A DNA stretch of 64,000 bases from the NCBI GenBank assembly GCA_000310025.1, contig FN649753.1:979985-1043984 (forward strand). The letters are read 5' to 3'. The first letter of the stretch is position 1. Each line of letters begins with the position of its first letter. The position numbers and the translations under genes were made by a program. The notes beneath the pieces were generated by a model. That model had not been told where the DNA came from, ran no database searches, and was given only the letters and a program-made list of their open reading frames with translations. Of the stretch, positions 1-64,000 are shown piece after piece. This DNA comes from Ectocarpus siliculosus (taxonomy: Eukaryota > Sar > Phaeophyceae > Ectocarpales > Ectocarpaceae).

Positions 1-146
1 CAGTGCTTGCCTCAACCACGGGTCGCCTGCAACCCGCGGCGTTCATCGGTACGATCGTGACGACCACAAGCAGGGCCGGTAGAGGAAGCCTCGCGTCGGA
101 CGGCCCGGCTAGCGGTGGGCGAAGAGCGACAACACGGGAGGTGTTC

Positions 147-3100
147 ATGGGTTTCCGCTCTCCCTGGTTCTCCTCGTCGAGGTCCACCGACAGCAGCGGG
201 GTACAGAGACTCCAACCGTGGTGGCAGCGACATCACCATCGTCACCGCAACGAGTTTGCCACGAAGTCGCGGTTCGCGGCAACGCCGACCGCAGCAGCAG
301 CAGCAGCAACAGGAGCCGAAAGAGAGAGCGGGATCCCTCTACCTACAGCGGCGGGCGGTGGTGCTGTTGTCAAAGGTGACAGCGGCAGCGGCAGGAGCGA
401 CAAGTCGGCCACGCCAGCAGCAGCGATGAAGGTGACGCTTCTATCAGGGTTCCTAGGGGCTGGCAAGACGACGCTAATGAGCAACGTGCTGCGGCAGGCG
501 AGGGAGGAGAAGCTATCGCTCGCTGTGATCGTCAACGATATGGTAAGGGAGGAACGGGGAGCCAAGTTACGTGCGCATCGAAGCATGTGTTTCGAACCCG
601 ATGAGTGACCGGGATCGCAAAGATGCTCTCCCTACATACGTCGGCGGCAAAGGCTGGCGTTGACGAAATGTGGACCTGCCGCGAGTTGAAGTACGTTGAT
701 GACGAGACCACCTCACAGATGATTACTCAAGTTGCTCTCGCTTCTCCACACCGCCTTGGCTCCGGTTCGTCAAGGTCCGTTGTGTCAAAGCCTGGCATGC
801 CATCCTGCCCACGCTTCGCACATACTCCTTTCATTACGTCACACCCGCTGGCGAACATGCCCAAACGCCTCTTTTCGAGCTGGTTCCCTCTCCCATCTTC
901 ACATTGTGATACATAAATACTTGTGCGCATGAACTCGCATGACCTCTATACCTTGAAGAATGGAGCTAGAATCAGGCGTTGGGACATTGTCCTATCCATG
1001 AGAACGTTCCCTAGTTTCCCGAGAACCGGTGGCATTGTTCCTTGTCGGGCAAAGCACTCGCTCGACTCTCAGTGCACGACGTTCAGCCGGTTCGACTCTT
1101 CCTCACCGTATGAATAGTAATGCACAAGCGCAAACAAGAGGCGCCCACAACCAAAGGATCACATACTCATCAAGAACCTGGTCGTCCGCCTTGCGGTGAT
1201 AAGCACCACCGGGGATAGGTCCAAGGGATCCGAGGGGACGGGGGGCGGGGGACGTTGTTTATTCCTGGTGTGCCCCGCGAGGCATGCAATGCCTCCAACT
1301 TGGTTATGTCCTCTAGCCTCTCGACATGATGTGACACTAAGCTTCTAACTCATACCCGACTGGTTGTTTTGTGTGTGTTTCGTTCCAAACCAAGGCGGAC
1401 ATTAACGTCGATGCTCAGCTCCTCACACTGGGGAATGGATTAGATCAAGGAGACCTTGCGGCAGCAGGGGCGAGCGGGAGCGCGGTGGCGGGAGAGAGCA
1501 GCAGCGGGGTCACGTCGGTGGCGATGCAGGACGGGTGCATCTGCTGCACTCTCAAAGACGAACTCTTGCTCGAGGTATCCCTTTTGTGCTGCTTAGAACT
1601 TGTGCCCCAGAGGTGGGGGGAAACGGTTTGGCGGCAGAGAGCAGTCCCTTGCACAGGGCCCTAATGCAGCTTTTTCTCTCGGTAAGGGTTCTGTCTATCG
1701 CATGCATTCCTCCTGCTTCCTACGCGAGAACTCTCAGCGAAACCCTCCAACAGGATGCTAGCGCACTCTGATGCTGGCGCCCGCGCTTCTCCCTCCCGCG
1801 CTACTGTTCCCGGTATTCATCGGGGGGAAAGGTGGGGGCCATGGCCAAAGAGGGCAAGTACGACCACCTCATCATCGAATCAACCGGGATCTCGGACCCG
1901 GCGCCAGTGGCAGAGGCTCTCGTCGAGAGCGACTGCAGCACCAACGACACCGGTTACTTTTTCGACGGCGAGGACGACGATGACGATGACGACGAAGAGA
2001 GCACCGGGAGCGCGGCCCCTCTCGAAAGAGGTGCACTCGATAGTACACGAAGGACCGTGTTGCCTTGTCACTTATCTGCGTCGCACGCGGTTTATGTAGC
2101 CGATTTCTGGAGGGAAAACCTCTGCTCCTCGTTAGTTGTGCCAGGAAACGGCAATCCGCCGCGTGGGTGTGGCGGCACTGCTCCGGAGGGTACGCCAACG
2201 AACCCCAACGCTAAACAACTGAAAAACAACCCTTTTGATGCCAAGCAAAGCGATCCTGCTCTTCGCGACGACGCCTCTGCGGCCGCCCCTGGCGCTCGTC
2301 GTTCGTCTCGCATCTTGTGTCCTTCGCGCTTCTTTCTTTCCCTCAGGAGAATCGGAGGCAGTGGGCGGGGGGGGAGGAGAAGGTGGGATGTATTCCCTCG
2401 ACACCCTGGTGACAGTGGTGGACTCGACGTCCTTCCTGGACGAAGTGCGGAAGGCGGACGACCTGGAGGAGAGAGGGCTGGAGTCGGGGGAGGGAGACAC
2501 GAGAACTATCGCTGACCTGCTGATGTCTCAGGCGAGTGCACCTGCTGCCCCGCCCGTAGAAAGCACTTGCGTTCTTCACTTGCGGATTTGAAAGCGGTGC
2601 TACCAGCGTGGTTCCAGCAGGGGATCACCGCGATCTCGCACATGCTTGTAGTAGTCGCAGTTGTACTCCGGCTAGTGAGGTGCGGCAGGGGGAAAGTCAT
2701 CGTTGCGGAACGTCGGTGACAGATAAGGTATGACACGCCCTGGACTGGTGTTCAAAGCTCGTTTGCTCCACGGCAGAACCAGTGATGGTGTCTAAACGGT
2801 GGCATTGGAACCGTCTCATCGAGAGCTTTCCGAACACGCGTCGTTTTTTGTTTTTTACATCCTCTTTGTCGTAGAACAGTCGAGCTTTGAAAATTGGCCC
2901 ATGGGGTGTGACACCTTGCATGACCAGCGACACACGCACGCGACAGTGCTGTTAGATCGTGCTGTTGTGTTTGTGTCCGCGCCCTCGCAAAAGTCTCACC
3001 AGGGTCCTACATGACAGATGCCAAGTATCCGGCGAAGCTTCACTGCAAGTTGCAGGAGACAGTTCTGCGCCCGAGCTGTTCTCTGCACTCACTCAACAGA

Positions 3101-5786
3101 AGAGATCCTAACCCACGACACCAGCCTCAGCCTGCCCTACCTTGCCAGCTGCGGTCACGCGTGCGGAAAATTCTCGTGCGTTTGCCTGAAGTCACGAAAA
3201 AATGCCTCTCAGGACCGATACTCGCTCCATGTCCGCACGTCTGCCCCTTCCTCCTCTCCATAGCAAGGTATTGCTCTCCTTGCAGTAGACCACAAGTTGA
3301 CTCGTCCTTCCGTGCGCTCCTCGTTTGGCCATCGTGCGCAATCACCTGGCCAAGCTGCTCGCCTCGCTCTGTCTTTCGCTCTGTCCTTTCACGCTGTCGT
3401 ACCCTGACGCCGCTGTTTCCCGTAGTCGGCTGCCCTCCCACGCGCTCGCTGGTGCGGCAGTTTCGTGCTTCCTGAACCTGACAGTAACAACTGCTGCGCG
3501 CATTGGTTTTTCCTCTGGCAGGTGGAGTTCGCGAACGTGATTCTCCTCAACAAGTCCGACCTCGCAACGGAGGAGGACATGGCCGCCCTCGAGGGGCTCG
3601 TGCGGCGACTAAACCCGACCGCGCGCGTGGAGCGAACCGTGAGCTCCGCCGTCGGGCTCGCGGAGGTGCTGGGCACCGGGGAGTTCGACTTGGAAGAGGC
3701 GTCGAAGGCCGCCGGCTGGTTGCGGGTATGTGCGTTTGCTTGCGGCGCGAGACCCGCTGGCGGGATGCTTGCCGCCCTCCCGGGCCGATTCACGGCCACC
3801 ACCCCCATCTGCGTCGATTTTCGTTACGTGAAGCTCCTAAATCGGAGAAGTCGGTTGTGTGTGTTGTGCGTGTGTCCCGCGTATTGTTGGTGTTCCGTGC
3901 CCCGGAATCGTGTTTTTTTTCTCCTGCGTATGCTATGTGAGATTCCCATTCGACGAGCCTCGACTTCCGCCAACACAGCTGGCCAATGAACACTCACCAG
4001 CCTAGACGGGAATGCGAAACGCGGACACGCGACGTAGTCATCGGGCTCCCCGGGGAAGGGGCGAAGTTGGACGACAGGGTTCAGTTCTCTGCATTCGAAA
4101 TTGGTGCGAAATGATAACACTCCATCACGCCCACGTAGCTTTCCCGCTGCTTTGTCTGCGTTGTTTTCGCCCGTGCTAGTCTCATATTTCCCTGTGGTGA
4201 GGTACTCTCTAGCTTCAGCAACTCTGTCTAGAATTCTCTCGGTTGCCGTTGATTGCCGTGTGGATCTATTCCGTGTCTTTGTGTGTGTGTGTGACTTGAA
4301 CTGGCGGCGACCGCACGCTACCTGGCTGGCCAATGATAGTACGTCAGTCCCGGTGAGGGGGAAAGCAGGGTTGTATATGCTATCTGGCTGACCAATCAAA
4401 AGACGCCAGTCAGCGCGGCTAACAACGGAGAACGCTCAGATAACTCATGATACTCAGGCCCGTCAGGCTGTTGTGTTTGCATGTGTGCTTGCATTTTTGT
4501 TGTCCTGGATACCTCCTTCTTTCGAGGCGTTCGCCCTCCTGGCGAGGCGTGTATGCTTGGAAGCTTTGAGTGTGTTTGTCCTCCTGCGACCCTCAAAATA
4601 ACCTTTGGAGCAAGGAACTGTTCCCGAGGCAGTAACACACGCACACAAGTGTCGGTGTGGTTCATGGTCGAACGAGTGCCCACAACTGCTGTCGCGATCA
4701 ACCCGCTCCTCGCCCCCATCCTCGTCGCTTTTGCTGCGCTCGCTCCCTGCCTTTCTTGCCGGAGGAAAGGGGCTCAGTGACCACGACGAAGATCACCCTC
4801 ACTCTCACTACGGTATCGAGAGCTTTACCTTTAGGTCGCGAACGCCCTTCCACCCCGAACGCCTCATGGGATTCGTGATGGAGCACCTGCCTTCCGTCCT
4901 GCGATCCAAGGTCGGTACTCGCAATAGCGCAGGTGCTAGGCGGGGAGGGAGGTCGCGGAATCAGTTTTTTTTTGTGAATGAGTACGCGATGGCGTAGACG
5001 ACAAACCTGCAGCCGTGTCCATAGGGCTGAGCCTCGGTCGTCTCCCTCGTGCCTGACCTGCAGGACTAGAAGATATGGTCCAATTGTGGCGTCGTACTGT
5101 TGGGCGCGAGCGTGAGGGATCACCTTACCTTCGGCCATGCCTTCGGCGGCCCACCCCGTTAGCGAGCCGCAGCTTGTGTGTTCAGGAGACCCCCGCCGTG
5201 CTCCCATGCTCGCGCCCTACTCATACTAAAATCAAGTCAAGAGAGCCGATACGGCTGGGCGTCTGCCGTCTCCGCCTCCCGGTCACGTCATAATGTTTGC
5301 CGAGCTTCCCTTGCCTACAACTACCAGATCACCCCCCCTCCACGCATGGTGTATTTTCACGACCATGTCCGGATGCTGTCTGTACCCCTGGCCGATTTAA
5401 TTATATCGTTCTGCGCTCTCCAGGGGTTCTTGTGGCTCGCCACGCGGAAGGATTCCTTGGGCGTTTGGAACCAAGCGGGGGGCTCGTTCGCGACTGAGTA
5501 CGGCGGCTTGTGGGACGACTTCCACGACGCGGACGAGCAGGAACGAGAGCGGCAAGGGCAGGGAAGCGGAGAGCACGGTTCCGCTGCGGCAGCGGCGACC
5601 GTCGACGACGACGGCGTGGAAGGCGGCGGCGCCAGGCGCAACGAGCTCGTGTTCATCGGTCTCGGTATGGACGAGAAAGTCCTGAGAGGGAAGCTGCAAA
5701 GATGCCTGTTGTCAGAGGAGGAGATGGCCCTTGGGTCCCAGGAGTGGGAGAGGCGGTTTTCGGACCCGTTTCCGCCTTGGGAGTAG
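147..5786 (+). CDS. CobW/COG0523 family GTPase (metal chaperone-like), 7 exons
   Basis: G3E-family P-loop GTPase; the family delivers zinc or other metals to client proteins. Exons: 147-542, 1395-1574, 1832-2030, 2347-2531, 3522-3725, 4770-4910, 5424-5786, about 555 residues. Visible motifs in order: Walker A GFLGAGKTT after LLS (exon 1), the metal-binding GCICC motif (exon 2), the ESTG switch with GISDPAP (exon 3), an acidic Asp run, VTVVDS (exon 4), the NKSD guanine-specificity motif (exon 5), a His/Asp-rich stretch DHDEDHPHSH (exon 6), then the CobW C-terminal domain (GFLWLATR, WNQAGG). All phases agree. The frame is open to the window edge; I chose ATG 147 because the residues after it are rich in Arg, Ser and Trp and could be an organelle leader. 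A GTG at 3 is only the edge of the frame. The fourth intron needs a GC donor. Family call is firm; client metal and compartment are inference. Confidence 0.93.
2725..2917. mobile_element. MITE-like element, 193 bp, in a CobW intron
   Basis: Ends are inverted: the left end begins AAGGTATGACACGCCCTGG and the right end, read on the minus strand, begins AAGGTGTCACACCCCATGG. The inner arms continue to match around TTCAAAGCTCG. The centre contains CTCATCGAGAGCTTTCC. A second copy of nearly the same size lies at 53804-53998. There is no coding capacity, which fits a non-autonomous DNA element. I saw no clear target-site duplication. Confidence 0.62.
4317..4425 (-). repeat. Two degenerate copies of a CCAAT-bearing dispersed repeat
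   Basis: Two neighbouring stretches (about 4317-4350 and 4380-4425) read GGCTGGCCAATG and GGCTGACCAATC, followed by an ACGTCAG- or ACGCCAG-like box. They are the reverse complement of the better preserved copies at 20781 and 52661. They lie in a CobW intron. The nature of the element is unknown. Confidence 0.4.
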
Positions 5787-7643
5787 GCCATGATGCGTCG
5801 CTTGGGTTGTTTGCTTGTAGCACAAACCCCGATTGAGCGACCCGCTCAGGGTGTGGGGTTTCGGAGTAGTCAACGAACAGCGAGGGACGGCAATTCGAGG
5901 GCTGCTCATGGGTGAGTACCCCAGGACCGTTGTGCTGTAAGACCGCCCGTGAAGATTGGATGGTTGGTGGTAGCAGCATGTGCGGGAGGTTTCAGAATGT
6001 AGCGCTGCTGTGCCCACTTCGCTGATGCGTGTTGGAACGAGGATGCCACGCGAGGCTGCCTTTCCCGGCGGAGCAAACGGCACAACCAATGCCATGATTC
6101 AATAGTTCCCAACAACCGGATTGCCGTGAGGTAGGTGAGGATAGGCGTTCGCGTAGATCTCCGCTCGCTCGTGGATCCACATGTCGATGGCTCTTGCAAT
6201 TTGTAGTACACCGGACGCAGCAATGTGTATTCGTTCAGTGATTCATAGCCGTGCATGCCGTAGTTGTTAGACCATTGACCTCGGGGGAAGGAGGGGCGCT
6301 TTCGTTTTCTGTCCGGCTTGAATTATGGATGTAACATGCCTTGTCGAAGCCATGGGACAGAAAAGACGATATGATCACAGCGATCGACACCAAGCTAGTA
6401 CGCGCTAATGTAGACGTAAATTGCCAAGTCGAGGTTTGCCACTGCCCGCTCTTGCTAACTAGGGAATGTCGGAATTCCTTACAGCGGGTATTGAGGGCAC
6501 CCTGTGGGGTTGTGGTCGACTTGGTTTAGTTGAGTCTGTTTGATTGAGTCCGTTAGAAATAGATCAGTGTTGCCAGCTTTGGATTGTACTGTGTGGCAAG
6601 CCGGGACTGGGACTTGTTTTCATGAATGAATGCCTTTGCCATCAGCATCGACTGCGCGAACCGGCCGCCAGTGAAAATAAATCACTCCCAGTGCGGCAAC
6701 ACGGAACTGTGTGCGCATGTGTGATAGTTGTTGCATCGACGCATCGACGCATCGACGGCGCTAACCGGCTGGCCAATGAAAAGACGTCAGTGCCGTCGTG
6801 AAAAATCAACGTCCTTGCCCATGTTCGCCCCATTTACTCTGGTTCCAGTCTGCACACTTTGCGGTGTTTGTGTTTGACATAACGGCCCGAGGGTCACACT
6901 GGAAGGTCACCCAGGAGGTTTTTTCGGCATTGGTGTTAGAGTTTACCCACATTCCTCCTGTGGCATCTGCCGTACTTTCGTAGTGTTATCGCGAGAACGG
7001 GTTTTCCGTCTCTTTCCCTCGTGAACGGGTGAAGTCTAAGAAGATTATCTACTCACGTGTTCGGTAGCCACTTCCACTCCAAGTTGCGTAGATGGGTTAC
7101 CTTTTCCAGAGAGAGGATCGACCGCATATCTTGCTCTTACAACGTCTTGATCTGTGCCTCGCCCCAGTGGGCGGCGGGGCCCGAATCGCAAGGCGACAGA
7201 CAGAGTGCTGGAATATTTTCACGTTCTTCTGGAAAACCAGGAGTCCTCGGTTATGCCGGGAATGTATACCCTTCCTCTGATAGAGCCCACAGCGGGCAAA
7301 CCGTCTGTGTTTTTACGATTCCCTGAACAGAATGGACTACATCGATATCTTCCGCGTGGGTAACAGGGTCTACAAGACAGCAGTTAGGTGGTCATGTTGT
7401 TTTTCTAACTACCACATGTTTGCGGGGAAAGAGGACGTGTAGAAGGAAGGTATTGTGAGGGATAAGGTTGCTGATTTAGACGAGGAAGAGAAAAAAAAGT
7501 CCCGAGACACAATGACTAATAACCCAGGACTCGCTGTCCACGAGTTACAGCCCCAAACCGTTGTCTTCTATCCTCGAACACCGAACGTGAAGACGGACGT
7601 ACCAGAGAACATTGCCTGTTCTTCGTCTCCTCCCACAGCCACC
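5787..7643. other. Intergenic region with repeat fragments
   Basis: No convincing gene. About 6245-6290 resembles the left half of the poly(G)-flanked repeat (GACCATTGACCTCG). 6733-6757 has three 9-bp units of GCATCGAC type. 6757-6790 is a minus-strand CCAAT-type repeat. 6830-7060 resembles 14880-14950 and 16400-16640, which marks it as the upstream part of the duplicated block. Confidence 0.45.
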
Positions 7644-7925
7644 ATGTGCATACAGAAGCTGCCGGACCTCCCTTTGGGGAGGAGAGGGCTATCCCACTTA
7701 TTGAGGCGACCGCGTGTGCTCCTGCGTCTGCAAGGACGACGACTGGTCCAATCTCAACAGTTTCGGGAGGGCCTCGCGTGTGTGCCCCGCAAGCCTCACG
7801 ACGTCTTCGGCTGGGTTTTGGGTTAGCCTTTTCAACGATGTCTTCGGCTGGGTTGGGTTTGCTTTTTTCAATGGCGTATGTATGCCATGTGGCGTACCAA
7901 CTCAATCAGCAGGTGAACCAGCACC
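7644..7925 (+). pseudogene. Broken first exon of the 7TM family (copy 1)
   Basis: Alignable over its length with the first exons at 10823 and 17062, including the CCCACAG before the ATG and the CAGCAG before the intron donor. It carries an extra A just after ATGTGCATACAG, an in-frame TGA where the intact copies read GAC or GAT, a two-base insertion in the CGTGTGTGCC segment, and a local tandem duplication of the GTCTTCGGCTGGGTT stretch. No second or third exon follows. It is therefore a decayed paralogue. Confidence 0.8.
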
Positions 7926-8129
7926 CGTGGCGTGCAGCAGTGAAATATGGTCTGCTGCTGTTGGAGGCTTGTGATGTGTTCATGAATTCCTCCCCAGCCC
8001 CCCCTCGTGCCTACATCGATGTCTTTACCATCCGATACCCGGAGACGGAGCCGGAGCCGGAGCCAACAGGCTACCAAGCTGCCAGGGGCGTAAGGAAAAG
8101 TGGCTCACGCACTCACACACACAAGACAC

Positions 8130-9560
8130 CAGGATCCGCCCTCAAAGATCAAGCGGCAAGTAAAGCAAAACACTATGCGGGAACTTTCAACCCGTCTGCA
8201 GATCTACCTCCTTTACTACCTTGTTGTCTTGCAATCGATAAATCTTGCTATTGCCGCCAACCACTTGGCCTACGAAGCACTTTGCAGGGGGAATTCCGAA
8301 CGTGAAACAGCCTTCTTCGCCTGAACGTATTCCAAAGACACGGCACCGAAGTTAAGGTGGACGGAAAAGCGGCGAAGGTGGAGGGGGGAGTACCGTGGCA
8401 TGCGGCGGTGCTGCAGGGAGCTGAGAGGTTCATGACCTCCTGGCACGAGAAGGAAGAAGAGGCCAGCCGACAACGAGCGCTCAAACGAAACCACAAGCCA
8501 ACAACCAATGGGGCGGGAGGGGGGCAGGAGACGGACGAGACGGCGAGGGAAGAAAGCAAACGAGAAGAGACGGACCGAGTGGCACGATACGTACGTGCCG
8601 GATTGAATTTCTTTTAGCCAATCCCCACCCCCCCAACGCTGCACCATTCATTGCACCAACCCCCCAGTAATGATGACGTACCATTACAATGTATCGCTGG
8701 TTAGTGGCCATGTTTGCGTGTTTGCTTGTTAGTTAATAGTGGTCTCTCCACCGTGTGCCTGTTTCTGCCTCCTATTTCTTGTTACTTTCGGCCTGGTCCC
8801 TTTTTGTCCTCGCTCTTTTTCCTTTTATTTTCATTTTTATATTCTCTTCTTCTTCTTACTGTTTCCTTTTTTTTTCTCTTTTTTCTGTTTTTCTCTCTTT
8901 TTTCTCTCTTTTTCTGTGCCAGATGGCCTTGTTTCTGCTTGCGTTGTGAAGTACCAAGATTGAACCAAGGGGGTGTACCTCTTTCTATCCGGCCCATGAT
9001 GGTGACTCCTAGTCTCAGTTGATACCTGTCGTTGATTTCTATTGACTTGCGGACCCCTCGGGGCCAGTTTATTTGAGTGTACCATTTTAGGATAAGTTAA
9101 CCTGTGACCACGGGAATCGACCGCGTCGAGTGTTGGATCAGTACGGACATACGAAGGTACTGGGTAGAGAGAGATCGGAACGGTTTTTAATGTGAAGACA
9201 ACAACAACAACAACAACAACAACAATTCCATACTAACAGAACCCGAAGACGGTTTACCTTCGAGCTGGCTCGTTTTCTATCGGTACGAACTGATTGATTG
9301 ATTGACCAAGTTCCACCACCGCCAATAGGTTGAGATTTCAGTATGTAGTAGTTCTGGTGAAAGCGATAACGATGATAATTATAATAGGTGAAGTATTTTG
9401 GGAGTGACTGACGGAGGTGAAGAAAGGGAAAAGGAAAGAAAAAAGGAGAATGAAGGCGATGATGGAGGAGGAAAACATCGCGTACGTCGGTGGGAGCAAC
9501 GGGTTTGAGTCAGATGACCTTCCTCAGACCAAACGCGGCAGAACTGGAGAGGACCTGCCA
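8130..9560 (+). repeat. Duplicated segment, copy A (matches 19970-20570)
   Basis: 8130-8320 and 9230-9560 match 19970-20190 and 20200-20570 in order (shared CACTATGCGGGAACTTTCAA, CCAACCACTTGGC, GACGGTTTACCTTCGAGCTGG, AATAGGTTGAGAT). Copy A holds about 0.9 kb more between the two parts. That extra DNA includes a short Glu/Lys-rich frame (8357-8617) and a 150-base pyrimidine-rich tract (8767-8921). Some frames are conserved between copies (for example NHLAYEA), but neither copy has a continuous gene. It may be relic coding or transposon sequence. Confidence 0.6.
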
Positions 9561-9609
9561 GAAGTAATGGGAATTAATTGTGGTGGCAACACAATGCGTG
9601 GACGATGAA

Positions 9610-10822
9610 GAAAACAACCTAAAACGCACGCGCGCATCCTAAGTAGTAGCAGCCATAGCAAACACGTGCATTTTTCACGCACAAAAAAAAAACATGATCA
9701 ATTAAGGAATAATAGTTTAACACACACCCACATGTCGGTGATGAAACCTCAACCACACGCACGCCTCTCTCTATCGGCGACCACGTCAGGAGGCAATGAT
9801 GAGAGAATGTTCTCCCGTGCCCTTTGCACATCTAACGACACGAAATTACACAAAACGGTAAGAAAATGGTGAGACCACTCCGTGTGTCCGCACATACTCC
9901 GAAATGTGTCCGCACATATATATGCAAACTCCGTACATATGCGTACCACACTGAAAATACGTTTGTAATCTGAGGGAGATTGCATGCCCTACGACTAACA
10001 GGGTGCCACACACAAAACGCCCGACTACCCAACAGTACCCAACACCTTTCTTCTGCACCTTCCCAAAATAGCATATATGAGACACACAAGACAGCTACCA
10101 AACTGTTTTGTTGAGCCTGTTACCCGCAGGGGAGATGTCCCTACTTGCTGTCTGGGAACTCGTAGACATACAGGTACTTTCTGACGCTATGAATTCATTG
10201 CTAATAATAATCTGTCTCTGACTTTTCTATGATAGATAGAGATGGATTCCGCACGCTGTCAATAGACACTGCGCCGTGTCCCCTGTAAGGTTATATTTTA
10301 CAATACACGACACAACGGAGGGATTCTCCCCGATATTTTGTCGTTGACCCAGTAGAGAACTACAGGGTATGTGTTGTAAAATGAAAGTTACCTCTTCAAA
10401 TGTTGTACTTAGCACCAGCTGGCATCACTGGTATAAATCATCAGGGTATAGACTTAAAAAGACTCGAAATAAGTCCAGTACCCAGCCGGTTTCCCTCCAC
10501 TCACTGAAAAGACTCCACCACATCCCGTTCGACTGTGGGTATTAGCTAGTGGGTATATCTCGAATGGGTAGCCTTTCTGTGTGTTTTTTTATTATTCCTT
10601 AATTCGGTGTGTCATACTGTATTAAGAAAAAAAAAATGATCAATGATCCTCCCGACACACGACACACACACACACAACTCATGAAACGGCACGAGTTACG
10701 CCGCCGAACCGTTGTCTGCTATCTACCTGCTACCTGCTACAACCCTCGAAAATCGAACACACACATGAACCATATGCATACCAGAGAACATTGCACGTTC
10801 TTCATCTCCTCCCACAGCCATC
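9610..10822. other. Non-coding, upstream of 7TM copy 2
   Basis: AT-richer sequence with no convincing gene. The 15-mer AATTAAGGAATAATA occurs near 9704 and inverted near 10586. 10485-10590 is a dispersed repeat with a partner at 40590. An upstream exon or the promoter of the 7TM gene could lie here, but I cannot identify either. Confidence 0.4.
10485..10590 (+). repeat. Dispersed repeat copy (partner at 40590-40690)
   Basis: Shares CCGGTTTCCCTCCACT, CTGAAAAGACT, CACATCCC, ATCTCGAA and GGGTA, then a T-rich end, in the same order as 40590-40690. Part of it (GGGTATATCTCGAATGGGTA) also occurs at 16845-16870 upstream of 7TM copy 3. No coding capacity was seen. Confidence 0.5.
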
Positions 10823-13809
10823 ATGTGCATACAGAGCTGCCGGACCTTCCTTTGGGGAGGGGAGGGCTATCCTTCTTATGACGATGACGGCATTTGCTCC
10901 TGCGTCTGCAAGGACGACGACTGGTCAAATCTCAACATTTTCGGGCGGGCCTCGTGTGTGCCCCGCAAGGCTCACAACGTCTTCGGCTGGGTTGGGTTAG
11001 CCTTTTCAATGGCAGCTTTGTGCCATGTGGTGTACCAACTCAATCAGCAGGTGAACCAGCACTCGTGGCATGCAGTGAATGTGGCCTGCTATTTTGAGGC
11101 TTGTCACATATTCATGGATTCCCCCCCAGCCCTCCTCACGCCCACACCACAAGGTCTACCATCCGATACCCGGAGTCACCAGACACCCGATCTTGACAGG
11201 GACGTATACAATAGCAGTGGCCCACACATTCACACGTACAGGAGTTCCTAATAAGAAAGACAACGCACCCAGGAGACAGGTGAATCTACACAACGCATAC
11301 AAGCTACATTGTATGAATCCTATTCTGTGTGTGCGCTATCTTTGCGCTATCAAATATCAGCTGATTGTTTCAGAAAGGACTGTCGCTGTGAAAAGTAACG
11401 TGTGTACAATAGACTATCCCCGAGCTGTCGATCTGACCATCTGTACTTGCATAGCTTGTTCATTCGGCCGCTCCCCGAGAAAAGCCTGAAGAGCGAGTAA
11501 CCGTAGAACAATGCAAATAGCTGTTGTTGTACGCCACGTAAGGTACTGCGCAAAAACCAAAAGCCCAGCTCTCAACGAGTAGGTTGTGGCAGTCGGAACT
11601 GGTTAGTTGCAGCGGCAGGTACCAGGATCGATTTCCGTTAAGAAACTGTGGGGCGATAAAGAGTACTGTGTACGTACGCATCGCCAATGCATGTACGGAA
11701 AAGTCTGAAACACTAGCGACCAATGTTCCAAGCATTGCGCACCATTGCAACACCCCAATTTTCCGTCCACATGTCATCGTGCCTTGTACAGAGGATTATA
11801 GCCCTTGTTCAATCTTTTTTTTTTCTGTTTGGATAGGCAAAAATTGGCAATGCTTCACGTGGGTAGCGTGCACTGCCGCTGCTGAAATAGTTGTGTTTGC
11901 TGGCTTTACCCTAATGCCCATGTAGATACTTTAAACCGGGAAATCCAGGCCTACAAACTCATCGAGCTCACCGCCACAACGTGCAACGGAACGACGAGCA
12001 GTTCTGCCCGATGCCTCCACCCTCCTGGAGCACTGACTAACTTCAATGTCTCCCTGCCATCTGCTAAATGTTGTTTTTCTCACGGAATATTGCGCCACGA
12101 CACAACAAGCAGATCAAGTTCCACAGACAGCTGGCATCGGTCTCGACCGCGGCCGCCGAAAAATGTCGCCTGCAGTTCCACAGATCAGCACTCGCCGCAG
12201 CTGTGCTTAGCGGTGGATATTTCGCCATGGTACTTGCAGAAGACCTGCAGAGGTCGTTTGTGTTACTGGGCGTGCTCCAGATACCGGTCTGCATCAGCTC
12301 GGGCGTCTGTGTTGCGCGCATGTGGATCTACACGTACGTTCGTATATACAATTAGCTGGCGGTGTTGGGCGCCTGTGGGTAGTGCGCTTGGCTTTCAGAG
12401 CTTGGGGGTGGTGTCCTCTGCGTTTCTGAATTCAATACGCCACGCACCACGATTTTCCACAAAGCACTCGTCACCCGTTGTCCTTCAAGGCAAGGAATCT
12501 AGTCTATCCAACGATCGCAACCATGATCGCAATATTCGCTTCAACGCGATCCGTTCGTTACGTCGTCTTCCTGCAGAAGAAGTATCAGTAGGCACTCCAA
12601 TATAATGTTGGGTGAAGCCCACGCGGTATGACCACTGAATCCGAGAGAGCTCGGTATGATCACTACATCCAAGAGAGCTGCATATTGCATCACCCGCGCT
12701 TCCGATGAACCCTTACTTCTGATCGATGATTCGGATGGCTCAGGAATTCCAGCTACGACGCTTTTGTCGCCAAAATGCATCATTTCCACACCATCAGACG
12801 ACTGGCGCGGGGTCCGGCTCCGGAGATCACTGTCCTAGCTGGGAGGCCAAGAGCCCGCCGACATATCTATTATTCGAGTAGATCTACTCATTGTACTATT
12901 ATAGTTGCAAAGTCAGCGACTGACTGGTCAAACGGTGTAATTTTATCGAATACCTTCCTCCACGTCGGGCTCTCTCTCGTGATCGTCTTCGCGCACCACA
13001 GAAATGATCGCCGGTTGATGCAACGTTCTCCGGAGGTGCTCAGAATATGTCACTTCCTGGAATCCTCCCAGGGGCAAGCTGCGACCTACGGCCTCGTCTC
13101 CGTCGCCCCGACTGTTGCGATTGCTCTAGGTGCTTGGGGCCATCAAATCACGGCCATCAAAGTTGTTACGGCGGGGATACTTGCGTTATCGGGAGCCATG
13201 GTGGCGTCGTTCATGGTGTGCGGGAGATCTCTCATGCACGCGATAGATGAATCGATTCGGCAAAAGCAAGAGAACCAGGCGCAGCAGCAGGAAGTTCTAC
13301 GGCGAAAGGTACAGCACAAGAAGACGACGGGCGGGGTGGTACTAGAAGAGAAGGACGAGGAAGGAGCAAAGGCTGGAGAAACCTGCAGCGTCAGGATCAG
13401 CAGTAACAATACTCCCGTGGCAGACCGTGTGCTCTTGGCGGCGAGGACAAAGGTGCAAAGGGTGGTGCTTTTCGCCTTTTCAACGGTCGTTCAGGTCGAT
13501 GGACTGCTGCTCTTTGCCATCTGCAGCAAGTACGGAACCGCAGCACCACTGCTTCTGTTTGCCAGCCCTATCACCCTCGTGCCTCCGATTTGGAATATGA
13601 TCAACATCCAGCTGCACGCCGGGCGATCTAGGGCACGTCGCTGTTCGTCTGGAATGCTTATATCAACCGGTGATATAGTGAGCAACCGCGGCCGATCATG
13701 GTGGTGGTTCCGCGCGTTGTCGGGCATTCGGACCCCAACACTTCGCAAGCAGCTGCGCCAAGCCCACGTTGTTCCCTTCGAGGCACTTGCGGACATACCT
13801 ACGGAGTGA
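10823..13809 (+). CDS. 7TM receptor-like membrane protein, copy 2
   Basis: Not recognised as a named family. Exons 10823-11050, 12113-12333 and 13002-13809 join in phase (0, then 2) to give about 418 residues, and the parallel copy at 17062-23109 supports every border. A short Cys-rich N-terminus (CACVC-like cluster, WSNLN, CVPRKAH) is followed by TM1 (around FGWVGLAFSMAALCHVVY). TM2 and TM3 lie in exon 2, which ends just after CVARMWIY. TM4 and TM5, a long charged loop of about 80 residues rich in Gln, Glu and Lys, TM6 and TM7 (around LLLFASPITLVPPIWNMI) and a basic tail lie in exon 3. Seven hydrophobic spans with a long third inner loop are GPCR-shaped; function is unproven. A strong acceptor (CTCCTCCCACAG) precedes the ATG, so a further 5' exon is possible. 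The second intron carries about 240 bp absent from copy 3. Confidence 0.7.
12719..12955. mobile_element. About 240-bp insertion in intron 2 of 7TM copy 2
   Basis: Copy 3 reads CTACTTCCTCCTCG without a break at 22246-22260. Copy 2 is interrupted after TTACTTCT and resumes at CTTCCTCCACG. A CTTC-like duplication flanks the insert. No terminal inverted repeats or coding were seen, so the element type is unknown. It lies upstream of the acceptor, so it does not alter the protein. Confidence 0.5.
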
Positions 13810-13889
13810 TACCTCTTCGGTACATGGTACTGTCATCGGGCGTTGTTGTTGCTGTTGTTGTTGTTGTTGTTGTTTGGTCGCACCCGTTG

Positions 13890-14320
13890 ACATAGCGGCT
13901 GCGGCTCTGGCGCTGCTGCGGGCGCCTGTGTACATGAAAACCCTGCTTCGGCATTTCCGTTTTTCTGCGCACAACAAATAGGGGCAGACGTTTTCGTGAA
14001 GGGTGCACGAATTGCCCTCCCTGGCACCAACTTTGTTTGCCGGTGGATCGTTTTGGTGCTTGCAAAATTGTTGAATTGCAAGGCCCTCTAGCGGAAGGTA
14101 CAGAACTTTGATGGTGTAGCTGTCACAGCCGATGTACGGACGGCCCTGTGCCACTCGCGCAAGCCCGTCTTCTGCGATCGAATGGCGTGCACGTCACACG
14201 TCGTGGACAAGGCTAACCCACGCCGAAGCTGTCGGTGACTCGGCCATTTGAGGATGTACCTCTCAGGACGTTGCACTTTGGTCACGTAAAAACTTCCATC
14301 ATCACCTTGTCGCGCAAGGC
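13890..14320 (-). pseudogene. Conserved minus-strand segment downstream of 7TM copy 2
   Basis: Matches 23810-24220 in order (TTTTTCTGCGCAC, GAAGGGTG, GCCGGTGG, the stretch CGTCTTCTGCGATCGAATGG). Minus-strand frames show HSIAEDG.ARVA in both copies, but copy 3 then has a stop and frame changes. This reads as a decaying exon or gene fragment carried in the duplicated block. A (TTG)n run at 13842-13874 lies just before it. No family was recognised. Confidence 0.45.
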
Positions 14321-14351
14321 GATTAGCAACTGACACGAGTTAAATGTGAAG

Positions 14352-14352
14352 A

Positions 14353-14400
<48 letters not shown>

Positions 14401-14402
14401 CG
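14352..14402. repeat. (AAC)n microsatellite
   Basis: About 16 units of AAC/ACA. Similar tracts occur at 9197-9226, 13842-13874, 37144-37203, 38390-38470 and 52070-52125. Confidence 0.9.
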
Positions 14403-14818
14403 GCGAACAACTCGTTAAAGAAAACATCGGAGTCTTGACGGCCCTCCATGTCGGAAGTGTTCCTACATGTTCTTCGTAAGATCCCACCACCGTTGTCTTC
14501 AATTTGTTTTTATGCCTTGACAAGAGCTCGCCAAGCTCCACAACACCGTTTGGTAGGAAACAGCTTTTGGGCTTGAACTTCTTCTATTTGAAGCGGGCAG
14601 GTGTGGTGATGGAGGGCAGAACCAATAGATGCGGCTTCCAGGCGTGGGAAGTTTGCACGACTACCAGAAGCGATATGTTCGTTGTTTGTTGAACATTTTG
14701 ATTTAGGACTTTATCTCTTTCGACCAGGGTGGGCAAAGAGAGGGTAGCGCGCGAGCTCATCGCAATCTCTGAACCGTAAGGCAGGGGGGGGGGGGGCGGT
14801 ACGTGTTCAATTAACATC

Positions 14819-14950
14819 AACGGCGCTCAACAGCTGACCAATAGAAAGGGGGGTGCCAGCGGGTAAAGTCAATGTACTTGAGCCTGTGTTCGTTCCATTA
14901 CGCTGGCTTCCGTCTACACACCGTTCGGTGTTTCGTTTGACGTGTAACAG
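14819..14950 (-). repeat. CCAAT-bearing dispersed repeat with extended match to 6757-6890
   Basis: GGCGCTCAACAGCTGACCAATAGAAAG, read on the minus strand, corresponds to the core at 20781. The following 100 bases resemble 6790-6880 (CTGGTTCCAGTCTGCACAC versus CTGGCTTCCGTCTACACAC), so the repeat unit is longer than the core. Confidence 0.45.
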
Positions 14951-14956
14951 AGTGTA

Positions 14957-15278
14957 CCGGTCGCCCCGGTGGTCTAGTTGGTACCCTCAAAACATTCTAG
15001 TCGCCGGGTTAGGGGTGTGTTCGAATCCCTGTGTAAGCGAGCCTTTTCTTGCAAGAAGGGAGTTTTTCGCTCTCTTCCGTTCCTGGTTGTGGAAAGCGCT
15101 GTAGTTCGTGCGTACACCTTGAGGGAGAAGAGAATGCTGCACTCCTTGTGGCGTACGAAACGAAGGGAAGCTTCGAAGGAGGGGGGTGGGCAGGGGCCTC
15201 AGGGGGAGGAACCTTTCCCCGTGATCACGGATTGGAGCTCCTACCCGGCAGGAGAGCTGTGAGCCCTGATTGAAACTG
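14957..15278 (+). mobile_element. tRNA-derived SINE, copy 1 (diverged)
   Basis: The head contains a tRNA-like box A (GGTGGTCTAGTTGGTA) and, about 40 bases on, a box B (TTCGAATCC), the internal pol III promoter arrangement. The body follows the other copies: AAGCGAGC, TTTTCTTGCAA, GTTCGTG.GTACAC, GAGGGAGAAGAGA, then GAGCTGTGAGCCCTGATT near the 3' end. The A-tail seen at 23586 is not preserved here. Confidence 0.72.
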
Positions 15279-15289
15279 TTTTGGTATTT

Positions 15290-17061
15290 GGAGGTAGACA
15301 TGTGATCGTGGTTGACCATGGTTGTTTGGCGTCGTCAGATGCCATGACGTGACGTCATGCTAGTTAGGGCTCTATGCCGAGGCATGTGCCCTTCTATTCA
15401 ATGTGCGTACGATCCGTCCGGTGATCACGTGTGCTTGGGATCTTCTTGTGAGAGTTGGCTTGGAAAGCGTTAATAATGGGGAGTTTTGGAAATGTGTTTC
15501 GTTTTGGTCAGACAAAATTGCCCAGACAAAATTGCCCAGACAAAAATTGGCATCAAAAAGACCCGATAGAGGCTCAGATTTTTGTCGGCATGACGTGGCA
15601 ACGGCCCCCCGCTGATTGGCCCAAAGACAGACTCGCTCGCGCCGTTCCCCACGCCGCTCCTCGCTTTTGCCTTCCCAAGAAAGTTAATTGGTTTGCCTGG
15701 TTGACTGCTGCCATCTATCATCCAAGGTGCCAGGAGCATCTAGAGGGGGTGTTGTCACCGCGGAGAAACACCCTGCAAAGGCTTCTTGCAAGCAAACTCT
15801 CAGCCGCCCATATGGTCTCGTGTTTCGATCAAGCGAAAGAGGCGGCGGTTCAGCAGCAGTTAGCTATATAGCTGCAGCAGCAACAGCAGCTTCGACCTAG
15901 AACAATCACCCCTCACACAGCTATTTTTTAAGCAGTATTCCAAACCGCAACAACAGCTGTGTAGAGGAGGTGGCGCCAATAGAGCGTAGTGTTTGTGGTA
16001 CTTGGATACGAGTCCGATCTGTGCATCCTCTGTGGGGGATACGCGTATAGGAATTATGGGTGTGAAGGGTATGTATGCTGTTGGGGTCCAAGTGCGACCC
16101 CCCCGAGAGAGCACACGGTGGTGTGGCTCCTGGCACTTGCCTGAGGGGCTTGCGTGTAGGATACCACTTGCTTGAGGGGCGAGCACTCCATGTCGTAGGT
16201 AGTGCGACCAGCTTGCCTGAGGAAGGGCTTGCGTGTCATAATAATACATGGTCCTAAACTTCCGAAACGATCTAATGCAGAGAAAGAGGAACGAAAGCAC
16301 TAACAACCGCACCTATTCGGACAAGAGAGTTCCACACAGCTCAAGGTGATTGATTCTGAAGGAAAGGGTCAAATCTCATTACAAAAGTGATACAATAGCG
16401 CAAAACTACAGTACTGCGGCGGTACAAAAACACCTGGGTCACATAGACAGGAGGAAGGTCACACACGGGAACCCCATTCATGTTTTTCGGTACTCACTCG
16501 CGTTCCTTCTGCGGTGTCTGCCGTACTTTGGTCATTGTTATGGCGAGAATGGTTCAGCGGAATCTTTCCTTCCCTTGTCGACGGTGAAGTCGAAGCTCAT
16601 ACTCTCGAGTTACATAGCTACAGTAGTTTAACTCCAGAAAGAGGATCGAACTCACCACCTGCTGCTGCGGGGCGACCGGGGGAAAATTAGCACACGATTT
16701 TGAATGTACCCGAGTTTCGAGTTATACCGTGAGAACACGATGACACTTCTATATCTCTCTGTCGGCGTGGAGGGCTACAGGGTGGCAACTGAACGGCTTG
16801 CCACCTCACCCAGCCATTGCACATAGACTACGATATCTGAAACTGTGGGTATATCTCGAATGGGTAGTCTTTCTGTGTATTGCAATGATCATCCGATCAT
16901 CCCATCATCCCCACACACAACTCATGAAACGGCACGAGTTACGCCGCCGAACCGCTGTCTGGTATCTATCCTATCCTCGAAACTCGAAAATTGCACACAA
17001 CAAATATATGCACGTATGCAATACCAGAGAACATTGTTCTTCGCCTCCTCCCACAGCCATC
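15290..17061. other. Intergenic region between SINE copy 1 and 7TM copy 3
   Basis: A plus-strand open frame at 15455-15871 (138 residues) begins in an ACAAAATTGCCCAG-type tandem repeat and ends in a poly-Gln-like run; I do not recognise it and do not call it a gene. 16130-16240 has imperfect repeats around CTTGCCTGAGG. 16400-16640 resembles 6840-7060. Nothing else could be supported. Confidence 0.4.
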
Positions 17062-20000
17062 ATGTGCATACAGAGCTGCCGGACCTTCCTTTGGGGAGGG
17101 GAGGGCTATCCCACTTACGATGATGACGGCATTTGCGCCTGCGTCTGCAAGGACGACGACTGGTCAAATCTCAACATTTTCGGGCTGGCCTCGTGTGTGC
17201 CCCGCAAGGCTCACGACGTCTTCGGCTGGGTTGGGTTAGCCTTTTCAATGGCAGCTTTATGCCATGTGGTGTACCAACTCAATCAGCAGGTGAACCAGCA
17301 CTCGTGGCGTGCAGTGAATGTGGCCTGCTATTTTGAAGCTTGTCGCATGTTCATGGATTCCCCCCCAGCCCTCCTCACGCCCACACCACAAGGTCTACCA
17401 TCCGATACCCGGAGTCACCAGACACCCGACCTTGACAGGGGTGCATACAATAGCAGTGGCTCTCACACACACACACACAGGAGTTCATGCGACAGTGTGC
17501 CATATGGTGGAGGCAGCTTTAAAAAAGGTAGGATCGCAGGAAACGTCAATGAGAAGGGCGTTGATTCGATTTTTTCTTTTTTTTTTGTCTTCACGTCAAA
17601 TCAGCGCTCACAGCACTATTATAGTGCCGTTTACTCCAACCCGTGGTCACACAGAAGAGCTCCTCTCTACCCTGCCCTCCTGCGTTACTTTGCCTTCGAT
17701 TTTTAATGCGAGAAGAGTTCAGCACTCTCTTCCCTCTGTGTACACACGAACTAGCGGCCAGAAGCGGAAGCGAGAGAAAAACTCACTTTGCAAGAAAAGC
17801 TCGCTCACGCCGGGATTCGAACCCCTGACCTGACCTCTAGAAGGTTTCCAGGATACCAACTAGATCTTGGGGATGTAGGCTTGTGGATGTTGACGATTGT
17901 CCCGTATCGGTTCTCGAAGAGGTGTTGTAGATTGTCGTCGAACATATGTCCTAATTTGTTCTTGAGTTGGTGCGTGCTCTCTCCGCAGTGTGTCGCGCGA
18001 GCAGAACAAACCCTATGCAGCAATGGCCACTGATGTACATAAGCAGAGCACCCGATTGTGCAATCTTATAGTCACAGGTCAAAGGCAAAATTCAAGTGCT
18101 GCGTGTGAGCCTGTACGTGTCCTGTACAGCTGCAGCGCGGCGTACCAACTCACTTGTTGTGCCGCTGGACTCTTAATACGAGAGGCTTGGCTCTGAGTAC
18201 GCAGGAAGTCCGAAGGAAAAGAAGATGGTGTGGTGGAAATGTAGTTACTTGATCAATCAGTGGAGACCAGAAATAATGTAGAGAAACAGAGGGGTAGTGA
18301 ACCCCAGAGAAGTAGAGAGGTTGAGAAACCCCAAAGAAGCAGAGTGAGAGGATGGGGCGAGTACGCGCTCATCCTCGAAATCATGGAATCACACCTATCC
18401 GACAACGTCGACCAATCACACGTGTTCAGAATATGGTACTGGTAAGCTACGATACGTTTCTGGAAAGATGACTTCAACACCATGCTCTCGAAAATGTGCC
18501 ACGTATGCACATCAAGTATTGTACTTGCACGCACAAGTGATTACTTGCACTGACGTACGACAAACCGCAGAATACAGCTTCAACAATTAATTGAACTAAT
18601 GTACTTTCCAAATTCGACTGCTGAGCGCATACAAATATTAATATTCATTTATTCAAGCACGCAAGTCTGAGTTACTTGCGGCGGTACATATCATTTCATA
18701 CACGCAAGTCAGAGGCACTTGCGACAACTACCCGATGCATATATATTTCCGAGCACGCAAGTCTGAGCTACTTGCACTATGACATATTTATTTCTGGAAA
18801 TCTAGGCTATGCAGAATATTTCTGGATATGAAACACAGAACATCAACCATGTCTCCATATTCCGAGTATGACAGACCATACGGAATTTTACATACTACAT
18901 GACATACCGACATCGACAATGTTTGAACTAGTCAAACTGACTACTTAATGCTGAAGCTACGGTCGTGCCAAATATTCCAACACTAGACCACCGGGGCGAC
19001 CGGCCACCTTGGAGGAAGCAAAAGGAAAAGGAGTTTAACCGTGGCTGACAACGCCAAAGGACTTTCAGCAGGCGAACGAATGCTACCTGCCCTTTATCGT
19101 GAATCAATCGGTCGTGCTGGGGAGTCACAACCGAACTGACTGTGACGCAGGTAGACTTTGGAGTGAGGGTGCATCGTCACCGTGCAAGGAACGGTTGAGC
19201 CGACCCCACTCCCTGGTCTGCACGAAGACCAGTGCCTCAACCTTCCTGCACAACAGGATGGTTCGCGTGATGTTGAAGGCATTTTTATGTTACGGCTAAA
19301 TAGTTTATGGTTACAGGGGGTTGCACCCTTCGGGGTTAGCGTTGTTGCCATAGGGTGGTGTTGACAGTTCTGTACGTTTGCGGGACCCCTTGTCTCGAGC
19401 TTCGTGTCGCACACGAAGCTCACTTCCCTGTTGGCATTCCAGTGCTCAGCAATAATCAAAAGTGCAAACCGTATCCACGACCGGAGACCTTCTCCACGCT
19501 CCACAAGCCTCCTTCTAGGCTTTCTCTACCGCTGTTCAAGCGCGCATCTTCGAACTCGGTACCGATCGAGAGGCTGCTACCATCAGGTCGGTAGGTTTTG
19601 GTAACCATACCTGGAAGCGTGATTTCCTTCCCATACACACAACCATGTACTTGTGGCCACGAATTGCCACAAACACATGCCTAGCGAGACCCACTCAAGT
19701 CACGAGATCTAGCCCAAATCAGAGCCTCTCTTCCCGTCACAATTACGCGAATGTCACATGCCAGTCGCTGTCGAAGACTCTTCCCCATTTACCACAGGTA
19801 CTGGTAGGGGAAAGGGCTCTATAAGATAGATTTGGTGGTCCGCCCAGGATTACATGCAGGAGATAAAGAAGAGGAACTCTGCACCAAGTCCATTCTTCTT
19901 GTAGATGTAACAAAAGTAAATCCATCCGCAGGTCGAAGCATCGACAAGTCGATCGAGATCCAAAAGTCAGGATCTGCCCTCGAAGATCGAGCTGCAAGCA

Positions 20001-23000
20001 AGGGAAATCACTATGCGGGAACTTTCAACCCGTCCAGATCTATCTACCCTCCTTACTGCTGCTTTTTCAATGTATGGTGGTCTTGGCAAAGGCACAAATC
20101 GACTTATCGTAGCCATCGCCAACCACTTGGCATATGAAGCCTTTTGCAAGGGGAATTTCGACGACGAAACAGCCTTGCTTCGCCTACCTCAAGACTTTTC
20201 ATACCAATAGGATTCGGAGACGGTTTACCTTCGAGCTGGCTTGCTTTCTGTCAGTACGAACTGGTGATGTTTTCAAACGTCATGGACTACTTATTGATCA
20301 GTTTTCCACCACGGCCAATAGGTTGAGATCTCGGTAGTGGTGCAGATAGAAACGACCAGGATGGCAATGAGGGGTATTCGTTTGGCAGCGATGAACGAGG
20401 AGGAGAGGGAACGGGACGAGAACAAGACAGAGAACAAAACAGCAGTCGAGGAGGTAATCATGGCGTGGAAGAGAGCAAGAACTTCGAGCCAGATGGCCTT
20501 CCCCACCACAAACGACGCAGGGCCAGAGAAGAAAAGTCCAAAAGTTGCCGTCAAAACGATAATGAGAACGCGGAGTTAAATGCAAGGAGGAGGATGGTGA
20601 AAGCACTCCAAAACGAACTCGAGTGCAAGGTAGAAGCCTTCGTAGACGTGTGCAGTTTTCTTCTGTTGCTACCGTTTCTGTCTTTGGTCATGAGAATAGA
20701 TTAGTCTCCCCCATGCCTCACCCTCACGGGGTCTCAGTTAATGGCGGCATGTAGAAGTGTTTGGTGTTTTCAACCGCACTGAGACTGACGTCTTTTCATT
20801 GGTCAGCCGGTTAGCGCGGTCGGTGCCAATACTAAAAGCACACAGGAGTTCCTAATACGAAAGACACACTCAGGAGACAGGTGAATCTACGCAACACCAA
20901 CAAGCTACATTGTATTCCATTCTGTGATAATAACAGCCGGTCGTTTGAGAGAGGCCTGTCGCTGTGAAAACTAAAAGTGTGTAGACTATCCCCGAGCTGT
21001 CGATCTGACCATCTGTACTTGCACAGCTTCTTCATTCGGCCCCTCCCCGAGAAAGGACTGACGAGGGAGCAACCATAGAACAAGGCCAATAGCTGTTGTT
21101 GTACGCCACGTAAGGTACTGCGCAAAAGCCCAGCTCTCTATGAGTAGGTTGTGACAGTCGTACGTGGTTAGTTACAGCGCCAGTACCAGGATCCCCGCCA
21201 AGAAATTGTCGGGCGATAAAGCGTACCGTGTACGTACGCGTGCGCCAATGCATGTACGGAAAGTCTGAAACACTAGTGACCAATGTTGCTGGCCATGCGC
21301 ACCACTACAACACCCCAATTTTCCGTTCGACATGTCATGACGTCTTGTACAGAGGATGAGTAGCGCTTCGCGTGGGCAACGTGCACTGCCGCTGCTGAAA
21401 CATTGTGTGTGCTGGATAAAATTAATGCTCATGTAGATACTTTAAAAACCGGGAATCCGGGCCTACAAATTCGTCGAGCTCGCCGCCAAAACGTGCGACC
21501 GAACGACGAGCATGTTCTGCCCGATGCCTCCCCCGGTATAGTCCACCCTCCTGGAGCACTGACTAACTACGACGTCTGCCTGCCGTCTGCTACATGTTGT
21601 TTTTTCTCACGAATTGTTGCGCCACGGCACAACAAGCAGATCAAGTTCCACAGACGGCTGGCATCGGCCTCGACCGCGGCCGCCGAAAAATGTCGCCTGC
21701 ACTTCCACAGATCAGCACTTGCCGCAGCTCTGCTTAGCGGTGGATACTTCGCCATGGTACTTGCAGACGACCTGCAGATGTCGTTTGTGTTGCTGAGCGT
21801 GCTCCAGATACCGGTCTGCATCAGCGCGGCCGTCTGTGCTGCCCGCATGTGGATCTACACGTACGTTCGTAGATGCAATTAGCTGACGTTGTTGGGCGCT
21901 GGTGGGTGGCGCGCTTAGCTTTCAGAGCTTGGGGGTAGTGTCCTATGTATCTGTAACCATTACGCCACGCACCACGATTTACCGCAAAGCACCCACCACC
22001 TGGTACTGTCCCTCAGCTCAAAACAAGGAATCTAAAAACTGTTCACCTATGCAAAGATCGCAATAATCGCTTCCAAGCAATCTGTTCATTTCGTCGTAAT
22101 AATGCAGAAGAAGTACCAGTAGGCGCAATACCGATTGTAATATTGGGTGAAGCCCACGCGGCATCACCACTGAATCCGAGAGATCCCGGTACGATGACTA
22201 CATCCAAGAGAGCTTCATATTGCATCAGCCGCGCTCCCCATGAACCCCTACTTCCTCCTCGTTGGGCTCTCTCTCGTGATCGTCTTCGCGCACCACAGAA
22301 ACGATCGCTTGTTAATGCAACGATCCCCGGAGGTGCTCAGGATATGTCACTTCCTGGAATCCTCCCGAGGGCAAGCTGCGACCTACGGCCTCGTCTCCGT
22401 CGCCCCGACTGTTGCAGGTGCCCTAGGTGTTTGGGGCCATCAAATCACGGCCATCAAAGTTATTTCGGCTGGGATAATTACGCTTTCGATTTCTTTGATG
22501 GCATCTTTCTGGTTGTGCGGGAGATCTCTCATGCACGCGATAGATGAATCGATTTGGCAAAAGCAAGAGCACCTGGCGCAGCAGGAGGAAGTTCTACGGC
22601 GAAAGGTACAGCACAAGAAGACGACGGGCGGGGTGGTACTAGAAGAGGGGGAAGAGGAAGGAGCAAAGGCTGGAGAAACCTGCAGCATCAGGATCAGGAG
22701 CAGCGATACTCCCGTGGCAGACTTTGCGCTCTTGGCGGCGAGGACAAAGGTGCAAAGGGTGATTATTTTCGCCTTTGCGGTGCTCTTTCAGGTCGAAGGG
22801 CTACTGCTCTTTGCCATCTGCAGCAAGTACGGAACCGCGGCACCACTGCTTCTGTTTGCCAGCCCTATCACCCTCGTGCCTCCGATTTGGAATATGATCA
22901 ACATCCAGCTGCACGCCGGGCGATCTAGGGCACGCAGCTATACGTCTGGAATGCTGAAATCTACGGGTGATATAGTGAGCAGCCGCGGTCGATCATGGTG

Positions 23001-23109
23001 GTGGTGGTTCCACCCTTTGTCGGGCGTTCGTTCTCCGTCACCTCGCAAGCAGAGTTGCCAAGCCCAGGTTGTTCCCTGCGAGGCACTTGTGAACACACCT
23101 ACGGATTGA
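17062..23109 (+). CDS. 7TM receptor-like membrane protein, copy 3
   Basis: Paralogue of the gene at 10823. Exons 17062-17289, 21640-21860 and 22299-23109 have the same borders and phases (0 and 2), with exon lengths 228, 221 and 811 against 228, 221 and 808 in copy 2; the extra codon is one more Trp near the end. The product is about 419 residues with the same plan: Cys-rich N-terminus, seven hydrophobic spans, a charged loop of about 80 residues between TM5 and TM6, and a basic tail. Most differences are substitutions, several inside TM5 and TM6, so the frame is being kept. The first intron is about 4.35 kb against 1.06 kb in copy 2. Homology to copy 2 breaks near 17485 and resumes near 20835, so about 3.3 kb was inserted, including a SINE. 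Function is unknown; receptor-like is inferred from topology only. Confidence 0.72.
17571..17865 (-). mobile_element. tRNA-derived SINE, copy 2, 5'-truncated
   Basis: On the minus strand it runs from a broken box A (CTAGTTGGTATCC) through box B (GGGGTTCGAATCCC) and the shared body (GAGAGTGCTGAACTCTTC, GACCACGGGTTGGAGTAAAC) to an A-rich tail, seen here as the T run at 17571-17586. It is close in sequence to the copy at 23269. Confidence 0.82.
18657..18776. repeat. Three spaced GCAAGT...ACTTGC hairpins
   Basis: GCAAGTCTGAGTTACTTGC (18661), GCAAGTCAGAGGCACTTGC (18704) and GCAAGTCTGAGCTACTTGC (18757) each form a 6-bp stem with a 7-base loop, at 43- and 53-base spacing in AT-rich DNA. A related inverted pair lies at 18520-18555. 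It is in the inserted part of intron 1 of 7TM copy 3. Role unknown. Confidence 0.6.
18981..19004 (-). mobile_element. SINE head fragment (box A only)
   Basis: Minus strand reads CCGGTCGCCCCGGTGGTCTA, identical to the start of the SINE at 23269, then diverges. It is a short truncated copy. Confidence 0.5.
19970..20570 (+). repeat. Duplicated segment, copy C (matches 8130-9560)
   Basis: Continuous counterpart of the split segment at 8130-8320 and 9230-9560. A plus-strand frame keeps NHLAYEAFCKGN and another keeps FEPDGLP with basic residues, as in copy A, but no single open gene runs through. It lies in the insertion inside intron 1 of 7TM copy 3. Confidence 0.6.
20781..20826 (+). repeat. CCAAT-bearing dispersed repeat, well preserved copy
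   Basis: Core GACTGACGTCTTTTCATTGG followed by TCAGCCGGTTAGCGCGGTCG. Near-identical to 52661-52706 and 25845-25876. The core carries an inverted CCAAT box and a TGACGTC (CRE-like) motif. Confidence 0.55.
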
Positions 23110-23268
23110 TACCTTAACAGTCTTCGGTACCACATTGTAGTACTCATCGGACAATGGTGTATGTCCGACAGCGCCGTTAGTAGAAAAGGACGTAGGACTC
23201 ATTCCGATAGGAGTTTCTTGCAGCCTTGATCAAGGTCGGACTACCCGTCGTACACGTTTCTCGGTAAT

Positions 23269-23586
23269 GCCGGTCGCCCCGGTGGTCTAGTTGGTATCCT
23301 CGAAACCTCCTAGAGGTCAGGTCAGGGGTTCGAATCCCGGCGTAAGCGAGCTTTTCTTGCAAAGTGAGTTTCTCTCTCGCTTCCGCTTCAGGCCTAGTGG
23401 ATAGCGCTACATAGTTCGTGTGTACACAGAGGGAAGAGAGTGCTGAACTCTTCTCGCATTAAAAATCCAAGGCAAAGTACCGCAGGAGGGGAGGGGAGAG
23501 AGGGGCTCTTCTGTGTGACCACGGGTTGGAGTAAACGGCACTAGTGCTGTGAGCTCTGATTTGAAGTGAAGACAAAAAAAAAAAAA
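23269..23586 (+). mobile_element. tRNA-derived SINE, copy 3 (best preserved)
   Basis: About 318 bp. The head has box A (GGTGGTCTAGTTGGTA) and box B (GGGGTTCGAATCCCGG), as in a tRNA gene. A unique body follows (GTTCGTGTGTACACAGAGGG, GCTGAACTCTTCTCGCATT, CACGGGTTGGAGTAAACGGC), ending GAAGTGAAGAC plus 13 A. This is the classic layout of a pol III-transcribed SINE copied by LINE machinery. The host LINE family is not shown; the LINE at 54880 is only one candidate. Confidence 0.85.
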
Positions 23587-24990
23587 TTCAAAAATATTTG
23601 AGCCCGTGTGTGTAAGTACGTCGGCCCGTGTGCAGGTTGCTCCCCGCGATGTCGAGATGATGGCTCTCTCCCGAGGCGCTCGCCCCCACAATATTTTCCT
23701 CCTGTACTTCCACAACAGTCTCGGGACTCTGCCACGGCGGTACAGGACTGTAACCGCTGAGTTTGCACATCCTTGACTACTGTTGGCGTTGATGAAATCG
23801 TGAGGCCCACCGTGGCCGCGCCTGTTGACGTAGCGGTTGCCGCGCTGGCGCTGCTGTAGTCGCCTGCGGTCGGTCATGAACACACACCCCTTTGATATTT
23901 ATATTGTTTTTCTGCGCACGGTAAAGGAGATGCAGAGATGTTTTCTGAAGGGTGTAGCAATCGCACTTCCTACATAGGACCGAATCTGTTGGCCGGTGGT
24001 TTGTATATAGCGCTTGGAACATCTTGAAGCGCAAGGTCCCCTCGAGCGAGTAAGTATATTTTGATGTTGCTCTCAGGGCCGAAGTAAGTACGGACGGCTC
24101 TTTGCGACTCGCGCAAACCCGTCTTCTGCGATCGAATGGAGCGCACGATACCCATCGTGAGCATGGACCATTTTGAGGATACCTCTCAGATTGTAGCACT
24201 ACTATGGTCAAGCCTATATTTTTCAAGGGTGTACCCCGGTAACGGTGTTGTTGTAGGAGGCGGACACATTTATTTTCGGCGGTAAATACCGTGAGGCGGT
24301 AATTGCTTCGGCGGTAAAGGTGGTGTTATTATATATATTGCGTTATTTGGCGATAACTATTTTTGGCGAGGTGGCCAAACAAAAACGCGGGGGGGGTAGT
24401 AATAATGCAATATTACGGTAGTTGTTATTACGGTACACTGTACATTGCATTTTTCGGCGGTACCGACGTTGTTGATCGATTGGTCGAGCTCCGTTGAGCG
24501 TTCAGTTTCTCCGTGAGAACTTTTGCCTAGACTACTTCCTCTCTAGCTGCTTGGGCATACATACGTCGTTCTCGACGGTGCCATGCACCATAAAGTGCTC
24601 CTCCGCAGAGGAGATAGTTCGGTGCGGTTTAGCGACCGCTCTTCTTACCGTGCACTTTTTGCGTGCGAAACGTCCTGGTGACCGCGATTTTGTTGGGCTT
24701 ACCTTAGCTCAGCATGACAGCTGTGGTGCCACTGCGTTTGTTTGCTCACGATCTGTCTGCCGCAAAATGGTATTTATTTGTCAAGTTCGCTATGCAGAGA
24801 AGAGTCGGGGAACTAGTGGTGAACTACTGTACCACCGTCGGAACGATGATTCCCAGCTTGGTTTCGACGCCGAGTGGAGGAGAAGGAAAAGCGTTGAGTA
24901 CGTCGAGCCCCATTTTGTTGTCATACTGAAGAAATCTAGTGGTGTTCGCATCACTGTACTTTGAGCCAGCTTCCGATCCCTCGAGTTATG
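23587..24990. other. Duplicated-block tail and AT-rich spacer
   Basis: 23810-24220 (minus strand) is the counterpart of 13890-14320 and carries a stop and frame changes, so it is a relic. 24240-24450 is AT-rich with repeated GGCGGTAA motifs. A 156-residue plus-strand frame at 24494-24964 lies directly upstream of gypsy relic sequence and may be degraded pol; I could not recognise it. Confidence 0.45.
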
Positions 24991-25021
24991 GTACTTTGGA
25001 CAAGTTGTTGATACTTATCTT

Positions 25022-25230
25022 TTTTGACACGAAAGCTTCATTTCACCAAATCACGGTTCACCGTGAAACTACATCCCTTTGACGCCATTCGTGAAGTCTT
25101 CTGGGCTCTTTGAGTGGTTGAACATGCCTCAAGGCAGCTCCGTTGCCCTTGGGGTGGTTTTGCGAAGTCGTCAACGAAGTCACTCGAAATCTCCGGACCT
25201 CGTCTCGTTCATCACAAGACGCGCGTGTGT
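25022..25230 (+). pseudogene. Ty3/gypsy reverse transcriptase relic
   Basis: Translated pieces match the Ty3/gypsy RT core: FDTKASFHQI, then after a stop and frame change TPFVKSSGLFEWLNMPQG, then after another frame change ALGWFCEVVNEV. These correspond to the family blocks around AFHQI, the R..TAF region, the EW..MP.G block and the N-P-G-x-FQ..M block. The catalytic Y-x-DD block is not visible. No flanking LTRs were found. It is an old dead fragment. Confidence 0.75.
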
Positions 25231-26517
25231 CACATTCGGCTCCCTGTCAACTCTTCGGTTTGACAACAGGGCTTAGGTACGCTGTTCCTTCACACTCTGT
25301 TGCATCTAGCTCTTCGGTCCTACGCAACCATTATAATGCTTCGGTGATTACATGTCCATACACAATATGTTGCCTCTAGAACTCCGGTCCTTTGCATTTC
25401 CTCTACGAGACGGTTGCGGTCTCGAGAGGCTTCCCAGAACGATAAAACAAAGGTGTCTGCGGCGTGAGAAACTTGAACGAGTAATCAAGAAGACATTTTG
25501 TCGCTGGGGGATTCGTCGATCGGGGTGGACAAAAGCAGAGGGGTAGCGCGTGTGCTCATGACGGAACTGTTCGATCCCTAAGAAGTGTGGCGAATGATAC
25601 GACCCATTGAAAGCCAAATGAGGAATTCGATATCGCAAGGCTGCAGGCAAGCGCCGCAAAAGCAGGATAGCACAGAAACTAAACTAAAAGAAAACTGCCG
25701 TCAGGAGCCATTTGCTCCTTTTTCTTCCTGCTCGTCACGCGTCTGATCAAAGCCATCGTGGCATAACCGACCCCCAGAATGTTTCGATAGTAACTTACAC
25801 GCGCCCATGGTCTTTTTACGGCCGCGCTTGACACCGGCGAATTTTCATTGGTCACCCGGTTAGCGCGGTCGATGCTAAGAAGCACGAAGGGCTTGTCGAA
25901 AGAAGAAATGTCGATGCTCTTGCCGTGCCAAGTGTGTGCCATGAACATCGGCAAAAGTGCAAGCTGTAACAGCGCGCGACGTTCGGATGCAAATGTGCTG
26001 CTTCGTGACCACGTGTCGCAACAGGGTATCCGAAGATGCCGTGGCCAGAGCAGGAGTAGGAGCTCAGGTTTGATCTCCGCGGACGTGCACGTGTAATGCA
26101 TCGGCTCGTGTGCTTTGCAACGGTCAGCCAAAACGTCAACATCGCCGCGAACGTTCCATGACCTTGACCCTGCTTCGCGGCGCTCCTGTGAGCGTTGCGC
26201 TCCGACGCGAGCAAAGAGGCACATACGGCCGGACGCCGTCCAATTTTTTTTCTTTTTTTATCATGCTTCAACCAGCACTCCAAGGAAAAGGACACCGCTC
26301 TAAGGACACGATCGACAAAGGCAAGCAAACCCAACACAATCGCACATCCTAGAAAGGGTTGGAACCCGCCATACGAGCGATTAGGGTGGCCCCCTCAAAC
26401 TTGCTTGGGCAGCAAGCAGCGGGACAGCAATGGTGGAACGATCGGAGTTTGGCTGTGGGCTGACGCGCCCGAGCACATCCCTTCATCATCCGCGCGGGGG
26501 CTCCTCCGCTCGCCGCC
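25231..26517. other. Non-coding spacer with one CCAAT-type repeat
   Basis: 25829-25876 is a CCAAT-type repeat (TTTTCATTGGTCACCCGGTT then AGCGCGGTCGATG). 25290-25400 has two imperfect copies of a GTTGC.TCTAG..CTCCGGTCCT motif. The long minus-strand frames across 25852-26337 overlap each other and the repeat, and I do not call them genes. 26350-26517 may be the 3' untranslated part of the ribosomal P2 gene. Confidence 0.4.
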
Positions 26518-26525
26518 CTAGTAGT
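26518..26525 (-). other. Candidate terminal mini-exon of the P2 gene
   Basis: After exon 3 of P2 stops in phase 1, the minus strand here reads AG then ACTACTAG, which would complete GAC, TAC and a stop, giving the ending GGGDEDY. The acceptor has a weak pyrimidine tract and eight bases can match by chance, so this is only a candidate. Confidence 0.3.
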
Positions 26526-27541
26526 CTCCTCCGCCTGCGCAAAGCCAAGAGAGGTCCAAGTCGAGCGGGGGGGGGGTGGGGTGGAGACCATCAGTCGCGC
26601 AAAGACACGTTATTCTTCGCAACACTGACGTTTCGATATGGCCGGAGTACGTGCAGCGGGAAGCTTTGGGGCTGAGGCAGGGGGGGGAACAGCAGAAGAT
26701 GTCTGCCTACGACCCAACAGAGAACAGTGACGCCAAATAACTGGTCGGGCTACGCAAAGAAACAAGAACCAAACGAACATGTCAGCAGTCCCTGAACTAC
26801 GCATGTACCATACAACAGCGACTGCGGCTTTGACCGAAACGAGAGCGCGAAATATCGAAATTGCAGCAGCGACTACTGCATGCTGCTGACCCATCCAAAT
26901 CACACAAAGCCCTCGCCGAAAAGAATGTGATAGAATTGAGCCTGCCAATGAACGACGTGTGTGGCCTGAGAAAAAAAGTCATAATTGGGAACATAAACGC
27001 CGTGCATTACGGCCTAAAAGGGCTACGATGGGGACTACATACAGTCAGGGCCCGCTAGTGAGAGGTCAAAACACCACGTTACCGGAGGACGGAGGGCGTA
27101 TCGTCCTACAGAAAAAAAAACAGTGGGGGCGGGTTGGGTTGGGAAAAGGGGATACTGTACTGTCATGTTTGCTGCGTGAGTGGTGTGGTAAAGTCAAATG
27201 AAGCAAAGTCGTCTTTCGGTTACGTCGAATCTATGTTCAGAGTGCGGCAAGGTTGTGCCGCGAAAACCAGCCGTAGGGTTGGTACCGAATGGACCGTGGC
27301 ACCAAGTCGATCAGAACGTAAGTCGGAACATCTCTATCCTACAATCACGAGCTTGGCCGAATACAGTCCATCACACGCAAGCACGCAAGAAATTTTCACG
27401 CCGAACACAAAACCACCCGTCGTACCCTGCAGAAACTGCACATGTGTTCCCGTTAATCAATCCGCCTTGTAGGATACGAGGGTCCACCGCACACATCAGG
27501 AGTGAAAGAAACCAAACGAGCACTGCGTCCTCGACCCTTAC

Positions 27542-27640
27542 CCTCGTCGCCGCCGCCGAACATGTCCATGCCGCCTCCCATGTCGATCTCCTCCTCTTCC
27601 TCCTCCTCCACCTTCTTCTCCTCGGCCGCCGGGGCAGCGT

Positions 27641-27671
<31 letters not shown>

Positions 27672-29982
27672 GCCTCCGCCGCCGAACGACGCGAGCTTGC
27701 CCTTACCGGCCTCGATAAGGGCGGCGATGTCCTGCGTGCGTACAGCAGTGTTACAGAGAAAAAGTCAAAGGGGGGATGTTTGGTTGTGTCACACCTTGCT
27801 GGATTAGGGGACACACCCAGCGGTGTTTCGCAAGCACCAGGGGTGCGGTAGATATATGCATGCTGCGGCGCCGATAGACGAAAAGAACCGGACAGACGCT
27901 AGAGAATCACGGGAGGCACGCAATAACGGAACCTGTCCCACGACAATTTGCAAACAAAAGCCTTCAGCCTGTCCTTCAGCGCCAGTGGGTAAGCGCGACT
28001 ATGGCATTTGCGTCCTGGACTTACACAAAACTGTACCTCTCCATGGATCTACTCATTGAGTGTTCACCCTCGGGGTTGGGGTGCATACAACTCTCGAAAA
28101 AAAGAAACTCGGGACCAACATTAAGATCAGCACCAGACAGGCAAAGATCAGCACCTCTACGAAGAATAAAAAAAAAACGCGCATGGCGTTCAGTGACACA
28201 TGGAATCATCCAGGGCACACAACAGCAAGCTTTCGCGGATGCGGACGTAATCCTTGTGCGGCTACGTTAAAAACTCCTTGCCATCTCTTGGGGGGGGCCA
28301 CACAAAACGCCTAGGAAACATGGCCGTGTGTTGCTTACCTTGCCAGCCATGTCAGCGATGAGCTGGTCGAGGCGAGCCTCGTCGCACTTTGTCGTCGTCG
28401 TGTTGACACACACAAGAACAGATAAATCAAGGAAAGAGCGAGGAACGAAAAAACGAAGGCGACCATTGAAGGTGAGCAAGGAGAACTTGACGCGTGCTAT
28501 ATGCTCGAAGCGGTCAACAAGTCAAGTCGTGCCGTTATACAGCATGGAGTGTGCACTTCCCGAACAAGGGGAAGGAAGGCACTACGGTATGTGCAGGTCT
28601 GAAGAGAGGCACGGAACGTCACCAGCCAAATTCAACATCGGCAGCTGTCTGTAAAGGAGGGGGGTAATTCTCGTTATCCTGGTAATGGTGAGCGGCGTCG
28701 CCAAAAAGAAACAAGCTTTCTGTGCACGTGGGGATCCGCGACAAGAGAGAAACACATAAAAACAGAAAGTTACACCCATGTTATCATGGTTGGCAATGGA
28801 ACGCAAAACAATACCATGGTATGCAATACAAAGGCATGTACCATCGCCTCGGGGCAGCGCCAGCCTTGGGGATCAAAAGAGGCAAGTCTGCACGGTAAGC
28901 AATGGCTACAGATCACGCGTACCTGCCTCTCGCCCCTGCTAGAGGCGAGGGAGGCGTCCACGAGACTTTCTTTTATTTTCCTGCCGTTTCAGAGTTGTGA
29001 TCAACGCGTCGCCGCGGGCGGCGACGCTATCGCAGCCTCAAGTTTCAAAACAGGGATATCGTTGTGAGCAACGGATGCGTCACCACGATGATTTTCGGGT
29101 GCAATACACGGCAAACGGACAGCAGTGAAGGTGTTTGGGTAGGAGTGGCCAGATAAGTTCATCGATTTTTGTGCCTTTCTCCTCTCGCCAACAACGCATG
29201 CCAACGAATAGAAATGGCTCGAACCGCTGGTGCTATTCCTACCAAAATGGCATGGACGCAAAAGCGGCAGCACGACTACAGTGCCTGGAGGTAAGCAGCT
29301 TTGTGTGGCATCTTCAGCACTGATGGGGTGGCTGCTGCTGTGGTTTTTTAGTACCGTTGTGAGTCACCGCACAGGGGTGCGAGCGATTTCAAGGGTAATT
29401 CCTCCACAACCAGGAGGTTACCACTGGCGAAGAGGCCGGTTTTGAAAATATCTCATCGAGAGCTTTCCTGAGAATAATCAAATGGTGCTCGCACCCTCCT
29501 GATTGTGGAGAGATTACGCTTTGAAAATCGATCGAACCCCTGTGCGCTGACTCGCAACCTTGCGGTACTTGGTAGTTGATGCTGATGCCCCCAAACTGGT
29601 CGTACTGACTGCTGTACACATTGGCAGACAGAGTGCTGAAAGTTTCAAGAGATCGACAGGGCTGCAAGACGCTCAGCAGCCTGTAATCACACGATCGAGA
29701 GAAGCCAGCTTTTCATTCCACCGCCAGAACAAACATGTACGGATGCACGGCAGGTCCGCCCGGAAACCCTTGCCGGACACCGGCAGCAAAGACAAGGATC
29801 ACGACCGGCAGGCAATGGCGCGCTGGGAGCATTTGGATTTTTTATCTGAGGCGGGGTATGTGTCACGAAAGCAAGCAACTCACCTCGATGCCGACCGCGG
29901 CGAGCGCGGTGGTCACGTCTTCCTTGGTGGGAGAGGCGTTCCCGCCGAGGACAAGGAGCATGTAGGTAGCCAGGTGACGCAT
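27542..29982 (-). CDS. RPLP2: 60S acidic ribosomal protein P2 (stalk protein)
   Basis: Component of the large-subunit lateral stalk that recruits translation factors. Exons on the minus strand: 29884-29982, 28339-28386 and 27542-27731, in phases 0 and 0; then a phase-1 donor (GAGG before GTAAGG), so a short last exon is missing from this span. Exon 1 begins MRHLATYMLLVLGGN, the P2 N-terminus. Exon 2 gives ARLDQLIADMAGK. Exon 3 gives DIAALIEAGKGKLASFG, a long Gly hinge, AAPAAEEKK, an acidic Glu run and DMGGGMDMFGGG. The 112 residues seen equal the usual P2 length. The Gly hinge is longer and purer than the usual Ala-rich hinge, and the tail is not the typical animal GFGLFD form. Identity is firm; the last few residues are not. 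Confidence 0.92.
29393..29563. mobile_element. Possible diverged MITE copy
   Basis: Shares the internal CTCATCGAGAGCTTTCC and TTTGAAAAT motifs with the element at 2725 and ends in CAACCTTGCG, but its inverted ends match poorly. It lies in an intron of the P2 gene. Confidence 0.3.
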
Positions 29983-30796
29983 CTGTGGTGGTGGGTGCAC
30001 ACCATCCACGCACCGACGGCCACGACGGCAAGGAGGGACAGCAGCAGCAGAGGTGGCAAATGGGTGGAGAAGGGGGCTGTTGTTGAGAAAGAAGGGTCGT
30101 ACAAAACTGGTCTACCGACGCAACACCACACGACGCATGCAGGTAGAATGTGCAACCTCAGCTGCTGCACGCACGCTTCGGCTGCAAGGGTGTGGGATGA
30201 GGCCCAACTGTCTCTAGTCCTCGCGGTGTACCACAACATCCATCAGGCTCTTGAATGGTGCGTGTGTGGGAAAGGCCGGCTGAGGTGTCCACTCCCTCTC
30301 TCGCATTGAATCCTCCAGTTCCCGATCTCACGAACACACGCAACCCAATGGGTCCATGCAAACAACGCACCGGCGTGCAGGGAGAACTCACCTTGAATCG
30401 ATTAAGGCTTGGCCTGAAACAAGATGAACGTCTGAACGAGGGCCCAGCAGAGCCAGAGGATAGCCTAGGGGGAACGCGAGTGAGAATCTACGAAGATTTG
30501 GGTACCCCGGATGAATATTTGGGGGGGGGGGGTGGGGAGTAATTCCGCCGCATTTTCTTCACGACATGCATGGACCGGTGCATCACGTATCACGCAAGCC
30601 AACGACGACCGCAGTGTAGACGAACCTAGAGCACACGACAGGCAAACTTCCTGGGTAGTAGGGGCATTCCTGTATTTTGGGTGACGTTGACTTCCTCCGT
30701 GAGCGACAGGAAAAGCTAGCAATAAGCTGCGCTTTTGGGTTGTTCCGCCACACCAGAGAAAGGCAGCCGCTGCTGGAGGCAACAACCAAAGCGACG
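29983..30796. other. P2 upstream region
   Basis: Upstream of the P2 start on the minus strand and of a small plus-strand gene on the other side, so it probably holds divergent promoters. No TATA box or other element could be assigned with confidence. Only a G run (30523-30538) stands out. Confidence 0.35.
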
Positions 30797-31333
30797 ATGA
30801 GCCTAATTGTGATTGCCGGCGTGCTGGCGGCTGGGTTGCTCTCTGTGGGAGCGTACAGATTATGGCTGAAAGCTACTGCCGACGACGACGATGTAGAGGT
30901 GAGAACGTGTACCCCTGCATGAGTCTACCCCCCCAACACAGCAGCGCCGGCTCTATTCTGTAGTGCCTCCCTGTCTCCAGCTCTTTTCTCTCCCTGGCCG
31001 TCCAAAGCAGATAAAACGTAGCTGCGACTTGATGTGCGAGTTTCATTTTCTAGTCGTGGGGCGTAACGGTGGTGCTCCTTGTTTTCGCAGCAAAACGAGT
31101 TGGAAAACGAAAGCATGCCGGGCATCCTTAGGCCTGCCTGTCTTCAACCAATGCCGCCAGCCCAGGCCTCCGCTCCTTGTGCTGCCCTCGGTGACAACGT
31201 GACAACGGACAAGACAGAAGAACTGCTGTGGGAACATGTCTGCTACACACAGCAGTACGCCTGCCTTTGCAAGAAAAAGAAGGAACTCAGCACAACACGC
31301 TTAACTTCGCAACGCACTCACGAATACCGTTGA
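30797..31333 (+). CDS. Small single-pass membrane protein, hypothetical
   Basis: Not recognised. Two exons, 30797-30898 and 31091-31333, join in phase 0 across a GTGAGA donor and a TTTTCGCAG acceptor to give 114 residues. The N-terminus (MSLIVIAGVLAAGLLSVGAY) is a single hydrophobic helix followed by RLWLK and an acidic DDDDVE patch. The second exon is polar, has several Cys (one cluster CLCKKKK) and ends near THEYR. An N-terminal anchor with a soluble tail would suit a small organelle or ER membrane protein, but there is no family match. The short length and lack of a paralogue keep confidence low. Confidence 0.4.
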
Positions 31334-31941
31334 GACATTTTGGCTCGATGCCTCACTCGTTACAACGCGCAAGTTCAAGAATGTGGAAGGACTGTTCCAA
31401 CTCTTTGAGCCTGGTCAACTAACACCTCAACTGCTGTTGCCTCGATTTCCAACAATCGATAAGGGCTTTTCAGAATAGCAGAAAAAAAGATGGGACGAGG
31501 GAGTGAGACTGGAACATTTCAATTTTATCCCAACGCACGGTGTTTTGCCCTAAAGGGGCCTCGCCGTCCCAAGTTCCCTGACACACAAACTGCAGTAGGA
31601 GGTCATCGCACGGGTACACTCATTATGGACAAGTCAGTGGGAGATGTGCGCCGCACGCCTCTCGTATACCGACCCTGGGGGGAACAGTGGGAACGAAAAG
31701 GGGGAGGTGGGTGTACGGGGTACGGCTGGGCAGGGGGGGATCCGGAACCCAAGCTTCCACGTCGATTGTACACCGCGGTGGTTTAGAACTCCGAAAGACT
31801 CAGAGAACTACTGAAGGGATGGCATTAACAAGCGCAGCCTTAATCGGGGACTGCAGCATCAATCAAAACATTGTCCGTTTACGCCACGTTTTCTGTAATT
31901 CTGCGTTGTCAGCGTTTTGATCAGACTTTTTCGGTCTTCGA
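31334..31941. other. Spacer, nothing supported
   Basis: Short overlapping frames only. A frame at 31490-31786 has Gly-rich low complexity and no recognisable domain. Confidence 0.35.
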
Positions 31942-32469
31942 CTAAACGTTCCGTGCTGCAAGACCTCTCTGCTGTTTACGCTCGCTTCTTTTGTCCCATT
32001 TTGTCATTTGTCCTATTAATAGTAATAGGAGGTTAAGCTCTGAGGCATGCTCCTGGTACGTGTGCCACCTCTTCCTTTTCTTACTCAGCCCCCAAACACC
32101 CCCGTCAATCCCGACATCAATCCGCCACACTCTTCGCAGATCGACGGCACAATGAGGACGAGAATACGGCACGGAGGCTTGTGAGGCGCTGATGACGATC
32201 TCGCATCGCTTCGGGTGTTTGTCGTAGAACAGATTCTGAGCCTTGGTAAGGTCTCCCGCCACGACTATTCCCATAGGTGTTACAAACCGTTCAGGGACAA
32301 CTGCAGAGCTTCCACGCCGGTTCATGGGTGCATCTTGGAAGATACTGTGGTCCGTGACTTGTAGTCCATGACAAGCCGAAATGGCGCGCCAAAAGGGTGC
32401 CGCGGTGCTGCACCCGTATTGGGGGTAGAGGCCTGACCGGTACGATACTGTGTTTCCTCTCGGCCCCAC
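31942..32469 (-). CDS. Unrecognised open frame, possible exon
   Basis: A 175-codon minus-strand frame, free of low-complexity sequence until its end, with a mixed composition that looks protein-like (segments such as VPERFVTPMGIVVAGDLTKA and SASQASVPYSRPHC). The frame begins with GTG, not ATG, so if real it is an internal exon. The last third (KKKRKRW, LLLLL) looks like read-through into intron. No family was recognised. It could also be old transposon coding. Confidence 0.28.
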   Translation of the reverse strand: MGPRGNTVSYRSGLYPQYGCSTAAPFWRAISACHGLQVTDHSIFQDAPMNRRGSSAVVPERFVTPMGIVVAGDLTKAQNLFYDKHPKRCEIVISASQASVPYSRPHCAVDLRRVWRIDVGIDGGVWGLSKKRKRWHTYQEHASELNLLLLLIGQMTKWDKRSERKQQRGLAARNV

Positions 32470-33631
32470 TGCTGCATTGCTGTGCGCCAGTGCTGTGTAC
32501 TGTTGTGTGCCTAACGCCGGTGGAGAGAGGGGTACATTTGCATCGTGCGGTGGAGAGTGGGGGAACTTTTAACATTGCCGGCGTGAGACTACATGTACCT
32601 TTTCGGGAGGCAATTTTTAGCGTTCGAACAGAGATTTGACGTCACGGCCCCGTGTGACCTCTCCTTCTTGACTCAGCCAAACCGACAAACGGACCCATTT
32701 CGTCTTGGGGTGACGGTGTTGCGTGAAGGGGGTCTGCTCTGAAGAAGAATATGTCGTGGTAAATTCCGTGGTGCGAGCTTCTCGGAACGAACGTTTTTCT
32801 TACTCTTCTCGGTGGAGCCCAATCGCGGGCGATGGAGAAGCGAACACTGCGAGTGCTTTTCCATTGCGTCCATCTCGGAGAAGCCGCAGAGAGTCACCAG
32901 AGCGGTCCCTGTGGCCTTTGTAGCAGAACTTCTAGCTGTATTTATACCACTTGCGGCGATAAGCCCATGCACGTGAGGAAGTGAGCAGCTCGGCTGTGGG
33001 AAGCAGCTGCGCTTTCTTTTTTGCGCACGCACACGCAGGAACCTCTGTGAAAACACTTCCAATTTATGACGCTGCCCTTTGCTAGGGGGGGGGGGTCGGG
33101 GGGGGGGGGGGTAAAGGGCGGTTCAAAAGGGTGCCGATCAGGTGATCTGGCCCCCCAATATTCCCCGTCCAGTTGCGCGTTAAAAAAGTTTGCTTGGGTG
33201 TACGTTGTTTACGGAAAAAAAAAAGGGGGAGAAGTTTGTTGGGGCCTGATTTAGACTTGGGGCAGGAGAATGAACGCATGGGGGACTCTTGGGGAATTGG
33301 TCGTCAGAGTGAACATCACGCTCAAGTGTTCCTAGTTTCGGGGGGGGGGGGGGGGTCCAAAAGTTAACGCACACGCTCCTTCTCAACTTGAAGGGTGCGT
33401 GTCATGTTTACGGCCGCGCCGCTCGATTCCGGTCCCGTTGTCGACAGAGCGCGTTTCCTGGGATGCCCGTCAACTCCAGTCCCTCTCTCCCCTTCCGCAA
33501 GCGAATACCTGGCGTGCGGAAGCCACACGCAACCTTAACCTTCGTCTACTCCCCCTATCCCCATCAGTGTGCGGAGCCCCCTCTTACCCATTGAGCGATG
33601 CAAGGGTTCAACAGCCAAAGTATCCTCATCT
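32470..33631. other. Spacer with G-rich tracts
   Basis: 33086-33112 and 33339-33354 are long G runs. A short repeated phrase, GGTGGAGAG.GGGG, lies at 32519-32565. No gene was supported on either strand. Confidence 0.35.
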
Positions 33632-33925
33632 CTACTTTGCCGCGCCCCCCACTTTGGAAACGCCGGCAACCACCGACACAGGCTTACTATTTAAACCAGC
33701 GTCCTCCTGTCCCTCCCCTCTCCGAACCACCCGGGTCCAGTCGTTACCCTCCGACCCTGACTCCGCGTCTTCGCCCGGCTTTCCTTCTTTGTTCGCCACT
33801 TCTTTTTCTCGCATGGCCTTGTCGAGCGCCGCTAGTCGGAGGTACCTGCGGCCAGGCGGCATGTACCAGGGCCTTTCGTTGTTACGCGCAAAGTTGTCAA
33901 AAACAAATCCATAATTCGAAGCATA
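33632..33925 (-). CDS. Probable last exon of an unrecognised gene
   Basis: A minus-strand frame entered by a plausible acceptor (GTTTGCGTGCAG before TAT) and ended by TAG at 33632-33634. It encodes about 97 residues: an aromatic and basic start (NYGFVFDNFARNNERPWYMP, then PGRRYLRLAALDKAMREKE) and an acidic, then Val/Gly-rich tail. Composition suggests a real small organelle-type protein, but I do not recognise it and found no upstream exon. It lies downstream of the PPR-EngB stop on the same strand, so it is a separate gene or, less likely, a 3' extension. Confidence 0.4.
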   Translation of the reverse strand, partial: YASNYGFVFDNFARNNERPWYMPPGRRYLRLAALDKAMREKEVANKEGKPGEDAESGSEGNDWTRVVRRGEGQEDAGLNSKPVSVVAGVSKVGGAAK

Positions 33926-34774
33926 CTGCACGCAAACTCGCGACACAGACCGGAAAAATTCCACTCTTGGTAACAGTTTTGCCGCGACACAGCGTCTACA
34001 CGAAAGCTGGCGAACGTGAGCAAGGGTGGTCGTGGGGGGGGCGGGCTCGTTTGTTGTCGGCATCAGTCATGAGGCGGCGGACCGGGCACCCCACTTGAGG
34101 CTGGGCATTGATACTTACAGAGCCACCATCACCAACGAATCGCTCGTTCTCTACGCGATCGCCTCGCTCGTGCTCCATTGCGTTGGAGTGCTAGGGGGGA
34201 CAGAGGAGTCATCGGGTATTGAGCTTTCGGTTTCTGTTTCGGTGACGTTTCGGTTCGGCTCAAAAATTGGAGGCAAACGACGGCCAGTGGAAGTAAGTGC
34301 GGAGTAATGGCGGCGGCGGGGGAACGCATGGCTGGCGAATCGCGATTCGCGCAACACTCTCGTTGGTTATCACGGCGTACCAAAAACCATCAGACCGAAA
34401 CTCAAAAGACACCTTGTCCGTGGTAGGATAGAGCATAGGTTCCCCAGCGTCCAAAGCCAACCAAAGGACTGGGAAACCAAGCCAAGCTGCTCGAGTCGCA
34501 AGGGATGGACGCCACTCGCGTGGCATGCGGCGGTACAGGCATCTCCACGGCGACGCGGGCAGAAAGAAACACCGCTTCCGCAATCGTGTCCATGTCATGC
34601 TAGCACGCCCCGATTCGATGCCGCCTCAGTACGGGTGACGACAAACTTCTACAGAAGACGAGCTCAAAACAATTTGACTAGTCAGCGCTTTCTAGCCCGA
34701 TGGTTGGATTTCAGCTGCTACAGGCTCCGAACTGGTGCTGGCGGACGCGCAGGGCGTCCAACCGTGCAAATATG
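33926..34774. other. Between the 33.6-kb exon and PPR-EngB
   Basis: Should contain the 3' untranslated region of PPR-EngB and the start of the 33.6-kb gene. A minus-strand frame starting with ATG at 34593 (MDTIAEAVFLSARVAVEMPV) could be a first exon, but nothing else supports it. Confidence 0.3.
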
Positions 34775-36435
34775 TCATCGAAAGCCGGAGGGCCTCGTTT
34801 CGACACACCTCCACATCCCGTCCCTCCCTAGCTTCGAAGCAGCGCTGGTGAGCACGACAGGGGTGCGGGAGACCCCTGCCTCTCGGAGCGCGGCCACGAC
34901 CCCCTCCAGCACCTGCCTCGACACAGAGTTGTCCGACTTATCCGCCTTCGTCAGCACCACGACGTACCTGCACGACACGTGATTAGGCGTTCGGCGGCGA
35001 CGGCCGCGGCGGGGGTGGTCAGTTGCTTTCGCTACGTGTTCGGTTCGACGTTGACCAAGCATCCCTACTAACGTGAAAACAGCAAAATTTATAACAACAG
35101 AGTCAAACAAGTAAAAATCAAGACGACGGCGAGAAGAACTCCCGCCAAATAAGCAAATAGAACCAGCCACAACGTCAACAAAGCCGGCAAAACAACAACA
35201 CGATCCGAGGACGACAAGAACGAACCTCGCCGTGTCGGGAAGCTCGGCCATGAGCTTCATGATGGCGTGGTCCTGACCCACGGGACCATGTCGACCGTCG
35301 ATGAGATGGAACAGCACGCGAAGCGATGACCTCCGCGTGATGTAGCTCCGAAACAGGGTCGACCACTCCTTCCGCTGTTTCTCGGGCACCTGTTCAGATC
35401 CCGGCGCGCGGCATGTGCACGGCAGCATTGTGCATGGCCGCGTGTCGATCGATGCTTCAGGGTAAAGGGAGCATGCACATCGTAACCACAAAAAATTACC
35501 ACTTCAAAAGGAACGGCCAACGGCCGTGCGTGTGTCTAAAAACTATCCCTCCCGCCGCGGCCCGCCGTTCCTCTTCAGGAACATACTTTGTCCCGTTTTT
35601 GCTTCGCTTTCATCTGCTTTTGTCTGTTGCGCGGAAATGTAGTTTGTTATTCTCACCTTCGCATACCCCATGCCCGGCAAGTCGACGAGATAGAAGGCGT
35701 TTTCGGTGTTGTTGTTCATCAGGAAGTAGTTGAACTGCTGGGTCTTCCCCGGTCGCTTCGACGTAAACGCTAACGCCTGCTTGCGGTTAGGGTTCAAACC
35801 AAAACCAAAGGTTGAAAAAGGGCAACAAAGAAAGGGGAAGTTATCATGAGCTTGTTGCCAGCGGTCTGGTTGCGATGCCCCTTCAGAGTACAAGGTATTT
35901 CTCGTCTCGCTTTACTCTCAAGACCAGCATCGATTAACCCCGCGTTCGCCCTCACTGCCAGTTTTTGATTTGATTACCACTTGCTGCTTTAAGGTTGCCC
36001 CGCTTCGTCCCTCTCTAGCCCCCCCGCCTGCCCACACTCCCAAACACGGGCCAGACGACGCTGTTTGGCTGTCGTACCGACAATGTTGACATGTCCTCAA
36101 AGCCCTCCGCGTAGATACAGGCGGATGATAGGGCAAACATGAAACACAAACATACAAGCTTATCGAGCAACCGTGGACAAAGAGCGGATGGTATGCCAAT
36201 ACATGGAACACACAAGACACACACGTACCAAGCAAGACTGTTCGGAAGGGCGACCAATCGATACCTTGCGGTTGCAGACCATGTTGATGAGGCTGCTCTT
36301 GCCGACGTTGCTCCGCCCGATGAACGCTGCTTCCGGCAGCACCGGCTCCTTCGGAAGCGTCGCCATGCTAACCGCGCCCTGGCCGGCACAAGAGGGGACG
36401 TCAGTCAGCCAGCCAGCCAGCCAGCCAGACGGACG

Positions 36436-36498
<63 letters not shown>

Positions 36499-37147
36499 AG
36501 ATAGAATACAAATAGTCAACTACATATGTCGGCCTCAACACTTAGTTAGCAACCACAAAAATGAAAGACCCAACACAGCGCAGCACAAAAAGAACCACAT
36601 TAGGGCACGCGTTATTTGCCAAGCATGTTCCAGCTTGGCGAGGATCGGCATGGGCATGGCCCAATTGGTGCAACAACAACACAACAGCAGCAGCAGTAGA
36701 AACGCCGTAGAAACAGCAGCAACACCAGCACCAACACCACTGCCAGCGACAGCAGCAACAATATCCGAAGCAGAGGCAATCACGGCAACAGCAGCAAAAA
36801 CAACAACAGGTATTGTTCTCTTGTTCTTAGTGATGGAAAACAGGGGGCACCCGGTTGACGTGCCCATGGCCCCGAAAGACTGTCTTGCCCGCCCATCTAC
36901 AAGTAGGAAACCACAACCACAACAACAACAACAACACAGAAGCCCTCTCTCGGTGCTAACCCTACAGCCCGGCAGGCACCGGAGCACACAACAAAAGCGC
37001 CCACCTTTACGAAGTCCACTCCCCTCACAGCCGCGTTGGCGAGCCACTCGTAGGTCTCATCGTCGCCATCGACCCCCGCCGCCGCCATCACGTCCAGCAC
37101 CTGCCGGCGGCGTAACCAAAAATCAAACCAAGTGGTAATGATATTGC

Positions 37148-37204
<57 letters not shown>

Positions 37205-40200
37205 CGTAATCATTGTTGTTGTTGATGGTGTTTTCTTTGTTATCGTTGTTGTCGTCGCTGCCTTGCTGTAATGATATTGTTGTTGTTGTTGTTGTCGTAA
37301 TCATTGTTGTTGTTGATGGTGTTTTCTTTGTTATCGTGGTTGTCGTCGCTGCCTTGCTCTTGCTCTTGTTGGTGTTGTTCTTCTTCTTCAAATGTTTCTC
37401 TCACGAGATAGGTCATCGACGAACAACGTGGAAAGCTCTGACTTGGTTCAACATTGCGTTGTGTTCGTGGACTGTTGGTTGCTGTGAGGTTGTGGTAGTG
37501 TTTGGTGGTGCATTCGCCCGAGAATGCCTTGTCGTTGTACTGCTCCTGTTGAGGTTGAAAATGTCCTCTCAGTGGCCAAAAAGCAGTTAGCAAAACGCCA
37601 CCAATGCATGATGGGCCGAAAGTAGTGAGTATCACACGTACAGTACGTAGAATGTTGTGTGCAAAACACAAATACACTACCTGGGCGTGAAGTGTACGAA
37701 CACATGTATACATACCCGTGCATGTCCCATTAGTTGTTCTCACCTTGAAGACTACTTATTGTTCTCACCTTGAAGACTGCCTCCAAGTCTCGCCTCTTGT
37801 GGAAACCTTGAAGCAGGCGGTTCGCCGCGGGAGTCTTCACCGGCAACTGCACCACCACCACCACCACCACCACCACCAAAAAAGAACCCCAAAAGGAGAG
37901 GAGGCCAGCACACGGGAAAAACAAAGGGGACACGTCGGCAGGCAAGAGACACGTAAAACACCGACATGATGACGCAGCCCGAGGCACACTACGATCTACG
38001 AAAAAAACACGAAAACTTTGTCCGTGTTTGACGATCGACGAAATAGCGGGAGGAGAACAACTGCTGCGAGTGGTCTCGTGGCGGTTTTTCATTGCTTTTT
38101 TCGGAAGGCACGACCGAAAGCAACGGAAACGGCGACGCCAATTTCGAGCGCCCCAAAATGGGGCACACGTGCGTGCAACATGATACCCGGGTACCCAGGC
38201 CACACGATACAAAGAAAGACATGCCAGACACAAGCGACATATTTGGTCGTCTTCGCGTCAGACGAGCGGCCGCGCAAATGGAACATTGTCTGTCCGATAG
38301 GTATTGGCACCAGTTTATTCTTCTTCCTTGCACTTCTCCACCGTCGCATGCCTCTTCAATGGCATGTCTAGCTCCTTTCAGCACGATAACAACAACAACA
38401 ACAACTACAACGACAAGGACACAACAACAACAACAGCAGCAGCAACAACAACAACAATAACAATAACAATAACAGCAACAGCAACAGCAACAGCGACGAC
38501 GACGACGACAACAAAAACAGCAACAAGGGCAACGACAAACGCGGCTAGAGCCCGTACGCTGGTGCCGGCCCCCTTACCCTTGCGTTGGCCATGGCCTCCA
38601 AAAGCCGCATCGCGTCGCCACGCTTGCCGTTCCTCGAGAAAGCCGTGATGAGGTTGGGGTACACCGAGGTCGCCGCAGAGACAAACTCCTGCTCCCGTCG
38701 GGTCAAACAATACACAGGGGTGCTCCGGAGAATAAATCCCTATGCTTGTGGTTGCTTCGTGGGGGTGGTTCTTGCGTGTGTTCATTCGAGAAAACACGCT
38801 GCGCCAACGAGCTTTCCCAGCACGCCCGTCCGCGCTCTCTGTAAAAAAAAAAAAACTTCGTGAGCGCAGAAGCAAGCAGCCGGAAAGCTCTCGCTCACCT
38901 CCGCGAGCTCGTCGCCGCCGCCGCACGAAAACCCGGCCTTGGCGATAAGCTCCTCGGCAAAAGCCGCCTCGCTGGCAGCGCACGCGCACCGGACCACAGC
39001 CTGCGCCCCGTCCAGGTGCCTAGCAAGCCAAGCGTCCCATTGCTCTGCCCTACGAAACAAGGGAGGCAGAGCGGAGAGGGGGCACCTGGGTGAGCGAGTG
39101 TATGGAGGGGGAGGCGTCCCAACCTTCGGGGGCGTTGTACAGAGGGGGGGCGGGGGGTCTCAAGTGACTGGCGATTGGCGTGTATTCGTTATTCCAGAAG
39201 GAGGAATGGATGTGCATGTACACGAGCATCTAAGGCAGGCTAATACTGCGTGCAGGAGAAGAGTGACCATCTTTCGTGGGTGGAGCACACGCTGGTCAGG
39301 CTGCCGATCGGTCCTTAGGGTATTCACCTGCAATCCCATCGTTTTCAAGCCACCCGCAAGCTGCAAGCGCCCCCCAAAACCTTAGGTTCTCCGGAAAAAG
39401 GAAGGCGCACGCGAGAGCATTCATTCTCCGAGACAGGCGGCGAAAAACAACAGCGAGAACCCACCACTACCACCGATACTGCTGTGTGGTAGCATACGAT
39501 GCTGCGAACCACACACTAGTGCCAGATGCTCACCCGAGAGTTTCGATCACGCTCCTGGCGAGGTCCACCCGGCTGAGCTTGAGCTCTTCCTTTACCGCCG
39601 CCGCTGCTAGGTCGGGCAGGCCTTCTATCCCGTTCCTCTTCGCGGTCGAAAACGCCTGCGGTCTCGCCGGTAAACAGTGGAAGCGGGGGGTAGGGAAGGG
39701 GGGGGGGGGGGGGGGCGAACTCTTACATTTTGCATGCCTTTTAGCGGTGAGACCATTGACCACACGTCCTCGAGCGGAGCATAGTTCTCACAGGACCGAT
39801 CACCGATGGCCAATCGCTCCTGTTTACTTTCCCAAAGGTGGCTACAAAACGCCATCCCTATCCTATCGTTCCTATCGATATCACTTCCCGGCTTTTCATC
39901 CCAGATCCTATGCCCCGAATATAGCTACTGTCTCTACTGGCTAGGGGGCGGACGGGCGTAAGGACCGGATGCACTAATTCGACGGCCACAGCAGCGTAGA
40001 AACATCACCCCGAAACACCAGCGGTGGCGGGGTGCTCTCTAATTTTAAGAGAAGAAAGGTATCGCCAAGGCAGCTACAACTCTCTTCAATCCGGCATTCC
40101 CACACCGCCGTGCAACTATGAAAAAAATGCATCTCTCATCCGCAACCTGAGGCCGCCGGAACATTCACCTCAGACCCTGCTGGCTCCGCTACTGCTCAGC

Positions 40201-42216
40201 GGGGAATCTTGCGCGCTTCGTTGCCCGCAAACGACCGGCGAAATTTTTGCTGGCCAGCCGGCCGAGTAGCGTGGTACCAGATGCTTCCAGAAAACTCCAC
40301 AAAATAGCACACACAAATACATACATACAAACATGCACCAGTAAGAGAACCCGCATGCACACCTGGAAAATCTTCTTGGGAGCTTTGGCCTTGCGCAGTG
40401 TCTCGAACGCGCCCAGGAATCCCTCCTTGTCCGAGATTTCCTGCACTGCCACTTGGCCCGCGGCCGCCGCTCCTACGCTCTGCTGAGCCGCCGCCTTGGG
40501 CGCAGGCGTCCCCTTGCCCGCCGCCTTGTTTGCCGCCGCCTGGCCGTGGGGGGGTCAGGGCATGGGAAGGGCTAGAACGGGTATGAAAACAGCCGGTTTC
40601 CCTCCACTTCGCTGAAAAGACTTCAGCACATCCCTTTCGGCTGGGGTAATCTCGAACGGGTACAGTAGTGTCTCTGTGTGTAATTTTTTTTACTGTCCAA
40701 AAACTTGATAGCTAGTGCCGAGGTACTTGGGGATGCATGACAGTGTACAGAACCTTGATGGTCTTGCTCCTCCTGAGGTCGCATCGTGCACGGGTGGGTG
40801 GGCGACACTATCCTGATATGTTGCTGGAGGCAGAGTACCATAAACGTCATCGGATCTTGTGGAAATACGAAAATCTTGGAACCAATCTTCGAGCTGTACA
40901 GTAGTCAGTTGTCAGAAGCTCGGGAGAAATGGTGCTGTCCTGGCTTGCAAGGTCAATTCTGCCCTCTCCACAATCCATCAGAGTGTATGACGAATCTCGT
41001 TGTGTCTCGCTAAGACCGGGTTCTACCTACCCCAACAGAAACGCTCCTGATCGCACAGGACAAACAGGACACCCTCCGCGGTTCGTGCCTTTTACACAAA
41101 GCAGTTTCAACAACCCCTTTTCCTCTTCAACACTCAAGAGCGAGCGGTTTGTCTTCGCCACAGCTGCAACGGAACAAAGGGTCGGTCGGTCGCTGGGGTT
41201 CCTTCTGCACGCGCAAGACAGACAGACAGCCCACCGCAGTCTTAGCTGGCGTTTTCCAAGTCAGCATCCCACAGCTAATGAAGGGACGACCCTCAACCAG
41301 TTGCTACTGCTGCTGCTGTTGCTGTTGCTGCCGCTGCTGCTATTGCTGTTGCCGCCGCTGCTGGTGCGACGTGTATACATAGCGCCGGACAAAGTACTGC
41401 TTATGACCACCGCAACACTGCCGTAGTCGCCGCGTGTTCACCAACATGCACGACATCCCCGACAAAAGGATGTTCGTGCACGCAACCGGTACCGGCACAG
41501 CCTTGCAGCGGTTCGAACTGGCAGTCTCACCGCTCGTGTGAGACTCTTGTGTAACAGGTCTACAGCAGTTACAGCCGACTCATCGAGGCTAAGCAGGGTA
41601 CTCAACGACGCACCTGCTCTTTCTTTGCCTTCTTGCGACCCAGCCCTTTGCCCATCCCCAGCGCCCCTGCCCTCCCCCGTTCCCACCTTGCTCTCCCTCT
41701 GAGCTTGGGCCGCTTGCCCCCCGAAAAGGTCCTACTACTGCCGCCTCCGCTGCTGCCCACCAACGGGCACCGGGCACCGCCGTACGTTGTTGCACCGCCG
41801 ACGCAACCAGCACCACCGCCGGCGAATAGCTTCCCACAAGGGTGACGCTGCGGTTGCTGCAGCTGCTGCTGTTGCTGCAAGACACCCGCGGATAATCTCG
41901 ACGAATCCCTGCCTGCTGCCCACGACGGCGGCGTGGCGGCGGAGAGGCCGCTTGGTCTCCGACTGCTACTGCTGTATCGCGCCGCCGCCGCCGCTGCCCT
42001 TGTCGCGAACCCAGCGGACCGGGCGGTGCTAGTGGCTAGGCGCATGGCGGAGGAGAGAGGGAGCAGGTAGCAGCAGGCGCAGGCGTAGAGCGAGCGCCAG
42101 GGCCTCATCGTGGAGGCGAGAGCACCGCCCAGAGAGCTCATGCTCTTCTGTCTTGCTGTCTTGCTTGACCTGCTCCAGGGGTGGGAGTCCGCCTTCCGCC
42201 TTGGCCGTTGCAACAT
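34775..42216 (-). CDS. PPR-EngB fusion: organelle PPR protein with C-terminal EngB GTPase
   Basis: Eleven minus-strand exons, all in phase: 41614-42216, 40363-40539, 39534-39655, 38899-39049, 38578-38688, 37769-37846, 37005-37100, 36265-36378, 35657-35776, 35226-35389, 34775-34967. Length is 642 residues from the ATG ending at 42216, or 617 from 42141. The leader has a hydrophobic stretch ([16 protein letters not shown]) then Ser/Ala/Arg-rich sequence, suiting a plastid or mitochondrial address. Exons 5-7 encode consecutive PPR-like helical hairpins ([51 protein letters not shown]). Exons 8-11 encode a full EngB domain: G1 [10 protein letters not shown]2 in [13 protein letters not shown]3 DLPGMG, G4 TKADK, G5 TSAASK. 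Known EngB proteins act in large-subunit ribosome assembly, so an organelle-ribosome role with RNA recognition by the repeats is likely (inference). I know of no standard EngB with PPRs. Confidence 0.88.
36403..36504. repeat. Compound tetranucleotide microsatellite
   Basis: A short run of CAGC units, then about 15 units of GACA/ACAG interrupted by GACG, in the intron before the first GTPase exon of PPR-EngB. Confidence 0.95.
37135..37357. repeat. Duplicated (TTG)n-containing unit in a PPR-EngB intron
   Basis: Two copies of a unit starting TAATGATATTG, running through (TTG)n, CGTAATCATTG and GTTTTCTTTGTTATCG, to GTCGCTGCCTTGCT. The first copy (37135-37266) has the longer TTG run (about 20 units) and the second (37267-37357) about 5, so the internal array has expanded or contracted since duplication. 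Confidence 0.85.
37736..37778 (-). promoter_or_regulatory. Tandemly duplicated splice donor
   Basis: On the minus strand AGTCTTCAAG with donor GTGAGAAC occurs twice, 25 bases apart: at the end of PPR-EngB exon 6 (last base 37769) and again 25 bases into the intron (37744). Use of the second donor would add 25 bases and shift the frame. Confidence 0.6.
38386..38520. repeat. CAA/CAG-type microsatellite cluster
   Basis: Mixed AAC, CAG, AAT and ACG units in the intron following exon 5 of PPR-EngB. Confidence 0.9.
39690..39830 (+). repeat. Poly(G)-flanked dispersed repeat
   Basis: A G run (39691-39714), then TTTTGCATGCC, GACCATTGACCACACGTCCT and CACAGGACCGATCACCG. Related copies are at 51050, 56940 (inverted), 58575 and, in part, 6245 and 63890. 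It lies in a PPR-EngB intron. Confidence 0.6.
40590..40690 (+). repeat. Dispersed repeat copy (partner at 10485-10590)
   Basis: CCGGTTTCCCTCCACTTCGC, CTGAAAAGACTTC, CACATCCC and ATCTCGAACGGGTA in the same order as at 10485. It lies in the first intron of PPR-EngB, far from the duplicated block. Confidence 0.5.
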
Positions 42217-42551
42217 GATCTGGAGGCGTGTCGATGGAGGGTGAGGAGATCCTACGCGTTCGAGGAAAAAAAAAAGAAGGAAAAAGCGGACCCCAATAAA
42301 GAAGGAGAACGTGGACCCGTTCCGTTCTCGCAGGGTCCCCCCGCCTTTTGTTGTGTCATGCGGCGGACACACATTATTAACACGCAAGGGTTGAGAGCAA
42401 CCACACAACCTCCTGCACCCACCACTCTGTCAGTACCACTCATCACCGTCGACAATCTCCTACAGCCACCCGCTGCTAAACTTTCGCGCGCTTTTCGGGA
42501 AAAGAAGAAGTCTCCCGCGTGTGTCAAGCTCATCACACCGAACCCAAAACC
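42217..42551. other. Short divergent intergenic region
   Basis: Only 335 bases separate the start of PPR-EngB (minus) from the start of the plastid-leader gene (plus), so both promoters and 5' leaders should lie here. A Lys-rich frame across it is not called. A head-to-head organelle gene pair may be co-expressed (inference). Confidence 0.45.
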
Positions 42552-45389
42552 ATGCGCGCCGATATCTTCTGGTCTGCTGTGTGGAGTTCTTGCTTCATCG
42601 GGGGCGTGATCCTCGGGAGCACCGGGCCAGCGAACACCTTGGCCTTCGGTTCATCATCACCAAGTCTTCGTGGAAGCAGTTCTGCTCAGACAAAGGTGTG
42701 TGTGGAGTAGAGAGAGAGAGAAAACAGCTCGTCCCCCGCGCATGGAATGTATGTCGTCAAGTTGTCGCGGGGGGAGCCAGCCGTCTGCAGCCCTGGCTGC
42801 CCCCGTCTGCCGTTGTCTTGCTTGGTGTTGATCTCGGGAATCATTCGCGGTTTGTCGTACATGTTGGGAAGACACAAGATGAGTGTTGCTACCTCCCGTA
42901 TGGGTGTGCAGCAGTAGTAACGACGATATATATACCTAGCCGCATCTAATGCCACAGGTCTGTCTGCTGTTGTGAGTTTTTGAACCGATGCCAATAATCT
43001 CCGTGCCTAAGATGGAAACGCGTCAAGTTGCTGCCGCCGCTGCTGCTGCTTTTGCTACTCACTGCCCCCTCCCATCCCACAACGAAAGGCCAATGCTTCT
43101 ACCGGGGCTGCTGACCGGTGGTGGTGCCAGATACCGCAGCGTGCACTCATAGCGGCATGTGTAGACTATATGGTTGCCATGGCCCTGAAGATCCGTGCGT
43201 CTCAAACAAACAGTTACTCATTCTTGTCCCCAACCCGTTTTGTCCTTCTGTATTCTGCTGTTGCTTCTGTCAACTCGGTCATCATCCTGCTGTGGCTGTC
43301 GCCGTTGCTGCTATCGTTGCCGCTGCTGTAGCGGTCACAGCCGTCTGAGACAACTGTCCAGCGCAAGGACGAGACCGTTGCTGCCGAAAAGGAGATGATC
43401 AACGAGACCGTTGCTGCCGAAAAGGAAATCAAAGGTGGGCAAACACAACCGAGCCCAGTGAGAGAACCACCATGCTGTCATTCTTGTGTGTATGTAGAGG
43501 AAACAAAGATAGGATCAGTTGTCTATAAAAAAGTTTCGACTCATACGGCTGCGACTCATCCGTGCTCAGTAGGTACACTTGCAGTTCTAATAAACACACC
43601 GTCGAATCTGAACACCGCTCTATGCAGTACTAGGGAGGGTCTCGACTCCGGCCAGCTCCGTATATTGTTCTCCGACAAGAACTACGTTTGTTTGCGTGCA
43701 CCACGTTTCTTACGGGCCTTCTTGTGTTCGCTCCCCTATCGTTAACAGCGCCAATCAGCTCCAAGCAGCAGGAGGAAGAAGAACCCGGCGCAACAGGGGG
43801 AGACGAAGACGCCGCTGCCTCCATCACCCCCACCACCAAGAACCGTTCCCTGGGTGATCTCGACTCCAGTTTGGACGAGAGTCTCCTTGACGACGAACAG
43901 GTGTGCGAGTCGTTGCTGTTGAATTCTGTGCACTGTAAGCATGCTTTGTATGTAGGCCAAAGTCAAGAGCAATCAAGCGCCTCCGAAAATCCCAAATGCG
44001 GCTCTTTTCACGCGATTCGAGTCTACCCGCTTGCGGGAGTCGAAAAGCAAAAAACATGGGTTAGCAGATTGCATGTATCGCCCATTGCAGGTGATCGATA
44101 ACACCAAACCATTAGACTCTTCTAGTCGACCCGTAAGTACCACCTGAGCAGTCTACAAAAGTGGTTTGGCCTTTGTCGATCAGCACAGGTCACGTTCACC
44201 GCCCAACCAATCCCAACACGAACCGACCATGTTCCTTTTGTTCTGGTCCACCCGTTCGTAACGCCAACTTGAAATTTTCATGTAAATTTGTTTTGCACTT
44301 ACAATTCCTCTACGGTAATGTACTTGACACGACCACCAATCAATCTATTCGGTCTGCCCCGAATACTCCGTCCACGTACGTACGTGACCCGTCAACAATA
44401 TGAAGCCATCGCTGAGTGCGTACGGTCTACCACGGAGCAAGATCGCCCAGCGAATCAAGAGGCTCAACGGAGGGCTGTGGGGCCCCACCGAGGAGGAAGA
44501 GAAAGAGATCGCCAAGGAACTAGCGGCTTTGCGCGAGGTACGCGCTTCTTTCCCCAAGGCTCGTCGATGAATTGTGCACAGCACGCCTTTGTTCCTCCAA
44601 GAATCGGCGATTATGTTGGCTCTTCGATACTCCATACGTGCATCGGCCTCTGAGCACCGATTTCCTCTTGAACGAAGGACCTGGGGAGCCTCGGCAGACA
44701 CAAAAGCATGATCTAGCCTTTCACCAGTGTTTTTACGCATCCCCTCATCAGCTGCAGTCAGTTGGATTACGCATGCATCTAACATGCAAAAAATACTGCT
44801 GTAATCTTCACGGAGAGCAAGTACATCTGACGACATAGAGTAGAGTTTTTTCGTTATTATATCCTCGACGTGCTTTCACAAGCTCTCGTCCGAACTGTTT
44901 CATCTCCAAAATAAAACGTCTTAACCGACAAGCTTGCCGCCCCCCCCCCCCCAAATCCCCCAAAAACCGGAGGAACCCCCCTCCTCCCCAGAAAAAAAAA
45001 AAATCCAGCTGCTCTACTACTCTTACCACTACCACTTCCAGGAAGGGGGAATGGCCTAAAGCTACCAAAAGCACAACTTCTGAACGGGGGAGGTGACTGA
45101 CGATGCNNNNNNNNNNNNNNNNNNNNNNNNNNNNNNNNNNNNNNNNNNNNNNNNNNNNNNNNNNNNNNNNNNNNNNNNNNNNNNNNNNNNNNNNNNNNNN
45201 NNNNNNCATTTCCAAAATAAAACTTTTTAACGGACAAGCTTCCCGCCCCCCCCCCCCGAAATCCCACAAAACCAGGAGGATCCCTCGTCGTCGCAAGAAG
45301 AAGAAGACATCGAGCTGCTCTACTACTCTTACGACTACGACTTCGAGGACGGCGGACTGTCGTACAGCTACGAGATGCACAACTTCTGA
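42552..45389 (+). CDS. Acidic protein of unknown function with plastid-type leader
   Basis: Proposed exons: 42552-42695, 43341-43434, 43749-43900, 44091-44132, 44406-44537 and 45276-45389; phases agree and give about 225 residues. The N-terminus (MRADIFWSAVWSSCFIGGVI) is a signal peptide ending near NTLA-FGSSSP, and the Phe at the cleavage point followed by Ser-rich sequence is the signal-plus-transit arrangement of plastid proteins in algae with red secondary plastids. The mature part has an exact 11-residue tandem repeat (ETVAAEKE...), an acidic Asp/Ser stretch (LDSSLDESLLDDEQ), a basic helix (RSKIAQRIKRLNGG) followed by TEEEEKEIAKEL, and a Tyr-rich acidic tail (LLYYSYDYDFEDGG) ending HNF. 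No family was recognised. The exon 5 start is uncertain (44406 or 44451). The last exon is read from the right side of the assembly gap. Confidence 0.62.
44900..45106 (+). other. Low-quality duplicate of the last exon left of the gap
   Basis: Matches 45207-45410 base for base apart from scattered miscalls and homopolymer changes (for example GACTACGACTTCGAGGAC becomes CACTACCACTTCCAGGAA). The frame is broken. This looks like the error-rich end of a contig that overlaps the next contig, not a biological repeat. Confidence 0.8.
45107..45206. other. Assembly gap (100 N)
   Basis: Exactly 100 N, a conventional placeholder. Matching sequence on both sides implies the true gap is zero or negative. 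Confidence 0.98.
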
Positions 45390-47440
45390 GCGGGGGAGGT
45401 GACTGACGATGCAAGCCGAGCCGGAGAGACGGTCAAGTGTCGGGCCGGTTGCTTCGAGCCTTCTCGGGTGGTTCTTCTTCGGCGATTTCGCCGATATACC
45501 GGGGGGTGCGCACAGTAGTGCCCGTTGAAAGGCCACGCACGGTGGGGGACGAGCATGTCGCACGCCCCTCTCTCCCCAACCATTCCTACCCTGGAAGAGT
45601 GGTTGGCGGAGAAGAGCGGGGGATAGGTCAACGGCACTCGGACGCTCTGGCAGGCGGAGTTCGCCTTTCTACATTGTTGCCCGTTCAGATGTTTTGTTCG
45701 TACAATGTGGTGGAATCGTTGTATAGAGAAGAGGAACAGAGTCCTATCTTTTGCCGGAAAACGTCAGCTCCCTTGGGATGGTTGACTTAGGAAATTGGAG
45801 GCTTGTAGCAAAACAAAAGACGTCGAGATAAGTGAGTAGACCTTGGCTCACTCTCGATCCGTGTTTTTCTGACCTACTCGTTCGTTGGCCAAATATATTA
45901 TTTTAAAGGGCCACAGCCTTGAGCCGTGGTTTCCTCTGGCTACTGTTGTGATGACTTTCGCGATCAGCGAAAAGTCTTTTTTGGCGCACCTTGTGTCCCC
46001 TTGGGGTCCACATACAATCACGGTTTATTTTTTTATGCCCTTGACGTGTGTTTACCTCCAAGAAAAGCGGAGCAAAAGCGAAGAGCTTCGTTATATTCAC
46101 TGTCTTGGTCTGAGGTTTTCTGTGGATGCGTACTACTGTATGTAAAGTGTTTGTTTTGTGCTGTGGATATGAGCGTCGCTATTTCGTTGTGAGGTGCACT
46201 TTTTTTCGTCGCGCTATCTGTTGTCGGTGTTATAAATCTTATTCTTGGCCCTTGCTGTGTCGTTTTCTCTTGTGGTGTAGATTTAGAACTGAATTGTCTC
46301 ACGCGTGCTTCAGGTTCTGCATGCATGCGTGTCGTGTTTGTTCTCCTGCAGTGGGTTTCCATATGACGGTGTTGCAGTCGGTTTTACAGATGACAGCAGT
46401 GTACTCGGGTACATCTGTGAAAGCTGGCGGAATAGTGGGATGTTTGCGCAGCCAGGCTCCTAGCGAGGTGGTGGGGACGGGAGGTACTAGTCGTGGTTGT
46501 GTTCCGTGCCTGCCCTTCCCTGGTCTCCAGAGAGAAGCAGGAGAAGGCGCATGCCATGATGATGATACCCATCGCGTTGTAGGTGTAATGATGGTTTGGG
46601 GTTGGGGGTTTGGGTGGGGGACCATGGTGTCCTTGGACATGACGGTGGCACGGTTGTACAGTACAAAATGGAAACAAAAAACACGCTCGCGACTACATAG
46701 TCAGCAGGAAACCCGAATTTGGTATCATTGAGGTACTGCGTCGAAACGTGCTGGGGGGGGAGTTCGGTCGAATCCCCGACATCTTCGATCGTTTTCGATG
46801 CACACCCTCGACCCATCTGTCTGCAGTTACTGTGCGAAAGAAAAATTACATCCGTTCTTCCTTCGCGCTGTGTTGCTGCGGCGTGTCGCTCTCTCCAAGG
46901 TTTGTGGACTGATGGAGACGGGCCTTAAGGGGTCATCGGTTGTAAATCTCTCATCTACCACAAAGAACATTTGCTGCTACTGTTGTTGCTTCGTACAAGT
47001 CGTACGTAGTTTGGTGTTTATTTTGCCGTCCTTGGTGGCAAGGTAGCAGGTGAAATCATTCTTGTTGGCACGGAAACTTTATGCTCAACCACCCAGCTCA
47101 TCTTCAAACACGGCCCCCGTTGGGAGCGCGACAAAAACCGTGGCCGTGAACTAGGCCTAGACTCTACAAATACAAATTCTGAAGTTTAAACTTCAGGCTC
47201 ATCGGACCACGAGGAAATCAAATTCATCATGCAAAGCGCAAACAACATAAACACACGCGGACGCACGACGGACTTTTGTGCCTTCCCGCAGCGTTCTTCA
47301 TGCAGACCGGAAGCTTCAACAAACAAACCACGAGGATTCAAAGCACGGGCCGGTGTTTGACAGGCGAAAGAAACAAGACCCTTGATCTCCCACCCACCCC
47401 CGTCCTCTTCTTAAGAGCCGGAATCTCCCTGCGCTGGGTT
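45390..47440. other. Intergenic, no gene supported
   Basis: The first few hundred bases are probably the 3' untranslated region of the plastid-leader gene. The rest is T-rich with scattered short frames, none with a recognisable motif. The end should hold the COG8 3' untranslated region (minus strand). Confidence 0.4.
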
Positions 47441-47562
47441 TCAAGCCAACGCCGCCGCCGTCCCTGCCTCTTCCCCCCCCTCCACTAGCTCCGCCGCCTT
47501 CGACTTGAGCGGCACCTCCTCCCCTGCCGCTCCTCCCCCTCCTTCTGTGTCGGCAACAACAA

Positions 47563-47602
<40 letters not shown>

Positions 47603-50600
47603 TGCCGCATCCTCAGCCTTGCCTGCGGCCGGAGGACTGGTCGGCGGGAGCGGCGTAGACAACGCCACCGCCCCTGATGCGGCGGCCGTTGTTGCTGAAG
47701 ATGCCGATGCTGGCTGCGACACCGCCCCCGCCGCTCCCGGCGAAGTCGTTATCGTGGCTGTCGGGGTCGGCGGGGCAGAAGGCGCCGCTGGCGCTGGCGC
47801 TGGCACTGGAGGTGGTGGTGGTGGCTCGTAGATACCGAGGCTCTGCAAGGCGTTAGGCGGCAGTCGCGATGGTTGTGTGGTGTGGGCGATGCCCGTGTTA
47901 GCATTATGTACTGCAGGCCTTGTCGTGTCAATGTCGGCGGTTGTAATTGTTGGATTACCGATTGGGGTAGGCGGGGATGGCGGCAGAAGGAAACAAACGT
48001 GGCGAGGCCGAAAAAACAGCGCGCCAAGGGTGGACGGTAGTGATTCCACGCAGGGAAAATCGAAAGAGCGACTCGCTGGGAAGTTCGACGACGCGGCGCC
48101 CGCAACGGAGCACGACACATTCATGCAATTTCGTGTCCGCGACCTTTTGTTTGCGGGGATGTGAGAAGGAAGATAGATGCGCACTTCGGAGGATCTTGGA
48201 AGCGAACTCACTGCCGCTGACCCCGCAGAACATGTATGCTTTGTCAACTGTTACTATAGAACAGACGTCTTTTACACCAGACGCGCAAGCCACCAATCCC
48301 CCTCCTCCGCCACATACCGCAGCCTTTTTCCAGGAAAAAACAAAACAGGCCAAGGTGGTCATGGTAAACCGGCACGTAAACCTCGACAACCACACTCCTT
48401 GTCCTTGCACCAGGACCGCGCGAAGATGAACCCCCCCCCTATTTGTTTGTTGCCCACCTCCAAAGACCCCAAAAGCCGAGCACGCAGCTTCTCCGCCCTC
48501 TCCCCCGTCGTCACGGCTTTCCCGCCATCGCCGTTAGCAGCGGCGGACGAGGTCTCACCGAACAGGGCCGCGAAGCACAGGGCCAGGTGAGGCACCGCTT
48601 GCTCCGCGAGGGCATCGCAGGCCAGCCCCAAGGCACGAAAGGTGGTGTTGACGTGCAGCTCTCCTCCGTTCCCAGCCGCGGCCCCCCCTCCTCTCCCCGA
48701 AGGAGGGCCACTGCCGACACCACCCTGCGTGTCGTGGGGGGGGGGGGGGGGTGCGCAGATTGCAACAAGAACAAAACAAAATCAGTGGTAGCGTTTTCTT
48801 GCGCACAGGTAGATGCTTGCGGCAGAGACAGGTAGCAGCAGAAAAAACGACAAGAGAGTGGCGGTCGTAAACTTACGCGGCAAAGATCTACACGGGGACT
48901 GTGCTTACCGTTGCAGTCGGCGACCCCGAGTTGGGTACGGAGGCAGAGGCGGCGGCCGCGTTGGTCCTCAAGGTGGTCTTCTTTAGCTCCGCCAGGCCGC
49001 GGAAGGCGTCGGTGAAGGAGAGCACCAGGGCGTCCGCCAGCCGGCCTTCAACGGAAGAAGGGAGGCACTATCGTAGCAGCAGCAGTCGCGGTTGGCGGAA
49101 AAACGGAAGCAGCAGGAAGTGTTGGTCATCATCGCCGTCGTCGTCATCGTAGTCGATAATAGTTTGGTCGTTGCTGAAGTCGATGTGCAGGTTGTTCTCA
49201 TCGTTGTCTAGTTTCTCTAGTTGGTTGCAATTGTTGGCTCGAGGCGGTTGCATAGACAAGGTCGCGGCTGGTACACAACACGTCGTATCAACTTTCGTGA
49301 CCATTCGCCCCGCTCCCTGCTACTGCACCCGCGACCAGTCTCTCTCTACAGCAGCGCTCGGCCGGATGGGCCGATCACCAAGGAATAACTTCCGCGGTGA
49401 GGAACGAAGCCCGAACACAGAGGCACAAAAAAAAAAGGGAAGGACAATATCCGACTAAATATGTGCCGCGTTTGCTTCAGATCTGCTTCTCAAGTTACGG
49501 TGGTGCTTCAGATGCACGCTTGCATCAAGGCACGAACCGGGGACATGGCCTTCGCGCACACGGGTTACAACACAGAGCCGTTAGTCCCTCAAAACCGGCC
49601 ATAGCCTGGCCCTTCAAGAAACAGAAATAACGAAAGAGGAGATGGACGCCTCAAACTACAACAGGGCGCCGCCACGGCCTTAAAAACAAGAACAAAATGA
49701 AACATTTTCCCACCTCCCGCAGCTGATTGAATGACGTTAGCACCAGGTTCAGCAGCCGCGCCACCGGCGGGAACGCCATCAGGGACCGAGGAGGGGGAGG
49801 GATCCCCCCGTCCCCCCCGTACAGCGCCGCCCTCCTTTCCGCCTCGGCAGCGGCAGCGGCAGCGCCGGCGCCGCTCGTGCCGTGCCCGTTGGCAGGGCCG
49901 CCACGGGACGTTGTGATCGTCGATCTGTCCGGGACGTGGAGGAGGGAGGCGCCGTTGCCTCCGGCAGCCTCGATGGCTGTCGCGTGGATGAGGGGATTGG
50001 TGGATAGGGGGCAGCGTGAAAAAACACTATAATTGCGGCTGAAAAACTACTATCGGTGTGAAAAAACACAAGCGGCGTAAAAAACAAACTATGGCAGTAG
50101 CGTGAAAACCACTGTAAGTGGCGTGAACTGAACGCTCGCCGTGATGTGTTCTTCCATGTCCGGACCCTCGTGTTTCTCGGTGTTACGTATTCTGTCCGGC
50201 CAAGCCCAGTCATGCGAAAACCCAAGGGCGGTAGGGAGTCCGTACGAGCTCACACCAAAGACGGCACATTCAAGGTAGCAGCGACAGAGGCGGCGAGATT
50301 TCGTTGTACCGGCAACATCTCGAAGAGTCACCACGAACTCGGCGGACGCCGTCGCCCACTGCGCCGCCGCCGCGCCGCTGACCCTCTCTTCGAAAACTGG
50401 CACCAGCAACCCCCGGAAGTCCGTGCCCAGCCTCCCCATGCTCGCCCCGAAGAACATGCACTGGAACGCACCCGCCACCCGCGGGGAACGACGACAAGGG
50501 TAGCGGAAGGAGACAGAACAAAAGAAATGAGTGCGTGAAAAGTGAGGAGAGGCGGGGGGCAACGTGCACTCGGATACAGACGCGGCTGAGTTGTTGTTGT

Positions 50601-52093
50601 TGTTGTTGTTGTTTTGTTATTTGTTTTGTTGTTTTGTTATTGTTGTGGTTTTGAAGAGCAACCACATACTCAGAAGACAGCAGCAGCAAAATCAACTCAG
50701 TAGTTTTTGAAGAGCAACCACATACCCAGACGACAGCAGCAGCAAAAGCAACACAGTAGTTTTGAAGAGCAACCACATACACCCAGAGGACAACAGCAGA
50801 ACAAACGCAACAACAACAACAACAACCACAGCCACTGAAGCAGCACCACACAACATGATCGCACACACAAACCTCTTCCAAGAGGCTCCTCAGCAAACCT
50901 CCGTCCTCGACGAGGGGTAGAAGGCCCTTCAGCTGCTCCACAAACGCGCTAACTCTCCGGAGCAGCCACAGCGACAAGATATCCCCGCTGCTTTCCCCAA
51001 CACAGCGGACGAAATGCGGTGACGGAAATTGGGGTGGTGGTGGCAGGCGGGAGGGGTGGGGGGTGCGTAAGCTCATGATTTGCATGTCTTACATTGAGCA
51101 CGCGTCCTCGCGAGGATAGAACATTGTCAAAACGGGGGGGGGGGGGGTCAAGAATAACATAATAGGGGTTGTATTGTCTGTGTGCGCGCGTGTTATTTTT
51201 TACTAGGACCCATCGCGCTAGATTAATCGATTGATCCATGGAAACGACTTGAAACGTTAACGTTAGACTCATAGGGCAGGGGCACAAACGCGAAACACGC
51301 CGTGCTTTTTGAAATACTTGGAATGAACGTGATGTCTTTATTCGCTTACAACGAGTGACACGGGGTATTGCGGTATGCATATCACAAACAAGGGGAAAGG
51401 GGGTGGAAGGAACCGGCTGTTCTTCGCAGCCTGACAATCATCCTAACCCTTCTCAGCCACGAGACTAGTCACCGCGCCAGCCGCTTGCGGCGATTGAGCC
51501 GCTTCCTACGTCTTGCCACGTCCGATCATGTACAACGTTGCACTGTACATTTTTGACTGTGTGTCATCCCATTGGAATCACCTATTTCCTCATCACCCAG
51601 CAGGAGCAGCAGCAAAGGTCTCACCTGTCTCGTCCGCTACCGGTGGTCAACCCTTCGCCCACACGGGGCGAGGAAACCGCCGACTGACGCGCGGCTGTTG
51701 CCGACCCTCCGCCGCTCCCTTCCACAGACAGAAAAATGGCCCTGAACTGTGTAGCCACCTCGAACCACTGCGATCGACAGCTCTCGATCAGGTCCATGAG
51801 AGCCTGTCAAGTCAAGGACGCACAACCGACGGTAATATCGGTTACAGAGTAGAGAGGCGATACCGTTATACGTCATCCCCACTTCAACGAGATTGTCGTA
51901 GGCACGCCTGGAATGACACACAACTTCCATGGCGGCACTGCTGCTGCTGCTGCTGCTGCTGCTGCTTCGTCAGGAGGCCTACCCACCACGAGTTCGCTTC
52001 GTGCCGCAAAGATGCGATGCACTCTCGTGTACACCCGCCGGTCTGACCTCTTGACCGCTTGGAACAACATTAACAACAACGACGACAACGACG

Positions 52094-52127
<34 letters not shown>

Positions 52128-52260
52128 GCAAAACGACTCGAGCCACTTGCGCGATATCCAGCCGGTGGCCAAGTACACCACGTACACACCCGTTCCCTGT
52201 CCCCCCCCTTGCAAACCTGGTAAGGACCCGAAGAAGCCGTGTTTGCTGCCGCGCCGAGCG

Positions 52261-52310
<50 letters not shown>

Positions 52311-55300
52311 AAGTCGCCCCCGCCCCCGTGGCCGCCTGCCCGGCTAGCGGCGTCGGCTAACCAAGCATCTCTAGCCTCCAAGAAATCCACCTATTTACAT
52401 ACACACCATCGGAAGATCGAGTTTCAATGCAGCGCCGGGACATTGGAGTGGATTTTTTCGCAAGACATATAAGAACGAACAAGATCGAAGAGACCATCAG
52501 CAGTCGTGACGACACACACCACTCAAGCTTCGGTCGGGGCCAGGAGAAACGCCGCTCGTGGGTTTCCACAATATCTTCTCTCCGTCTCGGGGTCGCGAAG
52601 TGGTTTGTTTCTTGCAACCTTTTTTGTCGCACACACACGTTTTCTGTGTTCGGCCGAACTGAGACTGACGTCTTTGCATTGGTCAGCCGGTTAGCGCGGT
52701 CGATGAAAAAAAACAAAAACACCCAGCCACACGCGCGCGTGCGACCCTCCATCACGAGGCCCCGGCTCACGGCCTTAAGAAGCGTTTCCCCGTTCTTAGC
52801 CGCACTGACACTGGCCTCTTAGCATTGGTCAGCCGGATACAGCAGCGCGGTTGGTGCTGAAAACAAAGACAAACACACAATCTCTAACGTCCAATCTCCT
52901 CCGCGGAACCCCGTGCCGGGGGGGGAGCCCGCAGACAAGAAAGCGGTGTACGCAGCGGTCATGGTCCCGCCTCACAGACGGAACGCGCGCACTCTTGGCC
53001 CCGCTTCAAAGACGGAACGGACGTCTTCTTCTCTTCCGTCAGTCAGATAGCGCGGTCGATGCTCACTCCAAGACACACGCACCACAGGCACACACACAAC
53101 GCACACACCTGAAGCTTCATTTCCACGAGCGCGAGCTGCCGCTGGCTGACACCACCTCCTCCGATCTTGGCGGCTCCCATCGCCGCCACTTCTCGCTTGC
53201 TGCCGCTGCCGCCGCCGCCGTTGCTGTTCTTCAGCGGCGACCCCTTGGCATCTACGTCTGCCTTACGCGCTAGTGCCCGCTGCCGCTGCTTCTTTTTCTC
53301 GGTCTTCTCCTCGAGGGCAAGGATCTCCAGGCGCCGCAGGCAGGATACGACCTGTTTGGTTTGATACATGATTTAGATTTTTTTTGCCGTACGGTCGTGG
53401 CTCGGAAATGAGAGGGTGGTGTGACAAAGGCCCTTGACCCTGTTGTACCGTAATGATAGGGTACCCAACATACTTAGCGGGTCGAGTCCGTGACTACCGA
53501 TTTTGACACCCTTGTATTGGAGGCCCTCTCTTATAACGTACCCTCCTATGTCGGAGCCAAGACTGAACCAGAACGTCTCGGGATCACTCATGAGCATGCA
53601 CAAGGTCCTGCCAGCTTGCCCTGCCGAAACGATGCAGTCTACTGCCAATGCAGCGCGACGTGGTGGTGGGTAGCTGACTTGGAGGGCAACCACCATAGTT
53701 TCGGAGCCTGGGATAGAGATACACATGCGGGTCCTGAAGCGGCTCCGACATCATACACAGGACGCAATCTTTGGTCTGTATACCGTGGGTTGTTGCATGA
53801 CGTAAGACGACACATTCCCTGGGCGGGTTTTCAAAGCTCGATTTCTCCACGACAAACATGATGCCAAAACAGCAGTGTGAAGCATTTTCTCAAACCTCTC
53901 GACGAGATGGATTCGATGCCACATTCTCGGCACTGCCACTCTTTTCAGCTGCAGAGTAATCGAGATTTTGAGAAACAGTCCAGGGGGTGTGGTACCTTAC
54001 ATCATATCACCTACGGTAGTACTGCGATGATGGTTTTCGGGCTCTGATACCCGAATGGTAGATCCCACGCCGTCGCACGCCAGATTAACTTTCTCAGTTG
54101 CAGGCGCAGCAGCAACAACTAATGTACTACCACCGTGCGCCAAAACACGGGCACAGACGTACCTGCAGACAGCTGGTTAGCTGGATGGGGCCACGGAGCT
54201 TGGCGACCAGCCTCTCTTGCAACCCCCTCGCGCTCTCTCGCACCTCCTCCACGATCATCTTGATCACGCCTTTTGTTGGGTTGATGCACACGGCGCGAGA
54301 GCGGTAGAGGGGACGGCGGCAGGATGGACGAAATGTTAATTCACGCAGCGTGGCCGCGAACATCAGCGTTTCCACCCGAAAGTATCCACACTTGCTGCAG
54401 CCGTCGCTGTACATCAGGTCGTGCCCAGCTCTTGCCGCCGCAAGATTCAGCGCGCCATCAGATGGACCAGTGCCCTCAGTGACAGCCGTCGCTGTACACC
54501 GTAGGTTGCGCGAAACTCTTCCCATTGAACCGCCTGAGCTCATGACCTATATTCACATGTTAAGTTTCACGTACCTGGGAGGTGTCCCTCGATGGGCTCG
54601 TCTTTCGCTGCGGTATCCCCTCCGACGCTAACACAGAAAGAGGAGGGGAGCGGGGCAGGAAACAAGAGAACGGCAGAGAGAAGAGAGAGAGGGGGGGGCA
54701 AACATAGCGAGGCAAACAAGACGTGCTCAGCAAACGATGCCTCGTGTGTAGGGAGCCACCACCTTGAACAGGTCTAACCGAGTATTTTGAAACGGTGGGG
54801 TATTCCTCGCGTCACTCAGTGGGATGTTCCGGTCTGCCTCTTTGGCTTCAGAACGCTGACGCCAAAATCAACGCCAGCGCGCTTATACGCACCCCCCCTT
54901 GCTCAGGAGGTGGACGCATGGGCCCAGAAAGAAGAAGATACATCGAAGGCAAACGTTGGGAACGTACAAGTAGAAAAGGAGTTCACTGAGGACGAGGTTG
55001 AGGCGTGTGTGAGCAAGCTGCAGTGCCAAAAAGCAGCAGGGGCGGATGGAATAGTCAACGAGTTCATGAAGTTTGGGGGGAAGGGGATGTTCCAGCTGTT
55101 GGTACTGCTGTACAACTGGGTGTGGAAAAACGAGTATGCGCCAAGTAGATGGAGGGAAGGAGTGGTTGTGAACTTGTTTAAGAAAGGAGACAAGACTGGC
55201 CCAGGAAACTACAGGGGTATCACACTGTTGAACACAGGAGGAAAAGTGTTTTGTTAGCTGCTGAACGATAGGATAGTGGGAGTATCGGAGAAGGAACGTA

Positions 55301-58300
55301 GAATTAGTGAGGGCCATGCACGTTTCCGACAGAAGAGGGGGTGCGTAGACCACGCATTCACCGTAGGGAGAATCATCCAAGGTACAAAGAGGGCGGGAAA
55401 GCCGACGTACTGCTGCTTCCGGGACGTGAAAAAGTCATACGATACCGTATGGAGAAATGGGCTGTGGAAACAATTGTCCAAGTACGGGATCAAGGGGGAA
55501 ATGGGGAGAGTGCTGAAGAAGATGACAGAGTGTACGAAAAGCGCGGTCACGCTAGACGGAGAACTGTCTAAATTCTTCGACATTGAGCAGGGGGTCCCAC
55601 AAGGTTGCACACTGTCCCCAACATTGTTCCAGGTGTTCATCAACGATCTGTTGGAAGTCGTAGAGGCAGTCCGGAAGGGAGTAAAAGTAGGGGACACGGA
55701 AACTTCGGTGTCAGGAATGCTGTTTGCGGATGATGTTGTTGGTATGTCGGACACCCCTGAGGGACTGCAACTCCAAATTGACGCGGCGAAGAAGTTTACT
55801 GATAAATGGAGATTGTCTGCCAACGGTAAGAAGAGTGCCGTCATGGTATGTAAAGAGGTCAGGGAGGAACCAATAGAACATAGACGGAAGTGGGGGGTCG
55901 AGGAGATTGCAGTAGTGGACCAGTACACATACCTCGGAGTAGAGATCGCAAAAGACTGCTCGTGGAATGCACACATGTCCAAGGTAGCGGAAAGGGCAAA
56001 GCACGAGCAGGGAAGCTGCACCCAATACTCGCAAACCGGCACCTCGATACACGCCTCAGATTGACGGGTTTGAAGAGCGTAATCGTACCGCCGCTAGAGT
56101 ACGCCAGAGAATTATGGGAAGGAAATAAGAACGTAGTGAAAGAACTCGAGGCGGCGCAGATGAAAGCAGCGAAAGGATGCTTCAAGCGCACAAGTGATGC
56201 AGCCGTCAGGGCAGAATTGGGGATCCAATCCCTGCGGTCGGGAAGAGACGCAAGGAAGCTGACATGGCAGTATCGCATGTGCGGGATGGGAGAGGAGAGG
56301 TTCCCGAGAATAGTATGGGAGGCGAAGTGGGCAAAAAAAAAGAGGGGTAGACAACCCACGGAATGGGTCAAGGTTGTAGTGGACGTATGGAAGGGGTTCG
56401 ACATCGACGAAGATGAAACGCTGGAAACCGAGGGTCTACAGGGGTTCAACGAGAAGATATCTGTTGCTTGTGCCGAGAGAGAAAAACAGAATCTAAGGAA
56501 AGAAATCGAGGATAAGGAGGGTCTAGAAGTGTACGGAATACTGAAAGAAGGAATAGGGTTCAAGGATTACCTACATGGACCAATGGATGCAGGGACAAAG
56601 CTTAAGGTCAAATTCAGGACCAGGGACATAGGCCTTCGAGAACGCCGACGAAGACATAGGACGGTAGACGACGAAGATGACAAGTTCAAATGTGATTGCG
56701 GCTTCGAATGCGAAGACCGTGTTCATGTAGTCGCGGAATGTCGGCTGTACAATAAGGAGAGGGAAGTGTACATGACTGAGCTGGGAAAAATACAAGGGAG
56801 GTACAGGGAGATGGTTGAGGCATGGAATAGAGAGGAGAGGACGGTAGCTGTACTGGGGAGTAGGAAGTGGTTTGAAAAGGCGGGACATCGTTAGGAAAGA
56901 CAGACTAGGGAAGACATTTTTTAGTCACCTTTGGCAAAGTAGGAAGGAACGATTGGCCAACGGTGATCGGTCCTGTGGGAACAATGCTCCGTCCTCTCGA
57001 GGACGCGTGGTCAATGGTCTATCCGCTAAGACATGCAAAACATAAGAGTACGCCCCTCCCCCCGCCCCCCCCCTTGCCCATTCCCTACTGACTGGAATAC
57101 TTCCTCCCACAAACTCGATGTCGCTACATCTTCAAAATCCAAAAGAAACAACAACCAAACCATTCGTGCATGTCGACACGAAACGGCCAGGAATATCGTG
57201 CAACTCCGGCGTGGTCTCCGTCTCACCTGCCGACGGGCGCGGATGGCACCACTCGGCGACTTCGGTGCCGCCTCTCCAGGGTAGAGGCGAAGGTGGCGAT
57301 GGAGAGGGCTTCCTCCATCAGGTCGCTGCGCACACACGCGTCCATCAGCTGCGGCACCTCCAGCAGCTCGACCAGCTGCCGTGCGGAGCGTCAAAACGCG
57401 TTTTCAAAAAATGCGTGTGCATGCCCAAAATCATGTGAGCGGCGACGCGAAAGAGTGCCGCTTGCGGCTGAATTTTCGTGCTCACGATCATTCTTGCACC
57501 AGTACGAATCGCAAAACCATGTGGTCGGTCGCTGTCTGCCATTGGCGAGAACAGCAGCAGTTGCGTCGCACACAACCTCTGTGTCTCTTTTGCGCGTGCG
57601 TTGTGGTGCGTCCTCTGTTTGTTGCTCGTGGTTTGGTGTTATGGATTCGGAACATGAGAGGAGTGAGGGGTGAGACGTCCGAACCGCATGTACCGCAGCG
57701 AAGTTGCATGTCGGACTTCAAGGCCGGCCGTAACAAATTGCGCAGAGAACGCCGTGCTCACGACGTTGCCATCGCTGGCAGCGCCGTCTCCACCAAGGAG
57801 GTACGATCTGAGGGTCTCGCAGAACAAGTTATCTGCGCCATAAGTAGATAATATGCACGCGCAACTCTTATGGCCAGAAGGGTTCAGAAAAGTTCAAGTT
57901 TCTTCTCGCTCCGTGCGAACAGCCTCCACACGCTAATGCTAGAGGAGAAAATGCAACCAGTGCCCATGCCGCTTCAGAACATTCGCTGATATGTATCCTA
58001 GGGACAGGGGGGGGGGGTGCTTGTAGTACACGGCATTGCGCGAGCCTCCTGCAACGAAAAGGAGCACCTGTAATTTGATAAAGCTGATGTAACTAAGACA
58101 CGCGACAAAACACAGAGCTCAAATTCGCCTGGTTGAACACCTCCGGTAGCCACGAGATACAGATACCTCCCACGCAGGTTCATCATGTCAACTCCAGCTC
58201 TACCACTACGCCGAGAAACCCGTTGCCAACGAAGCAAAACGACAACCTCAAATGGTCACAAAGAGCCGCGTTTTGTGGAGAGCAAAACCGCCCGGGGCTG

Positions 58301-59486
58301 CTGATCCATCTACTCAGCCCATAAACGTGCCTGCATGTGGTGCTTGAGGGTCTGCCTGTTCCTCTTGTGCCCTCCCACGAGTTCCGCCGCCTCCCGCTGA
58401 AAAACGGAGAACTCCGCGCCCAGCCCGTGGACCTCCGTAAGCAGCGACGCCAGGTGCCCCTCCATCTCCTTCCCCTGCGCCCGCACGTGCCGAACGCACT
58501 CCTGGTTCTGTATGAAAACTCTGTAGTGGTCGAGACTGAGCGTGTGCAGAGCCTGCCGCACAAGGGGTGCGGAGCGGGTATGGGGGGCGGGGGGGGGGGG
58601 GTACTCATGTGTTACACGCCTTCTGCTTGTTTAGACCATTGACCACGCGTCCTCCAGAGGACGGAGCATTGTTCCCACAGGACCGATCGCTATCTATCTG
58701 TCTGGAAAAAAACCAGGCAGTGCCCCGGGCGCTTTCTCCAGCTGAAAATGCAACAGCTGTACAGCACGCGTGTGGCTGGGTATCTCCGCATTTGCCGGCG
58801 TGACTACAATACATGCACCACCCCCACGTGCTAAGAATCCAACCTGGGAGAGGGGACCTTTTGGCCTCCATGGCCTTGTTGGTTGCCAACGTGCTGTTGC
58901 TACATACTGTTGCTGCTTTTTTTGCATGGCGTGCTGACGAAAACACGTGCCCACGGCACGCACCCGTACGGACAGGCGGGCGTCTTAACCCCAAACACAG
59001 CAGCGGCACCGGTGGCAAAATATCTACGGCGTACGCTAAGGACGTGAGAGGAGAGCGTTCTTTCGTTCTCACAAGGGCATTTTCAGAATCGCTACATGCC
59101 GTAGTGTACGAGCACACACAGGCGTGCGCTTGTAGTAGACAGACATCGAAGTCGCAGTGAAATATCTGCCGATTTTTTTACTGCACACACCACGCACGGG
59201 CACGAGCGTGCGTCGGAACAAGCGAAGCTCCTTCTTCTTCTGCGGCGGCGGCGGGGCTAAACAGCAGTCAGTGATTGAAATGGAACATCTCCGATCCTTC
59301 AGGAGGACTGACCTCGTCGACAGCTATCGCCTCGGCGTGCAAGCGTCCGGGCTCGTTTTGCAAACGCTCCAGGCCAAGGGAAGCCAGCGAGTGGACGTAC
59401 GCCTCGGAGAGCTCCACCGGCTCCTGTTCCTGTTCCGCATGGTCGCCCTCCCTTGCTGCCACAGCAGCAGTAGCGGAAGCACTCAT
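47441..59486 (-). CDS. COG8: Conserved oligomeric Golgi complex subunit 8
   Basis: Subunit of the COG tether for retrograde vesicles within the Golgi. Exons: 59313-59486, 58331-58552, 57227-57375, 54163-54269, 53109-53351, 52217-52390, 51625-51803, 50873-50987, 50310-50460, 49714-49976, 48909-49067, 48458-48724, 47441-47842; about 868 residues. Conserved COG8 blocks in order: SLGLERLQNEPGRL, HYRVFIQNQECV, LVELLEVPQLMDACVRSDLM, LRGPIQLTSCLQ, VSCLRRLEIL, FLEARDAWL, LIESCRSQWFEVATQFRAIF, CMFFGASMGRLGTDFRGLL, LMAFPPVARLLNLVLTSFNQ, SLGIYEP. Insertions unlike animal COG8: a Lys/Gly-rich stretch in exon 5, 16 Gln in exon 6, and an Ala/Pro-rich tail with an Ala run. Intron 2 needs a GC donor. The exon 3 to 4 junction is out of phase with the obvious sites, so a small exon or different border is missing there. 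Identity is firm. Confidence 0.92.
50649..50795. repeat. Three-copy 55-bp minisatellite in a COG8 intron
   Basis: GAAGAGCAACCACATAC starts at 50653, 50709 and 50764, each followed by a CAGA-GACAGCAGCAG segment and GTAGTTTT. Confidence 0.9.
51045..51155 (+). repeat. Poly(G)-flanked dispersed repeat, diverged
   Basis: GGGTGCGTAAGCTCATGATTT, GCATGTCTTACATTGAGC, CACGCGTCCTCGCGAGGATA and GAACATTGTC, followed by a second G run (51135-51148). Same order as 58575-58700. Confidence 0.5.
52661..53065 (+). repeat. Cluster of three CCAAT-type repeats in a COG8 intron
   Basis: Copies at 52661-52706 (GACTGACGTCTTTGCATTGG then TCAGCCGGTTAGCGCGGTCG), 52805-52858 (GACACTGGCCTCTTAGCATT then GGTCAGCCGGA) and a partial copy at 53037-53062 (GTCAGATAGCGCGGTCGATG). 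They lie between exons 5 and 6 of COG8. Confidence 0.5.
53804..53998. mobile_element. MITE-like element, 195 bp, in a COG8 intron
   Basis: The left end begins AAGACGACACATTCCCTGGG and the right end, on the minus strand, begins AAGGTACCACACCCCCTGG. The inner TTTTCAAAGCTCGA and a central CTCGACGAGATGG parallel the element at 2725. Almost the same length (195 against 193). Confidence 0.6.
54880..56894 (+). mobile_element. Non-LTR (LINE-type) retrotransposon, 5'-truncated and mutated
   Basis: Plus-strand RT coding antisense to COG8, inside its intron. Blocks in order: QKAAGADGIVNEF, SRWREGVVVNLFKKGDK, NYRGITLLN, a TAG stop at 55255-55257, GHARFRQKRGCVDHAF, FRDVKKSYDTVWR, EQGVPQGCTLSPTLFQVFIN, the catalytic FADDVV, LSANGKKSAV and YTYLGVEI. 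A frameshift near 56030 leads into a C-terminal region ending with a Cys/His cluster (KCDCGFECEDRVHVVAEC) and a stop at 56894. No endonuclease domain is present, as expected for a 5'-truncated copy. The element is dead because of the stop and the frameshift, though much of the RT is well preserved, so insertion was fairly recent. The clade was not determined. Confidence 0.92.
56940..57075 (-). repeat. Poly(G)-flanked dispersed repeat, inverted copy
   Basis: Reads CGGTGATCGGTCCTGTGGGA, ACAATGCTCCGTCCTCTCGA, GGACGCGTGGTCAATGGTC, then ACATGCAAAACATAAGAGTA and a C-rich run. It lies just downstream of the LINE. Confidence 0.65.
58575..58705 (+). repeat. Poly(G)-flanked dispersed repeat
   Basis: G run, then TACTCATGTGTTACACGCC, GACCATTGACCACGCGTCCT, CCAGAGGACGGAGCATTGTT and CCCACAGGACCGATCGC. 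It lies in the first intron of COG8, 23 bases upstream of exon 2. Confidence 0.65.
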
Positions 59487-60784
59487 TATCGAGAGTAGAG
59501 GTATTCAAATGATATAGGCTCGTCTTTTGAAGCAACCTTTAGTCCATTCCCGCAGCAGCAGCAGCAGCAGCAGAGAGGCGTTCAGCAGCCTGGCACACAA
59601 GAGAAACCCTCCAACAAGGGACACGAACGGTGGCAGGGTCGCTTTGCACGCTGCGCTGCGCAGCCTGGTGTGCCTGGTTCACACTCTCCTGAAGGACTAC
59701 ACTAGCATACCCCCCCATTCCTAGCTGCGGGCCCGCGGTTCTTGCCCCCCCCGCGTGCCCACGTGTCTCCCTGCAGCTGCCGTGCCACCATCAAGGACGT
59801 TGACGGCTCTCACCTTGGTACGGGACAGTCCCGTGGCGGGAATTTGAAATCTAGATCAACGAAGGTGTGTGTGCGTTCTCTGCCTGGTGTTCGGGGGTGC
59901 GGTGAAGCTGTTGCTCCTCTTTGGTCTCTGTTTTTTGGCACGGGCTGCTCAAGAGATGATGTGGTGTGACATCACATACGTACACCGTGAACCTGCTCTG
60001 TTTGAGATGAGAGACGGAGCAGTACAGCAGCAATGCTGTAGCCGAAGTCGCAAGGCCTGCTGGGACGCCAGTTCCACAGCCGAGCTCGTACATCTGTAGT
60101 CGCACACGCTGCTGTTCATGGCACGCCTCTCACACACGGCCTTACTTTGCACCACGCCTATGTACTACGCTTGGATTCGAAGTACACGTGTCATGCGCCT
60201 TGATTGTTGTCTCGCGATGATTTTTCGCTCGCGCTGAGGAAGCTCTGATGCTGGTATGTACATACATTGCACGCCGCTGTAGATAGTAGTTGCTCTTGTG
60301 TTGACTGTCAATGGCTTGCTTTCATAAACTGCTGCGTCGTATGCATATTGCTTCGGTGATGAAGCGGCCACAGACATTCCTCGACACAACTCAGTTCGAA
60401 CTTTGGACTTCGTCAACCGGCATGTATGCAACCCCGTCCCACGTTCGCCAGCCCCTGTGCTCTGCTGCTGCTGGGGGGACATCCGATGTCGTTCCAAGCT
60501 GGCGATGAGCTGGGAGTTTCTAGTCCTTCCGCAGCTTCCACCCATGAGGTACAATTCTCCTGCTTCAAAGAGCTCGGTAAAATCAAGTAACCGATAGGCT
60601 GCTTGCTTCTGCCGTAACGGCCTCTATTATAGCCATTGCTCATGCTGGCCGTAAGCGGCGCCCGTGTATGCACCGTATGTGACGCACACCGTATGACGGC
60701 GCTGCTTCCTATGGACCGCGTAGACTTTCCTTACGTCTTGCGTACGTGCTTGCTTCTTCGCTCGCCGCCCTATTTCCTATTCAG
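59487..60784. other. Divergent region between COG8 and the MYB gene
   Basis: Should contain the COG8 promoter and the promoter plus first exon(s) of the MYB gene. Short plus-strand frames with ATG (60311-60508 and 60691 onward) are possible upstream MYB coding but cannot be joined reliably. A CAG run lies at 59553-59573. Confidence 0.4.
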
Positions 60785-62026
60785 CAGCACGGTCTCAACC
60801 TCCATGACCCGGCCTCGCCGGCATCTTCAGCGGCACCGGCGACGGCAGTAGCAGCAGCAGCAGCAGCAGCAGAGGGGTTGCACAACTATCCTTCTTCCGC
60901 TGCACTCCTGCCGCCGGTGCTACCGACGCTATCGACAGACATTTCACCCGTGGAAGAAGAGGAGGTGGGACGTTCCCCCCCGGCGTCTTCCGCCGCCGCC
61001 GCCGCCGCCGCCCACGCCTCGGCCGCACTATTCTTGGGCCCCTTGGCTGCGGAAGAGGAGGGGACTGCCGTGCATGCTTCTGACTTTTCCACTGCTGTCC
61101 ATTCCTCAGCGTTATCCACGATCCCTGAAGTTGGTGACACCGAGGTCGTTGCCGCTACCACCGCCCCGGCTGCCACGGCAGGCCTAACCTCCTCGGCGGC
61201 CCTAAGGCTGGCGACGGGCCTGCCGGCGGATGGTGTGGGAGAGGCGGTAACGCCTTTCGCGGAGGTTTACGAGCAGCCCGGGCTTCCGCCGCAGGGGGTG
61301 CTGGACACCATGCCACCAGCACCTCCGCAGCCGCCGCCACCACCACAGGAGCCGTTCTTCCGGGAATTGGAGGCACCGCAGCAATTGGGGCAGCAGCAAC
61401 AGCAACAGCAGGAGGAGCAGCAGCAGCAGGAGCAGCAGGAGCAGGAGCAGCAACAGCAGGAGCAGGAGCAGCAGCAGCAGCAGGAGCAGCAGCAGGAGCA
61501 GCAGCAGCAGGAGCAGCAGCAGCCAGAACGACGTCGCGGAAGAGTACGGCAGAGGCAGGCGTCAAAGCCGGAGCCGCAGCCGAGGTCCCAGCGCAGACAG
61601 CCCAAACTAGAGCCGCGGCAGATAGCCCCGATGCCGGAAACCCCGCCGATGTTCCCGCTGCAGCTGCAGTTTCCTCTGCCCGGCTCGTCCGCCGCCGCCG
61701 CCGCCGCCGCGGCGCTGCCGCTCACCTCTCCGCTGTTGACGCAGGCCCTCGTGAGCAACTTGAGTCGGTTTCCGGCGGTGGCAGGGATGGCGACACCGCC
61801 AAGCTCTGGTCTACTCTCGTTCGGTGCCACAGCGCAGAGCGCGGCCTCTGTTCCCCTAGCTGTTCCTCCGGAGGCGGTTCGCGGTAGTTCATCCGCTCCG
61901 GGAACTGTGGCCAGCCCCCGTGACCCTTCTGCCGTCGTGCCGGCACATTCCCTGTACAACTACGGGGGTATCTTCGCGCCCCCCGCCACGGCCTCTGCTC
62001 CCGCTTCTCCCACGTTGGCGATACCG

Positions 62027-62061
<35 letters not shown>

Positions 62062-63269
62062 GGAAATCTCTACGCTACCGCTCTCCGCCCTATCAGCTGT
62101 TGTTGCTCCTTTTTCTACAGCAGCTGCTGGTGCTTCTATCCCTGCTCCTGCTCCTGCCTCCACTGCGCCTAATGCTGCGGAGCAGCCGACGGCGAGTGCG
62201 GCGGCGGCGGCACCGGGCGCACCCCTCCTCCTAGCACCCACCCCTCCGCACAACAGCCTTTGGCCGATTGCACTAGCAACGCCGGACCAGATTCGACGTC
62301 CGTTACCGAGCTTTGTAGGTTTGCATGGGGACGCGCCAGATGCTACAGCGGTCGAGACGACGGCTGCGGCGGCCGCGGCGGTGGCGGATGTTCCTGCGAT
62401 GGACCTCTTGAGCCCGTTGCAGCCTTTCCACCTGAGTGACAACCATGATCAGCAGCAGCAGCAGCGGGGGCAGACTATGCAGCAGGAGCTCGAGCTGTTG
62501 AGGCAAGAGCAGGAACAGTTGCATCAGCAGATACGGCAGCAGCAACAGCAGCAGGAGGAGGAAGAGAGGCAGCAGCAGCAGCAGCAGCAGCAGCTACAGC
62601 AGCGACGGCGCCAGCGCGGCATCAACCGGAAGAGCAAGACCCGAACTCCGCCGCAGCCGCCGTTGCCGTCGCCGCCGCCATTGGCGGAGGTGACGATGAA
62701 AGGTAACGCCCCCTGGACAGCCGAGGAGAACGACCGGCTAAGGGAGGCCGCCAGCAGGCACTCCCTCAAGCACTGGAAGCAGATCGCGAGGAGCGTGCCC
62801 GGGCGCACAGCCGTGCAGTGCCTCCAGCACTACAAGCACGTCCTCCACCCCGGCATTGAACGGGGCTCTTGGACCCCCGCGGAGGTAGAGGCGTCGCAGA
62901 ATTGTTAGGGAGGGGGGGGGGGGGGGGATTCACCGGCGGCTGGTCTGGCTCGTAGTTCGGGGGCAGACGTTGTGCCATGTGGCATATGTCGTGGCGAAGA
63001 TAACTCTCCTCTGTGTTATGTTGTTCTGTTGCTTGTCAGGTGTATTCCTCGAGCCGCCTTGTATGTCAATTTCTCCTTCGTTTCCGTTTGGATCTATCCA
63101 TTCTAAGATCCAAAACTTGCACATGTTTTTTTTGTTTTTTTCCAGGACAAGCAGGTGATGAACCTGGTGGCAATCCACGGGACTAAAGTGGTCCAAGATC
63201 GAAGCCGAGATGCCGCGGCGTCTCGGAAAGCGAATACGCGTAAAGATACGTGAATCACCTGGACCCAAG
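60785..63269 (+). CDS. Q/A-rich MYB-domain transcription regulator, partial, probable frameshift
   Basis: Exon 60785-62884 follows a strong acceptor (CCTATTTCCTATTCAG) and is open for 700 codons; the 5' start is upstream and unknown. It is mostly low complexity: Ala runs, a long Gln/Glu tract (about 61380-61530), a second Gln tract (about 62450-62600) and Pro-rich spacers, as in transcription regulators. At the end lies a MYB repeat resembling c-MYB R1: APWTAEENDRLREAASR, HWKQIARSVPGRTAVQCLQ, HYKHVLHP, then GSWTPAE, cut by a donor. Exon 63146-63269 (acceptor TTTTTTCCAG) continues the next repeat in phase: DKQVMNLVAIHGTK. The frame then fails; moving it by one base at AAA 63185-63187 restores WSKIEAEMPRRLGKRIR. 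Either a base-call error or a damaged gene. The third repeat would lie beyond the window. Confidence 0.82.
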
Positions 63270-63377
63270 GTGTGTGTGAACGAAGACTTCGAGAAGCAAC
63301 GCGACGGTCTGCGATGCCCCCCCCCCTCGGTTGAACTGCGTCTCCCCCTCTCCTGATACCCCCCCCCCCCACTCCCC

Positions 63378-63504
63378 CGGTGTTTGCCATCTGGGGTTTG
63401 GGTTTTCGTCGCTTGGCAACGACGTTGTAAAACAAGCCCCCCACTCGGTGTTTGCCATCGGGATTGGGTTTTCGTCGCTTGGCAACGACGTTGTAAAACA
63501 AGCC
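63378..63504. repeat. Two-copy tandem repeat, about 60 bp
   Basis: CGGTGTTTGCCATC..., then TTTTCGTCGCTTGGCAACGA and CGTTGTAAAACAAGCC, occurs at 63378-63438 and 63446-63504 with a two-base difference. It lies in the presumed next MYB intron or just past it. Confidence 0.9.
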
Positions 63505-63889
63505 AATTCACTTCGTGAACTCGGCAACCAGGTTACCGTTTTTTTTTTTTACCTCGTTTTTTTTTTTGGCGGTAACCGTAATGGTGGTCGAGTAGATCAT
63601 GTTGTGCGGGGTCGAGAAACCTCACTCCGCGCAACGGGGGATGATCACACCACGTTGTGTTAAAATGGTCAAGCTTCCTCGAGGCAGTTACACAGTGCTT
63701 ACAACTGTCTCTGGAAGTGAAAGCACCAGAAAATAATTAAGTCATACGTAGCTGTCATCCGTACGCAAGGAAGTAAGCACAAGATGCCGAACACCCTTAG
63801 CAGGATGCAGCTCACTCTTCATGCGACTCGCCAAATACCTCACGGCGCTTCGCGCTTGGTGATGTGAGAGCCTGGTCCGGTGAGAACCC

Positions 63890-64000
63890 GGCGTGCTCCG
63901 TCCCGGCTTTGTAGGGATGCGAGGTCAATGGTCAAACGACTACGGCATGCACGACTATGAGTACACCCCCCCCCCCCCCCCCCCCCCCCGCCGGGGCGGG
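63890..64000 (-). repeat. Poly(G)-flanked dispersed repeat, inverted, cut by window end
   Basis: GCGAGGTCAATGGTC, ACGGCATGCACGACTATGAG and TACACC, then a run of about 23 C. It is the inverse of the half-copy near 6245. Confidence 0.55.

Follow-up and report, generated by a model that had tools for sequence, protein, structure and literature searches.

The PPR-EngB gene of Ectocarpus siliculosus

The minus strand of the window, i.e., the whole 64,000-nt stretch of Ectocarpus siliculosus DNA analyzed here, carries a gene of 12 exons that encodes PPR-type helical hairpins followed by a GTPase domain of the EngB (YihA/YsxC) family. Eleven in-phase minus-strand exons had been recognized in an earlier note on this DNA, and these exons indeed give, after splicing, a continuous reading frame that is 642 codons long plus a stop. 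The 3' end proposed there, at position 34775, is incorrect; the true end of exon 11 is at 34809, and exon 12 (33845-33632) follows. With these two changes, the product consists of 677 amino acids (aa) and is identical, letter for letter, to the database protein "YihA4, YihA/EngB-like GTPase [Ectocarpus siliculosus]" (677 aa; hereinafter P0001). Because the 12-exon model yields P0001 exactly, the stop at 34775 is attributable to intron read-through, which is also the source of the residues beyond ...GRDGMWR in the earlier model. All 11 introns of the 12-exon model have GT-AG borders. The annotation places the start codon at 42141, and the in-frame ATG from which the earlier model started, at 42216, lies 25 codons upstream of it. 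An Rfam search of the 64,000-nt window returned zero matches. The exons, all on the minus strand, are as follows.

Exon 1, 41614..42141, minus strand: leader and low-complexity region, aa 1-176 of P0001, counted from the annotated start
Exon 2, 40363..40539, minus strand: beginning of the helical domain (match to P0001, fold model)
Exon 3, 39534..39655, minus strand: helical hairpins (match to P0001, fold model)
Exon 4, 38899..39049, minus strand: helical hairpins (match to P0001, fold model)
Exon 5, 38578..38688, minus strand: PPR-like repeat (PF01535, E-value 0.0072, under its cut-off)
Exon 6, 37769..37846, minus strand: first half of the last PPR; N5 is N372 of P0001 (PF13041, 33 bits)
Exon 7, 37005..37100, minus strand: second half of the last PPR (D35 is D402) and junction helix into EngB
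Exon 8, 36265..36378, minus strand: remainder of EngB strand 1 and G1 (GRSNVGKSS)
Exon 9, 35657..35776, minus strand: G2 (PGKTQ) and G3 (DLPG)
Exon 10, 35226..35389, minus strand: central part of the EngB domain
Exon 11, 34809..34967, minus strand: G4 (TKAD) and G5 (TSA); corrected end
Exon 12, 33632..33845, minus strand: last EngB helix (YLRLAALD), C-terminal tail and stop (AG acceptor, exact match to P0001)

Domain architecture and predicted fold

Profile searches with the 642-aa reading detect both domains above curated cut-offs, in agreement with the architecture expected from the earlier note. The YihA/YsxC equivalog of NCBIfam matches residues 443-633 at 178.8 bits (cut-off 124.45), and Pfam detects MMR_HSR1 at 463-586 (E-value 3e-19) and PPR_2 (PF13041, E-value 6.3e-8) with the best stretch at 396-437; in the last case, the score of 33 bits against a cut-off of 30 (32.8 bits in the annotated P0001) is a narrow pass. 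The sequence matches in PDB include EngB structures (3pqc at 2.1e-31) and designed PPRs (5i9f at 5.1e-18, a total over the repeats in which no individual stretch reaches the threshold by itself). The motifs that we take to be G1 to G5 are all present, as had been noted, and residues belonging to them, the TS among these, do not vary across the 16 proteins aligned; the EngB domain, which had been described as complete, becomes so with the addition of its last helix from exon 12.

In the AlphaFold2 model of P0001, approximately six confident helical hairpins lead directly into EngB, with helices extending to residue 413 and EngB strand 1 located at 417-423; the pLDDT exceeds 90 across most of 211-420 and is below 50 across most of 1-164. 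A Foldseek search initiated with this model identified EngB (1svi, 1.3e-11) and a designed PPR protein (5i9g_C, 3.7e-5). A VIA-align comparison listed mainly the G domain and hence is no test of the solenoid. The hairpins described earlier as PPR-like number about six in the model, and one or two are recognizable as PPR from sequence. Chance similarity to PPR can be rejected for the Ectocarpus protein given the profile score, the fold and the conservation.

Homologs and the conserved junction

Using residues 340-640 as the query, we identified 667 homologous proteins at E ≤ 0.001, 120 of which were listed; 88 of these 120 were aligned (alignment A2), the omitted ones being one near-duplicate brown-algal sequence and mainly further diatom-like sequences. 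The region connecting the two domains (LANAAVR-V-FV-GAVSM-TLP) is almost invariant in the homologs, with E407, V414, F419, G422, V424, T428, P430 and E437 identical in 72 to 74 of the 74 non-diatom sequences, that is, A2 minus 14 sequences with a short diatom-like string (one or more sequences of the diatom-like kind, P0068 among them, remained). Five members come from transcriptomes by name (P0011 and P0065 are named after MMETSP transcriptomes, while the entries P0018, P0042 and P0094 are ORFs of MMETSP transcripts), and in all five a single ORF extends from the aligned helical region through EngB; PPR_2 is matched in P0011, P0042 and P0065, in each case under the cut-off.

The exact match to the public record, the junction common to the homologs and the single-ORF, transcriptome-named members strongly support a single fused protein, as originally suggested. 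It is very improbable that two adjacent genes, one for a PPR protein (exons 1-7) and the other for an EngB that begins in exon 8, were wrongly joined: there is an in-frame Met in exon 8 (MATLPKEP), but the YsxC profile match already begins at residue 443, which falls in exon 7 (415-446 in the 642-aa numbering), which places the border between exons 7 and 8 within EngB, and a start at this Met would remove the first EngB strand; the two-gene model is rejected given that both the EngB profile and the conserved junction span that border.

Phyletic distribution of the fusion

Within A2, MMR_HSR1 is matched in 88 of 88 proteins and PPR_2 in 60 of 88 at E ≤ 0.01. We also scanned 18 homologs individually, including four (P0121, P0123, P0125 and P0137) from outside A2. 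A PPR model was matched at E ≤ 0.1 in 12 of the 18, reaching the cut-off in only three (P0004, P0100 and P0121), and no PPR match at this threshold was obtained for P0018, P0094, P0102, P0113, P0115 and P0137. The N-terminus of P0137 is short. A PPR model matches ahead of EngB in the following named proteins.

Brown algae: Scytosiphon P0004 (above the cut-off) and Ascophyllum P0007 (Pfam)
Chrysoparadoxa: P0008 (Pfam)
Red algae: Gracilariopsis P0017, Agarophyton P0035, Timspurckia P0065 and Porphyridium P0100 (the last above a cut-off)
Cryptophyte: Hemiselmis P0011 (Pfam)

Three further proteins, from the diatoms Nitzschia (P0113) and Epithemia (P0115) and from the red alga Cyanidium (P0102), align across the junction and possess a long N-terminal region without a PPR match. 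The question raised in the earlier note, whether other stramenopiles have the fusion, is answered by Scytosiphon, Ascophyllum and Chrysoparadoxa, and the fusion also occurs outside this group; a stramenopile-only fusion is rejected by its presence in the four red algae and the cryptophyte. We conclude that one gene encodes both domains and that the fusion is real and old, being common to red algae and some lineages with red-derived plastids.

Paralogs and G-domain trees

A second PPR-EngB of Ectocarpus is encoded on contig C26 near 2.40 Mb (L010/L012), where an exon reading WAYNQLIRRLGKADRLSDVFEVLDGMARLGVENNHETLEFATNAAIKEVEFETRAVSMKTLP precedes the G1 exon. The relatives of this paralog (family II) include proteins of Tribonema (P0123), Laminaria (P0125, partial) and a metagenome (P0121), and Durusdinium P0179 joins them on a long branch. 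Another locus, L009 on C27, encodes a single-exon EngB without PPR. Additional EngB-like exons are present on C26 (L015) and C8 (L017).

In a tree built from the G domains of 61 hand-picked sequences, families I and II of PPR-EngB form one clade (UFBoot 99; support of 0.86 in the FastTree version with 58 sequences), with UFBoot values of 70 for family I alone and 91 for family II; the three land-plant EngBs in the 61-sequence tree fall outside this clade. L009 groups with a Rickettsiales MAG, an alphaproteobacterium (UFBoot 81). An alphaproteobacterial origin of PPR-EngB is unsupported: only L009 groups there, and families I and II form a clade of their own. A scan of genome contigs for EngB placed alphaproteobacterial EngB on top, and is uninformative on the origin because its 80 loci come only from alphaproteobacteria or unplaced Pseudomonadota.

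Comparison with known EngB and PPR proteins

The gene and its EngB identity are already on record. P0001 (YihA4) and its close brown-algal relatives represent the same gene, with a public name that covers the GTPase only, although the precomputed domain list of the YihA4 entry does include PPR; the fusion is visible in such precomputed lists. In the open-access literature searched (listings and passages), we found no report of a PPR-EngB fusion: the search listing of PMC4263083, on the evolution of organellar EngB, contains no occurrence of 'PPR', and the main text, as searched, of PMC13126933, a 2026 survey of alpha-solenoid organelle factors, lacks both 'EngB' and 'GTPase'.

The bacterial EngB/YihA/YsxC proteins (1svi, 3pqc) resemble P0001 in the G domain, motifs and fold, and differ in that the solved chains, at 195-223 residues, leave no space for a solenoid. 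The land-plant EngB-1 (At2g22870, P0281) is likewise an organellar EngB, and the Arabidopsis protein is dual-targeted according to passages of PMC4263083. Among the 120 listed relatives of a land-plant EngB query (an Arabidopsis-type sequence; 104 of the 120 are named, all apparently from land plants), a PPR domain is listed for 0 and the GTPase for 120, with lengths of 232-371 aa. The description of EngB proteins as usually short GTPases fits both the bacterial structures and these land-plant relatives. The trypanosome mt-EngB (6yxy_EQ) is also an organellar EngB, present on an intermediate of large-subunit assembly; in this chain of 655 residues the EngB match starts at residue 58, so that, on the N-terminal side compared here, there is no comparable arm in front. 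On the PPR side, the designed dPPR 5i9g and the plant mitoribosomal mL102/rPPR5 (9gyt_1u) share with the Ectocarpus protein helical hairpins and the canonical code (in Ectocarpus, that of the last repeat); compared with PPR proteins, the Ectocarpus protein is distinguished by few, degenerate repeats and by the fusion to a GTPase. A parallel case of an assembly GTPase carrying a lineage-specific extension is the plant mitochondrial RsgA, with a plant-specific domain that has a role in assembly, as described in passages of PMC12672651.

A putative organellar large-subunit assembly GTPase

We consider it probable that PPR-EngB is a nuclear-encoded GTPase involved in the assembly of an organellar, most likely plastid, large ribosomal subunit, with a predicted arm that contacts rRNA or a partner. 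This prediction is in line with the role of human GTPBP8 and trypanosome mt-EngB in late large-subunit assembly, reported in passages of PMC10654211. Under the proposed mechanism, the protein, in which a PPR-type alpha-solenoid of about six hairpins runs with no linker into the first strand of EngB, would enter an organelle by import, the plastid being the likeliest. There, EngB in the GTP form would dock on a late large-subunit intermediate close to the functional core, and the solenoid would touch nearby single-stranded rRNA, with at least one pyrimidine contacted through the last repeat, or an assembly partner. This contact may add affinity and orient the GTPase, which would then be released by hydrolysis.

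In the PPR code, the combination of N5 with D or N at position 35 favors pyrimidines. In the last repeat of the 74 non-diatom sequences, N5 is present in 67, D or N at position 35 in 69, and both in 63. The penultimate repeat lacks residues of the canonical code (P5/K35 in Ectocarpus, varying in others), and the diatom-like sequences have a poorly aligning stretch with insertions in place of the last repeat. The AlphaFold2 model of the diatom protein P0113, built from a 50-row alignment with six non-diatom rows, nevertheless contains a confident helical domain at 169-404 ahead of EngB (mean pLDDT 80.0). Pfam detects no PPR in this protein at E ≤ 0.1, and PPR chains are absent among the best 50 Foldseek matches listed for the model, which does not by itself prove their absence. 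We regard the earlier suggestion, that a single protein may direct the GTPase to one particular organelle rRNA, as a conjecture, considering the small number of PPR repeats, the canonical code confined to the last of them, and the diatom fold without a PPR match.

The strongest alternative sees in the solenoid a bracket, for protein-protein contact or of purely structural use, that sits on the ribosome intermediate; in this view, the PPR signature is ancestral and the code does not read RNA. The helical domain retained in P0113 without a PPR match and the code-less penultimate repeat are both compatible with such a bracket, and the modeled helical arm of this diatom protein suggests that shape or partner contact may outweigh the RNA code, at least in diatoms. 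Against this, the conservation of N5 and D/N35 in the last repeat of the non-diatom proteins is not demanded by structure alone, and we regard a mere bracket as possible but on balance unlikely, and favor the arm contacting rRNA or a partner.

Leader sequences and localization

Stramenopile plastid proteins carry a signal peptide followed by an ASAFAP-type motif and a transit peptide. We scanned the leaders of members starting with M for a hydrophobic stretch and an ASAF-like motif, with thresholds that we set ourselves. Among the diatom-like leaders, 26 of 37 have the hydrophobic stretch and 11 of 37 have both the stretch and the motif, compared with 2.4 on average and 6 at most when these segments were shuffled 200 times; among the other members, the respective numbers are 27 and 3 of 75. 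The leader of P0018 contains SASAWAP. The Ectocarpus leader, like those of other brown algae, has a hydrophobic stretch and lacks the aromatic residue of ASAFAP. Judging from the leader sequences, plastid import is likely for the PPR-EngB family, with the Ectocarpus protein itself being a candidate.

That the protein acts in the mitochondrion of Ectocarpus, rather than in the plastid, appears rather improbable to us. The missing aromatic residue after the hydrophobic stretch and the existence of a mitochondrial relative, the trypanosome mt-EngB, are consistent with such a location. It is disfavored by the ASAF-like bipartite leaders of the diatom homologs and P0018, by the membership of the family, whose named organisms either belong to the red algae or are algae that possess red-derived plastids, and by the separate single-exon EngB that groups with an alphaproteobacterium, as expected of a mitochondrial-type gene. 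The plastid is retained here as the most likely site.

Implications for red-type plastids

In the known EngB relatives, guidance comes from the ribosome intermediate itself. That red algae and red-derived lineages share a built-in solenoid suggests a part in large-subunit assembly in red-type plastids that is missing in land plants. Going further, one can speculate that PPR-EngB was a founding assembly factor of these plastids, fused in the red-algal ancestor and serving as the large-subunit GTPase in all red-plastid lineages, with the last repeat reading a conserved pyrimidine of plastid 23S rRNA, family II operating at a different step or in a different organelle, and the diatom arm having switched from the RNA code to shape-based docking; this complete scenario is doubtful, and we offer it as a conjecture. 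PPR-EngB presents a concrete protein for testing the action of a PPR arm on rRNA when arm and GTPase are combined in cis, and is a possible marker of red-plastid ancestry.

Further EngB and PPR loci in the genome of the fusion gene

The genome that carries the main PPR-EngB gene (G000) encodes a second such paralogue (loci L010 and L012), in which the PPR-to-EngB junction text is identical to that of the main gene and the last repeat has the code residues N5/N35. At a further locus, L009, an EngB without PPR reads GRSNQGKST instead of GRSNVGKSS, and groups with a Rickettsiales EngB. The three open frames lying near one another on contig C479, each of 735-736 aa with many PPR_2 matches, form a local PPR gene cluster.

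G000:C26, about 2400000-2403700, minus: second PPR-EngB paralogue (L010 and L012)
G000:C27:2364451-2365026, minus: EngB on one exon (L009)
G000:C479, around 514200-515900, 599900-601400 and 691900-693550: three PPR open frames
Window 37186-37379: tandem repeat (unit 91 bp, 2.2 copies, 93%), main gene, intron between exons 6 and 7

Long TTG runs adjoin this tandem repeat.

Diatom homologues

In the single diatom protein modelled (P0113, Nitzschia), the arm of EngB is confidently predicted to adopt a helical fold, and a profile search of this protein yielded no PPR match. Given this combination, the RNA code has possibly been lost in P0113 and other diatom homologues, with the fold retained.
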